From Lachnospiraceae bacterium (GTDB taxonomy: Bacteria > Bacillota > Clostridia > Lachnospirales > Lachnospiraceae), in assembly GCA_015057525.1 (NCBI GenBank), contig SVEE01000007.1, forward strand, positions 1-64,000: a stretch of DNA of 64,000 nt. The letters are read 5' to 3'. The notes below the pieces were generated by a model. The model saw only the letters and a program-made list of their open reading frames with translations, was not told the origin of the DNA and made no database searches. The translations under genes were made by a program, and so were the position numbers. Shown one piece after another: positions 1-64,000 of the stretch. Each line of letters begins with the position of its first letter. Within the stretch, counting starts at the first letter, position 1.

Positions 1-72
1 TTTGATATGAGTGAATATTTTGAAAAGGCTCCACAAATCAAAAGAACACTTGCTATAAGAGGTGCTGCATAG
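1..72 (+). CDS. C-terminal fragment of an unidentified protein
   Basis: The first 23 codons of the window stay open in frame 1 and end at a TAG at 70-72. The encoded tail is FDMSEYFEKAPQ followed by IKRTLAIRGAA. The start lies outside the window. The fragment is too short to assign to a family, and its link to the surface genes downstream is unknown. About 360 bases without a gene follow. Confidence 0.5.
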   Translation, partial: FDMSEYFEKAPQIKRTLAIRGAA

Positions 73-189
73 CACATGAATTAATTAACCGAAAGGAATT
101 TACACACAAAAATGGACTTGACTAAAAGTTGTGCTGAAGACCCAGATAAGAAGACTTCTTGTTGAATTATGTATGTTAGAAGAGGCTTT

Positions 190-385
190 TTGGGTCTATA
201 GAAAGTAAGTTGTTGCTGATACCCACATGATGTGAAAAAGTTGGGCATGGAGAGGAAGAAATTTTCCATAGACCCGCGGGTGGTGAAATAAGCTAGAAAA
301 ATATGAGTAAAAGTTATTTCTTTGGGTCTAGGGAAGCAGGAAGCCGCTATAGACCCATAGATATTTGGTTAGCCTTGACTAACGG
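190..385 (+). ncRNA. Candidate structured leader RNA with competing hairpins
   Basis: The 363-base gap before the first surface-protein gene holds GGGTCTA twice (192-198 within GGGTCTATA, and 324-330) and its complement TAGACCC twice (269-275 and 350-356). Each left arm can pair with either right arm. GGGTCTATA at 192-200 pairs perfectly with TATAGACCC at 348-356, or nearly as well with 267-275. A further hairpin is GTTAG (368-372) with CTAAC (379-383), followed by a run of seven G. Mutually exclusive pairing of this kind suits a regulatory leader. I do not recognise a known riboswitch class, and no ligand can be proposed. Confidence 0.4.
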
Positions 386-435
386 GGGGGTAGTAAAATG
401 GTTTTTGATAAATCACAAAATATGGAGGAAAATCT

Positions 436-2508
436 ATGAGAAAAATCAAAAAAAGTTTAGCTTTTGTATTATCTGCTGCGATGATGCTTGGTGCTGTATC
501 ACAGGTTAATTATGAACCCTTAGCTGGAACTTATCCACAGTTACTTGAATTGCCAATCACTACATTAGAAATAGGAAAGCAATATACGGTAGATTCTAGC
601 GTGGATATGCAATATGAACAAGCCAAGAATCATCCTTATTATCAAGATAATGGTTATAATTCTGGTACTTTGTCATCTTATGCGGATGCAGTATATAAGA
701 TTACAGTGCCTGCGTATTCACAGTTAAATTTGAATCTACCTGAAGATTATGGTTCAAGTTGGTATGATGGTAAAGGAAATTATATAAGTGTTAATAATTA
801 TGGTAGTGTGGTAAACTCCACTGCAACAGACAAAACTTATATTTTTGCTGTTAATTCATATGAGAATTTTTCATTTACGGCATCACTTGGTACTCTTGTA
901 CCGGACTTTGATGGTCAGATTTGTGTGTATACTCAGGGTAATACGGATGAAACTTCAAATCCTTTGAAGGTATTTAACACAGAGTATTTCCGTAGAAATT
1001 ATAACGATTATTATAAAAATGTGAAGATTGTTGAAATAGAGCCACATTATTCGGCGGAAGAATATATTGAGCAGGCTATAGCTTTAAGCGAAATGTCTTC
1101 TTCAACATCTATAATTACAGCAGATAGTGAATATGTAAGGAATTTTATTGGAACAGGAAAATTTGAAACACTTTCAGATGTGGGATTTGATGCCAATGGA
1201 TATACAACTACAGCGTATGAGTATACTGTAGCAAGAGGTAGCGAGAATGGTAATTTATATGCAGTTACTTGGCAGGTGTGTCCAAACAGCTTTGTGTACG
1301 ATGCAGATATAGCGGAGAGGGTTCTTGGTACATCAGACCCAGCCCAGGTACAGGCAAAAATTGACACAACAGAGGAATTTCTTGATGTTGCTGCCAAGAT
1401 GAAAGAACAGGGTTATGTAATGTGCTTTAGTTTGCTCGATACCGACATGTATAATATGACAACTACTGCGAATGTAGCTAAGCCAGCCGGTAGCATAGAT
1501 TATAGTGTAAAAGAATTTTTTGATACATTATCATCAAATGGATATTTTATAGATGAGGCTTGGGGAACTAGTTATTTTAATGAAACTAAAGGTGATAAGG
1601 AGATATTTGGATATTTCTGTAATTCAGATGATAAAGATAGTAATCCATTAGGATTAAATAATAATATTAAAGCTTGTCAGGGTCCTGTTGAAAGTGCGGG
1701 TGGCGAGCAGTATTTACTTGTAAACAATAAGAATATTGGTAATGATGTTGCAAAACAATTTTTAAATACTCTTTGCTGTGATACCGAGGATATGAAGGAT
1801 ATAGTGGATATAATGGCATACAGGAATGAGTTTGTTAACAATAAGGAAGCAGCACAGCAACTTATTGCTGAAGGCAAGGGTGGAGTTGACATACTTGGAG
1901 GACAGAATATATATGCGATATGGGATTCTGTAGCAAAATCAATATACGGTTCCAATCATGTACCTGATTATTTCAATATAACAACTGATGGAGGTACTTT
2001 TGATGGTAATCATTATTACCTTCCAGGAGGAACAATGGTTAAAGATGCATTCTTCTGTGACGGTACATACACATATTACCTTCAGGCAGATGGTACTCCT
2101 ATGAAGGATAGACTTACATATCATCCAGATGGTAAGCATGTAATTTATTTAGATGAAAATGGACATGAAGTTTTTAGTGATTTTGTGAATGTTAGAAAAA
2201 CTATTTCAGGAGAGACAGTTGATGACTATTGCTTCTTCGATGTTAACGGATATCTTTATGTAGATGTTGTTACCTATGATAAGACCGGCCAATATCTCTA
2301 CTACGCAAATCCATATGGTGTATTGGAGAGAGGCAAGTGGTTCAAGTTCTCTAATACAGTAATGTGTGCGGATGGAACTCCATGGAATGGTGCAGCAGGT
2401 AACTTCGGTTATGCTAATGCAGACGGTACTCTTATGGTTAATACATACACATACGATTGGGAAGGAAGGCTTTGCTACATGCAGGGTAATGGAGTTGCAC
2501 TTTACTAA
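436..2508 (+). CDS. Secreted solute-binding-fold protein with C-terminal wall-binding repeats
   Basis: 690 aa. The N-terminus (about 1-31) is a signal peptide with basic start and hydrophobic core but no lipobox Cys, so the product is probably released or wall-bound rather than a lipoprotein. Residues about 155-510 resemble extracellular sugar-binding proteins of ABC importers, including the stretch LGTSDPAQVQ, a FGYF motif and a GGQN motif near the end of the domain. The last 160 residues carry aromatic and glycine-rich repeats (YLQADGTPM, YLDENGHEVF, YANADGTLM) like choline/glucan-type cell-wall-binding repeats. No permease genes are nearby, which argues for a surface sugar-binding or adhesion role. 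The start follows GGAGG with good spacing. It is a paralogue of the next gene. Confidence 0.75.
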   Translation: MRKIKKSLAFVLSAAMMLGAVSQVNYEPLAGTYPQLLELPITTLEIGKQYTVDSSVDMQYEQAKNHPYYQDNGYNSGTLSSYADAVYKITVPAYSQLNLNLPEDYGSSWYDGKGNYISVNNYGSVVNSTATDKTYIFAVNSYENFSFTASLGTLVPDFDGQICVYTQGNTDETSNPLKVFNTEYFRRNYNDYYKNVKIVEIEPHYSAEEYIEQAIALSEMSSSTSIITADSEYVRNFIGTGKFETLSDVGFDANGYTTTAYEYTVARGSENGNLYAVTWQVCPNSFVYDADIAERVLGTSDPAQVQAKIDTTEEFLDVAAKMKEQGYVMCFSLLDTDMYNMTTTANVAKPAGSIDYSVKEFFDTLSSNGYFIDEAWGTSYFNETKGDKEIFGYFCNSDDKDSNPLGLNNNIKACQGPVESAGGEQYLLVNNKNIGNDVAKQFLNTLCCDTEDMKDIVDIMAYRNEFVNNKEAAQQLIAEGKGGVDILGGQNIYAIWDSVAKSIYGSNHVPDYFNITTDGGTFDGNHYYLPGGTMVKDAFFCDGTYTYYLQADGTPMKDRLTYHPDGKHVIYLDENGHEVFSDFVNVRKTISGETVDDYCFFDVNGYLYVDVVTYDKTGQYLYYANPYGVLERGKWFKFSNTVMCADGTPWNGAAGNFGYANADGTLMVNTYTYDWEGRLCYMQGNGVALY

Positions 2509-2528
2509 TTTAATCTAAACTATAATGA

Positions 2529-2560
2529 CTCACACCTATTTATATGGGTGTGAGTTTTTT
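2529..2560 (+). terminator. Rho-independent terminator
   Basis: CTCACACC (2529-2536) pairs with GGGTGTGAG (2546-2554) and is followed directly by six T. It ends the transcript of the first surface protein gene. Confidence 0.85.
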
Positions 2561-2691
2561 ATGGTGAAAATTATGCAATTTTTTTTAATTCATTTGTTGT
2601 ATTATTAATTATATAAATAATATATGTTCATTAAAGTTATTTATGTGGTATTATGTAACTGCAACATCTTTCTAGATTTGATATTATCCTC

Positions 2692-2739
2692 GTTAGAAGT
2701 TGATTTTATTTATAAACTAGTTAGAAGTTGATTTTATTT
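2692..2739 (+). repeat. Two 20-bp direct repeats upstream of second surface gene
   Basis: GTTAGAAGTTGATTTTATTT occurs at 2692-2711 and again at 2720-2739, a 28-base period, ending about 20 bases before the next start codon. The two sites could be a regulator binding site or a local duplication. The rest of the 2561-2761 gap is AT-rich with nothing else recognised. Confidence 0.6.
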
Positions 2740-2761
2740 TAGTAAATAAGAGGGGAAATTT

Positions 2762-4870
2762 ATGAAGAAACAGAAAAAAATCATATCTATAACGTTGTCA
2801 CTAGTAATGTTATTCACAATTTTGCAAATTAATTATGAACCTAAAGCACAAGTAGATATATATAGGGATGCTATTCCCCTTGAAATTGGGCAAGAATACA
2901 CTGTAGATCCCGACGTTAATTACTCACTTTATGATAGTATCCTCTACGATGGGGAAGGAATGACAGGTCTTAAAATGAATACTGATACAATATATAGTGT
3001 TCTCGTTCCACCATATTCTACAGTAACGGCTGAAGTACCAGAATGGGTAGAGGACGTAACTGTGTCGTGGATGTATAAGAGGGTAGAGGGAGAATATACA
3101 TTATGGTATGACTTAGATGATTATACTAATTTTAGCGGTGTGGAAGAAACAGTTTATTTATTTATAGATTCTTTAACAACAGAGTTTACTTCCCGTATAT
3201 GTGTAGATTATGCATTTGAGCCGGAAGATTCATATGAGCCGGATCCTAGTTTAATAGCGGATTTTGAAGGACAGATTTGTGTATATGGTTTTGATGCGGA
3301 ACTTGGAGAAAGATTAGAAGTTTTTTACGATAAATATCCTGAATACGCAAATTATATTAAATATATTAATTTGGATAATGATAGTGCGACGTATTATATT
3401 GAAGACGTGGTGAATTTAAGTAACTGTAATTCTACAACATCTATAGTTGCCGCTCCTGGTGAAACTCTTCGAGGGTTTATAGAATCAGGGAATTATGAAC
3501 CACTTAGCAGTATAGGATTTGATGTTAATTCCTATATGAATACGTCATATGATTACGCAGTAGCAAATTGTTTGTATAATAATGAATTATATGCTTCAAC
3601 ATGGAAAATATGTCCAAGTAATTTTATTTATGATGTTGATATAGCAAATCAGGTTCTTGGTACATCTGATCCGGCTCAGGTACAGGCAATGATTGATACT
3701 CCAGAGAAATTTCTTCAGGTCGCTGAGCTGATGAAGGCTGCAGGCTATAATATGTGTAACAATTTTGAAACCTTGCCTTCCGTTACAACAGAAGTAAATG
3801 TAGGTAAGCCGTCAGAAACTATAGATCCGAAAATGCAGGAGTTTTATGATGTCTTAAAGTCAAATAAATATATGATAGGACATTCTCAGTGGATGAATGA
3901 ATGGTATGAGACTACGCAAGACAAAAGGTTTTTTGGGTATTTTTCATGTACATGGTTTACATCTGAAAAATTTCAATTTGTTGATTCAAAGAATGTAAAA
4001 ACTTGCAGAGGACCAGTTGATTATGCTTGGGATTATTGGGATGGAACATACTTATTAGTTGATAATAAAAACAAGGGCAATGATATAGTGAAACTTGTTT
4101 TAGAAACTCTTTGCTGTGATACAGAGATTATGAAAGATATAATGTTTGACACCAACGATGTGGCAAATAATAAGAATGCTGTTCAACAGTTTATTGCAGA
4201 AGGAAATGGTTCTTGGGCAAATTTCGGCGGACAGAATCCATATGTTGTATGGGATGAGGCAGCTAAAAATATTTATGACATGAAGAACGGTGAGGCACAG
4301 GGAATTTATGTTTCAAAGATGGATAGAACAGGTGTAACTGCTGGGATAGTAGTTGAAGGCAACAAGGCTAATTCTGAATTTAGTTGGTGGGCTTGTGAAG
4401 GGAATTCAGAAAACTGGTTCTTAATTCAGGATTGGGTAAAAGGTAACGAGTGGATCAATTGGACACCAGATAAGTATGGGGATTATGTAATTGTTGGTAA
4501 AACAAGAATCTGTGGACAACCTGATACAGAAAGCTCATCACATATTAATATTTCGTATCATCCACAGATAAAGGGTAAGTGTCAGATGCCATATACTGGT
4601 GAAGGTGGTGGATACCTTATCGGAGTGGAAAGCTATGAAAATCCAAATCAGAGCTATATGTATGAGATGCTTGTTCTTGACTGTACGCTTTTGGCAGAAG
4701 GTAAAGACGCATGGATATACACTACAGGAAAGTTCACTGTGCCGGAAGGTAATGCAGCATGGACAGTATGGCAACCACAGTATGGATACTATTGGACATT
4801 GTTTAGAGTGTATGATGCACAGGGAAATCTCTTGGATGAACAGTGTTATGGATTTGTTAATGCGTATTAA
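2762..4870 (+). CDS. Secreted solute-binding-fold protein with C-terminal Y_Y_Y-like domain
   Basis: 702 aa, paralogue of the preceding gene. Both have INYEP or VNYEP just after the signal segment, then LEIG(K/Q)(Q/E)YTVD, and the LGTSDPAQVQA stretch in the binding domain. The signal peptide (about 1-27) again lacks a lipobox Cys. The C-terminal 185 residues differ: motifs such as ENWFLIQDWVKGNEW and DKYGDYVIVGK resemble the immunoglobulin-like Y_Y_Y-type modules found in clostridial amidases and surface proteins. So the same binding domain carries different attachment modules in the two genes. The start has AGGGGA seven bases upstream. The ligand is unknown; a sugar is the default guess from the family. 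Confidence 0.7.
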   Translation: MKKQKKIISITLSLVMLFTILQINYEPKAQVDIYRDAIPLEIGQEYTVDPDVNYSLYDSILYDGEGMTGLKMNTDTIYSVLVPPYSTVTAEVPEWVEDVTVSWMYKRVEGEYTLWYDLDDYTNFSGVEETVYLFIDSLTTEFTSRICVDYAFEPEDSYEPDPSLIADFEGQICVYGFDAELGERLEVFYDKYPEYANYIKYINLDNDSATYYIEDVVNLSNCNSTTSIVAAPGETLRGFIESGNYEPLSSIGFDVNSYMNTSYDYAVANCLYNNELYASTWKICPSNFIYDVDIANQVLGTSDPAQVQAMIDTPEKFLQVAELMKAAGYNMCNNFETLPSVTTEVNVGKPSETIDPKMQEFYDVLKSNKYMIGHSQWMNEWYETTQDKRFFGYFSCTWFTSEKFQFVDSKNVKTCRGPVDYAWDYWDGTYLLVDNKNKGNDIVKLVLETLCCDTEIMKDIMFDTNDVANNKNAVQQFIAEGNGSWANFGGQNPYVVWDEAAKNIYDMKNGEAQGIYVSKMDRTGVTAGIVVEGNKANSEFSWWACEGNSENWFLIQDWVKGNEWINWTPDKYGDYVIVGKTRICGQPDTESSSHINISYHPQIKGKCQMPYTGEGGGYLIGVESYENPNQSYMYEMLVLDCTLLAEGKDAWIYTTGKFTVPEGNAAWTVWQPQYGYYWTLFRVYDAQGNLLDEQCYGFVNAY

Positions 4871-4939
4871 GATGTAAGTTAATAATATCCAGTCAACCTT
4901 TTATAATTTTTGTGTATTGGACGGAGTATAGATAAGCAC

Positions 4940-5620
4940 ATGAATAAATTAGAAGAAACAATAGGTGTTATTTTTGATTTCAATGGAACCATGTTTTTTG
5001 ATTCAGAAAAGCATGTAAAGGCATGGACTCGTTTCACAGAAGAACTTATTGGAAGAGATATTACGCCGGAGGAAAGAAGATTACATGTAAGGGACAAATC
5101 GGGCAGAGAGATTTTAGAGTATTTTCTTGGATATGAGATAAGTGATGATATGTACGAACAATTTTCCGAGGAAAAAGAGGGAATATATAGAAAGCTTTGC
5201 AGTGAGGATAAGGATAATCTCAAGCTGGCGCCTGGTTTGGAGAAGTTCCTAGATTTTTTATCGGAAAATAATGTACCAAGAACTATAGCAACAGTTGCGC
5301 CACTTTCAAATGTAATGTATTATTTTGAAACCTTTGATTTATACAGATGGTTTGATACGGATAAGATAGTATATCACGACAAGCGTCTTAGGGATAAACC
5401 ATTCCCAGATATTTATTTAGTGGCATGTAAGATGATTAATATGCCACCAGATAAATGTTTGGTTTTCGAGGATTCGTTAATTGGTATAACTGCAGCTAGT
5501 AATGCAGGGATTAAACATATAGTTGCTATAAATGGTGATAATCCTACCTTGAACATAGAGGGGATTGATTATGTGCATGGTATGGTTGAGGATTATACGA
5601 AACTGGATAATGTATTATAA
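4940..5620 (+). CDS. HAD-superfamily phosphatase (beta-phosphoglucomutase-like)
   Basis: 226 aa from the ATG at 4940, preceded by GGACGGAG; an upstream in-frame TTG at 4910 has no better ribosome site. Motif I reads DFNGT, so the usual second Asp (DxD) is Asn. Motif II threonine lies around TVAPLS, and the motif IV region reads FEDSLIGITAASNAGI, as in beta-phosphoglucomutase and related sugar phosphatases with a helical cap after motif I. The DxN variant recurs in clostridial HADs as far as I recall, and may change activity since the second Asp is the general acid. Substrate unknown. It stands 70 bases after the surface gene and may share its transcript. Confidence 0.75.
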   Translation: MNKLEETIGVIFDFNGTMFFDSEKHVKAWTRFTEELIGRDITPEERRLHVRDKSGREILEYFLGYEISDDMYEQFSEEKEGIYRKLCSEDKDNLKLAPGLEKFLDFLSENNVPRTIATVAPLSNVMYYFETFDLYRWFDTDKIVYHDKRLRDKPFPDIYLVACKMINMPPDKCLVFEDSLIGITAASNAGIKHIVAINGDNPTLNIEGIDYVHGMVEDYTKLDNVL

Positions 5621-5991
5621 TTACATAAAGTCATGTGTAATTTGACAAAATATTATATTTTGAATACTCTATAATAAATTATTATTTAGAGATATTAGTA
5701 TGTATGATTTTAATTTTCTAAATGATGATAACTGTGGTAAAAAGCGTTTGGATGATTAGAGATTATTCAGCGTAAATATTACGAAACTATACGTTTGTCA
5801 GTAGGAAATTTATCTTGTGTAAAGCATTAATGTACGTTATAATTGCAATATATTTTAAAAAGGGATTGTACAATAAATGGCCTATGTTAAAATGATTAAC
5901 AGAGAACAGAGTAGCCTAGTTCTATGTGCGTTTTTTAATGTTATAAAATACATGATTCATGAGACGGGAATTTTTTGTTTTAGGAGGTAAA
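5621..5991 (+). promoter_or_regulatory. Intergenic region with a possible promoter
   Basis: This AT-rich gap precedes the large surface-protein gene. TTGTAC (5866-5871) and TAAAAT (5888-5893) are 16 bases apart and could be a vegetative promoter, giving a leader of about 95 bases. No hairpin, repeat or open frame stands out in the rest. Confidence 0.3.
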
Positions 5992-5994
5992 ATG

Positions 5995-8900
5995 ATGAAA
6001 GGAAAAAGTAAGATTTTAATTGCATTGATTGCTCTTTGTATGCTTGCATGTGTTTATATTAATATACCTGCGCAGGCTACAGATGGAGAAGTGTCTACAG
6101 GTTTTATTGCAACTAGTGATTTCGATTGGACAGAGAGCGGTCCGGTAGTAAGTGGTGGAGCGGTTTACAGCAAGGAGTTATGGGCAGACATATCATGTCA
6201 TACAATATCACTTGCATATTTAGAGACTGCAGATGGAGAAATGGAATATATTTCTTTGGATGATAATGTAGGAATTACGCTTGGTGGACAGGATGCATCT
6301 CAATATGTTGAGATTAAAGCATATGAAGGTAATGCCGGACAGTATGATTTATATTACAACAAAACAGGAGATTATACATTTACTTACAATGGGGATAGTA
6401 TAACTGTTCATGTTGATTATCCGCAGGTGGGATTTTATAATTCAACAACTAAACTAGAAGCAAACTATATAAGAAAATTTGAGTTTGCCAGTATGGATGA
6501 AAATACATTTTACGTTATTTTGAGTGCTCCAGAAGATTATACAACAACTTTGGCTACAGAAAATCCATTTGTTGTAACTGATTGGGAAACTGGTGAGCAG
6601 GTTGCACCTGAAAATTTAGAGGATTACATATCATACGAGCTTGTAAGTGAGGGATGTTATAAGGCTACGGTTAATACACAGTCAGGTTTTGGGTTAAGTG
6701 TAAATGCTGTGTGTCAGAATTCCGATGGTAGTGATTCTTGTGAAACCTCAATGTACATGGATGTGGAATATAGAGAAACTGTTGAGGGGCTTGTTGTTAA
6801 GGACTGGATAGAGTGGAGTGATGAGACAGGTTCATTATTTGTTCCTGAGGAGGCACAATTTTCTAAGGAAGCATGGCCAGAGTTAGGTAATGTTACTCTT
6901 TATTTGGCGTATATAGAGGATGAAACAGATGAAACTCCAGAGACTATTTCACCAGAGGATATAGTGATTACATATGATGGAGAAGATGCTACAGATTTAG
7001 TTAGAGTATCAGCTAACGAGCAAAATGGAGAACTTATTGACTTTAAATTTACAAAAACTGGTGATTATGTTGTCAGCTACACAGTAAATGATGTTACAAG
7101 CTCTATAATTTTACATGTTGAGTATCCGATGATAGGATTTTACGAAACTGCTGAGATGACAGAGGATGGATATATAGCTGAGCTTTTCGAATATACAACA
7201 GGAAACAATGATGAATTGTATATGATTATTAATAGTAAGGGTGCAGAAATAACTGACCCTTCGGTTGTGGCAAATTATTATTATGAGGATGCTATTTCTA
7301 GTGAGCTTGTCTCTGATGAAGACGGATTAATTATTTATAAAATTATTGTTACAGATGAACGTAGCTCAGAATTCGCTATACTTGGAAGATGCATGTGTTC
7401 GTGGGAAGGCGAAGAACCATATGAGGTGGGATACGAAATCATGTTAAGAGCTAAAGATATGACAGGTCGTTTGGCTTTTACAGATGGAGAGTCCCATGTT
7501 GGATATACAGGCTGTTATATAACTAAGGAAGAGTATGAAGCAGGTGCAATTTATTGGAATAATAGTACGCCTATTTTCTGGGTACATGCTGATACTGTTC
7601 AGGGTGTAATTGACAAGCTTTCGGCAGTAGCTAATGGCGAGGAAGTATTGTATCAGAAGGTTGATTTTGCTGGTCCTAACATGGATGTTAGCAGTGCAGA
7701 TGTGGAGATAACAAATACAGGATACATATATATTGCTATTAGTCAGCATGGAGATATAAATCTTCAAGACCAGTATGTATCATCTTCGGGAAATATGAAA
7801 GGAATACTTTTTACATCAGGTAAGGACTGGGCTTATTCTGTTCATGATAAAGAGAATGGATTTTATATTGAGGATTGCGTATTTAATCTTGATAATGTAA
7901 GAGCATTAATTTCTGCTAATGGAGACAATGTGGCCGATGTTGTTCCTGTGGCTTTAGCAAATGAGACATATGTAAGTCGCTATAAGGACAAGCTTTACTA
8001 TGCTGAAAGAGTTGAAAATGGTGCCCAGCATTATTTTACAATAGATATAGATAATCCAGTTGAGTATGCAGCAGACGAAGCAGGTAAAGAAACATTGATG
8101 TTAAGATACTTAGATCTTCATAATATTGAGGGGATAGCTGAAATGACACCATTTTTCAAATATCCTGAAATGCATGTAAATATTTATTGTGATATGAAAT
8201 TTACAGGAAGATATGAAAAGCTCTCTATTGGTTTTAAGGATGGCAAAGATTTTGGTGCAACAATATTTGACCAGATAACTGGAGAAACTACTGCCATATA
8301 TACCATAGATGATTTAGGTGGTGCAACAACAAAACAGGTTGAGACTACATTCGGTTATGATGGTGATAGTGGGCAGCATGTAGTTGAGAATACAACAGTA
8401 TGGTTATATACAATTGACTCAGAGACAGTAACTTCTGGAACATATGAGGGTAAAGTAGATATTGCCGAAACACCGGAACCAAATGCGATGCCTGAACTTA
8501 CACAGGAGCAGAAAGATGCTATTGAGCAGAGTAAAAAACTTACTGTAGATGTTGAAGCTAATGAGCAAAGTTCGGAAGATATAGATAAGGATGTCCAAGA
8601 AGATATTAAGAAGGTTGTTGATGATGATTCATATTCGGGAGTTATTTATATTGATTTAAATGTAAATGCTTCGGTTGACGGTGTTGAAAAAGATGGAAAG
8701 AAAGTTCAGACTCCTATAACTGAGATGAAAGCTCCGATGGAAATTACTATTGATATTCCGGAAATTGCTAGGAAAGGTGGACGAAAATATAAGGTAGTAA
8801 GACATCATGTTGATAAGCACGGAAATAAGTACACAGAAGTTATTGAGGGTACACTTTCTGATGATGGAAGAAAAATAACGTTTGATACAGATTGTTTTTC

Positions 8901-9087
8901 TACTTACGCTATTGTTTATGATAGTGTAGATGATAGTTATGAAGACACAACAACAGAAGAGCCGGAGAAAGTAACAACAGAGACAGTTGATTCTCCTAAA
9001 ACTGTTGATAATGCTCCGCTTTTGGCATGTGTAATGATGCTTATGATTTCTGGAGTTGGAATGATTTATTTAAGCAAGAAAGAATAA
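5995..9087 (+). CDS. Large wall-anchored repeat surface protein, sortase-like tail
   Basis: About 1030 aa from the ATG at 5995, seven bases after AGGAGG (5982-5987); an ATG at 5992 is too close. A signal peptide covers about residues 1-28. Two homologous extracellular modules follow (each starts near DFDWTES or DWIEWSDE, and contains TGDY and VDYP or VEYP before GFY). A C-terminal region reading STYAIVYD precedes a Thr/Glu-rich spacer. The end is SPKTVDNAP, a hydrophobic segment and SKKE, which matches the layout of an SPKTGD-type sortase signal with Val in place of Gly. Likely displayed on the wall; ligand unknown. No sortase gene lies in the window. Confidence 0.7.
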   Translation: MKGKSKILIALIALCMLACVYINIPAQATDGEVSTGFIATSDFDWTESGPVVSGGAVYSKELWADISCHTISLAYLETADGEMEYISLDDNVGITLGGQDASQYVEIKAYEGNAGQYDLYYNKTGDYTFTYNGDSITVHVDYPQVGFYNSTTKLEANYIRKFEFASMDENTFYVILSAPEDYTTTLATENPFVVTDWETGEQVAPENLEDYISYELVSEGCYKATVNTQSGFGLSVNAVCQNSDGSDSCETSMYMDVEYRETVEGLVVKDWIEWSDETGSLFVPEEAQFSKEAWPELGNVTLYLAYIEDETDETPETISPEDIVITYDGEDATDLVRVSANEQNGELIDFKFTKTGDYVVSYTVNDVTSSIILHVEYPMIGFYETAEMTEDGYIAELFEYTTGNNDELYMIINSKGAEITDPSVVANYYYEDAISSELVSDEDGLIIYKIIVTDERSSEFAILGRCMCSWEGEEPYEVGYEIMLRAKDMTGRLAFTDGESHVGYTGCYITKEEYEAGAIYWNNSTPIFWVHADTVQGVIDKLSAVANGEEVLYQKVDFAGPNMDVSSADVEITNTGYIYIAISQHGDINLQDQYVSSSGNMKGILFTSGKDWAYSVHDKENGFYIEDCVFNLDNVRALISANGDNVADVVPVALANETYVSRYKDKLYYAERVENGAQHYFTIDIDNPVEYAADEAGKETLMLRYLDLHNIEGIAEMTPFFKYPEMHVNIYCDMKFTGRYEKLSIGFKDGKDFGATIFDQITGETTAIYTIDDLGGATTKQVETTFGYDGDSGQHVVENTTVWLYTIDSETVTSGTYEGKVDIAETPEPNAMPELTQEQKDAIEQSKKLTVDVEANEQSSEDIDKDVQEDIKKVVDDDSYSGVIYIDLNVNASVDGVEKDGKKVQTPITEMKAPMEITIDIPEIARKGGRKYKVVRHHVDKHGNKYTEVIEGTLSDDGRKITFDTDCFSTYAIVYDSVDDSYEDTTTEEPEKVTTETVDSPKTVDNAPLLACVMMLMISGVGMIYLSKKE

Positions 9088-9110
9088 TAAATAGATTGAA
9101 TTAGTAGGAT

Positions 9111-9149
9111 AAAAACCTAGCATCGGTAAATTAACGATGCTGGGTTTTT
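9111..9149. terminator. Bidirectional-type terminator hairpin
   Basis: AAAAACCTAGCATCG (9111-9125) pairs with CGATGCTGGGTTTTT (9135-9149), one G-T wobble. It ends the surface-protein transcript. Confidence 0.85.
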
Positions 9150-9237
9150 GTTATATACTTTTATATATAAATAAATTATAATGTAGTATAAGTTATAAAC
9201 AATATGCAAGTGTTATAAAAAAGAGGTGATAAAATAC

Positions 9238-10635
9238 ATGAAATTTTTTTCCAATCAAAAATCGCATTTTATTTTTGTAGGAACTGCAATTTTGATTACC
9301 CTTGTTAGTATGGTAATCTGTTTTATATCAGTAGAGAATTATAATAAAAAGGATTTAAAGGTTAATTTATCTCAGATGGAACAAAAAGGTACACAGCTAG
9401 TTTGTTCTGATTTCACCTTGGATATAACCTCTAGAGGGGGAGATTCAGGTGCGTGGATTAAAGACCCTATTTATGATGAAGAGGGTAATGAATTACATGG
9501 ACAGAGTGTTGGAACAATCTATGAGGTGGTGATTTCTAATACATCCAATGCGATTTTGGAGGATTGGACATTAGAGTTAGTTATGCCAGAGTATTTGTGG
9601 CTTAACAACGTTTGGAATGGTTCTATGGAAATTCACCAGACAACAAGCTCTGAATTAATAGTTCAAGAGGTTAATCTGGCAGAATATACACAGACAGACA
9701 TAATTCTTGACTATTATATAGATCATACAGGTCCAATGGTGCCTATGAATCCGGGAGACAGCTTTATATATCTTCCAAATGTAGACAATAATGAGATGCC
9801 TCTTGTTTCACCAAAACATTCTGGTACTGGTAAAACATATGCGCTTATAGGCTTTATTACATATGTACCTAATCAAACTTTAGACTATTTGATTGACTTC
9901 AACGAAGGAACTGTAAAGTATCATTTGAAGATGTCTATCTGGGATTTGCCAATTTTTATTTTCTTGGTAGTTATTTTAGGAATATTGTGTGTAGTATTTG
10001 TGGCTTTATTTGTTTCGCAAATTAGGGTCAACAAATTGATTGAGAGACAAAAACACGATGCAGAGATTATTAAACAATCTATAAGTACATTCATTAATTT
10101 TATTGAAGCCAAGGATTACAACACAAAAGGTCATTCGGAAAGAGTTGCTAAATATTCCAAACTGATTGCAAAAGAAATGGGATATTCGGAGGATGATTGT
10201 AATCGTATTTATTACATTGCCTTGATGCATGATTGTGGTAAGATTTCTATTCCAATCACTATTCTTCAGAAGCCTAGTAAGTTAACTGACGAGGAATATG
10301 AGGAAATCAAGAAACACACAGTTTATGGTGACAAGATGCTTAGAGATTTTAACTCCATTGAGGATATTAATTTGGGAGCAATGTATCATCATGAGAGATA
10401 TGACGGAAAGGGTTATCCGTCTGGACTTTCGGGAGAAGAAATTCCTATGATTGCAAGAATTATTTGTGTTGCTGACGCACTGGATGCTATGGACAGTAAT
10501 CGTTGTTATCGTCCAAGACTAGACAGAGACGTCATTATGCAGGAATTAAATAATAATAAAGGCAAACAATTTGACCCACGAGTTGTTGATTGCTTGCTTG
10601 AATTAATTGATAATGGTGACATAGTGATTGGATAG
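9238..10635 (+). CDS. Membrane HD-GYP phosphodiesterase with extracytoplasmic sensor
   Basis: 465 aa from the ATG at 9238, placed after AAGAGGTGAT. One membrane segment lies near residues 10-32, then an extracytoplasmic domain of about 200 residues rich in Trp and beta-strand pattern (NTSNAILEDW, WLNNVWNG), possibly a carbohydrate-binding-like fold, then a second membrane segment near 240-262. The cytoplasmic part is a canonical HD-GYP domain: HD at 331-332 (MHDCGK), HHE at 384-386, and GYP at 392-394. Family members hydrolyse cyclic-di-GMP, which controls motility and surface display. Its position beside the surface proteins suggests it senses an outside signal. All catalytic motifs appear intact. 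Confidence 0.85.
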   Translation: MKFFSNQKSHFIFVGTAILITLVSMVICFISVENYNKKDLKVNLSQMEQKGTQLVCSDFTLDITSRGGDSGAWIKDPIYDEEGNELHGQSVGTIYEVVISNTSNAILEDWTLELVMPEYLWLNNVWNGSMEIHQTTSSELIVQEVNLAEYTQTDIILDYYIDHTGPMVPMNPGDSFIYLPNVDNNEMPLVSPKHSGTGKTYALIGFITYVPNQTLDYLIDFNEGTVKYHLKMSIWDLPIFIFLVVILGILCVVFVALFVSQIRVNKLIERQKHDAEIIKQSISTFINFIEAKDYNTKGHSERVAKYSKLIAKEMGYSEDDCNRIYYIALMHDCGKISIPITILQKPSKLTDEEYEEIKKHTVYGDKMLRDFNSIEDINLGAMYHHERYDGKGYPSGLSGEEIPMIARIICVADALDAMDSNRCYRPRLDRDVIMQELNNNKGKQFDPRVVDCLLELIDNGDIVIG

Positions 10636-10672
10636 GTTGTAATTAAACAATAAAATATTTGTTGGGGGAAAT

Positions 10673-11359
10673 ATGGAATTAAAGATTAAAGATGACGGTA
10701 AAATAATTAATGATGAAGATACATATAATGACGATGCTTTTCCAGGTTATAGTGGTGATCCTATAAAAATATCTACAGATATTGACTACGATGTTCCTAA
10801 GAAAAAGTCTTCTGATTTTGATGTTATGGTTATTGTGAAGATAGTTGTTATCATAGCTGTGGTTGTGTTGGTGGTAAAATTATTTAGCAATTGGTTAAAT
10901 CCTAAGGTTGTTGATGTTACAGAATGTATTGGATTAGATGCAAATGGTGTGGCAAATGAGCTGGATATCGAAATGAAACCTGATGCAAATATGGCGAAAC
11001 AGATTCATCATTATTCTCAAGGAACTGTTACTGTTGAAGGTAATGGAGAGGTGGGTGTGATATATATTGACGGCGTATATGCTGGGCTACATGTTGACGA
11101 AAAAGGATATAGCTTGTTTGGAGTTGCTATTGGGGATCCTGAATATGATGCTGTGGAAGCACTGAGTTTTGATTACGATGACAGTATGATAGTACTTGAC
11201 GATTTGATGTCTGGAAATTCCTCAACAGTATATTATTACAATTTACAGAAAAATAACTGTGTTGCCTTGATTACAAATGGTAATACCAATAGAATAGTTG
11301 CAATTACGTACTTTAGCAACTATGCAAAGGTTACAGAAACCTTAGACATGATTGAATAA
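10673..11359 (+). CDS. Hypothetical single-pass membrane protein
   Basis: 228 aa. An acidic cytoplasmic N-terminus of about 50 residues leads into one membrane segment (about 50-70, VMVIVKIVVIIAVVVLVV), then an outside domain of 155 residues without Cys clusters or recognised motifs. The start follows GGGGGA. It sits 37 bases after the HD-GYP gene and before a shared terminator, so the two are probably co-transcribed. I do not recognise the family. Confidence 0.65.
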   Translation: MELKIKDDGKIINDEDTYNDDAFPGYSGDPIKISTDIDYDVPKKKSSDFDVMVIVKIVVIIAVVVLVVKLFSNWLNPKVVDVTECIGLDANGVANELDIEMKPDANMAKQIHHYSQGTVTVEGNGEVGVIYIDGVYAGLHVDEKGYSLFGVAIGDPEYDAVEALSFDYDDSMIVLDDLMSGNSSTVYYYNLQKNNCVALITNGNTNRIVAITYFSNYAKVTETLDMIE

Positions 11360-11374
11360 ATAGGATTTTCAAAA

Positions 11375-11416
11375 TAAAAAAATCGCCTTCTTTTTATAAA
11401 GAATGGCGATTTTTTT
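11375..11416. terminator. Bidirectional terminator between convergent genes
   Basis: AAAAAATCGCC and GGCGATTTTTT flank a 17-base loop. A-run on the left and T-run on the right let it stop transcription from both sides, fitting the convergent genes around it. Confidence 0.9.
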
Positions 11417-11426
11417 AATCTCTAAA

Positions 11427-12104
11427 TTAATCCTCCACAAGTCTAAGACCTGCTGTATCTGTAACAGGAAGAGAGAAACATATGGCTTTTGCTTTGGTGT
11501 TTATTCCTGCTTCTTCCATAATTGCTTGCATAATAGGATTTTTTTGTTCGCTTTTAACCACGATATATATAACTTCCTTTTCGGCAGCAAGAGAGACACC
11601 CATAAATTTCTCGGCAGCTGCCATTCCTGTGCCTTTGGCATGAATTACTGTACCGCCATAAGCACCAGCCTTTCTGGCAGCGTCCATAATAAGGTTTGTA
11701 TAACCAAGCTCTGAAATTACTACTATCAAATCATGAGTTGTATTCTTCAATGTGGATTCCTCCTGTCTTTCATACTTGTCGTTTTCGATTAAAAACTGTA
11801 AGGCTTTTCTGCCACCTATGCTACTGAGGGGAACTGTAAATGCGATTCCTCCTCCTGGAGCATCTATTTTAAGGACTTTTTCAAGCTGTCTTTTTACAGT
11901 AATCCATTTTTCTTCTTCTACAATAGCTATAACAACAGTTTTTTCCTTGGACTCCAGGCCAAGGTAATCCATCATTTCGTTGGTTACCGTTCCGTAGCCA
12001 AGAGAAAGAAACATGACATTTAAATTGTTTTCCTGATATAGCTGGGCGTAGCTTGAGGCAATTTTTCTATCCACTATAGTGGTCATCATATATAAATTTC
12101 CCAT
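11427..12104 (-). CDS. Tandem PII-like nitrogen-regulator-type protein
   Basis: 225 aa with two PII-like halves. The second half (about 118-225) has GAYGGTVIHAKGTG, the EKE motif and CFSLPV. The first half (about 5-110) is more divergent but ends in GGGIAFTVPLSSIGG, the same fold signature. PII proteins sense nucleotides or small molecules and bind transporters. The start follows AAGGAGG. It is the downstream gene of a two-gene operon with the DUF1538 transporter, 12 bases apart, which suggests it regulates that transporter. The T-loop Tyr of GlnB is not evident, so classical uridylylation is unlikely. Confidence 0.75.
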   Translation of the reverse strand: MGNLYMMTTIVDRKIASSYAQLYQENNLNVMFLSLGYGTVTNEMMDYLGLESKEKTVVIAIVEEEKWITVKRQLEKVLKIDAPGGGIAFTVPLSSIGGRKALQFLIENDKYERQEESTLKNTTHDLIVVISELGYTNLIMDAARKAGAYGGTVIHAKGTGMAAAEKFMGVSLAAEKEVIYIVVKSEQKNPIMQAIMEEAGINTKAKAICFSLPVTDTAGLRLVED

Positions 12105-12116
12105 ATTTCCTCCTTA

Positions 12117-13667
12117 CTATAATTCGATAATTTCCATGTCGCCGTAGGATGCAAGTGCTGTTTGGTCAGCTTGACTAGCTAACTCTTTGTGAAGCTTGCT
12201 ATCTTTTATTCTGTAGATAAGACCCATAATTTGAATAGCTATGAGAGGAGTCATTGCAACCATGGAAACAATACCAAATGCATCTGCCACAATATTTCCG
12301 CCTAACGCCTCACATGCTCCCATTGCAAAGGGAAGTAGAAAGGTTGCGGTCATAGGTCCAGAAGCAACACCACCGGAGTCGAAGGCAATGGCTGTGAATA
12401 TTTTTGGAACAAAAAATGTAAGCACAAGAGCTATAAAATAACCTGGTATTAAGAACCAAAGGATGGAAATTCCTGTTAACACTCTGGTCATAGCCAGACC
12501 AACTGATGCTGCCACACCTAGTGAAAGAGAAGTACCCATAGCCTTGGCTGATATTGCGCCGTCTGTAAGTTCTTCAACCTGTTTTGTAAGGACGAATACA
12601 GCAGGCTCAGCCTTAACAATAAAGTATCCAATTACCATACCGATAGGAATAATAATCCATGAAATATCAAGTCCGGCAATTGTGGCACCAAGATAGTTTC
12701 CTGCAGGCATAAAACCAACATTTACGCCAGTAAGGAAAAGTACAAGTCCCAAGTATGTATAGATTATTCCCACAATTATTTTAATTATTGTGGTTTTGTT
12801 GATGTCCCTTACTATTAACTGCATAATAGTGAAAAATATAACTATAGGGAATAAGGATACTGCAATTTCGTGAATGTATGTAGGGAGCTCAGATGAAAAT
12901 GACTTCCACAAGTCAACAGTATTTGCAATATCTGGGATAGATTCTGAAACCTGTTCTGAAGATTCTGGTTTATAAATAATACCAAGAATCATAACTGCAA
13001 GTATAGGTCCGATTGAACACATGGAAACAAGACCGAAGCTATCGTCAGCGGCGTGTTTATCGCTACGAATAGCAGATATACCGATACCGAATGCCATAAT
13101 AAATGGAACTGTCATAGGTCCTGTTGTAACACCACCAGAGTCAAAGGCTACAGATAAGAAGTCTTTTTGAACGAATGGTGTAAGTCCGAATATAACAACA
13201 TAGAAAAATACTAACAAATATGACAGTGGGATTCCTATAAGCATACGGAGAATAGCAAGTACTAAGAATATGGCTACACCTAGTGCAACAGCAAGTATTA
13301 GAGTCATATTTGGAATAGATGGAACCTGATTAGCTAAAACCTGAAGGTCGGGTTCTGATATAGTAATGACAAAACCCATAACAAAGCTTACAAAAATAAC
13401 AATGAACAGATTTTTGGATTTAGTCATTATTGTTCCTGTTCTTTCGCCTATTGGTGTCATGGAAAGCTCCACGCCTACATTAAAAAATAGCATGCCAACA
13501 ATAAGTAAGGCTGCACCTACTAAAAAGGTCATTAAAATGCTAGGTGGGATGGGAGCTATAGTAAAACAAAGAAGCAGCACAATTGCGAGAATAGGCATAA
13601 CTGCTTTCATTGTCTCAGAGAATTTTTCAGAGAATTTACTTTTTAGTCTTGAATTTGGAAATCTCAA
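12117..13667 (-). CDS. Double DUF1538 membrane transporter (UmpAB-like)
   Basis: 516 aa, highly hydrophobic, with about 12-14 membrane segments. Two copies of the DUF1538 signature occur: AFDSGGVTTGPMT with DDSFGLVSM in the first half, and AFDSGGVASGPMT with ADAFGIVSM in the second. DUF1538 proteins have been linked to cation/proton antiport (the UmpA-UmpB pair); here both halves are one chain. The start codon is a TTG at 13665-13667 on the minus strand preceded by AAAGG at usual spacing, because no ATG lies upstream in frame. The adjacent PII-like gene supports regulated transport. The transported ion is not shown by sequence. Confidence 0.75.
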   Translation of the reverse strand: MRFPNSRLKSKFSEKFSETMKAVMPILAIVLLLCFTIAPIPPSILMTFLVGAALLIVGMLFFNVGVELSMTPIGERTGTIMTKSKNLFIVIFVSFVMGFVITISEPDLQVLANQVPSIPNMTLILAVALGVAIFLVLAILRMLIGIPLSYLLVFFYVVIFGLTPFVQKDFLSVAFDSGGVTTGPMTVPFIMAFGIGISAIRSDKHAADDSFGLVSMCSIGPILAVMILGIIYKPESSEQVSESIPDIANTVDLWKSFSSELPTYIHEIAVSLFPIVIFFTIMQLIVRDINKTTIIKIIVGIIYTYLGLVLFLTGVNVGFMPAGNYLGATIAGLDISWIIIPIGMVIGYFIVKAEPAVFVLTKQVEELTDGAISAKAMGTSLSLGVAASVGLAMTRVLTGISILWFLIPGYFIALVLTFFVPKIFTAIAFDSGGVASGPMTATFLLPFAMGACEALGGNIVADAFGIVSMVAMTPLIAIQIMGLIYRIKDSKLHKELASQADQTALASYGDMEIIEL

Positions 13668-13762
13668 ATTATCAGTCGCCTTTCTACATAAGTTAAACTT
13701 ATATTAGTATAACATAAAATATGAGGGCTTGTGTGAAGAAATGTTAAACTTATTTCCTAAAT

Positions 13763-13791
13763 TTGCATTTAAAGTTTATATGTGTTACAAT
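13763..13791 (+). promoter_or_regulatory. Vegetative promoter of glmS
   Basis: TTGCAT (13763-13768) and TACAAT (13786-13791) are separated by 17 bases. Transcription would start near 13798, about 40 bases before the ribozyme core. Confidence 0.75.
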
Positions 13792-13840
13792 GTGGGCGTC
13801 TATTCTGGGAGGATATAGATTTCGAAAGGTTAAGAACCTT

Positions 13841-13976
13841 AGCGCCATGCACCTTGCGAAAGTTAGCAAGGTTAACGAGGTAAAGAGTTTATCGAAGTTT
13901 TCGGCGGATGCTCTTTCGCGCAACTGAGCGTGTTATGTCTGAACAAATATGAGGGTAACTTCAAAACAAATTCAGG
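13841..13976 (+). ncRNA. glmS ribozyme: glmS self-cleaving ribozyme-riboswitch
   Basis: The leader of glmS carries the conserved ribozyme core: AGCGCC at 13841, AACGAGG, GAGTTTATCGA, TTTTCGGCGGATGCTC, and a later GAGGGTAACTTC segment closed by CTGAA/TTCAG. Family knowledge: glucosamine-6-phosphate acts as coenzyme, the RNA cleaves itself between A and G of AGCGCC (after 13841), and the cut mRNA is degraded. This gives feedback on amino-sugar synthesis. An extra hairpin, AAGGTT with AACCTT, lies just 5' of the cleavage site. Confidence 0.97.
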
Positions 13977-14122
13977 CAATCAGTGCAGTCTATGACATTA
14001 TATATGTACATTTGGCATATATAATTATTATGCTGGTTAAATAATGTATAGAATATATTTGTTGGTAAAAGGATCCTTGTATGAGGGTTTATTTTTGCTG
14101 GAAAGAATGAGGTAAATTAAAT

Positions 14123-15937
14123 ATGTGCGGAATAATAGGTTTTACAGGTAAAAAGGCTGCGAGGGATATTATCCTTAATGGTCTTGAGCGACTGGAGTAT
14201 CGTGGTTATGATAGTGCAGGTGTTGCGCTTTTAGAGGATGGAAAAATCTCTGTTAAAAAGAGAACTGGTAAGGTTGCTGAATTAAAGGGTTTATGTCAGT
14301 CAGAGGAAAACACTGCAACCTGTGGTATTGGGCATACTAGATGGGCTACCCATGGTGGTGTTACAGATGCAAATGCACATCCACATAGATGTGGTCAGGT
14401 TGTTCTTATTCACAATGGTATTATTGAGAATTATCGTGAGCTAGTAAGAGAGTATAGTCTTCAGGATAAGCTTGTGTCAGAGACAGATTCAGAGGTTGTT
14501 GCAGCTCTTCTTGACACATTTTATGAGGGCGACCCTATAAAGGCTATAAAGAAAACAATTAAGGCACTTTCGGGAGCGTTTGCTCTTTGTATTATGTTTC
14601 AGGATATTCCGGGAAAAATTTTCGCAATTAGAAATGTTAGCCCTATGATTGCAACTTCTTGTGCAGATGGTTCTATCATAGCATCAGACCTTACAGCAGT
14701 TGTTGAATTTTCTAAGGAATATTTTGTAGTACCAGAGTATCATATTCTTACTCTTACAGAGGATGGAATTGATGTTATGGATATGAAGGGAAATGAGGTT
14801 AAGCCAGAAATCCTTTCAGTTAACTGGGATGTTGCTAGTGCTCAGAAGGGTGGATATCCATTCTTTATGCTGAAGGAAATTTATGAGCAGCCAGATGCTA
14901 TAAGAAATACAGTTTCTCCTAGAGTATCAAATGGATTGCCTGATTTTACTACAGATGGTATAGATGACGAAGTGTTTAAGAATTGTAAGCGTGTTGTAGT
15001 GGTAGCTTGTGGTACTGCTATGCATGCGGGTATGGTAGGAAAGCATGTTATTGAGGATAAGCTTCGTGTACCTGTTCAGGTGGAAATAGCATCTGAGTTT
15101 AGATATAAGAACCCAATTATCGACGAAGAGACACTTACAATAGTTCTCTCTCAGTCAGGTGAGACAATTGATACACTTGAGGCATTAAAGCTTGCCAAAG
15201 CTAATGGCTCAAAGGTTATATCAATAGTTAATGTTAAGGGTTCAACTATCGCAAGAGAAAGTGATTATGTGCTTTACACACATGCAGGTCCTGAAATTGC
15301 CGTTGCGAGTACAAAGGCTTATACTGTTCAGGTAGCAGCTATGTACTTAATTGCCTGCAAGATGGGTCTTGTTAAAGGTATTTTAGAGGAGTCAGAGGCT
15401 CGTCAGTTTATGACTAAGCTCATTAATGCTCCTAACATTATTGAAGAGACTTTGGAAAATGCCAACAACATTAAGAGAGTTGCCAACCATATTAAGATGG
15501 CTCCAGATGCCTTCTTTATTGGTAGAGGTTTAGACTATACTATGAGTTTAGAGGCAGCTCTTAAGTTAAAGGAAATTTCTTATGTTCATGCAGAGGCTTA
15601 CGCTGCTGGCGAGTTAAAGCATGGTACAATTGCCCTTATTACAGAAAATGTTCCTGTTATTGCTCTTGCAACACAGGAAGATGTATACGGTAAGGTTATA
15701 TCTAATATCCGTGAGGTTAAAGCAAGAGGTGCATATGTGGTTCTTGTCAGCATGGATGATGAGGTAAATGACCCTGCTATCTGCGATAAGCACATCAAAC
15801 TTCCTAAGCTTGATAAGGAATTTACAGCATTTGCCAATGCAGTTGTATTACAGCTTATTGCTTACTACACTTCTGAGGCAAAGGGACTTGACGTTGATAA
15901 ACCTCGTAATCTTGCTAAGTCAGTTACAGTGGAATAA
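14123..15937 (+). CDS. glmS: Glutamine-fructose-6-phosphate aminotransferase
   Basis: 604 aa, the normal family length. It makes glucosamine-6-phosphate from fructose-6-phosphate and glutamine, the first step to UDP-GlcNAc for peptidoglycan and for the glycan genes later in this window. The N-terminal Cys2 (MCGIIG) is the glutaminase nucleophile; LEYRGYDSAG and HTRWATHG follow. Two SIS sugar-isomerase domains lie at about 280-430 and 450-590 (SQSGETIDT), and the protein ends in KSVTVE. Regulated by the upstream ribozyme. Complete and intact. Confidence 0.98.
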   Translation: MCGIIGFTGKKAARDIILNGLERLEYRGYDSAGVALLEDGKISVKKRTGKVAELKGLCQSEENTATCGIGHTRWATHGGVTDANAHPHRCGQVVLIHNGIIENYRELVREYSLQDKLVSETDSEVVAALLDTFYEGDPIKAIKKTIKALSGAFALCIMFQDIPGKIFAIRNVSPMIATSCADGSIIASDLTAVVEFSKEYFVVPEYHILTLTEDGIDVMDMKGNEVKPEILSVNWDVASAQKGGYPFFMLKEIYEQPDAIRNTVSPRVSNGLPDFTTDGIDDEVFKNCKRVVVVACGTAMHAGMVGKHVIEDKLRVPVQVEIASEFRYKNPIIDEETLTIVLSQSGETIDTLEALKLAKANGSKVISIVNVKGSTIARESDYVLYTHAGPEIAVASTKAYTVQVAAMYLIACKMGLVKGILEESEARQFMTKLINAPNIIEETLENANNIKRVANHIKMAPDAFFIGRGLDYTMSLEAALKLKEISYVHAEAYAAGELKHGTIALITENVPVIALATQEDVYGKVISNIREVKARGAYVVLVSMDDEVNDPAICDKHIKLPKLDKEFTAFANAVVLQLIAYYTSEAKGLDVDKPRNLAKSVTVE

Positions 15938-15956
15938 TAAATATTTAAATTATGGA

Positions 15957-16003
15957 TAAAATACGGGTATTTGTAGGCGTTTTGCAAAATATCCGTATTT
16001 TTC
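15957..16003 (+). terminator. Rho-independent terminator of glmS
   Basis: AAAATACGGGTATTT pairs with AAAATATCCGTATTTT across a loop that includes a smaller GCGTTTTGC fold; a T-run follows. Confidence 0.8.
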
Positions 16004-16042
16004 TTGTATATAAGTTTTATTTGAAATTTTTGGAGGAATGTT

Positions 16043-16579
16043 ATGCCAGATTGGTTATATGAGCTTGATGTTAATATTCTCATGTTTATTCAGGAGCATC
16101 TTAGAGTGGATTTTTTGACACCCATACTTAAATTTTTTACCTTGCTTGGAGACCATGGTATGTTTTGGATAGGTGTTGCATTTTTACTTATACTTTTTAA
16201 GAGGACAAGACCTGTAGGTGTTACAGCAGGAGCATCTTTGGCACTTAATGCACTTTTGGTAAATGTGATTATTAAAAACTTGGTTGCTAGAACTAGACCA
16301 TATGAAGTGATTGATGGATTAACTAGATTAGTTGGCGAGCAAAGTGATTTTTCTTTTCCGTCAGGTCATACCTCCAGCGGATTTTCTGTGGCTGTGGTTA
16401 TATTTATGCTTATGCCTAAAAAATATGGCGTGCCCGCATTGATAACGGCTACAATAATTGCCTACTCAAGGCTTTATGTGGGTGTTCACTATCCCACAGA
16501 TGTGTTGGGTGGGTTTATAATAGGTACCTTGGCAGCAGTGATTTGCGTAGCTGTCTATAAGAAGAAAAAAACATTGTAA
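16043..16579 (+). CDS. PAP2-family membrane phosphatase
   Basis: 178 aa with about five membrane segments. The three PAP2 motifs are present: KNLVARTRP (about 87-95), PSGHTS (about 117-122) and SRLYVGVHYPTDV (about 153-165), giving the catalytic His pair and Arg. Members of this size act on undecaprenyl pyrophosphate or phosphatidylglycerol phosphate. A role in recycling the lipid carrier for wall synthesis is possible but not proved. The start follows TTGGAGGAA. Confidence 0.85.
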   Translation: MPDWLYELDVNILMFIQEHLRVDFLTPILKFFTLLGDHGMFWIGVAFLLILFKRTRPVGVTAGASLALNALLVNVIIKNLVARTRPYEVIDGLTRLVGEQSDFSFPSGHTSSGFSVAVVIFMLMPKKYGVPALITATIIAYSRLYVGVHYPTDVLGGFIIGTLAAVICVAVYKKKKTL

Positions 16580-16636
16580 AGTATTTTTGTTTAGGTTATA
16601 TTTTAGAAAGATATTTATTTACACAGGAGAAAAGAA

Positions 16637-17512
16637 ATGGCTAAGAAAATAGGAAGAAATGATCCTTGTTGGTGTGGAAGTGGAAGAAAATATAAAGTGT
16701 GTCATGAGGCTTTTGACGCAAAGATTGCTAAGTTTGCATCTATGGGTCACAAGGTTCCACCACAGAACATTATCAAGACTCCAGAGCAGATTGAACAAAT
16801 AAAAGAAAGCTGCAAGATTAATATAGCAGTCCTTGATTATATAGAGAAGAATATTCATGAAGGAATGAATACTGCTGAGATTGATAAGATAGTGTATGAT
16901 ATGACTACGGATATGGGTGGTATTCCCGCGCCTCTTAATTATGAGGGATATCCATATAGTGTGTGTACCTCTGTAAACGACCAAGTGTGTCATGGATTTC
17001 CGTCTAAGGACGTTATATTAAAATCAGGTGATATAGTCAATGTTGACTGTTCCACTATTCTTAATGGGTATTTTTCTGATTCCTCAAGAATGTTCTGCAT
17101 AGGCGAGGTTAGCCCTGAAAAACAACGTTTGGTTGATATAACTAAGGAATGCGTTTATAAGGGACTTGAGCAGGTTAAACCTTGGGGATTTCTTGGTGAT
17201 ATGGGACAGGCGGTTCATGACCATGCATATTCAAATGGATATACAATAGTGAGAGAAATTGGTGGACATGGTGTGGGACTTGAATTCCACGAAGAACCAT
17301 GGGTAGGCTACCATACTAAAAAGGGAACAGATATGTTGCTTGCTCCAGGTATGATATTTACAATTGAGCCAATGGTAAATATGGGGGGAGTAGAAATATT
17401 TATAGATAAGGAAAATGATTGGGAGGTTTACACAGATGATGGAAAACCTTCTGCTCAGTGGGAAATAATGGTTCTTGTTACAGAGGACGGTCACGAGGTA
17501 CTTTGCTGGTAA
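16637..17512 (+). CDS. map: Methionine aminopeptidase with N-terminal SEC-C zinc motif
   Basis: 291 aa. The first 23 residues form a SEC-C motif (NDPCWCGSGRKYKVCH), a zinc-binding module known from SecA and from clostridial type I methionine aminopeptidases. The catalytic domain has the expected metal ligands: Asp in NVDCST, Asp in YFSDSSR, His in GHGVGLEFHEEP, Glu in FTIEPM and Glu in AQWEIMV. The substrate-contact His is in VCHGFPS. It removes N-terminal Met from new proteins, and the SEC-C motif may help ribosome contact. The start follows AGGAGAAAAG. Confidence 0.95.
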   Translation: MAKKIGRNDPCWCGSGRKYKVCHEAFDAKIAKFASMGHKVPPQNIIKTPEQIEQIKESCKINIAVLDYIEKNIHEGMNTAEIDKIVYDMTTDMGGIPAPLNYEGYPYSVCTSVNDQVCHGFPSKDVILKSGDIVNVDCSTILNGYFSDSSRMFCIGEVSPEKQRLVDITKECVYKGLEQVKPWGFLGDMGQAVHDHAYSNGYTIVREIGGHGVGLEFHEEPWVGYHTKKGTDMLLAPGMIFTIEPMVNMGGVEIFIDKENDWEVYTDDGKPSAQWEIMVLVTEDGHEVLCW

Positions 17513-17528
17513 AGATAAGGAGGAATAT

Positions 17529-18242
17529 ATGGGGAATAGGGATTCTACAAAGAATACAATAATTTCAATAGTGTTTATTGTGTGGTTTGTGGCTTCCATT
17601 GGTAGCATGATATACCTTTCAAAAACAGGACACCCCAAGCTTGTGGTTGCCATAATTGGACAGTATTTCTTGGTTTTTGGAATACTTGGAATAGGTTCCA
17701 CCATATCAGAAGGCAAATTTGGATTTGACTCCTTGCCTCTTTTGCTGTTTCCAATAGTTGGAATAGGCTTAATTATAGCAAGTCTTATTATGCAATACGG
17801 AAGTGATGGATTTAAGGATATATGTAATAAGAATTTACCTTATGTGTTTTTGGGTTTATTTGTTGCCATAGGCTTGTTTCTTCTTGTTATGTGGGTTAGA
17901 GAAAATATTTTACATAAAAAAATATGTACTCAGCGAGTGACTGCCAGATGTGTTGATGTAATTGAAAGATACCATCACAGTAACTCTGGAGGAAGCCACT
18001 TGGTATATTGCCCAGTTTATGAATTTTATTACAATGGCACTTCGTATAAAGTATGCAACAACAAATACACTAACATGGTAAGACCTGAAGTTGATTATAC
18101 ATATGAAATATATATTAATCATAATAAACCAACACAGTTTTATGAGCCTCAAAGAGCTAAAAAAATGGGGGCTATAATTCTTGTGCTAGGTATATTATTT
18201 GTTGCGTTGCCAATTTTCGCCATGTATATGTATAGTAAATAA
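17529..18242 (+). CDS. DUF3592-like membrane protein
   Basis: 238 aa from the ATG at 17529, five bases after AAGGAGG; the longer frame starting at 17475 overlaps map and is unlikely. About four N-terminal membrane segments, then a region near residues 145-205 (VTARCVDVIERY, YCPVYEFYYNG) like DUF3592 domains, then one C-terminal membrane segment. Function unknown. It directly follows map and may be co-transcribed with it. Confidence 0.65.
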   Translation: MGNRDSTKNTIISIVFIVWFVASIGSMIYLSKTGHPKLVVAIIGQYFLVFGILGIGSTISEGKFGFDSLPLLLFPIVGIGLIIASLIMQYGSDGFKDICNKNLPYVFLGLFVAIGLFLLVMWVRENILHKKICTQRVTARCVDVIERYHHSNSGGSHLVYCPVYEFYYNGTSYKVCNNKYTNMVRPEVDYTYEIYINHNKPTQFYEPQRAKKMGAIILVLGILFVALPIFAMYMYSK

Positions 18243-18259
18243 TATGGATTAACGGATTC

Positions 18260-18564
18260 TGTCACTTTATATTCTGGCAGACATATCCTTATATCATCTT
18301 ACAAGGATGGTGTAATATTAAATAGTCAGCACAGTATTATGTGTATAGCAAACTTTTGAACTGCGTACTTAGCGACTGACGAAATCCACCGGTTACTAAG
18401 ACTAAGGCGCGAAGGCATTCCTGAGCGACATAGTCGCAGTTACGGGTAGTTCGGCAGCGCGTTGCAGTGTGTTTGCAATACATATAATACTATGCTGACT
18501 ATTTTAATATCACACCATCCCATTAGACATTATAAAATTATGTCTGCCAGGATATAAAGTGATA
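18260..18564 (+). ncRNA. Structured repeat element, copy A (conserved core in long hairpin)
   Basis: The 343-base gap between convergent genes is almost wholly one long imperfect hairpin. Its arms pair at TCACTTTATAT-CTGGCAGACATA (18262-18286) with 18539-18562, and again at 18304-18352 with 18472-18522. The apex (about 18355-18470) matches copy B at 23333-23445 closely, including GCGCGAAGGCATTCCTGAGCG. Inside it, CGAC (18426-18429) pairs with GTCG (18433-18436), where copy B has CGTC/GACG. CCG (18389-18391) can pair with CGG (18443-18445), where copy B has CTG/CAG. No open frame. I do not recognise a known RNA family. Confidence 0.75.
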
Positions 18565-18585
18565 AAAGTTGTCTGCCTGTAATAT

Positions 18586-19347
18586 TTAAAATGATTTATC
18601 TATGAAGGGGATACCTCTGTGGATATATGTGACATCCTCTGTGGCGTTATAGGTAAATGCAATATTTACATTTACTTTCTTATCATTTTGATACACATAT
18701 TCATCTATGTTTTTGCTATATCCATATACGCATAGGGTATCATCTAATGTGAGTCGTTCGATTTCATTTGCATCAACACTTTCCATAAAATTATTAATCA
18801 TGGTTTCAGTTTCGCTGTCGGTTAACTGTCCCTTTGTCTGGCTACACATATAGATATTTGTGGTTGGTGCCATCCCTAAATCCTTGTATAAAGTGTCTAA
18901 AGTATCTTTGTAGGTGTAGGCTGTGGAACCAGCTGAACCTTTTAATATGATTTCCATCATAATGTAATTTTCCTGTACGTTTTGTCCATAATTTTCTTCG
19001 CCAGTTAGTGAAATTACTTTTATTGTTGTATCTGCTTGAGCACCCTTTTTTTCTAGAGTAGTAATAGAACCACTTTCAGTGTCTTTTGATGTAATTTCAT
19101 ATCCTGAATCTAAGGATATTTCAGTTGCTAAATGTCTTACTATAGCTTCTTTTTTATCTGGAGTTAGAAGTTCATTTCCGTAATATGCATATGCCTTGAC
19201 TGTGCTTTCCTGTAGGTTGTCTATACCGTAGCTCATAACCTGTTCAACCATTTTTTCTTCTCTGTTTATAGAAGAATTGATGAATAACTGCAAAAGAGCA
19301 GCTGCCCATATAAGTACCAACACATAAATTTTTGACTTTGTATTCAT
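18586..19347 (-). CDS. YwmB-like secreted protein
   Basis: 253 aa with an uncleaved or cleaved N-terminal hydrophobic segment (about 5-25). The body resembles the YwmB family (often labelled TATA-box-binding-protein-like because of fold): motifs near YKDLG and the ending with AFTYNATEDVTYIHRGIPFI. Family function is unknown but it is common in spore-forming and related Firmicutes and is exported. Start at 19347 follows AAGGAAGTAAT. It is transcribed towards element A and divergently from tyrA. Confidence 0.7.
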   Translation of the reverse strand: MNTKSKIYVLVLIWAAALLQLFINSSINREEKMVEQVMSYGIDNLQESTVKAYAYYGNELLTPDKKEAIVRHLATEISLDSGYEITSKDTESGSITTLEKKGAQADTTIKVISLTGEENYGQNVQENYIMMEIILKGSAGSTAYTYKDTLDTLYKDLGMAPTTNIYMCSQTKGQLTDSETETMINNFMESVDANEIERLTLDDTLCVYGYSKNIDEYVYQNDKKVNVNIAFTYNATEDVTYIHRGIPFIDKSF

Positions 19348-19440
19348 TATATTACTTCCTTTTTTATATTTTTATTTGCTAAGGCAAATTATTGTAAAAA
19401 TAGTATTTCCAAGTTTTGGTATACTCATACACTAAAAATA

Positions 19441-19469
19441 TTTACTTTAGCACTTTAGTGTGCTATACT
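19441..19469 (+). promoter_or_regulatory. Probable tyrA promoter
   Basis: TTTACT (19441-19446) and TATACT (19464-19469) are 17 bases apart. A short inverted repeat, TAGCAC with GTGTGCTA, fills the spacer and could be an operator. Confidence 0.55.
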
Positions 19470-19524
19470 TGCACGAAAGGGATATGAAAGCACATAATAA
19501 ACGTTATAGAAAGAAGGTTTAGAT

Positions 19525-20367
19525 ATGACGGTTGGAATAGTCGGACTTGGTCTTATTGGAGGCTCCTTTGCCAAGGCATATAGTGAAAATGATGACCATA
19601 AGGTGATTGCATATGACATCGATGAACAAGCTATGCAGGCTGCATATGAACAAAAACTTATAGATGGAAAATTAGACGAGAATAATATATCCTCTTGTGA
19701 TTTAGTTCTTGTGGCATTATATCCTCAGGCTGCTATAGATTACATTGAGAAAATGGCACCGCGTATCGGTGATAAAACCATGGTTATAGATTGCTGTGGT
19801 GTTAAAAAGTTTGTATGTGACAAATGCTTTAAGATTGCTAAAGAGAACAGTTTTACATTTATAGGTGGTCATCCTATGGCAGGAAGACATTTTTCGGGAC
19901 TTGAATACAGCACAAAAACTATGTACAATGGTGCATCCATGGTGCTTGTTCCAGAGAATTTGAATGATACAGAAGTTATTGATAGAGCAAAAAAATTGTT
20001 ATCGCCTATTAAGTTTGGTAAATTTACTATTTGTGATGCCCAAAGGCATGATGCTATGATAGCCTTTACATCACAGATGGCGCATGTGGTATCAAATGCA
20101 TACGTAAAAAGTCCTACAGCCAAAAATCATGATGGATTTTCTGCTGGTAGTTACAAGGACTTAACTCGAGTTGCATGGCTCAATGAAAACATGTGGACAG
20201 AACTATTTTTGGAGAATAAAGAATGTCTGGTTGAGGAGCTTGATTATTTCATTAAGTCCTTAACAGAATATAAAACTGCCATGGAAAATGACGATGCAGC
20301 AACATTAAAAAAACTTCTTGCAGATGGCAAAAAATGTAAAGAAGATATAGATGGTATAACATTCTAA
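19525..20367 (+). CDS. tyrA: Prephenate dehydrogenase
   Basis: 280 aa. Rossmann dinucleotide site at the N-terminus (GIVGLGLIGGS), then GGHPMAGRHFSG, which is the family signature with the substrate-site His. It oxidatively decarboxylates prephenate to 4-hydroxyphenylpyruvate in tyrosine synthesis. There is no C-terminal ACT domain, so tyrosine feedback through ACT is not expected. It stands alone between a promoter and a long hairpin. Start follows AAGAAGG. Confidence 0.92.
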   Translation: MTVGIVGLGLIGGSFAKAYSENDDHKVIAYDIDEQAMQAAYEQKLIDGKLDENNISSCDLVLVALYPQAAIDYIEKMAPRIGDKTMVIDCCGVKKFVCDKCFKIAKENSFTFIGGHPMAGRHFSGLEYSTKTMYNGASMVLVPENLNDTEVIDRAKKLLSPIKFGKFTICDAQRHDAMIAFTSQMAHVVSNAYVKSPTAKNHDGFSAGSYKDLTRVAWLNENMWTELFLENKECLVEELDYFIKSLTEYKTAMENDDAATLKKLLADGKKCKEDIDGITF

Positions 20368-20373
20368 AAAACG

Positions 20374-20453
20374 AAGTGTCAATAAGGTATAATTTCAATT
20401 ATGATACAGTTATGGTATCAAATTTAAAATCATACCTTATTGACACTTTTTTT
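20374..20453 (+). terminator. Long perfect inverted repeat, terminator of tyrA and possible operator
   Basis: AAGTGTCAATAAGGTAT (20374-20390) pairs perfectly with its complement at 20432-20448, with inner pairing GATAC/GTATC and a T-run after the right arm. It will stop tyrA transcripts. The right arm also contains the -35 box of the next operon, so the same palindrome could be bound by that operon's DNA-binding protein. Confidence 0.85.
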
Positions 20454-20468
20454 GTTTTGTTTTATATT
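20440..20468 (+). promoter_or_regulatory. Promoter of the HipA-like kinase operon
   Basis: TTGACA (20440-20445) and TATATT (20463-20468) are 17 bases apart. The -35 box lies in the right arm of the palindrome just upstream, and the predicted start is only about 14 bases before the start codon region. Confidence 0.7.
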
Positions 20469-20488
20469 GATAAAAAGGAGGTGTCTAT

Positions 20489-21331
20489 ATGGATTTTTCT
20501 AATTGCACATTAAGTGGAACATATTATGGTGGCAGTGAGAGAAAAATAGGTGTATTAGTTGATGGCGCAGAGTATATGCTGAAATTTCAGAAAAAGACAC
20601 CTTTTGGGATTAGAAATAATCATATTTCTGAATATATAGGTTCCCATGTTTTTGACTTGCTTGGTTTCAATGTGCAGGAAACTTTTTTAGGCACTTATAA
20701 TGGAGAGATGGTTGTTGCCTGCAAGAATTTTGTTACAAAAGGGGCTCAGTTTGTTCCTTTTAATGATGTTGGTGAGAGTACATTAGAGCAGGATAAAGAA
20801 AAATATAGTTATTCGTATACAGACATTATGCAGATGCTAAAAGATAATTCTAAGCTTACAGATGTTAAAGAAACTATATCTGCTTTTTGGGAGCTTTTTA
20901 TTGTGGATGCTTTGCTTGGGAACTTTGACCGCCATGGTTCTAACTGGGGATTTATTAAAAAAGATAATTTGTATCATTTAGCTCCGATATTTGATAACGG
21001 TTCGTGCCTTTTTCCTAATTTAGTGGATACAGATGAGATGCAAGATATAATAAATTCTGATGAAGAAACTATGAAGAGAGTTTACACATTTCCTACTTCA
21101 CAGATTAAATTAAACGGAAAAAAGAGCTCGTATTATGAGATTATAAACAGTTTGACGTTTCCAGAATGTAATAAAGCTCTTGTGGCAATATATAACAGAA
21201 TAGACATTAATGAAATATGTTCATTGATTGATGAAACCGAATATATAACGGACACGCAGAGGCTTTTTTATAAGCATATGATTATGGCTAGATACGAGAA
21301 CATAATTAAACATACTTATAAATCCATGTGA
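20489..21331 (+). CDS. HipA-like Ser/Thr kinase core (HipT-like toxin candidate)
   Basis: 280 aa, much shorter than HipA (about 440 aa), because the HipA N-subdomain 1 is missing. A Gly-rich loop lies at about 10-21 (SGTYYGGSERKIG) with Lys32 after it. The catalytic motif is NFDRHGSNWG (Asp147, His149, Asn152) and the metal motif is IFDNGS (Asp169). These match HipA/CtkA-type kinases, which phosphorylate aminoacyl-tRNA synthetases or other targets and act as toxins. Start follows AAGGAGGTG. It is 13 bases upstream of a DNA-binding partner gene, the layout of a toxin-antitoxin operon. All key residues are kept, so it is probably active. Confidence 0.8.
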   Translation: MDFSNCTLSGTYYGGSERKIGVLVDGAEYMLKFQKKTPFGIRNNHISEYIGSHVFDLLGFNVQETFLGTYNGEMVVACKNFVTKGAQFVPFNDVGESTLEQDKEKYSYSYTDIMQMLKDNSKLTDVKETISAFWELFIVDALLGNFDRHGSNWGFIKKDNLYHLAPIFDNGSCLFPNLVDTDEMQDIINSDEETMKRVYTFPTSQIKLNGKKSSYYEIINSLTFPECNKALVAIYNRIDINEICSLIDETEYITDTQRLFYKHMIMARYENIIKHTYKSM

Positions 21332-21344
21332 AAGGGATGATAAT

Positions 21345-22127
21345 ATGAGAGAATTTATAACAGAGGGTTGTATTTGTGTACAGGATAATATGGGTATAGA
21401 ATATTGTGTTGCCCAGATAATATACAGAGTATGGGAAAATGAAGAGTTTGAATATATTTTTAGACCAAACTATGCAGTTATAGATTTATTGGATGCATCA
21501 GTTTTTCAAGGTATACCAGGGCTTGATTTAGATAAGAGACAAAAGGAATATATCAGAAAGAATATTATTCCTGTGTTTATATCAGAGAGAAGTCCGAGCT
21601 CTAACAGAGAGGATTTGTGGGAACTTTTAGAAGCATGCGACATGGATTATCTTAACCAGCTAGAATGGCTTATTAGGACGGATACACATTATAGCGGAGA
21701 CGGATTGTATGTTAAGGCTTCTTGTGCGCAACAAGCAGATGGAATAATAAATGCAGATATGGAAGTGAAGAAGCTTACTCGCTCAAGAGATGTGCTTAGA
21801 CGGTTGCTTGATTATGTGTGTGGGGGATATAACATAGAGTATCAAGGTATGTCCATAACAGATAGCAATAGATTGTTTTGCTATAATCTTTTGTATGGTC
21901 TATACAAGAAAGAAGAGGGTTATATAAGACAACAGCAGGCACATGGTATTAAGGCGGCAAAGGCTCAGGGCAAATACAAGGGAAGAAAGCAGATTACAGT
22001 TGAATCGACTAAGTTTTATGAGGTGGCTAGAAAGTATAAGAATAAGAAGATATCTGCTGATGAGGCTGCTAATATGCTAGGTATAAGCCGTTCTACATTT
22101 TTTAGAAGACTTAAGGACAAGAAGTAA
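21345..22127 (+). CDS. Fusion of HipA N-subdomain-like domain and truncated serine resolvase
   Basis: 260 aa. Residues about 1-123 resemble the HipA N-subdomain 1 missing from the kinase upstream: GIPGLDLDKR, then PVFISERSPSSNRED and LIRT-YSGD-LYV correspond to the end of that subdomain. Residues about 138-260 resemble the later part of a serine resolvase: KKLTRSRD (resolvase DRLxRS, one Arg changed to Lys143), SITDSNRLF, the long helix QQAHGIKAAKAQGKYKGRK, and a helix-turn-helix ending GISRSTFFRRLK. The resolvase segment carrying the Ser nucleophile is absent, so recombination is not expected. Likely role: combined neutraliser and autorepressor of the kinase. This assignment is by eye. Confidence 0.65.
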   Translation: MREFITEGCICVQDNMGIEYCVAQIIYRVWENEEFEYIFRPNYAVIDLLDASVFQGIPGLDLDKRQKEYIRKNIIPVFISERSPSSNREDLWELLEACDMDYLNQLEWLIRTDTHYSGDGLYVKASCAQQADGIINADMEVKKLTRSRDVLRRLLDYVCGGYNIEYQGMSITDSNRLFCYNLLYGLYKKEEGYIRQQQAHGIKAAKAQGKYKGRKQITVESTKFYEVARKYKNKKISADEAANMLGISRSTFFRRLKDKK

Positions 22128-22162
22128 AAATGTCTTGCACATTGCCTGTGCAAGACATTTTT
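22126..22162. terminator. Bidirectional terminator between convergent genes
   Basis: AAAAATGTCTTGCACA (22126-22141) pairs perfectly with TGTGCAAGACATTTTT (22147-22162) across a 5-base loop. Confidence 0.92.
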
Positions 22163-22169
22163 ATAAAAT

Positions 22170-22835
22170 TTATTCGATTACTTCGTTGAGGAATTTTTTG
22201 TATTTTTTTATAGGTGTATTATAGCAAAAAGGACTAGTTTGGTTTTTCCATTTATCTTTTGTTTTGTTTCCCATAACAGAATAGAGAGAAGTAGTGCCTT
22301 TAACTGCGAATCTGGTGTTTGTTGTAATGGTTTCATTTGTATCATCAAAACAATAAAATTCATTAAACATTACAACCGTATTTTGCAGTTTTATAGCTGT
22401 CTCTTCAGTATTGTCAAGAATTAGACAAGGTATATGAAAAGTATCTATTTTTTGACATTCTTCTTTGTTTTCAAACTCAAACTGTTGAGTGCTCAAACAA
22501 TATATAAGAAGATTTCTGCCGTAGTTATCATGGTATCCCCAATCGCCACCTACCAAAGGATAAGCATAGGCTAAGAATTTAATATTTTCATTATCCTTGT
22601 CCTGCAAAATAACAGCAGGACATTCTATTTCTTCTCGTGCTTCCGGACTACCTTGTGTGTAGGTGGTATAAGTAAGTTTTTCAATTATCTTGAAATCCTT
22701 ATCGTAGTATTTTTCCATTTGGTGAGCTATTTGGTAGTAGCCTGGTTTTTTGACTTCAAAAAAGATTATTAAAATTACAGTAATAATAAATAGGCAGGAG
22801 AGTATGGTTACGATTCTGTTTATAGTTTTTTTCAA
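22170..22835 (-). CDS. Hypothetical membrane-anchored exported protein
   Basis: 221 aa with one hydrophobic N-terminal segment (about 8-27) and an extracytoplasmic body containing a GGDWGYHDNYGR stretch and two or three Cys. No family recognised. The start at 22835 is preceded by AAGGTGG. It is convergent with the HipA-like operon and shares its terminator. Confidence 0.6.
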   Translation of the reverse strand: MKKTINRIVTILSCLFIITVILIIFFEVKKPGYYQIAHQMEKYYDKDFKIIEKLTYTTYTQGSPEAREEIECPAVILQDKDNENIKFLAYAYPLVGGDWGYHDNYGRNLLIYCLSTQQFEFENKEECQKIDTFHIPCLILDNTEETAIKLQNTVVMFNEFYCFDDTNETITTNTRFAVKGTTSLYSVMGNKTKDKWKNQTSPFCYNTPIKKYKKFLNEVIE

Positions 22836-22930
22836 TTAATCCACCACCTTAAAAATGTTAACTACATTTTATCAATATAAATAATATAATGCAAACCTAT
22901 TAATATATAAATGGTAAACAATTCTTTTTC

Positions 22931-22959
22931 TTGACATTTTTGCATTTCAGTTCTACAAT
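22931..22959 (+). promoter_or_regulatory. Strong vegetative promoter of the thrS leader
   Basis: Perfect TTGACA (22931-22936), 17-base spacer, TACAAT (22954-22959). Transcription would start near 22966, just before the T-box stem I. Confidence 0.85.
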
Positions 22960-22978
22960 CAAGTTTAGTTTAATAAAT

Positions 22979-23221
22979 ATCGGCTATGAAGAGACGAGTA
23001 CCATAAAAACGGACTACAGAGAGAATTCCACTACCCGCTGAGAGAGAATTCAGAACACGCCTATGGGAAGACTACCTCGGAGCTGCTTATACAAAATATA
23101 AGCCGTTGATTACGTTACAATCATAATTAAGTGCCGTCTGGACTATATTCAGATGGAACTAGGGTGGAACCGCGATATATCGTCCCTAGCGTAGTAATGC
23201 GCTAGGGACTTTCTTATTTTT
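22979..23221 (+). ncRNA. T-box riboswitch controlling thrS
   Basis: The leader has T-box stem I beginning near 22979, a GAAGAGACGAGTACC segment whose ACC suits a Thr specifier, the conserved T-box AGGGTGGAACCGCG at 23161-23174, and a terminator made of AGCGTAG-flanking arms TCCCTAGCG / CGCTAGGGA (23183-23208) with a T-rich tail to 23221. Family knowledge: uncharged tRNA-Thr pairs with the specifier and the T-box bulge and favours the antiterminator, allowing thrS transcription. Confidence 0.95.
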
Positions 23222-23272
23222 GTGTAGTAATCTAGCGTAATAAAATATTTTATTACTTGACGAGGACTTATT

Positions 23273-23491
23273 ATATTTGAGTTTCTTATGGAGTTTGAGG
23301 ATTGCAAGATATAATAAGCAAATTTTAAACTGCGTACTTAGCGATTGACGAAATCCACTGATTACGGAGACTTAGGCGCGAAGGCATTCCTGAGCGTCTT
23401 AGACGAAGTTGACAGTTAGTTCGGCAACGCGTTGCAGTTGTTTGCTATTATATCTTACGATACTCAAATTCCTATAAGAAAACTCAAATAT
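23273..23491 (+). ncRNA. Structured repeat element, copy B, in the thrS leader
   Basis: Arms ATATTTGAGTTTCTTAT (23273-23289) and its near complement ending at 23491 form the base; AAGATATAATAAGCAAA (23306-23322) pairs with 23440-23456 region TTTGCTATTATATCTT. The arm sequences are unrelated to those of copy A, yet the apical core is nearly the same. Core hairpin CGTC (23395-23398) with GACG (23402-23405), and CTG (23358-23360) with CAG (23413-23415), replace CGAC/GTCG and CCG/CGG in copy A. It lies between the T-box terminator and thrS, so it is transcribed only on read-through. A perfect palindrome of 18 bases, TAATAAAATATTTTATTA, precedes it at 23237-23254. Confidence 0.75.
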
Positions 23492-23550
23492 GGCAATTAC
23501 TGTCTAAGTATAATGTTGGTATTATAAGAAAATAGAAAGGAAGAAAGACT

Positions 23551-25488
23551 ATGATTATCACTTTAAAAGACGGCTCATCAAAAGAATATTCTCAGCCAAT
23601 GAGTGCTTATGACATTGCGGCTGATATCAGCGAAGGACTTGCACGTATGGCATGTGCAGCGGAGATTGATGGAAAAACATGTGATTTAAGAACAATTATC
23701 GACAAGGATGCAAATCTTAACATTTATACATTTAATGACGAAGAGGGAAAGAAAACCTTCTGGCATACAGCAAGCCACATTCTTGCACAGGCAGTAAAAA
23801 GACTTTATCCTGATGCAAAGTGTGCTATTGGACCAGCTATTGACAATGGCTTCTACTATGATTTTGATATGCCATCCCTTTCAAGAGATGAGCTTGATAA
23901 AATCGAGGCAGAGATGAAGAAGATAGTTAAGGAAGCTGCTGATATCACAAGTTTTACACTTCCTAGAGAAGAGGCAATTAAGCTTATGGAGGAGAAAGCT
24001 GAACCATATAAGGTTGAGCTTATTAAGGATTTACCAGAGGATTCAATAATCAGCTTCTATACACAGGATGACTTTACTGACCTTTGTGCAGGTCCACACC
24101 TTATGTCTACAAAGACAGTTAAATTCTTCAAGCTTACATCTTCTTCAGGTGCATACTGGAGAGGAAGCTCGGACAATAAGATGCTTACTCGTATTTATGG
24201 AACAGCATTTACTAAGAAGGCTGATCTTGAGGAAAGACTTGAGTTTCTTGAAAATATTAAGCTTCGTGACCACAATAAGTTAGGTCGTGAGTTAGAGCTT
24301 TTCACTACAGTAGACGTTATCGGACAGGGACTTCCGCTTATAATGCCAAAGGGTGTTCAGATTATTCAGACACTCCAGAGATGGATTGAGGATGAGGAAG
24401 AAAAACGTGGTTACATGAGAACTAAGACTCCTCTTATGGCAAAGTCTGACCTTTACAAGATTTCAGGACACTGGGATCACTATAAAGAAGGTATGTTTGT
24501 GCTTGGTGATGAGGAGAAGGATAAAGAGGTATTTGCACTTCGCCCTATGACTTGTCCATTCCAGTACTATGTATATAAGGCAAGCCAGAAGTCATATAGA
24601 GATTTACCATGTAGATACGGCGAGACTTCAACACTTTTCAGAAATGAGGATTCAGGTGAGATGCATGGACTTACACGAGTTCGTCAGTTCACTATTTCAG
24701 AGGGACATCTCATTGTAAGACCTGATCAGATGGTTAGCGAATTTAAAGATTGTATTGCTCTTGCACAGTATTGTCTGCAGACACTCGGTGTAGAGGAAGA
24801 TGTAACATACCATCTTTCAAAATGGGATCCAGAAAACAAGGAAAAATATATAGGCGAGCCAGAGGTTTGGGAGAAGACAGAACAGGATATCAGAAATATT
24901 CTTACTGAGCTTAACATTCCGTTTACTGAGGATGTAGGCGAAGCTGCGTTCTACGGACCAAAGGTAGACATTAATGCTAAAAATGTTTATGGTAAAGAAG
25001 ATACGATGATTACAATTCAGTGGGATGCTTTGCTTGCTGAGCAGTTCGATATGTATTTCATCAATAAAGAAGGTGAGAAGGAGAGACCTTACATCATTCA
25101 CAGAACTTCAATGGGATGCTATGAGAGAACACTTGCATGGCTTATTGAGAAGTACGCTGGTGCATTCCCAACATGGCTTTCTCCAGAGCAGGTTCGTATC
25201 CTTCCTATATCCGAGAAGCATCATGAGTATGCAAATTCTGTTCTTGCTAAGCTCAAAGCAGCAGGCGTTAGAGCAACAATTGATGAAAGAGCAGAAAAGA
25301 TTGGTTACAAGATTCGAGAAGCTCGTCTTCAGAAGCTTCCATACATGCTTATTATCGGTGCTAACGAAGAGGAAGCAAATGCGGTTTCTGTTAGAAAACG
25401 TGGTGAAGATGGTGATTTAGGAAGTATGCCTGTAGATAAGTTTATAGCTGATATTGTCAAAGAGATTGAGGACAAGGTAATTAGCTAA
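23551..25488 (+). CDS. thrS: Threonyl-tRNA synthetase
   Basis: 645 aa, full length. N-terminal TGS domain (about 1-60), editing domain with HTASH (about 72-76) and the CAGPH motif, then the class II core with motif 2 (FRNE-SGEMHGLTRVRQF), zinc-site Cys in RPMTCPF, and motif 3 (MGCYERTLAWLIE), then the anticodon-binding domain with DERAEKIGYKIREA. It charges tRNA-Thr and edits mischarged Ser. Controlled by the T-box upstream; element B lies in the same leader. HipA-type kinases can target tRNA synthetases, but the nearby kinase operon is separate. Confidence 0.98.
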   Translation: MIITLKDGSSKEYSQPMSAYDIAADISEGLARMACAAEIDGKTCDLRTIIDKDANLNIYTFNDEEGKKTFWHTASHILAQAVKRLYPDAKCAIGPAIDNGFYYDFDMPSLSRDELDKIEAEMKKIVKEAADITSFTLPREEAIKLMEEKAEPYKVELIKDLPEDSIISFYTQDDFTDLCAGPHLMSTKTVKFFKLTSSSGAYWRGSSDNKMLTRIYGTAFTKKADLEERLEFLENIKLRDHNKLGRELELFTTVDVIGQGLPLIMPKGVQIIQTLQRWIEDEEEKRGYMRTKTPLMAKSDLYKISGHWDHYKEGMFVLGDEEKDKEVFALRPMTCPFQYYVYKASQKSYRDLPCRYGETSTLFRNEDSGEMHGLTRVRQFTISEGHLIVRPDQMVSEFKDCIALAQYCLQTLGVEEDVTYHLSKWDPENKEKYIGEPEVWEKTEQDIRNILTELNIPFTEDVGEAAFYGPKVDINAKNVYGKEDTMITIQWDALLAEQFDMYFINKEGEKERPYIIHRTSMGCYERTLAWLIEKYAGAFPTWLSPEQVRILPISEKHHEYANSVLAKLKAAGVRATIDERAEKIGYKIREARLQKLPYMLIIGANEEEANAVSVRKRGEDGDLGSMPVDKFIADIVKEIEDKVIS

Positions 25489-25500
25489 TTTGGAGGAAAC

Positions 25501-25941
25501 ATGAAAGAATCAAAGGATAAAGAAGAATTGACACCTTTGGCTAAGGAACTTGAGTCTAAGGCAAAGAAAACAACTATTATAGTGGTTTGTGTCGTAGCTG
25601 TTATAGCAATAATTTTTTCTGTATATTATTTTGCCTTAGGTGGTCGATATAATGGAAAATATGAGCTTTCTTCTGTTACGGTATTAGGTATGACCGTGGA
25701 GTCGGAAGATTTTGCAGAAGTGTTTGGTGACCAGGGTCATCTTACAATGATTGTCAAGGGTGATAAATGCACCTTTGAAGGAGATTTGATAGATAGCTTT
25801 GTTGGTGAAGAACATCAAATAAAAATAAAAAAAGATACAGTTACTTTGGATTTTGCAGTAGGTGCTGATTTTACTGGTACTTATGAAAAAGGTAAAATCG
25901 TAATAGATATGGGTGGAATGTATCTGAATTTTGAAAAATAA
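25501..25941 (+). CDS. Hypothetical membrane-anchored small protein
   Basis: 146 aa. A charged cytoplasmic N-terminus (1-23), one membrane segment (about 24-46) and an outside domain of about 100 residues with alternating hydrophobic residues and Gly (GGRYNGKYEL, GTYEKGKIVIDMGG), suggesting a small beta-barrel or lipocalin-like fold. Thirteen bases after thrS and probably read from the same transcript. No family named. Confidence 0.65.
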   Translation: MKESKDKEELTPLAKELESKAKKTTIIVVCVVAVIAIIFSVYYFALGGRYNGKYELSSVTVLGMTVESEDFAEVFGDQGHLTMIVKGDKCTFEGDLIDSFVGEEHQIKIKKDTVTLDFAVGADFTGTYEKGKIVIDMGGMYLNFEK

Positions 25942-25978
25942 AAAGAGGTGTGCACTTTCGTAGTGCACACCTTTTTTT
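25941..25978. terminator. Terminator of the thrS operon
   Basis: AGAGGTGTGCACT pairs with AGTGCACACCTTT around a TTCG-type loop; A-run before and T-run after. The stop codon of the convergent gene overlaps the T-run. Confidence 0.92.
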
Positions 25979-26669
25979 ACTGTGGACCAACTGTAATGTT
26001 TGTGGATACAGCTGAATTTATAATTGCTTCATCTATTGCTAAAAAGTCTTTGTCGCTGATGTAGTACACATTATCGTCGATGATAATTTCTACTGTGACA
26101 ACTTTCTCCGCTGCGTAAGTCATGTTAAGACATGCAGTGTTGAGAATTTCTAAAAGTCCGGTTGAGAACTCTGTCTCGTATTGTTCCATTGTGTAGTCGT
26201 TGTAGTCTCCGTTGGCTACGGCTTCATTGAACTGGGTAATGTACGCGTTAACTTCTTCTGAGGTTTGTGCAAATATGTCTATAGGATATATGGTTACATC
26301 AACTAAGTAGGCTGTTCCGTCTTTATATGCGTTCGAAACCTTGTAATTAACCTTACTGTAAATATTCTTTGCCAGGTCAACATAGCCTTGTCTCATTGTA
26401 GATGCATTAGAAAGAGTTATGCCGTAGTAAGCCAAAATGTTGTCTGCTAAAAGCTCTACATTGGCTTGATAAAGAGCATCTGCATCCTCTTGGTTAGCAC
26501 CAGTCGCTTTAACATAATCATCAGTGGCACCTAAGTAGTTGATTGCAATAAGACTCTTAACATAGTCACGATATCTTTTTTCAGCCTTTTTGTCTCTGCA
26601 GCCTACAAGGGAAAATGAAAGAATAAAGCAAAGTAATAGGCAGGTTATTTTTTTGATTTTATATTTCAT
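25977..26669 (-). CDS. Putative lipoprotein
   Basis: 230 aa. Basic start, hydrophobic stretch and lipobox SLVGC (Cys about 24) mark a lipoprotein held on the outer face of the membrane. The mature part is mostly helical with ionisable residues and ends TNITVGPQ. No catalytic motif seen and family not recognised. Start at 26669 follows AAAGGAAC. Transcribed towards the thrS operon terminator. Confidence 0.7.
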   Translation of the reverse strand: MKYKIKKITCLLLCFILSFSLVGCRDKKAEKRYRDYVKSLIAINYLGATDDYVKATGANQEDADALYQANVELLADNILAYYGITLSNASTMRQGYVDLAKNIYSKVNYKVSNAYKDGTAYLVDVTIYPIDIFAQTSEEVNAYITQFNEAVANGDYNDYTMEQYETEFSTGLLEILNTACLNMTYAAEKVVTVEIIIDDNVYYISDKDFLAIDEAIINSAVSTNITVGPQ

Positions 26670-26865
26670 ATTATAGTTCCTTTCAGATATTCATGAATTA
26701 GATTATAACACATGGTATATTTAAATGCGATATAAAAATAATCTTTTGTTCATCATTTTTTAACATACTACGACAAAAAATAAGTGCATTGTGATATATT
26801 ATGTGATATACTATTACCGATTGATATTTACAATAATAAGTTTGTTGAAAGGGGAATATGTAGGC

Positions 26866-27750
26866 ATGGATATACAGTTAAAAACAGCATCGTTTGGTGG
26901 TTATGATAAGAAAGCAGTAGAGGCATATATTGAGGAGCTTCAGGCAGAGCATGAGAAGGAAGTTGCGGATCTTAAGGCTAATGTCCTTAAACTCAGTGAG
27001 ACTGTTAAGAATCTTCATACTATGAGAGAGGTTAATCTTAATGAGTCAAGCAGCACAATTGACAATCTTAAGAAGGTAAATGATGAACTCCAAGTTGAGG
27101 TTACTCAGCTTAAGGATCAGTTAGAATCATATAAAGTTAAAGAAGATGAATCGGCATCAAGATATGAGTCTATTTCAAGAACACTTCTTGAAGCAAGAGA
27201 AAGTGCAGATGTGCTTATCAGACAGACTCAGAGAGATTGTGATGCTAAGAAAGCACAGGTTGAAGCGGAATGTGCACAGCTTAATCAGGAGACAACAGAT
27301 GCATGTAACCGTATGTTAGACGAGACAACAGCAGAATGCGAGAGACTTTCAACAGAGACAACAGCGGCTTGTGATAGACTTAATGTAGAGACACAGAATT
27401 CTTGTGATGAGTTAAAAGAAACAACATATGCTAATTGTGAGGAATTAAAGCGTCAGACTAAGGAAGAAACTGATACTTTAAGATCACAGACTGAATATGA
27501 GTGCCGAACTTTACAGGAGCAGACAACTGAGGCTTGCGAGGAGATGACTAATACCACTATTGCAGAGTGTGAGGATATGCGTAATCAGGCAAGAATAGAG
27601 GCGTACAATACACGTATGGCTGTTAAACGTGAGTGTGAAAGTGTAAGCAGCTTCTTGGCTCAGATGATTGCATCAGTAGATAATGTGTCTAAGGCTTGCG
27701 ATGAAGCTAAGGCTATAGCTGATCAGGCATTTCCAGGATTATCTAATTAA
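26866..27750 (+). CDS. DivIVA-like coiled coil with 11-residue Cys repeats
   Basis: 294 aa from the ATG at 26866; the earlier frame start at 26791 has no ribosome site. The N-terminus (SFGGYDKKAVEAYIEEL) resembles the DivIVA/GpsB membrane-binding head. Then a long coiled coil to about 265. From residue 125 it is a hendecad repeat TTxxCxxLxxE with Cys at 125, 136, 147, 158, 169, 180, 191, 213, 224, 235 and 257, an exact 11-residue step (202 is Thr, 246 is Ala). Family proteins mark poles or division sites. It lies before the sensor gene and the mbl-flagellar operon, so a polar or wall-organising role is possible but unproved. Confidence 0.75.
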   Translation: MDIQLKTASFGGYDKKAVEAYIEELQAEHEKEVADLKANVLKLSETVKNLHTMREVNLNESSSTIDNLKKVNDELQVEVTQLKDQLESYKVKEDESASRYESISRTLLEARESADVLIRQTQRDCDAKKAQVEAECAQLNQETTDACNRMLDETTAECERLSTETTAACDRLNVETQNSCDELKETTYANCEELKRQTKEETDTLRSQTEYECRTLQEQTTEACEEMTNTTIAECEDMRNQARIEAYNTRMAVKRECESVSSFLAQMIASVDNVSKACDEAKAIADQAFPGLSN

Positions 27751-27776
27751 TTTCCAGGGATAGGTTGTATAGCAAG

Positions 27777-27810
27777 GTGGCTGTTGCAGAATTTGCAACA
27801 GCCATTTTGA
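27777..27810 (+). terminator. Probable terminator after the DivIVA-like gene
   Basis: GGCTGTTGCA (27779-27788) pairs with TGCAACAGCC (27794-27803) and is followed by ATTTTG. Strong stem, short T-run. Confidence 0.7.
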
Positions 27811-27874
27811 TAGATTAGAAACAGTGTTAACCGGCGTTTGCCATATTGTGGATACATAGGAAGAGGGTTGTGTT

Positions 27875-29650
27875 ATGGTGCTAGAAAATAGATATCTTAA
27901 AAAAGCAATCGAAAAAGCAGGATGTGTTGTTATTGTCAAAACCTGCAAATTAAACGATAGACAGAGCAAATTGGAATACGTTTCTCCAAGTGCGTCCATA
28001 CTTGGTATGAACGTGGAATTGCTTAACAAAGGTCTTAAGCTTACAGAGGATTATATACATCCAGAAGACCGAGCTAAGGTTATAAGCACTGTGTTAGAGG
28101 CCGTTAAGTCTAAGGTTACAGAGTATGTTCATGAGTACCGTATGGTAGGTGATGATGGTACTGTTTATAGAGTTTCCAACGAGATTTGCGTGTCTGAAGT
28201 TATGACTGACGAATTTCGTGTAGAGTTTTACCTTAAAAATATAACTGGCAAGAAGATTAAGGGCGAAAAGAAAAAGAATAAGAAGAATTCAGATATTGCA
28301 AAGTCAAAAAGCATTAACTTAGGTGATTTTGGTGAGATTAGTGACAAGGTTGAGCACATAATGGCAACTGTAGCTAAGTTTACACAGCTTTATTCTGTAT
28401 ATGTAGATATGGAAGGTAAGATGGTTTTTCCACCTGTAGGTCCTGCTACTAATATGGGCGATTTCTATGATTTGTTTGAAACACCTGCTTATAAGGAATA
28501 TTATAATCAGATAAAGCAGGAGGTCATGGAAAGTGATGGTCCTATGATATTTGATAGAGAAGAAGGGGGCATCGGTAAGATTTCTGTTGCACCATTTAAG
28601 ATAAAAGATGAGATTCGTGGTATATGGATAATGGGTTCTTACACTCAGGAAGAGACAGATACTTTGAGGAAGTTTAACGAGGACCACTGGTATATTGCGG
28701 AGTATATTTCTGCTTTTGTACACAAGAGTCTTATAGCTGATGTGGAGATGGCTAAGGCTAAGGGTGCGGGTAAGAAGCTTCGTGAAGAGTTGGCTAAGCA
28801 AAATATTATGAATACAGCACTTTCTAAGGTAAACAGTAAGCTGATAGATTCTGTAGATGAAGTTATTTATGAAACTATTCGTGATGTTGGTGCACATATG
28901 AATATTGATAAGGTTCTCCTCTACAAGTTTGATAAAACAGAAGGAGAAAAGAAATATGAGCTCAGAAATTATTGGAATGTTACCAGTGCAGCAGCAGAAA
29001 GTGATGTTTTAGATGATTTGTCTAACAAGATGTATCTTATAGAGGAAGGTCTTGCTTCGGAGGGCAAATATATTGCCGATAGTAGTAATTTGACAGAAAA
29101 AACTAAGATTAATCTTATGAAGTTTAATTTTATGTCAGTTATTGTTCATCCTATATACATGAATGACAAGCTCTATGGTGCATTGTTCTTTGCGGAAACT
29201 AAGACAGATAGAGTTTGGACTAAGGAAGAAATTCGTTTCACCCATGGTATTTCTATCATAATTCAGAACATGTTAGATAATGCCGAAGGTGATGACAATA
29301 TAAGAAGAGTGAATAAACATTTAATAGAGACATACAATAACTTCAAGGTAGGTGTCTTTATTAGAGATGCGTATTCAGGAGAAGTTTTGTTCTCTAATGC
29401 TAAGATGAATGAAATGCTTGGATATGATTTCAAGGGTGGAGACAGTAGAGTGATTCTTACTGATTTAAGGGATAGATATGATAATATAACTGGAATGAGA
29501 AAGCCATTTATCACTAAGGAAAAGGTTGTTAATTGGAGAAGTTATATTCAGCGTCTTGATGATATTATGGATATCACAGAGGTGCAGATAGAATGGCTTA
29601 AGGGTGAACCGGCTTCCCTTATTATTTTAAGAAAAGCTAAGGATTTATAA
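27875..29650 (+). CDS. PAS/GAF multi-sensor protein without output domain
   Basis: 591 aa. A PAS fold covers about 10-125 (PEDRAKVISTV, EYRMVGDDGTVYRV). After a Lys-rich linker, residues about 155-300 resemble a PocR-type ligand-sensing domain. A GAF-like domain spans about 320-470 (SVIVHPIYMNDKLYGALFFAE). A further PAS-like segment fills 475-591 (YNNFKVGVFIRD). No kinase, GGDEF, EAL or DNA-binding domain is seen, so it probably signals by protein contact. It sits just before mbl-flhO-flhP, but the sigma-28-type promoter at its 3' end makes the flagellar genes at least partly independent. Confidence 0.65.
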   Translation: MVLENRYLKKAIEKAGCVVIVKTCKLNDRQSKLEYVSPSASILGMNVELLNKGLKLTEDYIHPEDRAKVISTVLEAVKSKVTEYVHEYRMVGDDGTVYRVSNEICVSEVMTDEFRVEFYLKNITGKKIKGEKKKNKKNSDIAKSKSINLGDFGEISDKVEHIMATVAKFTQLYSVYVDMEGKMVFPPVGPATNMGDFYDLFETPAYKEYYNQIKQEVMESDGPMIFDREEGGIGKISVAPFKIKDEIRGIWIMGSYTQEETDTLRKFNEDHWYIAEYISAFVHKSLIADVEMAKAKGAGKKLREELAKQNIMNTALSKVNSKLIDSVDEVIYETIRDVGAHMNIDKVLLYKFDKTEGEKKYELRNYWNVTSAAAESDVLDDLSNKMYLIEEGLASEGKYIADSSNLTEKTKINLMKFNFMSVIVHPIYMNDKLYGALFFAETKTDRVWTKEEIRFTHGISIIIQNMLDNAEGDDNIRRVNKHLIETYNNFKVGVFIRDAYSGEVLFSNAKMNEMLGYDFKGGDSRVILTDLRDRYDNITGMRKPFITKEKVVNWRSYIQRLDDIMDITEVQIEWLKGEPASLIILRKAKDL

Positions 29651-29665
29651 AAATGTTACCGATAT
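29638..29665 (+). promoter_or_regulatory. Sigma-28-type promoter before mbl-flhO-flhP
   Basis: TAAG (29638-29641) and ACCGATAT (29658-29665) are 16 bases apart, close to the FliA/SigD consensus (TAAA, about 15, GCCGATAT). It starts inside the end of the sensor gene. Confidence 0.6.
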
Positions 29666-29690
29666 ATTTTATAGCGGGAAAGGAGTAAAC

Positions 29691-30680
29691 ATGGCAAGTT
29701 CAGATATAGGAATAGATTTAGGGACAGCCAGTATATTAGTTTATGTCAAAGGTAAAGGTGTGGTTTTAAGAGAGCCTTCCGTTGTGGCGTATGATAGAGA
29801 TACTAATCGTATTAAAGCAATTGGTGAGGAAGCTAGACTTATGCTTGGTAGAACACCAGGTAATATAGTTGCTATTAGACCACTCAGACAAGGTGTTATA
29901 TCTGATTATACAATCACAGAGAAGATGCTCAAATATTTCATACAGAAGGCAGTGGGCAAGAGCTTTTTTGGTAGACGACCACGAATTAGCGTTTGTGTAC
30001 CATCTGGAGTGACAGAGGTTGAGAAGAAAGCTGTAGAGGATGCTACTTATCAGGCTGGTGCAAGAGATGTGTATATAATCGAAGAGCCTGTTGCTGCGGC
30101 TATTGGAGCAGGTATAGATATTTCCAGACCATGTGGAAATATGATTGTTGATATAGGTGGTGGAACTACAGATATAGCAGTTATATCTCTTGAAGGAACC
30201 GTTGTCAGCTCATCTATTAAGGTGGCAGGTGACGATTTTGATGATGCAATAGTCAGATTTATGAGAAAGAGACATAATCTTCTCATTGGTGAAAGAACTG
30301 CAGAAGAGATGAAGATTAATATTGGAACATGTTACAAGAGACCAGAGAATATTACTATGGATATTAGAGGAAGAAATCTTGTTACAGGACTTCCAAAAAC
30401 AGTTACAGTTTCTTCTGATGAGACAGAAGAGGCACTTCGTGAGGTTACTGCACAGATAGTAGATGCTATACATTCTGTGTTAGAAAGAACTCCCCCAGAG
30501 CTTGCAGCAGATATTGCTGATAGAGGTATTGTGCTTACAGGAGGTGGCGCATTGCTTCATGGTTTAGAGGATCTCATCGAGGAAAATACAGGCATAACAA
30601 CTATGACCGCTGAGGAACCGCTTACTGCGGTTGCAATAGGAACAGGAAAATATATTGAGTTTATGAGTGAAAAGAAGTAG
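29691..30680 (+). CDS. mbl: MreB/Mbl-family actin-like protein
   Basis: 329 aa. Actin-fold ATPase motifs: GIDLGTAS near the start, VDIGGGTTDIAV for phosphate 2, and GGGALLHGLEDL near the C-terminus. Family members form membrane filaments that guide wall synthesis. The order mbl-flhO-flhP is the same as in Bacillus subtilis, so I call it Mbl rather than MreB, and mreCD are not adjacent. Start follows AAAGGAG. It is 11 bases from flhO. Its link to flagellar rod genes may reflect the need to open the wall for rod assembly. Confidence 0.88.
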   Translation: MASSDIGIDLGTASILVYVKGKGVVLREPSVVAYDRDTNRIKAIGEEARLMLGRTPGNIVAIRPLRQGVISDYTITEKMLKYFIQKAVGKSFFGRRPRISVCVPSGVTEVEKKAVEDATYQAGARDVYIIEEPVAAAIGAGIDISRPCGNMIVDIGGGTTDIAVISLEGTVVSSSIKVAGDDFDDAIVRFMRKRHNLLIGERTAEEMKINIGTCYKRPENITMDIRGRNLVTGLPKTVTVSSDETEEALREVTAQIVDAIHSVLERTPPELAADIADRGIVLTGGGALLHGLEDLIEENTGITTMTAEEPLTAVAIGTGKYIEFMSEKK

Positions 30681-30691
30681 GAGTTGAAGAT

Positions 30692-31474
30692 ATGGTAAGA
30701 GCACTGTATACAGCATGGACAGGACTCCGCAATGAAGAAAAGCGAATGGATGTTGTTACAAACAACATGGCGAATGCTAACACAACTGGATACAAGAAGA
30801 TTGAGGTTACATCTCAATCCTTTGATAGACAGCTTGCAGTTAAGATTAATGATGTAACTGTTGGTACAGATACAGTTCAGGGTATTGGTGGTGTTACATT
30901 AGGTGTTAAGATTGGTGAAACATACTTCGATATGAGTCAGGGTAGTTTCAGACAGACTGAGAACCTTTACAATTTCGCTTTGTCTGGCAAGGGCTTCTTT
31001 ACTATACGCACAACTAACAAGGCTGGAGAAACCACCACTAGATACACTCGTGATGGAGACTTTACTGTTACCAAGGACGGTTATCTTGTTACCAAGGACG
31101 GAGATTTTGTGCTGGGAGAGAGTGGAAATCCTATTCAGATACCAGGCGCGAATACTGCGGAAATTGCTGTTAATTCCATGGGAGAGATTTATGTAGGAGG
31201 AAACTACATAGATACTTTCCGGTTAGTTGATTTTGAAAATTATGATGCGCTTTCTAGCTATGGAGAGAATATGTATGAACCTGTTGATGGAGCTGTTATG
31301 ATTGAGGCTGAAGCAACAGTTCAACAGGGATACTTAGAAATGTCTAATGTTAACATGGTTACCGAAATGGTAGATATGATAGCTGTAACGAGAGCCTATG
31401 AAACTAACCAAAAGATGATTCAGACAGTAGATCAGACTTTGGATAAGGCAGTTAATGAAATTGGTAGAGTATAG
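30692..31474 (+). CDS. flhO: Flagellar rod/basal-body protein (FlgF/FlhO type)
   Basis: 260 aa. N-terminal rod signature MVRALYTAWTGL and TNNMANANTTGYKK, central region GFFTIRT with TRDGDFTV, and C-terminal SNVNMVTEMVDMIAVTRAYETNQKMIQ. These are the shared flagellar rod-hook family ends. In Bacillus the equivalent FlhO is a rod part exported by the type III system. Paralogue of the next gene. Exported without a cleaved signal peptide. Confidence 0.9.
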   Translation: MVRALYTAWTGLRNEEKRMDVVTNNMANANTTGYKKIEVTSQSFDRQLAVKINDVTVGTDTVQGIGGVTLGVKIGETYFDMSQGSFRQTENLYNFALSGKGFFTIRTTNKAGETTTRYTRDGDFTVTKDGYLVTKDGDFVLGESGNPIQIPGANTAEIAVNSMGEIYVGGNYIDTFRLVDFENYDALSSYGENMYEPVDGAVMIEAEATVQQGYLEMSNVNMVTEMVDMIAVTRAYETNQKMIQTVDQTLDKAVNEIGRV

Positions 31475-31500
31475 CAGGTAACAGTTGGGAGGTATAGATT

Positions 31501-32346
31501 ATGATGCGTTCATTATGGACCGCAGCCTCAGGTATGAGAGCTCAGCAGGTCAATGTAGATACAATAGCTAATAATATAGCCAACGTAAACACAACAGGAT
31601 ATAAATCTCAGGAGGCTAGTTTTAAGTCTCTTTTATATCAAAATTTACAATCCACTTCTACTAATAATGCAGGTGAGAACAAGCCTGTTGCGGCAGAAGT
31701 AGGATTAGGAAGCCGTGTATCAGCCATAACAAGTATTTTTGATCAGGGAGAATTGCTGGCAAGTGATAATGTTTTCTCTATGGCTATACAAGGTGATGGA
31801 TTTTTCAGTGTAAGAAATGAAAATGGAGAAATATATTACACAAGAGATGGTAACTTCAATATTTCACCAGTTGCGGGTGGAAATATGCTTGTAACAGCAG
31901 ATGGTTCGCCAGTACTTGACCAGAATGGAAACACAATAATTATTCCATCTCAGTACAATGCGGCAAACTTAGAAGTACAGCCAAATGGCCAGCTTAAGAT
32001 TAGGGATGGTGAAGGTAATACTTTGAATCTTGTAGCTACAGATGCTAATGGCAATGTGTTATATGATAAGTACATAGGATTATATCAGTTTAGCAATGCG
32101 GCTGGACTTTCTCATGAAGGTGGAAATTATTATTCAGTTACACCTGCGTCAGGAGAACCTATAAATGAATTTGGAAACAATAACATTGTTGCTAGTACAG
32201 TACATCAGAAGTATACAGAAGGCTCAAATGTAGATGTTGCTAACGAAATAGTAAATCTCATCGTTGCACAAAGAGCATACGAAATGAACTCAAAAGCAAT
32301 ACAGGCCAGCGACGAAATGATGCAGCAAGCTAATAACTTGCGATAA
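31501..32346 (+). CDS. flhP: Flagellar distal rod protein (FlgG/FlhP type)
   Basis: 281 aa. N-terminal MMRSLWTAASGM with TIANNIANVNTTGYK, central GDGFFSV with YTRDGNF, and C-terminal SNVDVANEIVNLIVAQRAYEMNSKAIQASDEMM are the FlgG signature. It forms the distal rod on which the hook assembles. It is 26 bases after flhO. The unusual GC-rich repeat block follows immediately after its stop codon. Confidence 0.93.
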   Translation: MMRSLWTAASGMRAQQVNVDTIANNIANVNTTGYKSQEASFKSLLYQNLQSTSTNNAGENKPVAAEVGLGSRVSAITSIFDQGELLASDNVFSMAIQGDGFFSVRNENGEIYYTRDGNFNISPVAGGNMLVTADGSPVLDQNGNTIIIPSQYNAANLEVQPNGQLKIRDGEGNTLNLVATDANGNVLYDKYIGLYQFSNAAGLSHEGGNYYSVTPASGEPINEFGNNNIVASTVHQKYTEGSNVDVANEIVNLIVAQRAYEMNSKAIQASDEMMQQANNLR

Positions 32347-32720
32347 CTGAGCCATGCATAGACGGTCATAAACATGACCGTCAAGCTTGCTTGTAAGGGC
32401 ATGTTTATGACCGGCTATATAGGGCGAAGCCCGACACCGAGCCGAAGGCGAGGTGGGCATGGCGAAGTGAGTTGCCCGTAAGGGCATGTTTATGACCGGC
32501 TATATAGGGCGAAGCCCGACACCGAGCCGAAGGCGAGGTGGGCATGGCGAAGTGTATGAGAATTATCTTGGAACGAAACCCGACACCGAGCCGAAGGCGA
32601 GGTGGGCATGGCGAAGTGTATGAGAATTATCTTGGAACGAAGCCCGACACCGAGCCGAAGGCGAGGTGGGCATGGCGAAGTGAGTTGCCCGTAAGAGCAT
32701 GGCGAATAGGAGGAATCCCA
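32347..32720 (+). repeat. GC-rich hairpin repeats between flhP and the FlgJ-like gene
   Basis: A 45-base unit starting CGAA(G/A)CCCGACACCGAG occurs four times: 32425-32469, 32510-32554, 32574-32618 and 32638-32682 (periods 85, 64, 64). The unit folds as CACC-GA-GCC-GAA-GGC-GA-GGTG, a stem with opposed GA pairs. A separate perfect hairpin, GACGGTCA/TGACCGTC, is at 32361-32382, and its sequence recurs inverted as CATGTTTATGACCG in the first two periods. The block is far richer in G and C than its neighbours and has no gene. Minus-strand and N-terminally extended frames across it are by-products. Confidence 0.85.
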
Positions 32721-33137
32721 ATGACCATAAATGGAATAGGTGGCGAAGATTACGCACCATACATAGCACAAAACAATACAAACAGTCTGGAAAATGCATT
32801 AAAGAAAATAGACAACAACGAAATTGTTGACGAAGAAGCCATGGCTGCCTGCAAAGAATTTGAGGTATACATGGTAGAGCAAATGTATAAATCCATGGAG
32901 AAAACTGTTATGAAAGCTGATGAGGAAGAGGGCGAGTATGAGCAGTATTTTGGAGATATGCGCATACAACAATATGCTAAGTCTGTGTCTGAGCAGGGCT
33001 CAATAGGCCTTGCAGAGCAACTATATGAGTCTATGAAGAGAAATCAGGGTGTGACAATTATCGTAGAAGATGCTCAGGAGGATGCAGCAACACAGGTGGC
33101 TCAGGAAACTTCGGCTACAGCTAATGTTACAGAATAA
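32721..33137 (+). CDS. FlgJ-like rod-binding protein without muramidase
   Basis: 138 aa from the ATG at 32721, seven bases after AGGAGG; a longer frame starting at 32538 only adds translated repeat DNA. The middle (ACKEFEVYMVEQMYKSM, YEQYFGDMRIQQYAKSV) matches the FlgJ N-terminal rod-binding domain. The peptidoglycan hydrolase half of Gram-negative FlgJ is absent, as is usual in Firmicutes. An acidic Ala/Thr tail ends the protein. It likely helps rod assembly. Confidence 0.82.
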   Translation: MTINGIGGEDYAPYIAQNNTNSLENALKKIDNNEIVDEEAMAACKEFEVYMVEQMYKSMEKTVMKADEEEGEYEQYFGDMRIQQYAKSVSEQGSIGLAEQLYESMKRNQGVTIIVEDAQEDAATQVAQETSATANVTE

Positions 33138-33168
33138 CGAAATAATATATGAAAGGCCTTATTAGGAT

Positions 33169-35514
33169 ATGACAAGAGAAGGCTACATAGAAAAAATTAT
33201 ATATAAAAATGAAGAAAATGGATACACCGTCTTTACCGTGTCAGGGGAAGACGGTGAAGAAATTTTTGTGGGCAATTTGTTTGGAATTGGAGAAGGATTA
33301 TATATTATTGCTGAGGGCGAATATGTAAACCACCCACAATATGATATACAGTTCAAATTCACATCATGTGAAGTCAAAATGCCAGAGGATACTATGGGTA
33401 TAGAAAGATATCTTGCATCTGGCATTATCAAAGGAATTGGTGAGGTTCTTGCCAAGAAAATTGTAAAAAAATTCAAATCTGATACCCTTAGAATAATTGA
33501 AGAGGAGCCAGAACGTTTGGCTGAAATAAGTGGTATTTCTGAGCGTAAAGCTAGAAGTATTGCTACTTCTTATGCCGAAAAACGGGAATTTCAGGAAGTA
33601 ATAATATTTCTTAGTGAATACGGAATTTCTGTAAATATGGCGCTTAAGGTGTACAAAGAATATGGAGATGGTGTATACGAGGTTCTCAAAGGTAATCCAT
33701 ATAAAATAGCGGAGGATATATCCGGAATTGGTTTTAGAGCGGCCGATGAGATTGCTAGAAAAATGGGTATAGCTGCCGATTCCGTGTACAGACTTAGGTC
33801 TGCAATTATTTATGTGTTAAATATGGCTGTCAATGAAGGGCATATGTATCTGCCTAAGGACATGCTTATCCGCAAAGCGGTAGAACTCACTCGCGACAAT
33901 CAAAATTCTGGTTATGACAGCTATTATGGTGAGGAATATGGATATGCTGAATATGAAAGTGCGAGCAGCTCAAAATCTGTTTATGAGGAAGCTGTAGAAG
34001 TACTGGAAGAGCAACTTATGGAGCTTGCCATTGAGGGCAAGGTGATTGTCAAAAGTATTGATGAAGTAACCTGCGTATATGCAGCAGCTAATTACTATAT
34101 AGAGTTAAATACCGCTCGAATGTTACTTGATTTACAGCTTAGATTTGAAATGCCTGAAAATGAGTTAGAGCAGGCATTAAGTGAAATAGAAAAGGACCAG
34201 AATATAGTTTTAGATGAGCTTCAGCGAGAAGCAGTGAAGTCGGCAATAACTGCAGGTGTAGCCGTTATTACAGGTGGTCCGGGTACGGGTAAAACAACAA
34301 TTATTCATGCCATTATTGAATATTATTCTAAACAAGGCATGGAAATAATGCTTTGTGCTCCTACAGGTAGAGCTGCCAAAAGAATGACTGAATCAACAAA
34401 TTGGCCTGCACAGACAATACATAGACTGCTTGAATTTAATGGTGCATTAATGGAAGATGGTGATAGAGCTTCAAGTAGTCCTAAGTTTGGGAGAAATGCA
34501 TCTAATCCGTTGGAATGTGATGCCATAATAGTAGACGAGATGTCTATGGTGGATAGCTTTATATTTTATTCTTTGCTCCAGGCAGTTACCTATGGAACAA
34601 GGCTTATATTGGTGGGAGATGTAAATCAGCTTCCTTCAGTTGGTGCCGGTAACATTTTAAAGGATATTATAAATTCCAATTGTTTTCCTGTGGCTGTATT
34701 AAATAAAATTTACAGACAGGAAGATGGAAGCGATATAGTGTTTAATGCACACAAGATAAATCGTGGTGAACATCTGGAAATAATGAACAAGAGCAAGGAT
34801 TTCTTCTTTATTCCTAGAAATGGCTCAGGGAATATAATAAAAGAAGTGAATGAACTGGTGTCGGATAATCTCCCGAAGTATTTGGGAATAAGCTCTATGG
34901 ATATTCAGGTTTTAACACCTATGAGAAAGTATGAGGTAGGTGTTGAAAATATGAATCTTAAGCTTCAGGAATTGCTTAATCCGCCTGCACCTAATAAACC
35001 ACAGAAGAATAAGAATGACATTATCTTCCGCAAGGGTGACAAGGTAATGCAAATTAAAAACAATTACAAGCAGGAATGGAAGATATATGCCGAGAATATG
35101 GATAAAGCTAAGACTCATGGCTTTATTCTTGATGAGGGTGTTGGAGTGTTCAACGGAGATGTGGGAACCATAACAGCTATCAATGATTATGATGAAGAAC
35201 TTACGGTCTTGTTTGATGATGGACGAGAGGCAGTATATAGCTATGCTGACTTGGACGAGTTAGAGCATGCGTTTGCAATAACAATTCATAAGTCTCAGGG
35301 AAGTGAGTATCCTGCGGTTGTTATTCCTCTTCTGACTGGAACGAAGAAGCTACTCAACAGAAATCTTCTTTATACTGCAATTACCAGAGCAAAACGAATG
35401 GTAGTTATAGTGGGGAATATAGGCATGGTTAATCAGATGATTGACAACACGGAGGAACAAAAGAGATTTACGTCTCTTGCCCTAAGACTTGGAGAAATGT
35501 TAGATACAATATAA
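33169..35514 (+). CDS. recD2: RecD2-type ATP-dependent DNA helicase
   Basis: 781 aa. N-terminal OB-like part and helix-hairpin-helix region (ISGISERKARSIA, ISGIGFRAADEIA), then a superfamily 1 helicase with Walker A GGPGTGKTT at about 369-377, Walker B VDEMSMVD, motif III GDVNQLPSVGAGN, and the C-terminal IHKSQGSEY and YTAITRAK motifs. Unlike RecBCD RecD it acts alone in DNA repair. It has no known flagellar role; this placement next to comFC may reflect a shared operon only. Confidence 0.93.
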   Translation: MTREGYIEKIIYKNEENGYTVFTVSGEDGEEIFVGNLFGIGEGLYIIAEGEYVNHPQYDIQFKFTSCEVKMPEDTMGIERYLASGIIKGIGEVLAKKIVKKFKSDTLRIIEEEPERLAEISGISERKARSIATSYAEKREFQEVIIFLSEYGISVNMALKVYKEYGDGVYEVLKGNPYKIAEDISGIGFRAADEIARKMGIAADSVYRLRSAIIYVLNMAVNEGHMYLPKDMLIRKAVELTRDNQNSGYDSYYGEEYGYAEYESASSSKSVYEEAVEVLEEQLMELAIEGKVIVKSIDEVTCVYAAANYYIELNTARMLLDLQLRFEMPENELEQALSEIEKDQNIVLDELQREAVKSAITAGVAVITGGPGTGKTTIIHAIIEYYSKQGMEIMLCAPTGRAAKRMTESTNWPAQTIHRLLEFNGALMEDGDRASSSPKFGRNASNPLECDAIIVDEMSMVDSFIFYSLLQAVTYGTRLILVGDVNQLPSVGAGNILKDIINSNCFPVAVLNKIYRQEDGSDIVFNAHKINRGEHLEIMNKSKDFFFIPRNGSGNIIKEVNELVSDNLPKYLGISSMDIQVLTPMRKYEVGVENMNLKLQELLNPPAPNKPQKNKNDIIFRKGDKVMQIKNNYKQEWKIYAENMDKAKTHGFILDEGVGVFNGDVGTITAINDYDEELTVLFDDGREAVYSYADLDELEHAFAITIHKSQGSEYPAVVIPLLTGTKKLLNRNLLYTAITRAKRMVVIVGNIGMVNQMIDNTEEQKRFTSLALRLGEMLDTI

Positions 35515-35529
35515 AATGTGGGTGGTTTA

Positions 35530-36291
35530 TTGAAAATAAGTAAATTTAATATATTTATTTTTAAACTTAGAAATGCAATAAAGCGTGCATGCCTTGGAAT
35601 GATTAATTTAATTTTTCCTAAGGCTTGTCCTCTTTGTGGTGAAATTATTTATAAAAGTCAGAACCTGTGTGAAGACTGCCAATATAAAATAAATTATATT
35701 GATGGACCAACATGTCTTAAATGTGGCAAGGAAGTGGGAAATGAGGACGTAGAGCTATGTAAGGATTGTAAAACCACCACAAGAAGCTATATAAAGGGTT
35801 TTCCTGCCATGAAATACATGGAACCTGTTGATGGAAGCATAGCGGCTTTTAAATACCACAACAAGAGAAGCTATGCTAAATTCTTTGCCGGAGAAATAAT
35901 TAGGACATGTGGAAAAGAAATACTTGATACAAATCCTGATGTCATAGTTCCTATACCGGTACATAAGTCTAAAATGAGAAAAAGAGGATATAATCAGGCT
36001 GAGCTACTTGCCAGAGAATTGTCGGGGTATTTGTCTGTACCTGTTGATATAGAACTTATAGAGAGAAAGTCAAATACCTTGCCTCAAAAAACTCTTAATG
36101 TTGAAGAAAGGGAACAAAACCTAAAAAAGGCTTTCATTTCTACCGATAAAATAGTAAAATATAAATGTGCTCTATTGGTGGATGACATATATACCTCAGG
36201 TGCCACTGTTGAAGCGTGCACTAAGGCATTATATGAGCATGGAATAAAGGAAGTATATTATACGAGTATATGCATTGGTAGTGGCGATTGA
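35530..36291 (+). CDS. comFC: ComF-family phosphoribosyltransferase-like protein
   Basis: About 253 aa. I prefer the TTG at 35530 with GGTGG just before it; an in-frame GTG at 35518 is the alternative. N-terminal zinc-ribbon-like Cys pairs (CPLCGE, CEDC, CLKCGK, CKDC) are followed by a PRTase domain ending in LLVDDIYTSGATVEAC, the PRPP-binding loop. ComFC takes part in DNA uptake and transformation in related bacteria. In Bacillus the order comFC-yvyF-flgM-flgN-flgK is the same as here. Confidence 0.88.
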   Translation: MKISKFNIFIFKLRNAIKRACLGMINLIFPKACPLCGEIIYKSQNLCEDCQYKINYIDGPTCLKCGKEVGNEDVELCKDCKTTTRSYIKGFPAMKYMEPVDGSIAAFKYHNKRSYAKFFAGEIIRTCGKEILDTNPDVIVPIPVHKSKMRKRGYNQAELLARELSGYLSVPVDIELIERKSNTLPQKTLNVEEREQNLKKAFISTDKIVKYKCALLVDDIYTSGATVEACTKALYEHGIKEVYYTSICIGSGD

Positions 36292-36313
36292 TATATAAGG
36301 AGGATGTTGGATT

Positions 36314-36709
36314 ATGGAATTAAAGAATTGTAGAAATTGTAAAAAAATATTTAATTATATAACAGGAGAACCTCTGTGCCCTAAGTGTAGAGATTACATG
36401 GAGGATAAGTTTCAGGAGGTAAAGCAATACATAACAGACAATCCACGTGAAAATATTACTGAGGTAGCGGAGGCTTGTGAAATTAGTGTATCCCAAATCA
36501 AAAGATGGGTTAGACAGGAAAGATTATCATTTACAGAGGATTCTTTAGTAGGGCTTGAGTGTGAGAGATGTGGCAAGATGGTTCATAGTGGACGTTTTTG
36601 TAAGGAATGTGCAGGTGGTCTTGCAGATGCAATGAATAATGCGTATAGACGCGAGGTTAAGTCCAATATCAGAAAAACTGGTGCAGGAAAGATGCGTTTC
36701 TTAGAGTAA
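36314..36709 (+). CDS. yvyF: Flagellar operon protein YvyF-like
   Basis: 131 aa. N-terminal Cys pairs CRNCKK and CPKCRDYM, a central helix-turn-helix-like stretch (VAEACEISVSQIKRWVRQ) and C-terminal CERCGK and CKEC pairs match the YvyF family. In Bacillus it sits between comFC and flgM. It has been proposed to modulate flagellar gene expression. Start follows AGGAGG. A terminator follows. Confidence 0.85.
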   Translation: MELKNCRNCKKIFNYITGEPLCPKCRDYMEDKFQEVKQYITDNPRENITEVAEACEISVSQIKRWVRQERLSFTEDSLVGLECERCGKMVHSGRFCKECAGGLADAMNNAYRREVKSNIRKTGAGKMRFLE

Positions 36710-36738
36710 GATAAAAACAATATTTAGATATAGCTTAA

Positions 36739-36811
36739 AATACAGGATATTTGTGATTATTAAACAGTTTTTAGCTGTTTTGTATTATGAATATCCTGTA
36801 TTTTTTTAAAA
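36739..36811 (+). terminator. Terminator after yvyF
   Basis: AATACAGGATATT pairs with AATATCCTGTATT, with an inner AAACAG/CTGTTT fold, and seven T follow. It separates comFC-yvyF from flgM. Confidence 0.88.
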
Positions 36812-36901
36812 AAATTCCGTTTTAGGGTTATGTTATTTAAAATATGGTCGATAAACTAATTGAGAAACTTTTTACTATGCACTTTACAAGGAGGGATTAA
36901 T

Positions 36902-37189
36902 ATGCGAATTGGTACTTATAATATGATTAGTCAGATTTACGGTTCTAACAGTACTAAGAAGTCTACAACTACAAACAGTACCAACTATGCAAGCTTCAAG
37001 GATGAAGTTTCATTTTCCAGCTTAGGGAAGGATATGCAGATTGCTAAGAATGCTCTTGCCTCTACACCTGATGTAAGAGAAGCTCGTGTCAGCGAATTAA
37101 AGGCTAAGATGGAAAACGGCACTTATGAAGTAAGCAACGAAGATTTTGCTACAAAGCTCATGGAAATGTTTGCAGCAAAGACAGTCTAG
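36902..37189 (+). CDS. flgM: Anti-sigma-28 factor FlgM
   Basis: 95 aa from the ATG at 36902, after AAGGAGG; a longer in-frame start at 36860 lacks a ribosome site. The C-terminal half (VREARVSELKAKMENGTYEV) is the sigma-28-binding signature. FlgM blocks FliA/SigD until the hook is complete and FlgM is exported. A GTCGATAA box at 36847-36854 resembles a sigma-28 -10, which would give the usual feedback, but no convincing -35 is seen. Confidence 0.92.
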   Translation: MRIGTYNMISQIYGSNSTKKSTTTNSTNYASFKDEVSFSSLGKDMQIAKNALASTPDVREARVSELKAKMENGTYEVSNEDFATKLMEMFAAKTV

Positions 37190-37211
37190 TATTTGGAAAA
37201 GGAGTTAGGGT

Positions 37212-37742
37212 ATGGCTAGCTTGATTGAGAACTTAATAACACAACTTAATGAGGAATATGCTATATATGAACAACTCCTTCAAGTGTCCATGGAGAAGAC
37301 ATCTGCTATAGTATCAAATAACTTAGACAGATTGAAGGATACTACAGATAAAGAGCAACTTTTGGTGGACACTCTCACAGGTCTTGGTAATACAAGACAG
37401 GATACCATGAAGAATATTGCCAATGTTCTTAATAAAAGGGGAACAGAGCTCAAGGTAATAGATGTGGTTAATTTTTTGGAAGGTCAGCCGGAGTTTAGGG
37501 ACCCGCTGATGTCTATTAATGAGAAATTGGCTAAGTTAGCCAGAAAGCTGAAGGAAGTAAATACTCATAATCAGAATCTTATACAGGAGTCGCTTGCCAT
37601 GATAGAGTATAATATTAACCTTCTTCAGAATCTTAATCGTGCGCCTGAAACAGCGGAGTACACGAAGGATATGTTTAAGGGTGCAGGTAATTACGCAGGT
37701 AATACTGTACCTACAATGGGCAAGTTTGACACTAAACAATAA
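37212..37742 (+). CDS. flgN: FlgN-like hook-junction chaperone
   Basis: 176 aa, almost all helix, with position between flgM and flgK as in Bacillus (yvyG). FlgN keeps the hook-filament junction proteins FlgK and FlgL ready for export. The N-terminal 140 residues fit a long helical hairpin; the C-terminus is Gly/Asn-rich and probably loose. Identification rests mostly on place and size. Confidence 0.78.
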   Translation: MASLIENLITQLNEEYAIYEQLLQVSMEKTSAIVSNNLDRLKDTTDKEQLLVDTLTGLGNTRQDTMKNIANVLNKRGTELKVIDVVNFLEGQPEFRDPLMSINEKLAKLARKLKEVNTHNQNLIQESLAMIEYNINLLQNLNRAPETAEYTKDMFKGAGNYAGNTVPTMGKFDTKQ

Positions 37743-37765
37743 TTATTTGATAGGTAGGTGAGCAT

Positions 37766-39583
37766 ATGAGCGGAACCATGGGAAGGTTGTCTATTGGTAT
37801 TACAGGTTTACAGACAAACCAGTATGCACTTAATACAACTGCACACAACTTAATGAATACTCAGACAGAAGGGTACACCAGACAGCAGGTAATGCTCACT
37901 GACAGAACTTATCGTACCATTGCTCACAATGGTATAACACAGTATAAGGCAGGTCTTGGAGTTGTAACTGCTGAGATACAACAGGCAAGAGATACTTTTG
38001 CGGACGTGGCTTATAGAACTGAAAACGGTAGATGGTCTTATTATAAGGCGCAGTATGAAACCGTAGCTGAAGTAGAAAATTATTTTGGTGAGCTGGAGGG
38101 ACAGGATTTTAATACAGCCATGAATGAATTATGGCTTTCCTTACAGGAGCTTCAGAAGGAATCTAACAGTATTGTTACAAGAAGCTCATTTATATCAACA
38201 GCTCAGACATTTGTAGATAGAGTGCAGGAGATTAGACAAAGTCTTATCTCGTACCAAAGAAACCTTAATACGGAAATCAAATCAGAGGTTGACCGTATTA
38301 ATGAATTAGGTAAAACAATATTAGATTATAACGACAAAATTCTCGCAGCAGAGACAGGTGGCGTGGAGAATGCTAACGATTATCGCGACATTAGAAATGC
38401 TGCATTAGATGAACTTAGTGGATTGGTTAAGACAGAGTATGTAACCAATAAAGATGGAACAGTAGAGGTGTACATCGAGGGTAACTTATTCGTAACCAAG
38501 GGTATGCAGTATAAGCTGGATACAATAAGAATTAATGAACACGAAGGTTACTTGGCTAAATACGATTTTGCCACAGATGCAACAGATTTCCTTATGCCAG
38601 TGTGGAAGGATAGCCAGGACCCGCTTTTCAATATTAACAAGCTTCCTTCTACTGAAGCGAGTACAGATGTTGGTGCTCTAAAAGGCTTGATGATGTCCAG
38701 AGGATATTTTGTAAGCGATTACACTAATGTTCCACAGAAGCCTGATAAACCATTGGCAGATGATTATTTATCGGAAGCACAGTATCAGGATGCCATGGTT
38801 AAGTATGAAGCTGATATGAACGAATACGTTGAGGATTTAGCGTATTTTAATACATATGTTGAACCATATACGGTTACTAATTTGTTAGCTCAGTTTGATG
38901 TTTTAGTACATGCGATGGTTACAGGCATGAATGATATTCTTTGTCCAAATAAAGAGGTTCAGCTTGCAGATGGTTCTACCATTACAATATTAGATGAGGA
39001 TGCTGCAGGTTTAGGAATGGGCTCTGGTAATGAATATCCAGGAACAGAGTTGTTTGTTAGAAAGTCAACTCCTAGATATACTGAGCAGACAGTAGTCCTT
39101 GCAGATGGAACAACTCAGACAGTTCAGGTATTTAACGAAGAGAAAGAAGATGATTTTTATTCTCTTTACTCTATAAACAACCTGGAGGTTAATGAAAAGT
39201 TATTAAAGAATCCTTCTCTTTTACCTCTTACAAGAGAGACAGGAGAAGAAGCTCAGAAGGTTGTAGATAATATGCTTGCTTTGTGGGATAAGAAGTTTGC
39301 TACAGTCAGTCCTAATTCTATGATTGAGTGTGATTTCAATGATTACTATGCAGGCATGATTGAAGACCTTGCCGACAGAGGATTTACATATAATTCAATG
39401 TCAGAAACTCAACAGCAGACTATTACAGATATTGAGAATTTAAGACAGGGTGTTGTAGGTGTATCTTCAGATGAAGAGTTGTCTAACATGATTAGATTTC
39501 AGCATGCCTATAATGCATCTTCAAGATATATTACAACAGTTGCAGAAATGATAGAACATATTATAAACACGCTTGGTGTATAA
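37766..39583 (+). CDS. flgK: Hook-filament junction protein FlgK, copy 1
   Basis: 605 aa. N-terminal ITGLQTNQYALNTTAHNLMNTQTEGYTRQQ and C-terminal FQHAYNASSRYITTVAEMIEHIINTLGV carry the rod-hook family ends typical of FlgK (HAP1). It caps the hook end and joins it to FlgL. A second flgK-type gene follows 14 bases later. An inserted acidic, Pro-rich region near 325-365 (PQKPDKPLADDY) is unlike copy 2. Confidence 0.9.
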   Translation: MSGTMGRLSIGITGLQTNQYALNTTAHNLMNTQTEGYTRQQVMLTDRTYRTIAHNGITQYKAGLGVVTAEIQQARDTFADVAYRTENGRWSYYKAQYETVAEVENYFGELEGQDFNTAMNELWLSLQELQKESNSIVTRSSFISTAQTFVDRVQEIRQSLISYQRNLNTEIKSEVDRINELGKTILDYNDKILAAETGGVENANDYRDIRNAALDELSGLVKTEYVTNKDGTVEVYIEGNLFVTKGMQYKLDTIRINEHEGYLAKYDFATDATDFLMPVWKDSQDPLFNINKLPSTEASTDVGALKGLMMSRGYFVSDYTNVPQKPDKPLADDYLSEAQYQDAMVKYEADMNEYVEDLAYFNTYVEPYTVTNLLAQFDVLVHAMVTGMNDILCPNKEVQLADGSTITILDEDAAGLGMGSGNEYPGTELFVRKSTPRYTEQTVVLADGTTQTVQVFNEEKEDDFYSLYSINNLEVNEKLLKNPSLLPLTRETGEEAQKVVDNMLALWDKKFATVSPNSMIECDFNDYYAGMIEDLADRGFTYNSMSETQQQTITDIENLRQGVVGVSSDEELSNMIRFQHAYNASSRYITTVAEMIEHIINTLGV

Positions 39584-39596
39584 GGGGTGATTAAAC

Positions 39597-41465
39597 ATGC
39601 CATCAACATTTTTAGGATTAAATACAGGCTTATCTGGACTTAACTATTTCCAGTCAGCCCTTAACACAACTTCACACAACATTTCCAACTCAAACACAGA
39701 AGGTTACTCAAGGCAGCAGATTTTGGTGTCCGCGTCTAATCCAGTAAGTATCAACCAACCATATGGTATGATGGGTACCGGTGTTTCAGGAAATAGTATT
39801 GACAGACTTAGAAATGCTTTCTATGACAATAAGTATTGGGCAGCAAGCTCTAAGTATAATCAGTATAATTCGCAGTTTGATAAGCTTTCTGAGTTGCAGA
39901 CATATATGAATGAAATGTCAGGAGATGCGGGTTATACAAAGTGGTTGTCTCAGCTTTCTTCTGCTTTGCAGGATATTTCAGATAATCCAGCAGATTATAC
40001 TACTAGAATTTCATATACTCTTACAGCGGATTCTTTTACAGACGTAATTAATGAGCTTGCTAACAACTATCAGAATTCTCAGAAGTCTATTAATGACGAG
40101 ATAGAGCTTGCAGTAAGTGAAATCAACTCATTATCTAAGCAGATTTATGAGCTTACTCAGGAGATTATTAATATAGAGCTTAAGGGTGCTAATGCCAATG
40201 ATCTCAGAGATAAGAGAGGTGTTTGTATAGATAAGCTTTCAGAATATGTAGATGTGGATGTGGAAGAGCATTCTATTATGTACGGTGTAGGAGAAGATGC
40301 AGTTGCATCCTCTGCATCAGCTATGTCAGTACGTATTAATGGTAAGATATTAGTAGACGAGATGGAGTTCAATGAACTCATTGTTGTTCCAAGATCGCAA
40401 AAGATTAACCAAAATGATGTTGACGGTCTTGTGGATATAGCTTGGATGTGTCCTGATGGAACACCGGGAGAGGAATTTAATCCTCTTGAGACTGTGGGAA
40501 AGGTTCGTGGACTTTTTGAAGTTAGAGATGGTAATAATGGAGATTTCTTTGCAGGAGAAGTAACTGCCACAACAGCAACTCCGGCGACAGCAACCATAGC
40601 CGTAACCGAACCTATACATGTGGATAAACTCAACATACCTATGGAGGGTATCATAACTTTAAATGGTAAGGATTATTGGTATGATGGTTGGAGCGCCGAG
40701 TACGATGAAGACGGCTTCCTTACTAATTTTACATTCAATAATATGACAATGTATGACGATAAGGGTGTAGAAATAACAGCGGTATTCCCGGATGACATCG
40801 CCGGCCATAAGGCGCTAATAGGTAGCAATATATCTACTAAGGGAATCCCTTATTACATGGCTCAGCTCAACGAGCTTGTTAGAACGTTTTCTAAGGAAAT
40901 TAACGGATTCACAACCTCTGGTGTAGATGAGAATGGAGATGCAGGTCTTGATATGTTTACTGCGGAGGATCCTTTCGGTAAAGATTTTGTTCTTAAGGGG
41001 ACTATGGAAGGAACAGGTACTATTACCTCTTCTTCCGTATCGTACTATAGACTTACGGCTCTTAATTGGGAGCTTAATCAGGATTGGAAGAACGATCCTG
41101 CCAAGGTTGTAGTTTCCTATGCGGATGATATTGCTCAGGGCAATGTAGAAGCTAGACCTATTATAGATAAGATAATGTTTGCCATGACTGATCAGAATTT
41201 ATTCCAGCAAGGTACAATTTCTCAGTTTATGCAGTCCATGACAACAACTATGGCTGTTGATATAGCTAAGATGGATGCTTTCACAGCTAATCAGGATGAT
41301 ATTAAATACACTATAGATTCCCAAAGACTTTCGGTATCAGGTGTAGATGAGAACGAAGAAACATCAGACCTTGTAAAGTTTCAGAATCTTTACAGTTTGG
41401 CTTCGAAGGTAATATCAGTTTTAAATGAAGTTTATGACAAGCTTATTAACGATACAGGTGTATAA
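39597..41465 (+). CDS. flgK: Hook-filament junction protein FlgK, copy 2
   Basis: 622 aa, paralogue of copy 1 by its ends: LNTGLSGLNYFQSALNTTSHNISNSNTEGYSRQQ and LVKFQNLYSLASKVISVLNEVYDKLI. The middle domains differ strongly from copy 1. Two FlgK-type genes in a row are less usual than one; the pair may form a mixed junction or serve different filaments. It is followed by flgL. Confidence 0.9.
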   Translation: MPSTFLGLNTGLSGLNYFQSALNTTSHNISNSNTEGYSRQQILVSASNPVSINQPYGMMGTGVSGNSIDRLRNAFYDNKYWAASSKYNQYNSQFDKLSELQTYMNEMSGDAGYTKWLSQLSSALQDISDNPADYTTRISYTLTADSFTDVINELANNYQNSQKSINDEIELAVSEINSLSKQIYELTQEIINIELKGANANDLRDKRGVCIDKLSEYVDVDVEEHSIMYGVGEDAVASSASAMSVRINGKILVDEMEFNELIVVPRSQKINQNDVDGLVDIAWMCPDGTPGEEFNPLETVGKVRGLFEVRDGNNGDFFAGEVTATTATPATATIAVTEPIHVDKLNIPMEGIITLNGKDYWYDGWSAEYDEDGFLTNFTFNNMTMYDDKGVEITAVFPDDIAGHKALIGSNISTKGIPYYMAQLNELVRTFSKEINGFTTSGVDENGDAGLDMFTAEDPFGKDFVLKGTMEGTGTITSSSVSYYRLTALNWELNQDWKNDPAKVVVSYADDIAQGNVEARPIIDKIMFAMTDQNLFQQGTISQFMQSMTTTMAVDIAKMDAFTANQDDIKYTIDSQRLSVSGVDENEETSDLVKFQNLYSLASKVISVLNEVYDKLINDTGV

Positions 41466-41525
41466 ATCACCTAAAAATGTCGATATATATACTGATTGCA
41501 AATAAGCAATAAAGGAGGTAATGAC

Positions 41526-43055
41526 ATGAGAATTACAAATCAGATGATATCAAATAATTCTCTTAGAAACATGCAGAAAAGTATGGCTGCTGTTAATAAG
41601 ACAACTGAACAGATGACAACAGGTAAAAAGATATCTAAGGCTTCAGAGGATCCTGTTATTGCTATAAGAGCACTTAAGCTCAGAACAACAGTTAATCAGC
41701 TTGAACAGTATAAAGACAAGAATATTCCTGATGCAGAGTCATGGCTTGATATAACCACTACATCGTTAGATAACATCGTTAGTCGTATAGAAGACATAGA
41801 GGATTACTGTGTGCAGGGTTCTACAGATTCCTTTAATACAACCGATAGAAGCGCAATTATAGATAGTTTAAAACAGCTTCAGGATATGATTTACAATGAG
41901 GGTAACTCCAGCTATGCAGGAAGATATATCTTCTCTGGATATAAGACAGATAGGGGACTCACATTTTCTGATACAGAGGATACATCGGTGTATTCATATG
42001 ATATAACTCAGCATTTTGATGCTAAGGCCCTTGATACTAAGAATGTGGTTAACAAAGAAGTGGATTATAATCAGGTGGATGCATATATTGCAGATCCTAC
42101 TACCTATGAACAGCCTGATCCTGAGATGGTATATAGACTTAATCTTGGATACGAAGGCATAAATGATGTTAACAGCAAGGGTCAGAATATTTTTAATATG
42201 GTGGCATTAGACGCAAATGGAAATACTATAGATTTAAGTACTTTCACTTTAACTGTAAAGACTACAGCTGACAGTGCAACATATTATGAAGTTGGCCCTG
42301 GTGATATTAATCTTGTGGAGGAGACAGGTGAAATCATTTTCGGTGAGGATGTATACAATACTCTGAAACAGGCAGATGATATTCAGGTTACATATGCACT
42401 CAATGAAGTTGATTCTGGAGAATTACGACCAGAACACTATTATGACTGTATCCAGCATGTAGTACAAACTGATGGAAGCGTAAAAGATATAGCATATACT
42501 GTGCCAGAAGAGGGACAAAAAATATATTATGAAGTTAACTTTAGTCAGAGCTTGCAGGTAAATACTGAGGGTCGTGAACTTGTGTCAAGTGAGATGGCCA
42601 ATGACATCAACGATTTAATATATGCATTGGCAGACTTAGAAGAAGCTGAACAGGCGCAGACCAAGTTAAAGAGCATGCTTGAAGATATACAATATTCTAC
42701 AAATGATAAAGCCGTTCAACAGATTAACCAAATGCTTAAAGATGTGGATGTAGAAATTGCAGCAAAGAAGGAAAATCTTCAGAAGACTTTCTCTAACAAT
42801 ATTACAAGATTTCAGGCATATATGGATAAAATATCAGCAATGCAGTCGGATGTAGGAAGTAGAATGTCAAAACTTGAAATGATAAGTGTTAGAGTTGAAG
42901 AGCAGTATGCTTCGTTTAAGGAACTTAGATCTAAGAATGAGGATGCTGAAACAGACGAGACTATTATTGATTTCAATGAGGCGGGTCTTGTTTATGAGTC
43001 AGCTCTTGCAGCTACAAGTAATATAATGAATAAAACATTGTTGGATTATTTATAA
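41526..43055 (+). CDS. flgL: Hook-filament junction protein FlgL
   Basis: 509 aa from the ATG at 41526 after AAAGGAGGT. The N-terminus (MRITNQMISNNSLRNMQKSM, TTGKKISKASEDP) and the C-terminus (YESALAATSNIMNKTLLDYL) are those of FlgL (HAP3), which resembles flagellin ends and makes the first filament layer. It is longer than the enterobacterial form (about 317 aa) because of an enlarged middle. A weak sigma-28-like site (TAAA 41463, CGATAT 41481) lies upstream. Confidence 0.9.
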   Translation: MRITNQMISNNSLRNMQKSMAAVNKTTEQMTTGKKISKASEDPVIAIRALKLRTTVNQLEQYKDKNIPDAESWLDITTTSLDNIVSRIEDIEDYCVQGSTDSFNTTDRSAIIDSLKQLQDMIYNEGNSSYAGRYIFSGYKTDRGLTFSDTEDTSVYSYDITQHFDAKALDTKNVVNKEVDYNQVDAYIADPTTYEQPDPEMVYRLNLGYEGINDVNSKGQNIFNMVALDANGNTIDLSTFTLTVKTTADSATYYEVGPGDINLVEETGEIIFGEDVYNTLKQADDIQVTYALNEVDSGELRPEHYYDCIQHVVQTDGSVKDIAYTVPEEGQKIYYEVNFSQSLQVNTEGRELVSSEMANDINDLIYALADLEEAEQAQTKLKSMLEDIQYSTNDKAVQQINQMLKDVDVEIAAKKENLQKTFSNNITRFQAYMDKISAMQSDVGSRMSKLEMISVRVEEQYASFKELRSKNEDAETDETIIDFNEAGLVYESALAATSNIMNKTLLDYL

Positions 43056-43079
43056 ATTAAGTATTAAGGAGGAAGGTAC

Positions 43080-43544
43080 ATGGTAGCAGAAACTAAATTT
43101 TTTGGAACAATAGATATTGAAGAAGACAAGATAATCAATTTCCCTATGGGTATTATTGGATTTGAGAATCTTAAGAAATTTGCTTTGATTTATGATTCAG
43201 ACAGAGAAGAGAAATCTAAAATCAGTTGGTTGCAGTCCATGGAAGAACCTCTCATGGCGCTTCCTATAGTTAATCCTATTGATATTATGGATGATTACGC
43301 TCCTGTTATTGAGGATGAGCTTATGAAACTTATAGGTGATCCTGCGGATGCGGATATTCTTATATTTGTATCCCTTTCTATTCCGTCTGATATAACAGAG
43401 ATGACAGCAAATCTTAAGGCACCGTTTATCATCAATACGATTGATAGACAGGCTATGCAGGTTATTGTTGAGAATGAAGAATATAAGATTAAGTTTAATG
43501 CCTATGAGGCAATAGAAAAGATGAAAGAAAAGGCGGGTGAGTAA
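43080..43544 (+). CDS. fliW: Flagellar assembly factor FliW
   Basis: 154 aa. [19 protein letters not shown]-type N-terminus and the [22 protein letters not shown] and NLKAPFIIN motifs are those of FliW. In Bacillus FliW binds both flagellin and CsrA; free flagellin displaces CsrA-inhibition by tying up FliW. Here it overlaps nothing but ends one base before csrA, so the two are translationally coupled. Starts after AAGGAGG. Confidence 0.95.
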
Positions 43545-43545
43545 T

Positions 43546-43761
43546 ATGTTAGCACTATCAAGAAAAGAAGGCGAATCTATAATGATAGGTAGTGACATAG
43601 AAATCACTGTCCTTGAAGTAAAGGGTGAGCAGATTAAAATAGGAATATCCGCTCCAAAGAGTGTACCAATTTACAGAAAAGAGATTTATGCTCAGATTCA
43701 AGAAGCTAACAGAGAAACAGTTAATACTCTTGATATAGAAAGTCTCAAGAAATTATTTTAA
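43546..43761 (+). CDS. csrA: Carbon storage regulator CsrA
   Basis: 71 aa. [15 protein letters not shown], then [15 protein letters not shown] and [13 protein letters not shown] are the CsrA core. It binds GGA motifs in hairpin loops and blocks ribosome entry. The true start is the ATG at 43546; an in-frame GTG at 43537 lies inside fliW. The flagellin leader in this window has suitable GGA hairpins, so the FliW-CsrA-flagellin loop is probably complete here. Confidence 0.97.
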
Positions 43762-43785
43762 TATTAGTTTATATATGATATAATT

Positions 43786-43829
43786 TTTATACCTTTTCAA
43801 ATTTTTATTTGTGAAGGTATAAATTTTTA
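43786..43829 (+). terminator. Terminator after csrA
   Basis: TTTATACCTTTTCA pairs with TGTGAAGGTATAAA around an AT-rich loop, with TTTTT after it. Confidence 0.8.
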
Positions 43830-43847
43830 TATAAAATATGACGATAT
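43820..43847 (+). promoter_or_regulatory. Sigma-28-type promoter before flaG
   Basis: TAAA (43820-43823), 16-base spacer, GACGATAT (43840-43847). The -35 box is the end of the csrA terminator stem. It would transcribe flaG-fliD-fliS. Confidence 0.55.
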
Positions 43848-43937
43848 TATCGTTAGAAGTAACAAGTTGTGCCCTAACTTTGTCATATTATATGACAATC
43901 TCAAAGGATGAGTGATGACACATGGAGGTGTATAATA

Positions 43938-44363
43938 ATGGGAATTGAAAGAATTGGCAGTATAGGAACAATGAATGTGAATGCGGTGCCAAAGAGTAGG
44001 TCGGTAGAGGCTACGGATATAACAGTAGCGCCAGTAATAACTCCTACTACAGAGAAAGTAGCACCTGTTGCAGCACAGAGTGGAGGAACTGGTTCTCAGT
44101 CACAGAGAGATGACAGAGAAGAGGTTATCAAAGACAAGGAGGTATCTCCTGGTAAAGTTAAATCGGCAGTAGATGATATTAACAAACAGATTAAGAATAC
44201 TAGATGTAGTTTTAAGTATCATGAGGAGACTAATAGAATTTCTATTACAGTTATTGATAAGGATACGGATGAAGTTATCAAAGAAATCCCACCAGAGAAG
44301 ACTCTTGATATGATAGCGAAGGCATGGGAACTTGCAGGTCTCATGGTTGATGAAAGAAGATAA
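43938..44363 (+). CDS. flaG: FlaG-family flagellar protein
   Basis: 141 aa from the ATG at 43938 after GGAGGTG. Low-complexity Thr/Val/Pro-rich N-terminus (about 1-65), then a conserved C-terminal domain (NTRCSFKYHEETNRISITVIDKDTDEVIKEIPPEK) that is the FlaG signature. FlaG affects filament length in other bacteria. It is followed by fliD, the usual order. Confidence 0.9.
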   Translation: MGIERIGSIGTMNVNAVPKSRSVEATDITVAPVITPTTEKVAPVAAQSGGTGSQSQRDDREEVIKDKEVSPGKVKSAVDDINKQIKNTRCSFKYHEETNRISITVIDKDTDEVIKEIPPEKTLDMIAKAWELAGLMVDERR

Positions 44364-44457
44364 TTATGAACAGTTGGCAGGAGCAAGGAAGCGAATGCAT
44401 TTGTTTAAGAACAAGGAAGAACTGCAATAAGCAGTCAGTTAAGAAGGGAGCATTTTT

Positions 44458-46413
44458 ATGGCAGGTATTAGAATGACAGGTCTTGTATCCGGTATGGATA
44501 CAGAGGGTATGGTTCAGGAACTGGTTAAGGCCAGCTCTGTAAAAGTAGAAAATGTAAAAAAAGAGAAGCAGCTTCTTGAGTGGAAAAAAGAAGCATGGCA
44601 GGATCTTAATACTAAAATTCTTGATTTTTATAAGAATGAGTTGTCAGCATTGAAGACAAATAGTTCGTATAAGTCAAGAAAAGCTACAGCAAGTGATGAA
44701 ACTAAGATTTCTGTTACTGCCAAATCAGGTGCTACAAATGGAACACATAGTGTATCTGTTAAGCAGATGGCATCATCGGCGTACCTTACTGGTGCTAATA
44801 TAAAGCTTGGCGGAGAGACATTTTCTTCTTATTTAACAGCAGGAGCAACTACTGCTTTTGCAGATATGACAGATGCAAGTGGTAACAGCCTGGGTCTTGA
44901 GGGTCAGACTATCACAATTGGTAACGGTAATGCATTAGGCGATCTTACATTTGTGTTAGGTGGAGATGGCGAAAACGGTGTTGCAAATATCTCTGATTTA
45001 AATAAGAAGCTTTCTGAAACAGCTGGCTTTGAGGGTCTTAAGGCGAGTGTTGTGGATGGCCAAATTGTGTTTGAGAATACATCTCTTTCTAAGGATGAAG
45101 ATGGTAACGAAACAGGAGTTACATTTACAGTTGCAAGCGACGCTCTTGGCATATCAGGAGAGTTAGCGTATAAAGCAGATGAGAATACAGGAGCTGTTAC
45201 AAGCATAAAAGGCACAGAATCTGCAAAATATATAAAAGAGTTTACAAGCTCTCAAATTAGCAATTCAACAAAACTTGCTGATTTAGGTATTGCCGTGGGA
45301 ACTACATTTACTGTCAAAGGCAGAGATTTTGTGGTAGATGATAAGACAACAATTGCGGATTTTACAAGCAGTATATCTAAGTTTGGTGTTTCTGCAAGCT
45401 TTGATCAAAAGCAAGGTAGATTTTACATTAATACATCAGGAACAGGTAAGGCTAATGATTTCGATATTACCGCTTCTGACAGTAATGCACTTGAAATACT
45501 TGGTCTTGGTTCAAAGGCGACAAAAGTAGATGCCAAAGATGCAATTATTGAGTATAACGGTGTAGAGTATTCAAATAGTACAAATACATTTGATTTAAAT
45601 GGTCTCAGTATAACTGCAAAAGGTGTTACTGGTCAGTATGATGAGACAACAGGTACATTTGTTAATAACTCACCAGTAAATATCGAAGTAGCTGCTGATA
45701 ATGGTGGTGCATACGATACAATTAAAAACTTTGTTAAAAAGTATAATGAGCTTATTGATGAGATGAATAAGCTCTATGACCAGAAGAAAACAGATTATGA
45801 ACCTCTAACAGAAGAGGAAAGAGCTCAGCTTTCTGATAAAGAAGCAGAAAAATGGGAAGAGAAAGCAAAAGAAGGTCTTTTGAGAAGAGACTCTACTATT
45901 AGCAGCATGCTTTCTTCTATGAGAAGTATACTTAATCAGAGTGTTACAGTTACAAATGCAGATGGAACTACTTCAAAGTATTCTTTGTCATCTCTTGGAA
46001 TTGTAACAGGAGATTATTCTGAAAAAGGTAAATTACATATTCTCGGAGATGAGGATGACCCAGCTTATGCAGCTGAGGAGAATAAGCTCAAAAAAGCATT
46101 AGAGGAAAAACCAGATATATTTGCACAGGTGTTCGCAGGAACAAAGAATGCACCTGGTATTGGTTTTAAACTTTACGAATCACTTTCTGATGACATGTCA
46201 TTTAAGGCTAATAGAAGTAGTGCATTTACAGTTTATGATAACCTTTCTATGGATGATGAAATAGAAGATTATGATGACGAAATAGATAAATGGCAGGAAA
46301 GACTTCAGGATTTGGAGGATAAATATTACGAGCAGTTCGCAGCTATGGAGTCAGCTATGGCTAAGCTTCAGCAACAGCAGTCTTATTTATCATCGCTTAT
46401 GGGAGGAATGTAG
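44458..46413 (+). CDS. fliD: Flagellar filament cap protein FliD
   Basis: 651 aa. N-terminal IRMTGLVSGMDTEGMVQELVKASSVKVE and C-terminal coiled coil (WQERLQDLEDKYYEQFAAMESAMAKLQQQQSYL) match FliD (HAP2), the cap under which flagellin folds. Its leader holds GCAAGGAAGCGA (44383-44394), a 12-base match to the fliC leader hairpin, so CsrA may also act here. Starts after AAGGGAG. Confidence 0.94.
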   Translation: MAGIRMTGLVSGMDTEGMVQELVKASSVKVENVKKEKQLLEWKKEAWQDLNTKILDFYKNELSALKTNSSYKSRKATASDETKISVTAKSGATNGTHSVSVKQMASSAYLTGANIKLGGETFSSYLTAGATTAFADMTDASGNSLGLEGQTITIGNGNALGDLTFVLGGDGENGVANISDLNKKLSETAGFEGLKASVVDGQIVFENTSLSKDEDGNETGVTFTVASDALGISGELAYKADENTGAVTSIKGTESAKYIKEFTSSQISNSTKLADLGIAVGTTFTVKGRDFVVDDKTTIADFTSSISKFGVSASFDQKQGRFYINTSGTGKANDFDITASDSNALEILGLGSKATKVDAKDAIIEYNGVEYSNSTNTFDLNGLSITAKGVTGQYDETTGTFVNNSPVNIEVAADNGGAYDTIKNFVKKYNELIDEMNKLYDQKKTDYEPLTEEERAQLSDKEAEKWEEKAKEGLLRRDSTISSMLSSMRSILNQSVTVTNADGTTSKYSLSSLGIVTGDYSEKGKLHILGDEDDPAYAAEENKLKKALEEKPDIFAQVFAGTKNAPGIGFKLYESLSDDMSFKANRSSAFTVYDNLSMDDEIEDYDDEIDKWQERLQDLEDKYYEQFAAMESAMAKLQQQQSYLSSLMGGM

Positions 46414-46457
46414 TATACATTCAAGCAAAACAATATTATGTGGAGGGCATATGAGTT

Positions 46458-46850
46458 ATGGCGTATAATATAGCAAGAACTTATGGCAAAAATAAAGTAA
46501 ATACGGCATCACCGGCAGAACTCACTCTTATGTTATATGATGGTGCAGTTAAGTTTTGTAATAAGGCGGTTATTGCTTTAGAAAAAAAAGATTATGAGGG
46601 CGTTAATTATAACATACAGAGAACTCGTAATATTGTGGTGGAGCTAAAAACTACATTAAATCACAAGTATCCGGTTGCGGATGATTTTGAAAAATTATAT
46701 GATTATATTTTTATGCTTCTAGTAGATGCTAATATGAAGAAGGATATGGAGCTTTTGGAACGTGCGCTAGAGGAACTTAGAAGTATCAGAGATATCTGGA
46801 AACAGATTATGGCACAGACTAAGGGACCACAGGTAGTACTAGATACCTAG
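46458..46850 (+). CDS. fliS: Flagellin export chaperone FliS
   Basis: 130 aa helical protein. ARTYGKNKVNTASPAELTLMLYDGAVKF at the start is the FliS signature. It binds the flagellin C-terminus in the cytoplasm and delivers it to export. It follows fliD by 44 bases. Confidence 0.95.
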   Translation: MAYNIARTYGKNKVNTASPAELTLMLYDGAVKFCNKAVIALEKKDYEGVNYNIQRTRNIVVELKTTLNHKYPVADDFEKLYDYIFMLLVDANMKKDMELLERALEELRSIRDIWKQIMAQTKGPQVVLDT

Positions 46851-46875
46851 CAATATATCTTAAGTGGGGTGGGAT

Positions 46876-47358
46876 ATGAACCAAACTGTTACCTATGTTA
46901 ATATAATGTTGGAATCACTTCAACGGAAGAAAAAGTATTTAGAAGAAATCCTTCAGCTTACAAAGAAGCAGGAGGAATTAGCCAAGGCTAAGAAATTCGA
47001 TGAAGATGCTTTTGGTGAAATTATAGACCAAAAAGAGATTCTTATTAATAATGTCAACGAAATAGATAAGGGTTTTACATCTGTTTATGAAAGAGTAAGA
47101 ACTGAAATTCTTGAGGATAAGGAAATATATGCAACAGAACTCAAGAATATGCAGCTTCTTGTTAAGCAGTGTGTTGAACTTGGTATGGAGATTGAGGTTT
47201 TAGAAGAGAGAAACCGTGCCACCTTAGAACAGGTTTTTTCTATAGGTTTTAAAGGTATAAAGCAGGTTAAACAGTCTAAACAAGTAGCAAACAAATATTA
47301 TCAATCTATGTCCAATGGCAATGTTAACGACTCTATTTTCTATGACAGAAAAAAATAA
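46876..47358 (+). CDS. FliT/FlgN-like helical export chaperone
   Basis: 160 aa from the ATG at 46876, after GGGGTGGG; the frame can start earlier at 46864 but without better spacing. Almost all helix with Lys/Glu-rich heptads (LLESLQRKKKYLEEILQLTKKQEEL). By position after fliS it is probably the FliT-type chaperone of FliD, but FlgN-like proteins look the same. Confidence 0.7.
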   Translation: MNQTVTYVNIMLESLQRKKKYLEEILQLTKKQEELAKAKKFDEDAFGEIIDQKEILINNVNEIDKGFTSVYERVRTEILEDKEIYATELKNMQLLVKQCVELGMEIEVLEERNRATLEQVFSIGFKGIKQVKQSKQVANKYYQSMSNGNVNDSIFYDRKK

Positions 47359-47389
47359 TAAAAATTTAAAAAAATTTATAAAAAGGGGT

Positions 47390-47415
47390 TAAGTATTAAA
47401 AAATTAATCCGATAT
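47390..47415 (+). promoter_or_regulatory. Sigma-28-type promoter of flagellin
   Basis: TAAG (47390-47393), 15 bases, CCGATAT (47409-47415). This is the best sigma-28 match in the window and stands before the most expressed late gene. It gives a leader of about 135 bases. Confidence 0.85.
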
Positions 47416-47421
47416 ATAAAG

Positions 47422-47551
47422 TGTAAGGGAAAAACAAGTACACTTCCCTAACTGATACGGTAATAACTCTTAGGAGTATTACATAAATCATATTAACGGT
47501 GGCAAAGCCACTAGTACATGTCGCAAGGAAGCGACATTATATTCAAGGAGG
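47422..47551 (+). promoter_or_regulatory. Flagellin leader with GGA hairpins (probable CsrA sites)
   Basis: Hairpins in order: AGGGAA/TTCCCT (about 47426-47452), GTAATAACTC with GGAGTATTAC (47460-47482) showing GGA at the loop edge, GTGGC/GCCAC (47500-47512), and ATGTCGC-AAGGAA-GCGACAT (47518-47537) with GGA exposed in the loop. The Shine-Dalgarno AAGGAGGA (47545-47552) adds another GGA eight bases downstream. In Bacillus, CsrA binds two such sites in the hag leader, one at the ribosome site. Confidence 0.75.
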
Positions 47552-47558
47552 AATTATT

Positions 47559-48371
47559 ATGGTAGTACAGCACAACATGCAAGCAATCAACACTAACAGA
47601 ATGTTAGGACAGAACGTTAAGGCGGTAGCAAAGTCGACTGAGAAGTTATCATCAGGTTACTCAGTAAATAGAGCAGCTGATGATGCAGCAGGTCTTTCGA
47701 TTTCTGAGAAGATGAGAAACCAGATTAGAGGTATTAACCAGGCAGTTAAGAACTCAGAAGATGGTGTATCACTTATCCAGACTGCAGAAGGTAACATGAA
47801 CGAGATTCACGCTATTCTTCAGAGAATGGGTGAACTTGCTACTAAGGCTGCCAACGACGTTAACGCATCTGAGGACCGTACAGCTATCAAGGACGAGATG
47901 ACAGAGCTCATCGCTGAGATCGATTCTATCTCTTCTAAGGCTGCATTCAACGGAACTAAGCTTCTTAATGGTGATTTCGCAGGTAAGTACCTTCAGGTTG
48001 GTGCTGAGTCTGGCGAGAACATGAAGATTTCTATCAAGCAGATGAATGCTCAGATTCTTGGAGTTAAGACTGTTGCAGTTTCTACTCACGCTGCTGCATC
48101 AGCTGCTATGAAGGCTATCACTTCAGCTATCAAGACTGTATCAGCTCAGAGATCACTTCTCGGTGCTAAGCAGAACAGACTTGAGTACACAATCAACAAC
48201 CTTGAGAACTACTCAGAGAACTTAACATCAGCTGAGTCTACAATCAGAGATACTGATATGGCTGCAGAAATGACTAACTACACTAAGACTAGCATTCTTC
48301 AGCAGGCTGCACAGTCTATGCTTGCTCAGGCAAATCAGTCTACTCAGGGTGTACTTTCATTAATTCAGTAA
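47559..48371 (+). CDS. fliC: Flagellin
   Basis: 270 aa from the ATG at 47559 after AAGGAGGA; upstream in-frame codons are leader sequence. Conserved D0/D1 ends: VVQHNMQAINTNRMLGQN, SSGYSVNRAADDAAGLSISEKMR and the C-terminal STIRDTDMAAEMTNYTKTSILQQAAQSMLAQANQSTQGVLSLIQ. The variable central domain is almost missing, so this is a minimal flagellin; the exposed turn near 170-200 (STHAAASAAM) is rich in Ser/Thr/Ala. Codon choice is strongly biased, as for a very highly made protein. Glycan genes follow directly. Confidence 0.97.
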   Translation: MVVQHNMQAINTNRMLGQNVKAVAKSTEKLSSGYSVNRAADDAAGLSISEKMRNQIRGINQAVKNSEDGVSLIQTAEGNMNEIHAILQRMGELATKAANDVNASEDRTAIKDEMTELIAEIDSISSKAAFNGTKLLNGDFAGKYLQVGAESGENMKISIKQMNAQILGVKTVAVSTHAAASAAMKAITSAIKTVSAQRSLLGAKQNRLEYTINNLENYSENLTSAESTIRDTDMAAEMTNYTKTSILQQAAQSMLAQANQSTQGVLSLIQ

Positions 48372-48392
48372 TTAACATTATTGGCAAAATAT

Positions 48393-48426
48393 GGCTGGCT
48401 CGCTTGCGGGTCAGCTTATTTTGTTT
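48393..48426 (+). terminator. Terminator or attenuator after flagellin
   Basis: GCTGGCTCGC pairs with GCGGGTCAGC (mismatch in the middle) followed by TTATTTTGTTT. It may let some transcripts continue into the glycan genes. Confidence 0.7.
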
Positions 48427-48442
48427 AAACGGGAGGTTGCAT

Positions 48443-48706
48443 ATGATAGAGAAAATTAAAGAGCAGCTTGAGGTTGCAGCGGATATTTTATACAAGGGTG
48501 ATGTAAATAAGGGTATGGCGGAGATGAGCGGAGCGATTCCTGAGATTGCTTTGATTGCAACAGGGATAGAGGATTCTGATATACAAACTCGCCTAATGAA
48601 TGATGCTCTTGCGCCTATTCTTTCTGCCATGGAAGAAAAGGATGCGACCTTGTTGGCTGATTTGATAAGCTATGAGCTTATTCCGATATTAGAAGAACTT
48701 GGGTAA
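48443..48706 (+). CDS. Small helical protein homologous to the N-terminus of the second Maf protein
   Basis: 87 aa from the ATG at 48443 after GGGAGG. Helical, with SAMEEKDATLLADLISYELIPILEEL near the end. The N-terminal 110 residues of the later MptE-like protein (from 52937) contain SAQNVGDYILMADLIDMQLVPFLL at the matching place. So the same domain is a separate gene here and fused there. It lies 25 bases before the first Maf gene, suggesting that it forms a complex with that enzyme. No other function can be proposed. Confidence 0.75.
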   Translation: MIEKIKEQLEVAADILYKGDVNKGMAEMSGAIPEIALIATGIEDSDIQTRLMNDALAPILSAMEEKDATLLADLISYELIPILEELG

Positions 48707-48731
48707 GATTATGCATAAAGAGGATGCGTTT

Positions 48732-50585
48732 ATGATATATGAAAAGAATTTAGAAGCACTTAAAATGCGTCGTGGTGATATATATGAATATATGGTATCT
48801 CATGAGGATAAGTGTGATAATGAAATATTTAAAATTGAGCAGGCAAAAAACGGCGAGCCAATAATTGTATATAATTTTGAGGGCATGGAGTTAATTCTTA
48901 ATTCTACTTATAATCCTTCAAAGGAAGCGGAGCGTTTTTTGAAGGAAGAGATTTCCATGCCGGATGAGTCTATTCTTACTATGTTTGGTATTTCTAACGG
49001 TTCTTTTGCTAGAGAATTTATAAATAAAAATTCGAAAACAGCAACCTGCTTAATTTATGAACCAAGTGTTGATTTGTTTGTAAAAGTTTTCCACAGCATA
49101 GATATATCTGATATTATTATGTCGGATAAGGTTTTGCTTGTGGTTAAGGGGATTAATGATGAATTATTTAACTATAGTCTTTCTAAATTAGTTCAGATAC
49201 ATAATGTAAGAACAAATAAACATATCGCACTTCCTAAGTACGCAGAACTTTTTAGGCAGGATTTGGAGGATGTGGTTATAACTCTTAACGAGCAATATGA
49301 CCGTATCACTGCAGAGTCTAATACCGTTACAACGTATGGCAGAAAGACTTGTGTTAATAGTATTTTTAATATGAAATATCTTCGTGGATGTAGAAGTGGA
49401 AGAGATTATGTGGGTCATTTCCCAGAGGATATGCCAGTTATAATTGTTTCAGCAGGTCCTTCCTTAGAAAAAAACATAGATTTACTCAAAGAAGCTAAGG
49501 GGAAAGCTCTTATTTTAGCGGTTGATACTGCTCTTCCTAAAGTATTAAGAAGAGGTATTAAACCGGATTTAACTATTTCTGTAGATTATTCAAAGGGCTG
49601 GCATCATTTTACTCTTGAGGGTACAAATGAAATTCCATTTATCGCTGATATTGATACGAACCATGATATTCTTAATCTAGTTAAACCTAAGCATGTAATA
49701 TTTGATTCAGCGGATTCTCTTGTATGGAGTGAGTTGTTTCAAAAGGTTGGAAGTGATATATGGCAAATAGATGAGGGTGGTTCGGTTTCAACTGCGGCTA
49801 TATCCCATATGATGGCGTGGGGGTTCAAGAGAATTATTCTTGTAGGACAGGATCTTGCTCTTACTGGCAATAAAGTACATGCTGATGAAGGCGTATCAGA
49901 TGTAAATAATTTAAAGTGGGATACAACATATGTCAAAGATGCAGAGGGTAATGATATATTGACCAGAAAAGATTATTGCATATATATACGTTGGATTGAA
50001 GATATGGCCTACAAATATTCTGATGTAGATATTATTGATGCTACAGAGGGTGGTGCATTTAAGAAGAATACTAGGGTTATGACACTTAAAGAAGCAATTG
50101 ATGCATATTGTACTAAGGAATATGATGTAGAATCTCTTATCTTAGGTACAAAAAGGCTTTTTGAGGATAAAGATTTTGGTCTTGTGTTGGATGCCCTTAA
50201 AAGTATGAAGTCTAATTTCGTAAACTTACGAAAGCTTCTTAAAGAGGGAGCTGCAGATTGCAGAAAAGGAAGTATCATGCTCTCCGGTGGAGATTTTAAT
50301 GTTAAAGAGTTAAAAAGAATAAATGCTTTTATAGGAAAACTTGACGAAAAGCTTATGGATTCCAAGGAGCAGATTTATCTTGCTAAATATGTGTCAAATG
50401 CAGATGTAGAGTTTGCAGATGATATTTATGTGGAGGAAGAGGATGATATTAAAGAGTCTATCCGTATGTATAATAAGAGTGAAGAATATTATACTAAGGT
50501 AGCAGACGCGATACCTGATATTGTTGATATTATTGATAGGTGTGTGACAATGTTGGACAAAGAATTAGCTACTAAAGAAGAATGA
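48732..50585 (+). CDS. Motility accessory factor (MptE-like/DUF115 glycosyltransferase), Maf1
   Basis: 617 aa from the ATG at 48732, seven bases after AAGAGGA; in-frame starts at 48711 and 48699 are possible. The central domain has PVIIVSAGPSLEKN, KPDLTISVDYS, DEGGSVSTAAISHMMAWGF and LVGQDLALTGNKVHA, the signature of the MptE-like Maf family. Maf proteins add nonulosonic acid sugars (sialic, legionaminic or pseudaminic type) to flagellin before export. Position after fliC and before sugar synthesis genes supports this. A C-terminal helical region (about 480-617) is extra. Confidence 0.88.
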   Translation: MIYEKNLEALKMRRGDIYEYMVSHEDKCDNEIFKIEQAKNGEPIIVYNFEGMELILNSTYNPSKEAERFLKEEISMPDESILTMFGISNGSFAREFINKNSKTATCLIYEPSVDLFVKVFHSIDISDIIMSDKVLLVVKGINDELFNYSLSKLVQIHNVRTNKHIALPKYAELFRQDLEDVVITLNEQYDRITAESNTVTTYGRKTCVNSIFNMKYLRGCRSGRDYVGHFPEDMPVIIVSAGPSLEKNIDLLKEAKGKALILAVDTALPKVLRRGIKPDLTISVDYSKGWHHFTLEGTNEIPFIADIDTNHDILNLVKPKHVIFDSADSLVWSELFQKVGSDIWQIDEGGSVSTAAISHMMAWGFKRIILVGQDLALTGNKVHADEGVSDVNNLKWDTTYVKDAEGNDILTRKDYCIYIRWIEDMAYKYSDVDIIDATEGGAFKKNTRVMTLKEAIDAYCTKEYDVESLILGTKRLFEDKDFGLVLDALKSMKSNFVNLRKLLKEGAADCRKGSIMLSGGDFNVKELKRINAFIGKLDEKLMDSKEQIYLAKYVSNADVEFADDIYVEEEDDIKESIRMYNKSEEYYTKVADAIPDIVDIIDRCVTMLDKELATKEE

Positions 50586-50635
50586 TATGATAACAAGAAT
50601 TAATGTAGATGTATGTATGATAGATAGGAGGGCCT

Positions 50636-51400
50636 ATGAATATACTTGCCATAATACCTGCTCGTTCGGGTTCAAAATCAGTCCCACATAAAAATATAAG
50701 AGAAATATGTGGAAAACCTATGATAGCATATTCTATAGAGCATGGATTAAAATCAAAATACATTAACAGAGTTATTGTGAGTACAGATAGCGAGCAGTAT
50801 GCAAATATAGCAAGAAGTTATGGTGCAGAGGTTCCTTTTATCAGACCTGCAGAATATGCGACGGACACGTCGTTAGATATTGATGTTTTCAGACATGCAC
50901 TTACATATCTTAAAGAAAAAGAGGACTATGAAGCTGATATAGTAGTTCAGCTTAGACCCACATATCCTATAAGAAAAATTGAAGATATTGATAAGATGAT
51001 AGAAATATGTATGCAGGATGAGAGTATAGACTCTGTGAGAAGTATGTCCCTCGCTACGGAGATTCCATACAAGATGTGGGTCGAGGCTTATGATAGCGTA
51101 TCAACAGAGAATTGTGTGAGAGATAACAGTGATATAAGTTTGAGTAATGATATTTTCAAGAAGAGCTTCATGGTTAAGCCTCTCATTGACAGTATACCGG
51201 AATGCTACAACATGCCTAGGCAACAGCTTCCTACAGTTTATTACCAAAATGCATGTATAGATGTTTTGAGACCTAGAGTTATATTTGAGATGAATTCCAT
51301 GTCTGGAAATGTTATAATGGGGTATAAGATGACAGAGAATTTTGACATTGACACAGAGGAAGAGTTTATTCGTGCGAAAGAATATCTTGCAGGAGAATAA
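50636..51400 (+). CDS. CMP-nonulosonate cytidylyltransferase (NeuA-like)
   Basis: 254 aa. NILAIIPARSGSKSVPHKNI at the start is the CMP-sugar synthetase P-loop-like signature; DSEQYANIARSYGAEVPFIRP and LRPTYPIR follow. It activates a nonulosonic acid with CTP. Whether the sugar is sialic, legionaminic or pseudaminic acid cannot be told. Start follows AGGAGGG. It precedes the NeuB-type synthase, the expected pairing. Confidence 0.9.
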   Translation: MNILAIIPARSGSKSVPHKNIREICGKPMIAYSIEHGLKSKYINRVIVSTDSEQYANIARSYGAEVPFIRPAEYATDTSLDIDVFRHALTYLKEKEDYEADIVVQLRPTYPIRKIEDIDKMIEICMQDESIDSVRSMSLATEIPYKMWVEAYDSVSTENCVRDNSDISLSNDIFKKSFMVKPLIDSIPECYNMPRQQLPTVYYQNACIDVLRPRVIFEMNSMSGNVIMGYKMTENFDIDTEEEFIRAKEYLAGE

Positions 51401-51428
51401 ACTCAGGAGTAAAGAAGGAGGGGTACGA

Positions 51429-52919
51429 ATGAGTAAATATTTTAATGATTTGTACATATTTGAAATGGCAAATAGCCATCAGGGTTCGGTGGAGCATGGA
51501 ATTGATATTATTAAGGCAATGGCTAAGATTGCGAGAAAATATAATATCAAAGCTGCGGTTAAACTTCAGTTTAGAAATCTTGATAATTTCATACATAAAG
51601 ATTATAAGGGACGTACAGATGTGAAACACATCCCTAGGTTTGAAAGTACAAGACTTTCATACGAGGAATTTTCTCAGCTTGTAGATGCCATACATGAGGA
51701 AGGACTTATTGCTATGAGCACACCTTTTGATGAGGATGGTGTAGATTGGTGTATGGACATGGGCGTGGATATAATTAAAATTGCAAGTTGTTCGTCACTT
51801 GACTGGCCACTTCTTGATGCAGTATCTCAGACAAGAAAACCAATCATTATATCTACAGGTGGTAAAACACTTTCTGATATTGATAAGATATATAATTTCT
51901 TTACACATAGAGGTTGTGATTTTGCGTTGCTTCACTGTATTGCAGAGTATCCTGCGCCTAAGGAAAGATTACAGCTTGATTTTATTGATCGATTAAATAA
52001 GCGTTATCCTGATATTACTATAGGTTATTCAGGTCATGAGGATCCGAATGATAACACAGTTCCTATGCTTGCTATAGCTAAAGGCTCTAAGATTTTAGAA
52101 AGACATGTGGGACTTCCTACAGATACTATAACTCTTAACGCATACTCTATGAATCCAGAACAGGCTGACAGATGGGTTGCAGCGGCAGAGGATACTAAGC
52201 TTATATGTGGAATGAAGAAAAAAGATAAATATGTAAGCCAGGAAGAACTGGATTCTCTTTTATCTCTTATGCGTGGTGTATATCTTAGACATGATGTCAA
52301 AGAGGGAGACGAGCTTAATTTAGAAGATGTATATTTTGCTATGCCTTGTCATGATAAGCAGATGACAAGTGGCGAGTTTAAGGACGGTATGGTAGTAACT
52401 AAGGATTATAAGGCTGACGAGGCTTTGTATGAGAAAAAGAAGGTTACTGATATTAATTTAGTTCGAAGTGTTGTTCATGATGCAAAAGGTATGCTCTATG
52501 AAGCGGGAATTGCATTAGGTAATGATTTTGAGGTTGAACTGTCTCATCACTATGGCATGAAGCATTTTAGACAGACAGGTGCCATTATTATTAATATTAT
52601 AAACAGAGAATATTGTAAGAAACTTATTATAGTTCTTCCGGGACAGAATCATCCGTCTCATGCTCACAGAGTTAAAGAGGAGACTTTCCAGCTTTTATAT
52701 GGTGATTTAACAGTTACCAAAGAAGGTGTTGTAACTCACATGAAACCTGGGGATATGCAGACAGTTCTTCGTGGTGAGTATCACAGCTTTACATCTGTAA
52801 ATGGAGCTATTTTTGAGGAGATTTCTACTACTGCCATGAAGAGTGACTCTTATTATCAGGAGGCTAAGATTAGCAGACTTGACCCTATTGAGAGAAAAAC
52901 GATCTTAAAGAAGTGGTAG
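51429..52919 (+). CDS. NeuB-type nonulosonate synthase fused to a cupin domain
   Basis: 496 aa from the ATG at 51429 after AAGGAGGGG. N-terminal TIM barrel (about 10-260): EMANSHQGSVEHG, VKLQFRNLDNF, STPFDEDGVDW, KIASCSSLDWPLL, CIAEYPAP and the GYSGHEDP motif, as in sialate synthases, which join phosphoenolpyruvate to an amino sugar. A SAF-like segment follows (about 275-345). The last 130 residues add a cupin (HPSHAHRVKEETFQLLYGD, GEYHSF). The fusion suggests a sugar-modifying step, such as epimerisation or isomerisation, coupled to synthesis. Confidence 0.87.
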   Translation: MSKYFNDLYIFEMANSHQGSVEHGIDIIKAMAKIARKYNIKAAVKLQFRNLDNFIHKDYKGRTDVKHIPRFESTRLSYEEFSQLVDAIHEEGLIAMSTPFDEDGVDWCMDMGVDIIKIASCSSLDWPLLDAVSQTRKPIIISTGGKTLSDIDKIYNFFTHRGCDFALLHCIAEYPAPKERLQLDFIDRLNKRYPDITIGYSGHEDPNDNTVPMLAIAKGSKILERHVGLPTDTITLNAYSMNPEQADRWVAAAEDTKLICGMKKKDKYVSQEELDSLLSLMRGVYLRHDVKEGDELNLEDVYFAMPCHDKQMTSGEFKDGMVVTKDYKADEALYEKKKVTDINLVRSVVHDAKGMLYEAGIALGNDFEVELSHHYGMKHFRQTGAIIINIINREYCKKLIIVLPGQNHPSHAHRVKEETFQLLYGDLTVTKEGVVTHMKPGDMQTVLRGEYHSFTSVNGAIFEEISTTAMKSDSYYQEAKISRLDPIERKTILKKW

Positions 52920-52936
52920 AAAACAGGTATATTGTT

Positions 52937-54670
52937 ATGGCTATTAAGGAATTGTACAATAAAAATATTAGTCTGCAGATTGTGTCTAATCGTATTGTTA
53001 ATGCTGTGTATGTGCAGAACTATGATAAAGCGTTGCGTGATTTTTCATGGCTTACATCTCAATTCTCGCAGTATATCAAGGATTTGTCGGAGATGGCACA
53101 GGAGATATATGGTTCATCACAGGACGAATTGTTTCTTGGTAAAGTCGCTGGAATAGGTGGGTTTCTAGAGAGTGTTATGTCAGCTCAGAATGTGGGAGAT
53201 TATATTTTGATGGCTGATTTGATTGATATGCAATTGGTTCCTTTTTTGCTTGGCATCCAGGAGGATATTCGTAATTCTTGTGACACTTGTTTCTTCCAAG
53301 ATAACTGGGATTATAATATCAAGCTGCTTAAAAAACAAGATGAAGAACTTACAGTCTTAGTCGAGACCGAGATGGAAAAATGGTTAAAGGATGAACATCC
53401 CATATATCAGATAGAGCCTACAAACAGCGGTCTTTTTACTCTTTCCGGAGAGGATGCTAAGGGTAGATATTATTTCCATAGCAATGTTAATCCGAGACTT
53501 GAAGCGGAGGCTTTTGCGGATAGATATTATACTGTTGCAGAAGATAAATATGCTGTACTTGGTTTTGGGCTTGGTTACCATTGTCTTATGCTTGCAGCTA
53601 AGGATGAGGGCGTGCGTGTAAATATATATGAGAGTAGCCTTGATGTAATTATGCAGGCGATGCTAGCTAATGAGCTTACATGGTTGTGGAATAGTGACAG
53701 AATAAGACTTATATATGATAAGGATTACACTAAGCTTTCAAAAGAACTCGCTAAAGGTGATTCGGCATTTGTTATACATTATCCGTCTATGAGACATGTT
53801 AAAAATGAGGCAGTGAAGGAAAAGCTTAACCAGTTTTTTATAAGAGATAGTGGTATTAAGAATACCAGACTTCTTATGGATAGCAATTTTAAGGAAAATA
53901 TCAAACATTATACAGGGTTTGTGGATGAGCTTGAGAAAAAATTCAAGGGTAAAAGAGCTGTAATTGTTGCGGCAGGACCTTCCCTGGATAAAAATGTAAA
54001 AATGCTTTTGGAAAAACCGGATGATGTTATAATAGTTGCGGTAGAAACGGTGTTTCGTAAGCTTTTGGGGCTTGGCATAAAAGTTGATTACGTTATTGTA
54101 TCCGATGCCACTTCGAGAATCTGTGGACATATGGCAGGACTATGGAACAGCCAGATACCTATGCTTTATTTGTCAACTGCTTATAGAGCTTTTGCAAGAG
54201 ATTATAGTGGGGACTGTTACATGATTTTGCAGAAGGATTATGACAGGTCAGAAGAAATGGCAAGTCAACTTAAGGTTAACACCTATAATACAGGTGGTTC
54301 AGTTGCTACGGTTGCGCTTGATGTTTGTATACAGTTGGGCTGTAAAAGCATTGCATTTATTGGGCTTGATCTAGCTTATACTGATAATCTTGCTCACGCT
54401 GAGGGCACTGCAAGAAGAGTGGCTAATGACATTGAGGATGCGAAAAAAGTAGACGGTTATGCTTATTATTACTCAGAGGATGGAAAGTACAAAGTAAAAA
54501 AGACCACAGTGCCAACTAGCAATCTTTTTGACATGTATCGTGGATGGATGGAAAAAAGAATTACAAAAGAAGATGTAAACACTTTGGTTTATGATGCTTC
54601 GGAGGGTGGCTCTATTGTAAAAGGTATGGAGATTATACCACTAAAGAATTGGCTTGCAGGAAGAGTCTAA
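52937..54670 (+). CDS. Motility accessory factor (MptE-like), Maf2, with N-terminal fused helper domain
   Basis: 577 aa from the ATG at 52937; a GTG at 52913 overlaps the previous gene. Residues about 1-115 match the separate 87-aa protein before Maf1. The centre has AVLGFGLGYH, AVIVAAGPSLDKNV, IVSDATSRICG, NTGGSVATVALDVC and IGLDLAYTDNLAHAEG, the Maf family core. Two Maf enzymes may act on different sites or sugars. A sigma-28-like site lies just after this gene. Confidence 0.88.
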   Translation: MAIKELYNKNISLQIVSNRIVNAVYVQNYDKALRDFSWLTSQFSQYIKDLSEMAQEIYGSSQDELFLGKVAGIGGFLESVMSAQNVGDYILMADLIDMQLVPFLLGIQEDIRNSCDTCFFQDNWDYNIKLLKKQDEELTVLVETEMEKWLKDEHPIYQIEPTNSGLFTLSGEDAKGRYYFHSNVNPRLEAEAFADRYYTVAEDKYAVLGFGLGYHCLMLAAKDEGVRVNIYESSLDVIMQAMLANELTWLWNSDRIRLIYDKDYTKLSKELAKGDSAFVIHYPSMRHVKNEAVKEKLNQFFIRDSGIKNTRLLMDSNFKENIKHYTGFVDELEKKFKGKRAVIVAAGPSLDKNVKMLLEKPDDVIIVAVETVFRKLLGLGIKVDYVIVSDATSRICGHMAGLWNSQIPMLYLSTAYRAFARDYSGDCYMILQKDYDRSEEMASQLKVNTYNTGGSVATVALDVCIQLGCKSIAFIGLDLAYTDNLAHAEGTARRVANDIEDAKKVDGYAYYYSEDGKYKVKKTTVPTSNLFDMYRGWMEKRITKEDVNTLVYDASEGGSIVKGMEIIPLKNWLAGRV

Positions 54671-54691
54671 AATAATTGAATATAGAATTAG

Positions 54692-54738
54692 TATATCGGC
54701 AGAAAACTATAAACTTTTTGTGTTTTTTTGCCGATATA
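54692..54738 (+). promoter_or_regulatory. Inverted repeat containing a sigma-28-type promoter
   Basis: TATATCGGCA (54692-54701) and TGCCGATATA (54729-54738) are perfect inverted copies of a sigma-28 -10 box. TAAA (54710-54713) with a 16-base spacer and GCCGATAT (54730-54737) forms a good forward promoter for the next gene. As a hairpin it lacks a T-run, so it is not a clear terminator. Confidence 0.5.
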
Positions 54739-54803
54739 TTTGTATCAGGGATGATTATTAAAAATGGATGTTTAATATAAATTATCATGGAGGGTACATA
54801 TGG

Positions 54804-56096
54804 ATGAAAGATAAGGCAATCAATGACATTAAATACTGGGGGCAGTTGTTTCTACTTCCTATATATTGGTTGTCTTTTTTGTTTCCAAGAAGTAAGAATA
54901 TTTGGCTTTTTGGTTCTACTTTTGGACGACGTTTCGCAGACAATCCGAGATATTTTTATTTGTATGTAAGTCAACTTGGGAGAGATGATACAGACGCAAA
55001 AAAGGCAAGTGGCTTGCAGGCTTCAAAGAATAAAAAAATACGTGCTATCTGGATAAGTCATGATAAAAGTGTCGTCGAATTTCTTACAGGCAATGGCTAT
55101 GAGGCATATTACTATCATTCCCTGAAGGGGATATGGTACTGCTTAAGAGGTAAGGTTTATATATTTGACAATTATTCAAAGGATATAAGCTTTTGGCTTA
55201 GTGGTGGCGCAAAAAAAATTAATTTGTGGCATGGAGTGGGTAATAAATGCATTAACTACGACAATAAACATGACAGGGTTAGACATCCTAAAAATATCTG
55301 GGAGAAATTTAAGTATTTTCCTAGAAGGCTTTCAGATGAAAAACCAAGTCATTATATACTTACCACATCGCCTATTATGACGGAGATTTTTGAGAGGGCA
55401 TTTCAGTGCAAAAAAGGACATGCCATAGAGGTTGGATATCCAAGAAATGATGTGGTACTTCAGGAGGATGATAAGCCGGTTATTGATAATCTTTTGACTG
55501 ACAAAGAGAGAGTATTGTTGGATAAGATAGAGGCATGGAAGTCGGGTGATACAACTGTAGGGTGTAAAAAAATTATTGCCTACTTGCCTACCTTTAGGGC
55601 TTCGGAAACTAAGTTTTCAGAGATTATGGACTTAGAAAGGTTTAACAAGTTTTTGGAAGAAAAAAATCTTATTATGATTTGCAAGCTTCATCCAAAATCT
55701 GCTGTAAAAAAAGAATTTGAGAATATAAATTTTTCTAATATTTATAATGTATCATCACAAGTAGATGTAAATTCATTCTTAAGAGAAGTAGATATTTTGG
55801 TTGCTGATTATTCATCGGCGTATAGTGATTTTATGTTGCTTGACAGACCAGTCGTTGCTTTTCATTATGATTACGAAGAGTATGCAGGTGACACAAGGGA
55901 TGCATATTTCGATTTTAGCGAGTATATGCCTGAGGTCAAAGCGACTAATATGGAAGAACTTATGCAGGGATTGTCTGAGGTTTTAGAAGAGGATAGATGC
56001 AGAGAGGCAAGAGCAGATTCTTGTAGTAAAATTTTTAAATACAAGGATGCATCTGCGTGTGAGAGACTTGCAGACAGCGTATTTAGGTTGTTGTAG
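54804..56096 (+). CDS. CDP-glycerol glycerophosphotransferase-like enzyme (TagB/TagF family)
   Basis: 431 aa from the ATG at 54804 after GGAGGG; an earlier in-frame ATG at 54768 lacks a ribosome site. Motifs NLWHGVGNK (about 160), PTFRASETKF, CKLHPKS and DILVADYSSAYSDFMLLDRPVV are those of the TagB/TagF family, which moves polyol-phosphate from a CDP carrier to an acceptor. The HGVGNK loop differs from the usual HGTxxK. A wall teichoic acid is one acceptor possibility; a flagellar or capsule glycan is another. It follows the inverted repeat and sigma-28 site. Confidence 0.85.
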   Translation: MKDKAINDIKYWGQLFLLPIYWLSFLFPRSKNIWLFGSTFGRRFADNPRYFYLYVSQLGRDDTDAKKASGLQASKNKKIRAIWISHDKSVVEFLTGNGYEAYYYHSLKGIWYCLRGKVYIFDNYSKDISFWLSGGAKKINLWHGVGNKCINYDNKHDRVRHPKNIWEKFKYFPRRLSDEKPSHYILTTSPIMTEIFERAFQCKKGHAIEVGYPRNDVVLQEDDKPVIDNLLTDKERVLLDKIEAWKSGDTTVGCKKIIAYLPTFRASETKFSEIMDLERFNKFLEEKNLIMICKLHPKSAVKKEFENINFSNIYNVSSQVDVNSFLREVDILVADYSSAYSDFMLLDRPVVAFHYDYEEYAGDTRDAYFDFSEYMPEVKATNMEELMQGLSEVLEEDRCREARADSCSKIFKYKDASACERLADSVFRLL

Positions 56097-56166
56097 AAAT
56101 TTGAAATAACTGTTAAATAATTACAGGTAATACGTGTTGGAAAAATAAAAGAGTGGAGGGTTAGAT

Positions 56167-57684
56167 ATGAATACAGATTATATTATTGTTCAGGCAGGTG
56201 GCAAGGGAACCAGAATGGAGTATTTGACAACAAATAAACCGAAATCCTTGGTTCCAGTTCATAATTTGCCTATGTTGTTTCATTTATTTAGAAAATATCC
56301 GGGCAAGAAATTTATTATTATAGGTGATTACAAATATGATGTTTTAAATAAATACTTAAAGGCATTTGCGGATGTAAAATATTTATTAGTAGATGCCAGA
56401 GGTTATCAGGGGACCTGTGCAGGACTTTCTAAGGCAATTAATCTTATACCAGATAAAGAAAGCTTTATGCTTATCTGGTCAGACCTTATATTGCCAAAGG
56501 AGTTTGAGATGCCTACAGAGGATGGAAACTATCTAGGTTTATCCGGTGATTTCAGATGTCGCTGGAAGTACGAGAATGGTGAGTTTGAGGAAGAACCTTC
56601 TGTAGAGCATGGTGTGGCAGGCTTATTTGTTTTTAAGGATAAAGAACAGATTATAAATGTACCTACTGAGGGTGAGTTTGTAAGATGGCTCAAGGAAACA
56701 GGCATGAAGCCTAAGGAACTCGTCTTATCTAAGACTAAGGAATATGGTCTTATATCTGAGTATAAGAAATTGGTGACAGAGCGTTGTCGTCCTTTCAACA
56801 AAATGACTGTTGATGGAGATAAACTTATAAAGGAAGGTATCGATGAGCAGGGAAGAAAGCTTGCGGTAAGAGAGAAGGCCTGGTACAAATTTGTTGAACC
56901 ACTTGGTTTTACCGATACACCTAAGATTTATAGCTATGAGCCTTTTGTGATGGAGAAGGTTGCAGGAAAAAACATATTTGAATACGATCTTACCAGAGAA
57001 GAAAAAAGTATGGTGCTAGAAAGAATAGTAAATATGCTTAAAAAACTTCATTCCATAGGAGGGGAGATTCCTACAGATTATTTCAGTATGCAGGAAGCAT
57101 ATGCAGATAAAACATTTGATAGATTAGAGAAAATACGAGACTTAGTTCCATTTGCTAATCAGGAATTCATAGAGATTAATGGAAGAAAATGCAGAAACGT
57201 ATTTTTCTATAAGGATTTGCTTGAGGAGAAATTATCTAAACTTGATGCAAAAAGCTTCGTACTTTTACATGGAGATTGTACTTTCTGTAACATGATGCTT
57301 AGAGATGAGAATTTGCAGCCACTTGTAATTGATCCTAGAGGATATTTTGGATATACCGAGATGTATGGCGATGTAGCGTACGATTGGGCAAAGCTTTATT
57401 ATTCGATAGTGGGTAATTACGACAAATTTAATGTTAAGGATTTCAGACTTGGAATAGATGATAGTGGAGAGATTGGCAAAATCACCTTAGAGATAGGCTC
57501 GAATGGTTGGGAAGAACTTGAAGAAGAGTATCTTGAACTCATAGCAGACGATGTTACAGGTGAGCAGCTGAAGCTTATACATGCAGTAATTTGGCTTTCA
57601 CTTACAACCTATGCGTGGGAGGATTACGATTCTATATGTGGAGCATTTTATAATGGGCTTTATTATTTGGAAGAGGTATTATAG
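56167..57684 (+). CDS. Fused sugar-nucleotidyltransferase and choline/ethanolamine-type kinase
   Basis: 505 aa. Residues 1-230: nucleotidyltransferase with IIVQAGGKGTRMEYLTTNKPK and a WSDLILP metal site, as in LicC-type and glucose-1-phosphate types. Residues about 240-505: kinase-like APH fold with HGDCTFCNMML and DPRGYFGYTEMYGDVAYD (catalytic and metal Asp). LicA-LicC activities (choline kinase and cytidylyltransferase) in one chain are one reading; a sugar kinase and activator another. Substrate unknown. Starts after GGAGGG. Confidence 0.8.
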   Translation: MNTDYIIVQAGGKGTRMEYLTTNKPKSLVPVHNLPMLFHLFRKYPGKKFIIIGDYKYDVLNKYLKAFADVKYLLVDARGYQGTCAGLSKAINLIPDKESFMLIWSDLILPKEFEMPTEDGNYLGLSGDFRCRWKYENGEFEEEPSVEHGVAGLFVFKDKEQIINVPTEGEFVRWLKETGMKPKELVLSKTKEYGLISEYKKLVTERCRPFNKMTVDGDKLIKEGIDEQGRKLAVREKAWYKFVEPLGFTDTPKIYSYEPFVMEKVAGKNIFEYDLTREEKSMVLERIVNMLKKLHSIGGEIPTDYFSMQEAYADKTFDRLEKIRDLVPFANQEFIEINGRKCRNVFFYKDLLEEKLSKLDAKSFVLLHGDCTFCNMMLRDENLQPLVIDPRGYFGYTEMYGDVAYDWAKLYYSIVGNYDKFNVKDFRLGIDDSGEIGKITLEIGSNGWEELEEEYLELIADDVTGEQLKLIHAVIWLSLTTYAWEDYDSICGAFYNGLYYLEEVL

Positions 57685-57696
57685 GGAGGATAACAT

Positions 57697-58275
57697 ATGA
57701 TTAAGTATTTTGAAAAATTATTAAGCATAATTGATACATCGATACACAGTATAGATGAAAAGGCTTTTAATACGCTTGTCGAGGATTGCGTTGGTGCACT
57801 TAAGAAAGGTAACAAGATAATTGTTTCAGGATTGGGTAAAAATGTACCTATTTGCGAAAAATTTGTAGGAAGCATGTCATCACTTGGACTTGACGCGCAG
57901 TTCTTGCATACTAATTCAGCAGTTCACGGTGATATGGGTATTGTTAAGGATGAGGATGTAATTATTATTCTTACTAAGAGTGGAGAGACAGAGGAGTCTA
58001 TTTATCTTTCGAGACTTCTTAAGAACAGAAAAGCGATTCAGTGGCTTCTTACCTTTGAACAGGAGAGCACACTTACAAAAGAGATAGAGAAATGTTTTAT
58101 CCTTGATTTGGAACATGAGGGTGATATGTGGAATATTATGCCGAACAATTCCACAACACTTAACTTAATTGTGTTACAGGCAGTGGCTATGCAGGTGGCG
58201 GAGAAGATGGGATTAACCATCGAGGACTTCAAGAAAAATCATCCGGGAGGACATATTGGAGAATTGCTTAAGTAA
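57697..58275 (+). CDS. SIS-domain sugar-phosphate isomerase (KpsF/GutQ-like)
   Basis: 192 aa, the SIS domain without the CBS pair found in longer KpsF. Motifs ILTKSGETEES and the closing NHPGGHIGELL match the phosphosugar isomerase family (arabinose-5-phosphate or phosphoheptose isomerase). It probably provides an isomerised sugar phosphate for the glycan. Directly after the previous gene, AGGGAGG upstream. Confidence 0.85.
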   Translation: MIKYFEKLLSIIDTSIHSIDEKAFNTLVEDCVGALKKGNKIIVSGLGKNVPICEKFVGSMSSLGLDAQFLHTNSAVHGDMGIVKDEDVIIILTKSGETEESIYLSRLLKNRKAIQWLLTFEQESTLTKEIEKCFILDLEHEGDMWNIMPNNSTTLNLIVLQAVAMQVAEKMGLTIEDFKKNHPGGHIGELLK

Positions 58276-58356
58276 GTGGCAGCCAGTTGGTGATTGTTAA
58301 TAGTATGTAATATTCACGAATATGAATAGAAATTTGACAGATATAGGGGATGTAAA

Positions 58357-58734
58357 ATGATAAAAAAACATACAGTTTCGCCTCTTGGTAAAACATGGAT
58401 ACTTGATTTAGATGGGACAATCGTTAAGCATAATGGATATAAGATAGACGGAAAAGATAGCTTTCTTGATGGGGCAGAAGAATTTCTAAAAAATATTCCT
58501 AAAACAGATAAGATAGTATTTCTCACATCAAGAACAGAGAATGAGAAGAAGCTTACTGAGGATTTTCTCGCAGAAAATAATATCCATTATGATGATATTG
58601 TTTATAATGCTCCTTATGGTGAGCGTATTTTGGTAAATGATGCGAAACCATCAGGACTTGAGACGGCGATAGCGGTTAATACAAAAAGAGATGAGTTTAT
58701 GGAAGATGAGTTTGTGGTTGATGAGAGCTTGTAG
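58357..58734 (+). CDS. Small HAD-superfamily phosphatase
   Basis: 125 aa. Motif I LDLDGTI with the intact DxD, motif II LTSRTE. A small, capless HAD of the type that removes phosphate from sugar phosphates in surface-glycan pathways. Motif III/IV region (LVNDAKPSGLE) is short. Substrate unknown; the place after the isomerase suggests it acts on the isomerised sugar phosphate. Confidence 0.75.
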   Translation: MIKKHTVSPLGKTWILDLDGTIVKHNGYKIDGKDSFLDGAEEFLKNIPKTDKIVFLTSRTENEKKLTEDFLAENNIHYDDIVYNAPYGERILVNDAKPSGLETAIAVNTKRDEFMEDEFVVDESL

Positions 58735-58787
58735 CAGGATGTAAATTTTGTAGAATTATTTGAATGTAGAAATGTAGCAGGTGAAAG

Positions 58788-59234
58788 ATGAAAGATATAA
58801 ATATTCTTAAGGAAAAGGCTCAAAAAGGCAGGTTGCTATGGCTTGAGCTGGTTGAAAAATATAATATAGATGATGCTACATTTGTGGTGTTGCTTCCTGA
58901 TACAAATCGCAGAGATAATGAGTGTGCGATGAAATATACGGATGCATTTTTAACACAGAAGTATGCTAAAAAAGCTTTGGTTTTAAGTCATGATGAGTGG
59001 GTTCGGAATGAGGGTATGAAGCTTACAGGTAATGCTGAATATGTGGAATTTGACAGAGAAAGTGCGAAGGCTCTTATGCAGTTTTATTGTTTGTATGAAT
59101 TTGCTCCTAATTTGGTTATTGCATCTCTTACAGAGCCATCTGGTAGACTTGGTGAAAAACTTGTCGGACATAAAGAGCCAGCACTTAGTTATGAGGAAGT
59201 GTTTAAAGCGGTAGTTTATAGATTGTGGGATTGA
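58788..59234 (+). CDS. Small partner protein of GT9-like cassette, copy 1
   Basis: 148 aa. GRLLWLELVEKYNI at the start and ALMQFYCLYEFAPNLVIASL with GRLGEKLVG near the end match copy 2 (from 60540) throughout: GRKYWIRLLEENNI and AICRLYMLYKFTRQIIINTY with GRLVG. The two are paralogues, each paired with a large GT9-like gene. No known family recognised. Starts after AGGTGAAAG. Confidence 0.7.
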   Translation: MKDINILKEKAQKGRLLWLELVEKYNIDDATFVVLLPDTNRRDNECAMKYTDAFLTQKYAKKALVLSHDEWVRNEGMKLTGNAEYVEFDRESAKALMQFYCLYEFAPNLVIASLTEPSGRLGEKLVGHKEPALSYEEVFKAVVYRLWD

Positions 59235-59250
59235 TTTAGGGGTATTTTGT

Positions 59251-60567
59251 ATGGAAGCAAATATGACTATGCAGATGAAACAAAATATTGACAGGCTTGC
59301 TTGTAATGGTGATTTTGAAAATAAGCGTGTGGTTGTTTTTGGAAGTAATCAGGCAGCAGAGGAGATAGTGGATTATTTGTTCGAGAAATCTGTGAAGGTT
59401 GATATGCTGGTTGACAACAGCGAAAAAAAGATAGGCAGCTCAATGAAAGGGATTGATATAGCTTCTCCAGAGGAATATTTAAGACCTTTTCAGGACAACA
59501 CGATTGTTTTAATTGCGTCCAAATATTATGCAGAAATGGCACTTCAGCTTAAGGCTATGGGATATGAAGAGGGTGTACATATTAGGAAGGTTGTAGAGTA
59601 CACAGGTCATAGCAGTAGCTCGCTGAGTGATGAAGAATTTGACAAGCGTTTTGAGATAGTGAAGCAGGGCGAAATATGTTATAATAGAGTATTAAATATT
59701 TATCCTGATGTAGAGAAAATATTTGCGTGTCCGCTCACTATATTAGGTGACACTTATGTGTCGGTAGCCTGTATTCATGATTATGTAAAAAAAGAGAACA
59801 TAAATGATTATCTTATTTTGGTGGTAAGTAAGCCTTGTTATAAGGTAGTAAGCTTGTTTGGATTTGATAATATAATGCAGATTACTCCATCTGAGATGGG
59901 AGCTTTAGTGCAGTTTTCGATATTTGCCAATAAGGCTAATAAAGAGATAATTAATTTACATCACAGAATTCCATATACTTGCCGTATAGGTGATATTGGC
60001 AATTATAGAGAAGTGAATTTTATGGATCATTTTAGATATTCTATGTTTGGTTTACCCGAGGGTACATTGCCGGAAAAACCAAAGGGATTTAGAGGAACTA
60101 AAGAGAGTAAAGAGTATGTTGAGACGTTGTTCAAGGACAATGATTTAATATATGGTAAAACTGCAATATTGATACCTTATGCCAATACATTGTCGCAGGT
60201 TCCTGTGGGAATATGGGAGAAGATAACCGAGAGGCTGATTGACTTAGGATATACAGTTTGTACTAATTGTGATGGCAACAGTCAGCCACCTATAAAGGGA
60301 ACAAAGGCTTTGTTTTTTGATTTGACATATGGACTTGAGACGCTTGAGGCAGCAGGTCTTCTTATAGGGCTTAGATGTGGTCTTTGCGATGTGTTATCTA
60401 CTGCTGATTGCAGAAAGATTATTTTGTATCCTGACAGGATTTATGGTCCGGATACGTTTATGAAGTTTTTCAGTATAAAGGATATGCAGCTTGCAGAGGA
60501 TGTTGAGGAAATTTTAATGAAAAATGAGGATTGTGTGCAATGGGTAAAGAAAGCAGTGAAGAATTAA
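59251..60567 (+). CDS. Rossmann-GT9-like glycosyltransferase, copy 1
   Basis: 438 aa. N-terminal Rossmann-like domain (about 20-120: KRVVVFGSNQAAEEIVDYL, SPEEYL, IVLIASKYYAEM). From about 155 on it resembles a GT-B glycosyltransferase of family 9 (heptosyltransferase type): PLTILGDTYVSVACIHDY, then ILIPYANTLSQVP, GYTVCTN and LLIGLRCGLCDVLSTAD with YPDR. It probably transfers a sugar during glycan assembly. Copy 2 follows after its small partner. Confidence 0.75.
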   Translation: MEANMTMQMKQNIDRLACNGDFENKRVVVFGSNQAAEEIVDYLFEKSVKVDMLVDNSEKKIGSSMKGIDIASPEEYLRPFQDNTIVLIASKYYAEMALQLKAMGYEEGVHIRKVVEYTGHSSSSLSDEEFDKRFEIVKQGEICYNRVLNIYPDVEKIFACPLTILGDTYVSVACIHDYVKKENINDYLILVVSKPCYKVVSLFGFDNIMQITPSEMGALVQFSIFANKANKEIINLHHRIPYTCRIGDIGNYREVNFMDHFRYSMFGLPEGTLPEKPKGFRGTKESKEYVETLFKDNDLIYGKTAILIPYANTLSQVPVGIWEKITERLIDLGYTVCTNCDGNSQPPIKGTKALFFDLTYGLETLEAAGLLIGLRCGLCDVLSTADCRKIILYPDRIYGPDTFMKFFSIKDMQLAEDVEEILMKNEDCVQWVKKAVKN

Positions 60568-61019
60568 TAGAAGAAGCTATAAATGCTGCGGATATGGGAC
60601 GGAAATATTGGATACGTCTGCTCGAGGAAAATAATATAACAAAGCGGGACATGGTTATATTTATGGTTAATAGCGAGCAGGAATACAATTACTACACATT
60701 GCAATATTTAAAAGATTTAAAAAGAAATAGTAAGATAAGGAATATATTTGTTGTATCTGATTTACATGGTGCAGCGAAGTATGTAGAGAAATATGCTACA
60801 GAGAAGGTTACATTTATTGGATGTATGCATGAAGAAGTAGAGGCGATATGCAGACTGTATATGTTGTATAAATTTACGAGGCAAATAATAATTAATACCT
60901 ATGATGGAACCTCCGACGTGGATGCAGGCAGACTTGTGGGAGTAGGAGATATTTCTGTAAAGGATATAGTTGCTGTTTCTATATTGGGATTGCCTAAGGT
61001 GCCTGATGAAGTAAAGTGA
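60540..61019 (+). CDS. Small partner protein of GT9-like cassette, copy 2
   Basis: 159 aa from the ATG at 60540, overlapping the previous gene by 28 bases, with GAGGA upstream. A paralogue of the 148-aa protein (58788). Overlap shows translational coupling to the copy 1 transferase, though its natural partner may be the next gene. No family named. Confidence 0.7.
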   Translation: MGKESSEELIEEAINAADMGRKYWIRLLEENNITKRDMVIFMVNSEQEYNYYTLQYLKDLKRNSKIRNIFVVSDLHGAAKYVEKYATEKVTFIGCMHEEVEAICRLYMLYKFTRQIIINTYDGTSDVDAGRLVGVGDISVKDIVAVSILGLPKVPDEVK

Positions 61020-61039
61020 CAAAGTATGGAGAACGTATT

Positions 61040-62323
61040 ATGGAATCGATGGAGCAAGCTGTTGCAAAAAATTTAGATGAGTTAATAAAGTCTGATAAAA
61101 TTACTAAAGCCAGCGAAATTATTTTATTTGGAGCTAACAAATCATCTATGTATATATACGATTTGTTGGGTGGTTTTGATATTGTCGCTATTATTGACAA
61201 TGATACTAGAAAAACAGGACAGATAATTAATGGATTAAAGGTTTATACTCCCGAGGAATATTTAAATACATATAATGATGAAATACGAATTTTGATTGCA
61301 TCTGAGTATTATGCAGAAATGTGTGATCAATTGGAAGTGTTAGGATATAGAAGAAATATAGAAGTTTTTCCTTTGTGGAAAGGAAGACGATACTATGATA
61401 CGTCAAAGGAGACTTTTGATTATCATTCAGCACAAGCTATAAGAGGCAAAGATATATATGACAGATTAGTTGAGAACGATCTTGATATGCATTTGTTTAT
61501 ATGTCCATATGCAGGAACAGGAGATATATATCTTGTAGGTATGTATTTAGAAAAATATATTAAACAAAGAAATATCACAAATTATGTGCTTACAGTTATA
61601 GGTAAGGGCTGTGAAAAAATAGCTAATTTATTTGAACTTAATTGCATTAATTTATCGCAGAGAGATACAGAAGACCTTTTGTTGTTTAGCCGTGTAGTTG
61701 GATTGGGAAAATGCAAGGTTAGAATACTTAATGATGGTTATTTGCAGGTTATGGTTAAACGTATGAGAGGTTACAAGGGTGTTGATTTTCATACGATGTT
61801 CCAGAACTGTGTTTTTGAAGTGGATGAAAAACTCGCGGATGTAAGCATTAACCAACAAAATGCAGATGATTTATTTGAACAATATAATCTGATAAAAGGG
61901 AAAACGGTATTACTTTCACCTTATGCTAACACAATATACAGTATGCCAAATGAATTTTGGGAAAACTTGGCAGATGAGTTAGTGAATAGTGGTTATACGG
62001 TATGCACTAATTCATGTGGAGAAAACGAACCGCCGATAAAAGGGACAGAAGGTGTTTTTATACCGTACAATAAGGTTGTTGATTTTTTGGACAAGGCAGG
62101 ATGCTTTGTTGGAATGAGAAGTGGCCTTTGCGATATAGTTTCATCTACAAAAGCTAAGATGGTGGTTTTGTATCCTGATGGAAATATATTTGGAACTTGT
62201 TCGACTTATGATTATTTTTCGCTTGAGAAGATGGGGTTGAAGAAGGATGGACTGTTAGAGGTAATTGTTCGAAGGGATATGGATGTTGAATGCGTTGTTG
62301 GTGAGATAATTAAGCAGGTGTAA
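61040..62323 (+). CDS. Rossmann-GT9-like glycosyltransferase, copy 2
   Basis: 427 aa from the ATG at 61040 with GGAG upstream; a GTG at 61016 is an alternative. Same order as copy 1: Rossmann-like N-terminus (IILFGANKSSMYIYDLL, TPEEYL, IRILIASEYYAEM), then LFICPYAGTGDIYLVGMYLEKY, VLLSPYANTIYSMP, GYTVCTN, and FVGMRSGLCDIVSSTKAKMVVLYP. Together with its small partner it forms a tandem duplicate of the two-gene cassette. Confidence 0.75.
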   Translation: MESMEQAVAKNLDELIKSDKITKASEIILFGANKSSMYIYDLLGGFDIVAIIDNDTRKTGQIINGLKVYTPEEYLNTYNDEIRILIASEYYAEMCDQLEVLGYRRNIEVFPLWKGRRYYDTSKETFDYHSAQAIRGKDIYDRLVENDLDMHLFICPYAGTGDIYLVGMYLEKYIKQRNITNYVLTVIGKGCEKIANLFELNCINLSQRDTEDLLLFSRVVGLGKCKVRILNDGYLQVMVKRMRGYKGVDFHTMFQNCVFEVDEKLADVSINQQNADDLFEQYNLIKGKTVLLSPYANTIYSMPNEFWENLADELVNSGYTVCTNSCGENEPPIKGTEGVFIPYNKVVDFLDKAGCFVGMRSGLCDIVSSTKAKMVVLYPDGNIFGTCSTYDYFSLEKMGLKKDGLLEVIVRRDMDVECVVGEIIKQV

Positions 62324-62334
62324 GGGAGAATGAT

Positions 62335-63786
62335 ATGAGAGATGAATATGAAGCAATGGTTTTGGGTGGTTTTGAAGTTGAAGATGTTGATTATATAATA
62401 TTTGGAACAGGAAAAGTTGGGGATATATTTTATAATAAAATATTTGAATCAATAGGAGATAGGGTGCTCTGTTTTATTAATGAACAGCAAGACATAAAGG
62501 ATTATAGAAATAAGCCGGTATATAAATGCAAGGAGATTCCGCAAGAATATCGTGATAACGGGAATGTAAAATTTATTACTGCTACAATGGGACGAATAGC
62601 TTTCTTTAGTGAAAAAATCAGAGAGATTGGTATTCCACAGAGTAGAATTATAAATCCGAGCAAGATTTTTTCGAGAATAGCTTTTTTGCAAGATGAAAGA
62701 CCTTTAAAGAGAATTATCTTGTATCCAGCTATTACAGATGGAAAAATACTGGATGAAAAAATATGTACGTTTGAGAATATAACAGTTCCGAATCATGATG
62801 AGGATGTGGAGTTCGTTTTCTTAAGTGATATAGAATATAATAAAAAGTTAAGGCAAGATTTTAAAATCATAAGAATAAATGACTTAGCGAATAAAGAATA
62901 TGATTCATATTGGATATGGGATTCAAGTAGAGTAAACGATGAATTTTTAAAGGATAAAGATAGAAAGGTCTGTTGTGATGAGTCATTTATGTTTTGGTCG
63001 GAAGGTAAAATGCACCTTGAATTAAATAATAAGATAAGTCTTCATAGCCACGACAAATTATATAAAAAGAATTATGCAAGAATGTGTGATGATTTATCTA
63101 TATATCAGTATGCTGTGGTGTGTGGAACGGGTCCTTCTATATATAATATGGATGATAAAACAAAAACGATTGTTTCGAGAGGATTAAAAATTGTCTGTAA
63201 CAGTTTTTGTATGACCAAATGTAACATAGTGCCTAATATATATGTTTTTCAAGAGCCAGGTTATGCATTATTTAAGAATAAAAAAATCTTACGAGAGTTA
63301 ATGAAATATGTAATAGATAATAAAATATATTTGGTTGTAAATCAGATGTGGGGCGAGACGCTGATACAATTATTTCCTGATGTAAAAGATTATATTATTG
63401 CATTAAATGAGCAAGAGGATATGTGTTTTCCGTCAAAAACTGCTTTAAACTACAAATTTTATGAAAATGTGGTTCCTGGATTTTGTATACCTATTGCATC
63501 GGGGTTAAAAGATAAGACATATATTATAGGTTGTGATGGTCTTAATAAAAAGTCGGGATGGTCACATGCAAATGGCACAGAGGATAAAGAGGATGGACAT
63601 GACTCTGACAAAGAAGGACATAGCTTCTTTATAATGAATAATATAAAAAGTCTTACAGATTATTCAGATAGAGTTGATGATATATGGAAAGAGGTTTTGG
63701 AGTACGGGGAGAACAACAATAAGGAGTATATTTCCCTTACTGAAAGTAGTTACACAGAGTTGAAGAAACGCTATATAAATTTTTAA
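62335..63786 (+). CDS. MptE-like glycan protein with Rossmann N-terminus
   Basis: 483 aa. N-terminal Rossmann-like part (VDYIIFGTGKVGDIFYNKI) similar in place to that of the GT9-like genes. The C-terminal part has YAVVCGTGPSIYNMD, ASGLKDKTYIIGCDGLNK and a SHANGTEDK segment, resembling the MptE-like (Maf) core but divergent. It may be a third transferase of the cluster. No terminator separates it from the last gene. Confidence 0.65.
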   Translation: MRDEYEAMVLGGFEVEDVDYIIFGTGKVGDIFYNKIFESIGDRVLCFINEQQDIKDYRNKPVYKCKEIPQEYRDNGNVKFITATMGRIAFFSEKIREIGIPQSRIINPSKIFSRIAFLQDERPLKRIILYPAITDGKILDEKICTFENITVPNHDEDVEFVFLSDIEYNKKLRQDFKIIRINDLANKEYDSYWIWDSSRVNDEFLKDKDRKVCCDESFMFWSEGKMHLELNNKISLHSHDKLYKKNYARMCDDLSIYQYAVVCGTGPSIYNMDDKTKTIVSRGLKIVCNSFCMTKCNIVPNIYVFQEPGYALFKNKKILRELMKYVIDNKIYLVVNQMWGETLIQLFPDVKDYIIALNEQEDMCFPSKTALNYKFYENVVPGFCIPIASGLKDKTYIIGCDGLNKKSGWSHANGTEDKEDGHDSDKEGHSFFIMNNIKSLTDYSDRVDDIWKEVLEYGENNNKEYISLTESSYTELKKRYINF

Positions 63787-63797
63787 AGGAAAGTATT

Positions 63798-64000
63798 ATG
63801 TTTAATTTAGAGTTATTTATTTCAAAATATGTTACAAAACGTAATGAGAGTATGTTTATCGACGATATCAATTTGTATAGGAATGAATTAATAACTAAAA
63901 TACAGGGAAAGTCTGTTTTGGTTATTGGCGGAGCAGGCAGTATAGGTAGCTCATTTATTAAAGCATTGCTTCCTTATAAGCCTAGAACATTAGTTGTTGT
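63798..64000 (+). CDS. Start of a nucleotide-sugar dehydratase/epimerase (cut by window end)
   Basis: 67 codons of an N-terminus from the ATG at 63798, after AAAGGAAAG. After a helical start, VLVIGGAGSIGSSFIKALLPYK is an extended-SDR nucleotide-binding site as in CapD-type UDP-GlcNAc dehydratases and epimerases. Such enzymes begin many nonulosonate or capsule sugar pathways. The rest lies outside the window. Confidence 0.75.
   Translation, partial: MFNLELFISKYVTKRNESMFIDDINLYRNELITKIQGKSVLVIGGAGSIGSSFIKALLPYKPRTLVV

Follow-up and report, generated by a model that had tools for sequence, protein, structure and literature searches.

In integron attC sites, structure is kept with little sequence and it is the folded single strand that is recognised; the base of the hairpin is kept and its tip varies. 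The hairpin family that we describe here shows the opposite pattern, a conserved tip on a variable base. Comparable in general form are bacterial MITEs such as QMITE2 of Coxiella (described in PMC10969869), which are short, non-coding, intergenic and patchily distributed elements with inverted repeats around a core and target duplications of 7-9 bp. Our family resembles them in all of these respects, the duplications being those of a single genome (G334, below). It differs in that its inverted repeats make up the entire stem, vary between copies of one genome and yet remain self-complementary, and outpace the core in G334.

A second point of comparison is the REP/RAYT system, in which dispersed extragenic palindromes can likewise be recognised in the form of a folded single strand (PMC3733652). 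REPs, however, are 20-40 bp long and carry a GTAG or CGTC tag, whereas the present hairpins range from 207 bp (in G334) to about 305 bp (copy A, below). The Y1 transposase family (PF01797) had matches in six of the 21 genomes examined, all six of them element-bearing, and no match in five others that also bear the element (G000, which is the genome of the locus studied here, and G334, G057, G115 and G225). RAYT-type movement is therefore not general, and we rejected RAYT/REP as a general account. Finally, template-switch (quasipalindrome) correction has been put forward (PMC8794818) as the source of perfectly paired stems and of multi-base changes that occur on both sides of a stem, both of which resemble the arms of our hairpins. 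It is a mutational process, however, and not an element, and it leaves both dispersal and the conservation of the core unexplained.

The two hairpins from which this analysis started lie in a 64,000-nucleotide stretch of contig SVEE01000007.1 (Lachnospiraceae bacterium, assembly GCA_015057525.1), hereafter the window. The original prediction described them as a common core set on arms that are self-complementary and mutually dissimilar, and our folds and alignments confirmed that description. Copy A (18260-18564, + strand) forms a single hairpin (-148.5 kcal/mol, z -15.3; none of 100 dinucleotide shuffles folded as well), in which a 5' arm (18260-18347) pairs with a 3' arm (18477-18564) on either side of a conserved apical core (18348-18476), 71 of the 84 aligned arm positions being Watson-Crick. 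Copy B, also on the + strand, forms a hairpin over about 23254-23510 that is best paired over 23273-23491 (-96.4 kcal/mol, z -10.1; none of 200 dinucleotide shuffles folded as well). Its 5' arm (23273-23317) and 3' arm (23447-23491) pair at 39 of 43 positions by Watson-Crick rules around a core at 23318-23446, and decayed outer parts extend the two arms to about 23254 and 23510. The limits of both cores follow the consensus fold of a 28-copy alignment, and our covariance model of the core (R1) matched them at 149.1 bits (A) and 154.1 bits (B). This conserved apical core is about 125 bases long; A and B are 87% identical across 121 bases of it, and their arms gave no convincing alignment.

Of the two compensatory changes first proposed within the core, CCG/CGG to CTG/CAG stands (consensus columns 52-54 and 108-110), but CGAC/GTCG to CGTC/GACG does not, since the 28-copy consensus pairs those bases elsewhere. 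Columns 64 and 98 hold an A-A mismatch in one copy, which is B as read off the alignment. The suggestion that no known family fits still holds as far as Rfam is concerned: a covariance-model scan returned nothing above gathering at A or B. At low threshold, three weak matches to A fell far below gathering, none of them centred on the core, and the corresponding scans of B and of two further stretches (L064 and L053) returned none.

Copy B follows a T-box leader that lies outside the element (22977-23190, + strand; Rfam RF00230, 105.4 bits) and precedes a listed open reading frame (23551-25488, + strand) that we take, judging by its sequence, to be a threonyl-tRNA synthetase-like gene (thrS). 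Elsewhere in the window, the Rfam scan placed a glmS riboswitch/ribozyme at 13830-13988, upstream of an ORF whose sequence is presumably glutamine-fructose-6-phosphate transaminase-like. The neighbouring ORFs at 20489-21331 and 21345-22127 appear by eye to be HipA-type kinase-like and resolvase-type C-terminal helix-turn-helix protein-like.

The count of two copies given originally proved much too low. The window's genome contains 28 dispersed cores, and each copy lies within its own hairpin among the folds listed; at a 29th place (L203, C7:160183) there is a remnant hairpin from which the core has been deleted and in which the arms are still paired. Arm pairing exceeded our threshold in 27 of the 28 copies, with L022 and L027 weak and just above it and L005 below. 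The pairing counts given further on cover these 27 copies and 75 of 117 matches in other genomes, where contig edges, duplicates and weak or offset pairing were left out. All 28 copies are intergenic, none being contained in an ORF of at least 80 aa. Their orientation to flanking genes is inconsistent: relative to the core strand, 9 sites are convergent, 6 divergent, and 9 and 4 co-directional. Among 89 copies in other genomes the figures are 23 convergent, 13 divergent, and 16 and 30 co-directional, with 4 copies inside short predicted ORFs. In three genomes, two copies lie close together, separated by a few hundred bases and facing opposite ways (G000, C20:38603/38970 and C20:93233/93536; G026, C12:24080/24448; G230, C18:66775/67009).

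Across the family Lachnospiraceae, the R1 model matched 20 of 299 genomes, the window's own included. The latter has 28 copies, but within its genus it is the sole carrier (one of 37 genomes, and one of the 18 with completeness of 90% or more and contamination of 5% or less). The distribution is therefore patchy, as for mobile DNA. A family-wide model (R2) found matches in three of 391 genomes of the class, all three in the same family. An exact core pattern recovered at least 112 stretches in named genomes, and among the 80 matches listed the titles were Lachnospiraceae, Dorea, Roseburia, Blautia, Acetatifactor, some Eubacterium, Eubacteriales, Clostridiales and Clostridia; Dorea, Roseburia, Blautia, Acetatifactor and some of the Eubacterium are counted here as Lachnospiraceae. 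Eubacterium plexicaudatum ASF492 and Blautia schinkii are among these matches, both of them with arms beside the core. The core of L016 had no match in the phage or plasmid collections. Six pattern matches did occur in a collection of viral contigs (viral_contigs), of which five were checked for arms; none had paired arms beside the core, and they were therefore taken as chance and viral carriage was set aside. No neighbouring gene recurs, in that no Pfam family was found in more than two of the 60 neighbour proteins scanned out of 136 candidates (25 of the 92 families listed). Because recurrent neighbours are absent from this sample, cis-regulation of a gene class is disfavoured.

The check suggested at the outset, a covariance model with a search of Lachnospiraceae genomes and a test of covariation, yielded not only these family-wide matches but also strong covariation. 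The 104 matches, from 99 loci, comprise 100 distinct cores, whose cells are paired in 92.9% of cases, or 76.9% after shuffling. Both partners have changed in 35 of the 39 core pairs, and covariation scores 0.411, compared with 0.145 for shuffled data, none of 500 shuffles being as high. Shifting the pairing partner abolishes the signal. The model itself guided this alignment and so favours pairing, but the margin is large. Aligned with MAFFT, the 28 cores of the window's genome have double changes in 16 of the 39 pairs.

Some copies depart from this fold. L039, L045, L058 (1501-1681) and L083 (2725-2890) have a longer, additional stem in place of the tip loop, which suggests that stems grow at the apex also. 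In L089 and L060, other paired sequence is inserted between the core halves, on the 3' side of the core, and the 3' arm lies 134-157 bases farther out.

Very strong covariation of the core, together with the fold z-scores of A and B, would be expected of a structured RNA, either non-coding or part of a UTR, that carries its conserved apical domain on a stem free to vary and has spread as a gene family. The place of B, between a T-box and thrS, would be transcribed, and in G334 the unpaired core bases are as constrained as the paired ones (0.012 and 0.013 substitutions per site per copy). RNA helices accept G-U in place of a regular pair far more readily than A-C, and counts of the two mismatches bear on this reading from both sides. 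The cores of the window's genome, counted over all but the weakly paired columns, hold 13 G-U and 1 A-C in 1006 cells, and one-sided changes in the G334 arms gave 21 G-U and 8 A-C; both results fit a strand-specific fold, whether RNA or single-stranded DNA, of the core above all. Against RNA, the arms hold nearly as many A-C as G-U mismatches (83 and 107 in total; 37 and 52 in the 27 copies of the window's genome, 46 and 55 in the 75 other copies). The variable pairs of the family core, counted with weakly paired columns omitted, hold 64 G-U and 33 A-C in 2921 cells (G-U 2.2%), against 28 and 4 in 358 cells (G-U 7.8%) of a T-box control, which is a small one with a predicted fold (the window's own thrS T-box plus 17 sequences from congeners). 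The near balance in the arms and the mild bias of the family core relative to this control look DNA-like. The inconsistent orientation, the lack of a recurrent neighbour family or of an Rfam match, and the absence of the family from the other 36 genomes of the genus also weigh against a structured RNA, a reading that we consider possible but unlikely and do not favour. The initial suggestion of selection on RNA or single-strand structure thus survives as far as structure is concerned, given a core fold conserved with massive covariation and arms that differ far more between than within copies of the window's genome; on its RNA part the mismatch counts point both ways.

The contrast between arms and core is evident in the window's own genome. 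Over 60 bases, the two arms of one copy score 34.4 on average, against 7.9 between the 5' arms of different copies and 3.3 for shuffled sequence, and the ends of the hairpins also differ from copy to copy by eye. The first 10-15 arm bases beside the core are loosely common to the copies, and some arms have the weakly conserved motif ACATAGTATGGCA in common (both by eye); the arms are therefore not wholly independent. In L002 and L003 the cores are 99.2% identical, and the arms score 8.5 between the two copies, against 40.5 and 46 within them. Near-identical cores on unrelated arms cannot have arisen by ordinary point mutation since a common hairpin.

Another genome of the family, the MAG S27M_St_58 (G334), captures the insertion of these hairpins. 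It holds 13 complete hairpins of 207 bases that match the query at 90-100% identity over arms as well as core and that have their terminal inverted repeats in common. Direct repeats of 7-9 bases lie just outside the hairpin in 12 of these 13 complete copies, compared with three of 156 mismatched flank pairs (13 of 18 rows entered this comparison; the truncated L245, the other-ended L249, L250 and L251, and L257, a repeat of L236, were kept out). In the window's genome, no target duplication was detectable among 27 testable copies (mean score 2.04, control 2.09), so insertion with duplication is established for G334 alone. The original prediction had read the pattern of shared core and unlike arms as arguing against a mobile repeat. 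That reading finds no support in a family that is dispersed and patchy, whose 28 copies in the window's genome are all intergenic and without consistent orientation, and that inserted as whole hairpins with target-site duplications in G334.

Rates of change could also be compared in G334. In 12 copies (L240, of another length, and L250 being kept out), the arms have accumulated 0.068 substitutions per site per copy, about five times the rate of the core, paired or unpaired. The arms of the same copies contain 12 double changes to another Watson-Crick pair, against 61 one-sided changes, 25 of which turned a non-Watson-Crick consensus pair into a Watson-Crick one. This excess of one-sided changes may point to a strand-specific fold, possibly of RNA. 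L250 by itself has 15 double changes in its arms, among which several are double transversions, and flips such as CG to GC are among the double changes recorded. Mini-hairpins that lack the core but keep the ends of the full hairpins are present as well, so the core may be dispensable for movement in G334. A second short element, roughly 183 bp in length (L304:888-1070 and L305:926-1107), has only the 18-base end GATGYCRGGGTCAAAAGG in common with the hairpins, and movement in this genome may therefore rely on borrowed ends. No transposase or autonomous partner was seen by eye in G334, where the end pattern was searched, ends were mapped in 20 stretches and the ORFs of three were listed. One stretch with two end-like motifs 1.7 kb apart (L298) was rejected as an autonomous element, its insert being one 515-aa ORF that is regulator-like by eye.

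The target duplications, the common ends and the sharing of one end with a second short element are all features of an ordinary IS-derived MITE. Such an element would here have unusually long terminal inverted repeats, its arms would have aged apart, and its core would be conserved through recency or weak constraint. PMC10969869, too, reports that MITEs have AT-rich intergenic targets and are flanked by repeats of 7-9 bp. The copies of the window's genome, however, have neither common ends nor a detectable target duplication, the arms change about fivefold faster than the core even in G334, and the cores of L002 and L003 are hard to reconcile with arms that merely aged. Moreover, the three of 20 G334 stretches whose ORFs were listed yielded no IS that has these ends. 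We therefore regard an ordinary MITE as unlikely.

Empty sites in congeners bear on what the inserting unit is. Matches to the thrS-like ORF were used to locate the empty counterpart of the B site, and in G315 the T-box match and the thrS match are 25 bases apart, compared with 318 in the window. At the site of L015, the flanking coordinates differ by 36 (G304) and 57 (G315), compared with 317-323 in the window's genome, and neither arm is present. Arms and core are both extra at these two sites, which is evidence against arms made of host flanks. The L019 site, with a coordinate difference of 110 in G315 against 476 in the window's genome, aligned poorly and so was not counted; for A, the upstream gene had no match among the congener matches listed. 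These results speak to the idea that the core alone inserts, either into pre-existing palindromes (e.g., terminators) or with arms made by inverted copying of a flank through snap-back synthesis. Such a process would account for unrelated, self-complementary arms around near-identical cores, as in L002 and L003. It is very improbable, however, given that the congener sites of B and L015 hold neither arm, and that in G334 the arms are inherited with the core and the target duplications lie outside them. In addition, a BLAST search of A and B against their own genome recovered, in the 10 of 12 matches listed, the core with at most about 33 arm bases or the copy's own opposite arm, besides self-matches and one match outside the elements.

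The best account, in our judgement a little likelier to be right than wrong, is that A and B are non-autonomous mobile DNA hairpins with a conserved tip and a rewritable stem. The whole hairpin, arms and core, would be the inserting unit and would be moved by a trans-acting enzyme. The core would fold and be kept by selection, most likely as a folded single-stranded DNA site for a mobilisation protein. The arms would need only to pair and would have no sequence duty, as their roughly fivefold higher rate in G334, the sole genome in which it was measurable, suggests. Copying of one arm onto the other, by template switching or hairpin repair during replication, may restore pairing and would yield paired double changes with few G-U intermediates. 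The pattern of L002 and L003 would call for something more, for which gene conversion of cores is the simplest candidate and arm renewal at transposition another. Cores could be homogenised if SbcCD cut long hairpins and the breaks were mended by ectopic repair. Stems have been proposed to be both created and mended by template switching within hairpins (PMC8794818).

A second hairpin family in the congeners, with the tip ACCTCTTACAGTNGCCG, also combines a conserved tip with a changing paired stem (by eye, four copies) and uses the same thrS leader site. It differs from the present family in its unrelated tip and in its distribution, with 12 places in four of the 37 genus genomes and none in the window's genome. 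The hairpins of this second family that lie in the thrS leader are L205 (G305), L207 (G311) and L208 (G303).

More tentatively, A and B may represent a new kind of mobile element, whose folded core is bound in single-stranded form and swapped, or made uniform, among copies, and whose stem is renewed arm from arm so that identity resides only in the tip and the stem persists as a structure with no fixed sequence; this bolder proposal we consider possible but doubtful. If it is true, the existence of independent tips, as in the second family of the congeners, would point to a general class of such elements in Lachnospiraceae. No description of the hairpin family was found by title among the papers listed from the open-licence PubMed Central literature. 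One sequence-string match, in a salmon study (PMC8301090), was set aside as coming from a different organism.

Covariation is commonly taken as a strong sign of functional RNA, and here a dispersed, inserted DNA repeat covaries very strongly, although its mismatches across the family are unlike those of a true RNA of the same genus. The family thus lends itself to asking to what extent compensatory changes can arise through template switching and hairpin repair alone, in the absence of selection on RNA, and it adds an apparently undescribed dispersed element to parts of a major gut family.
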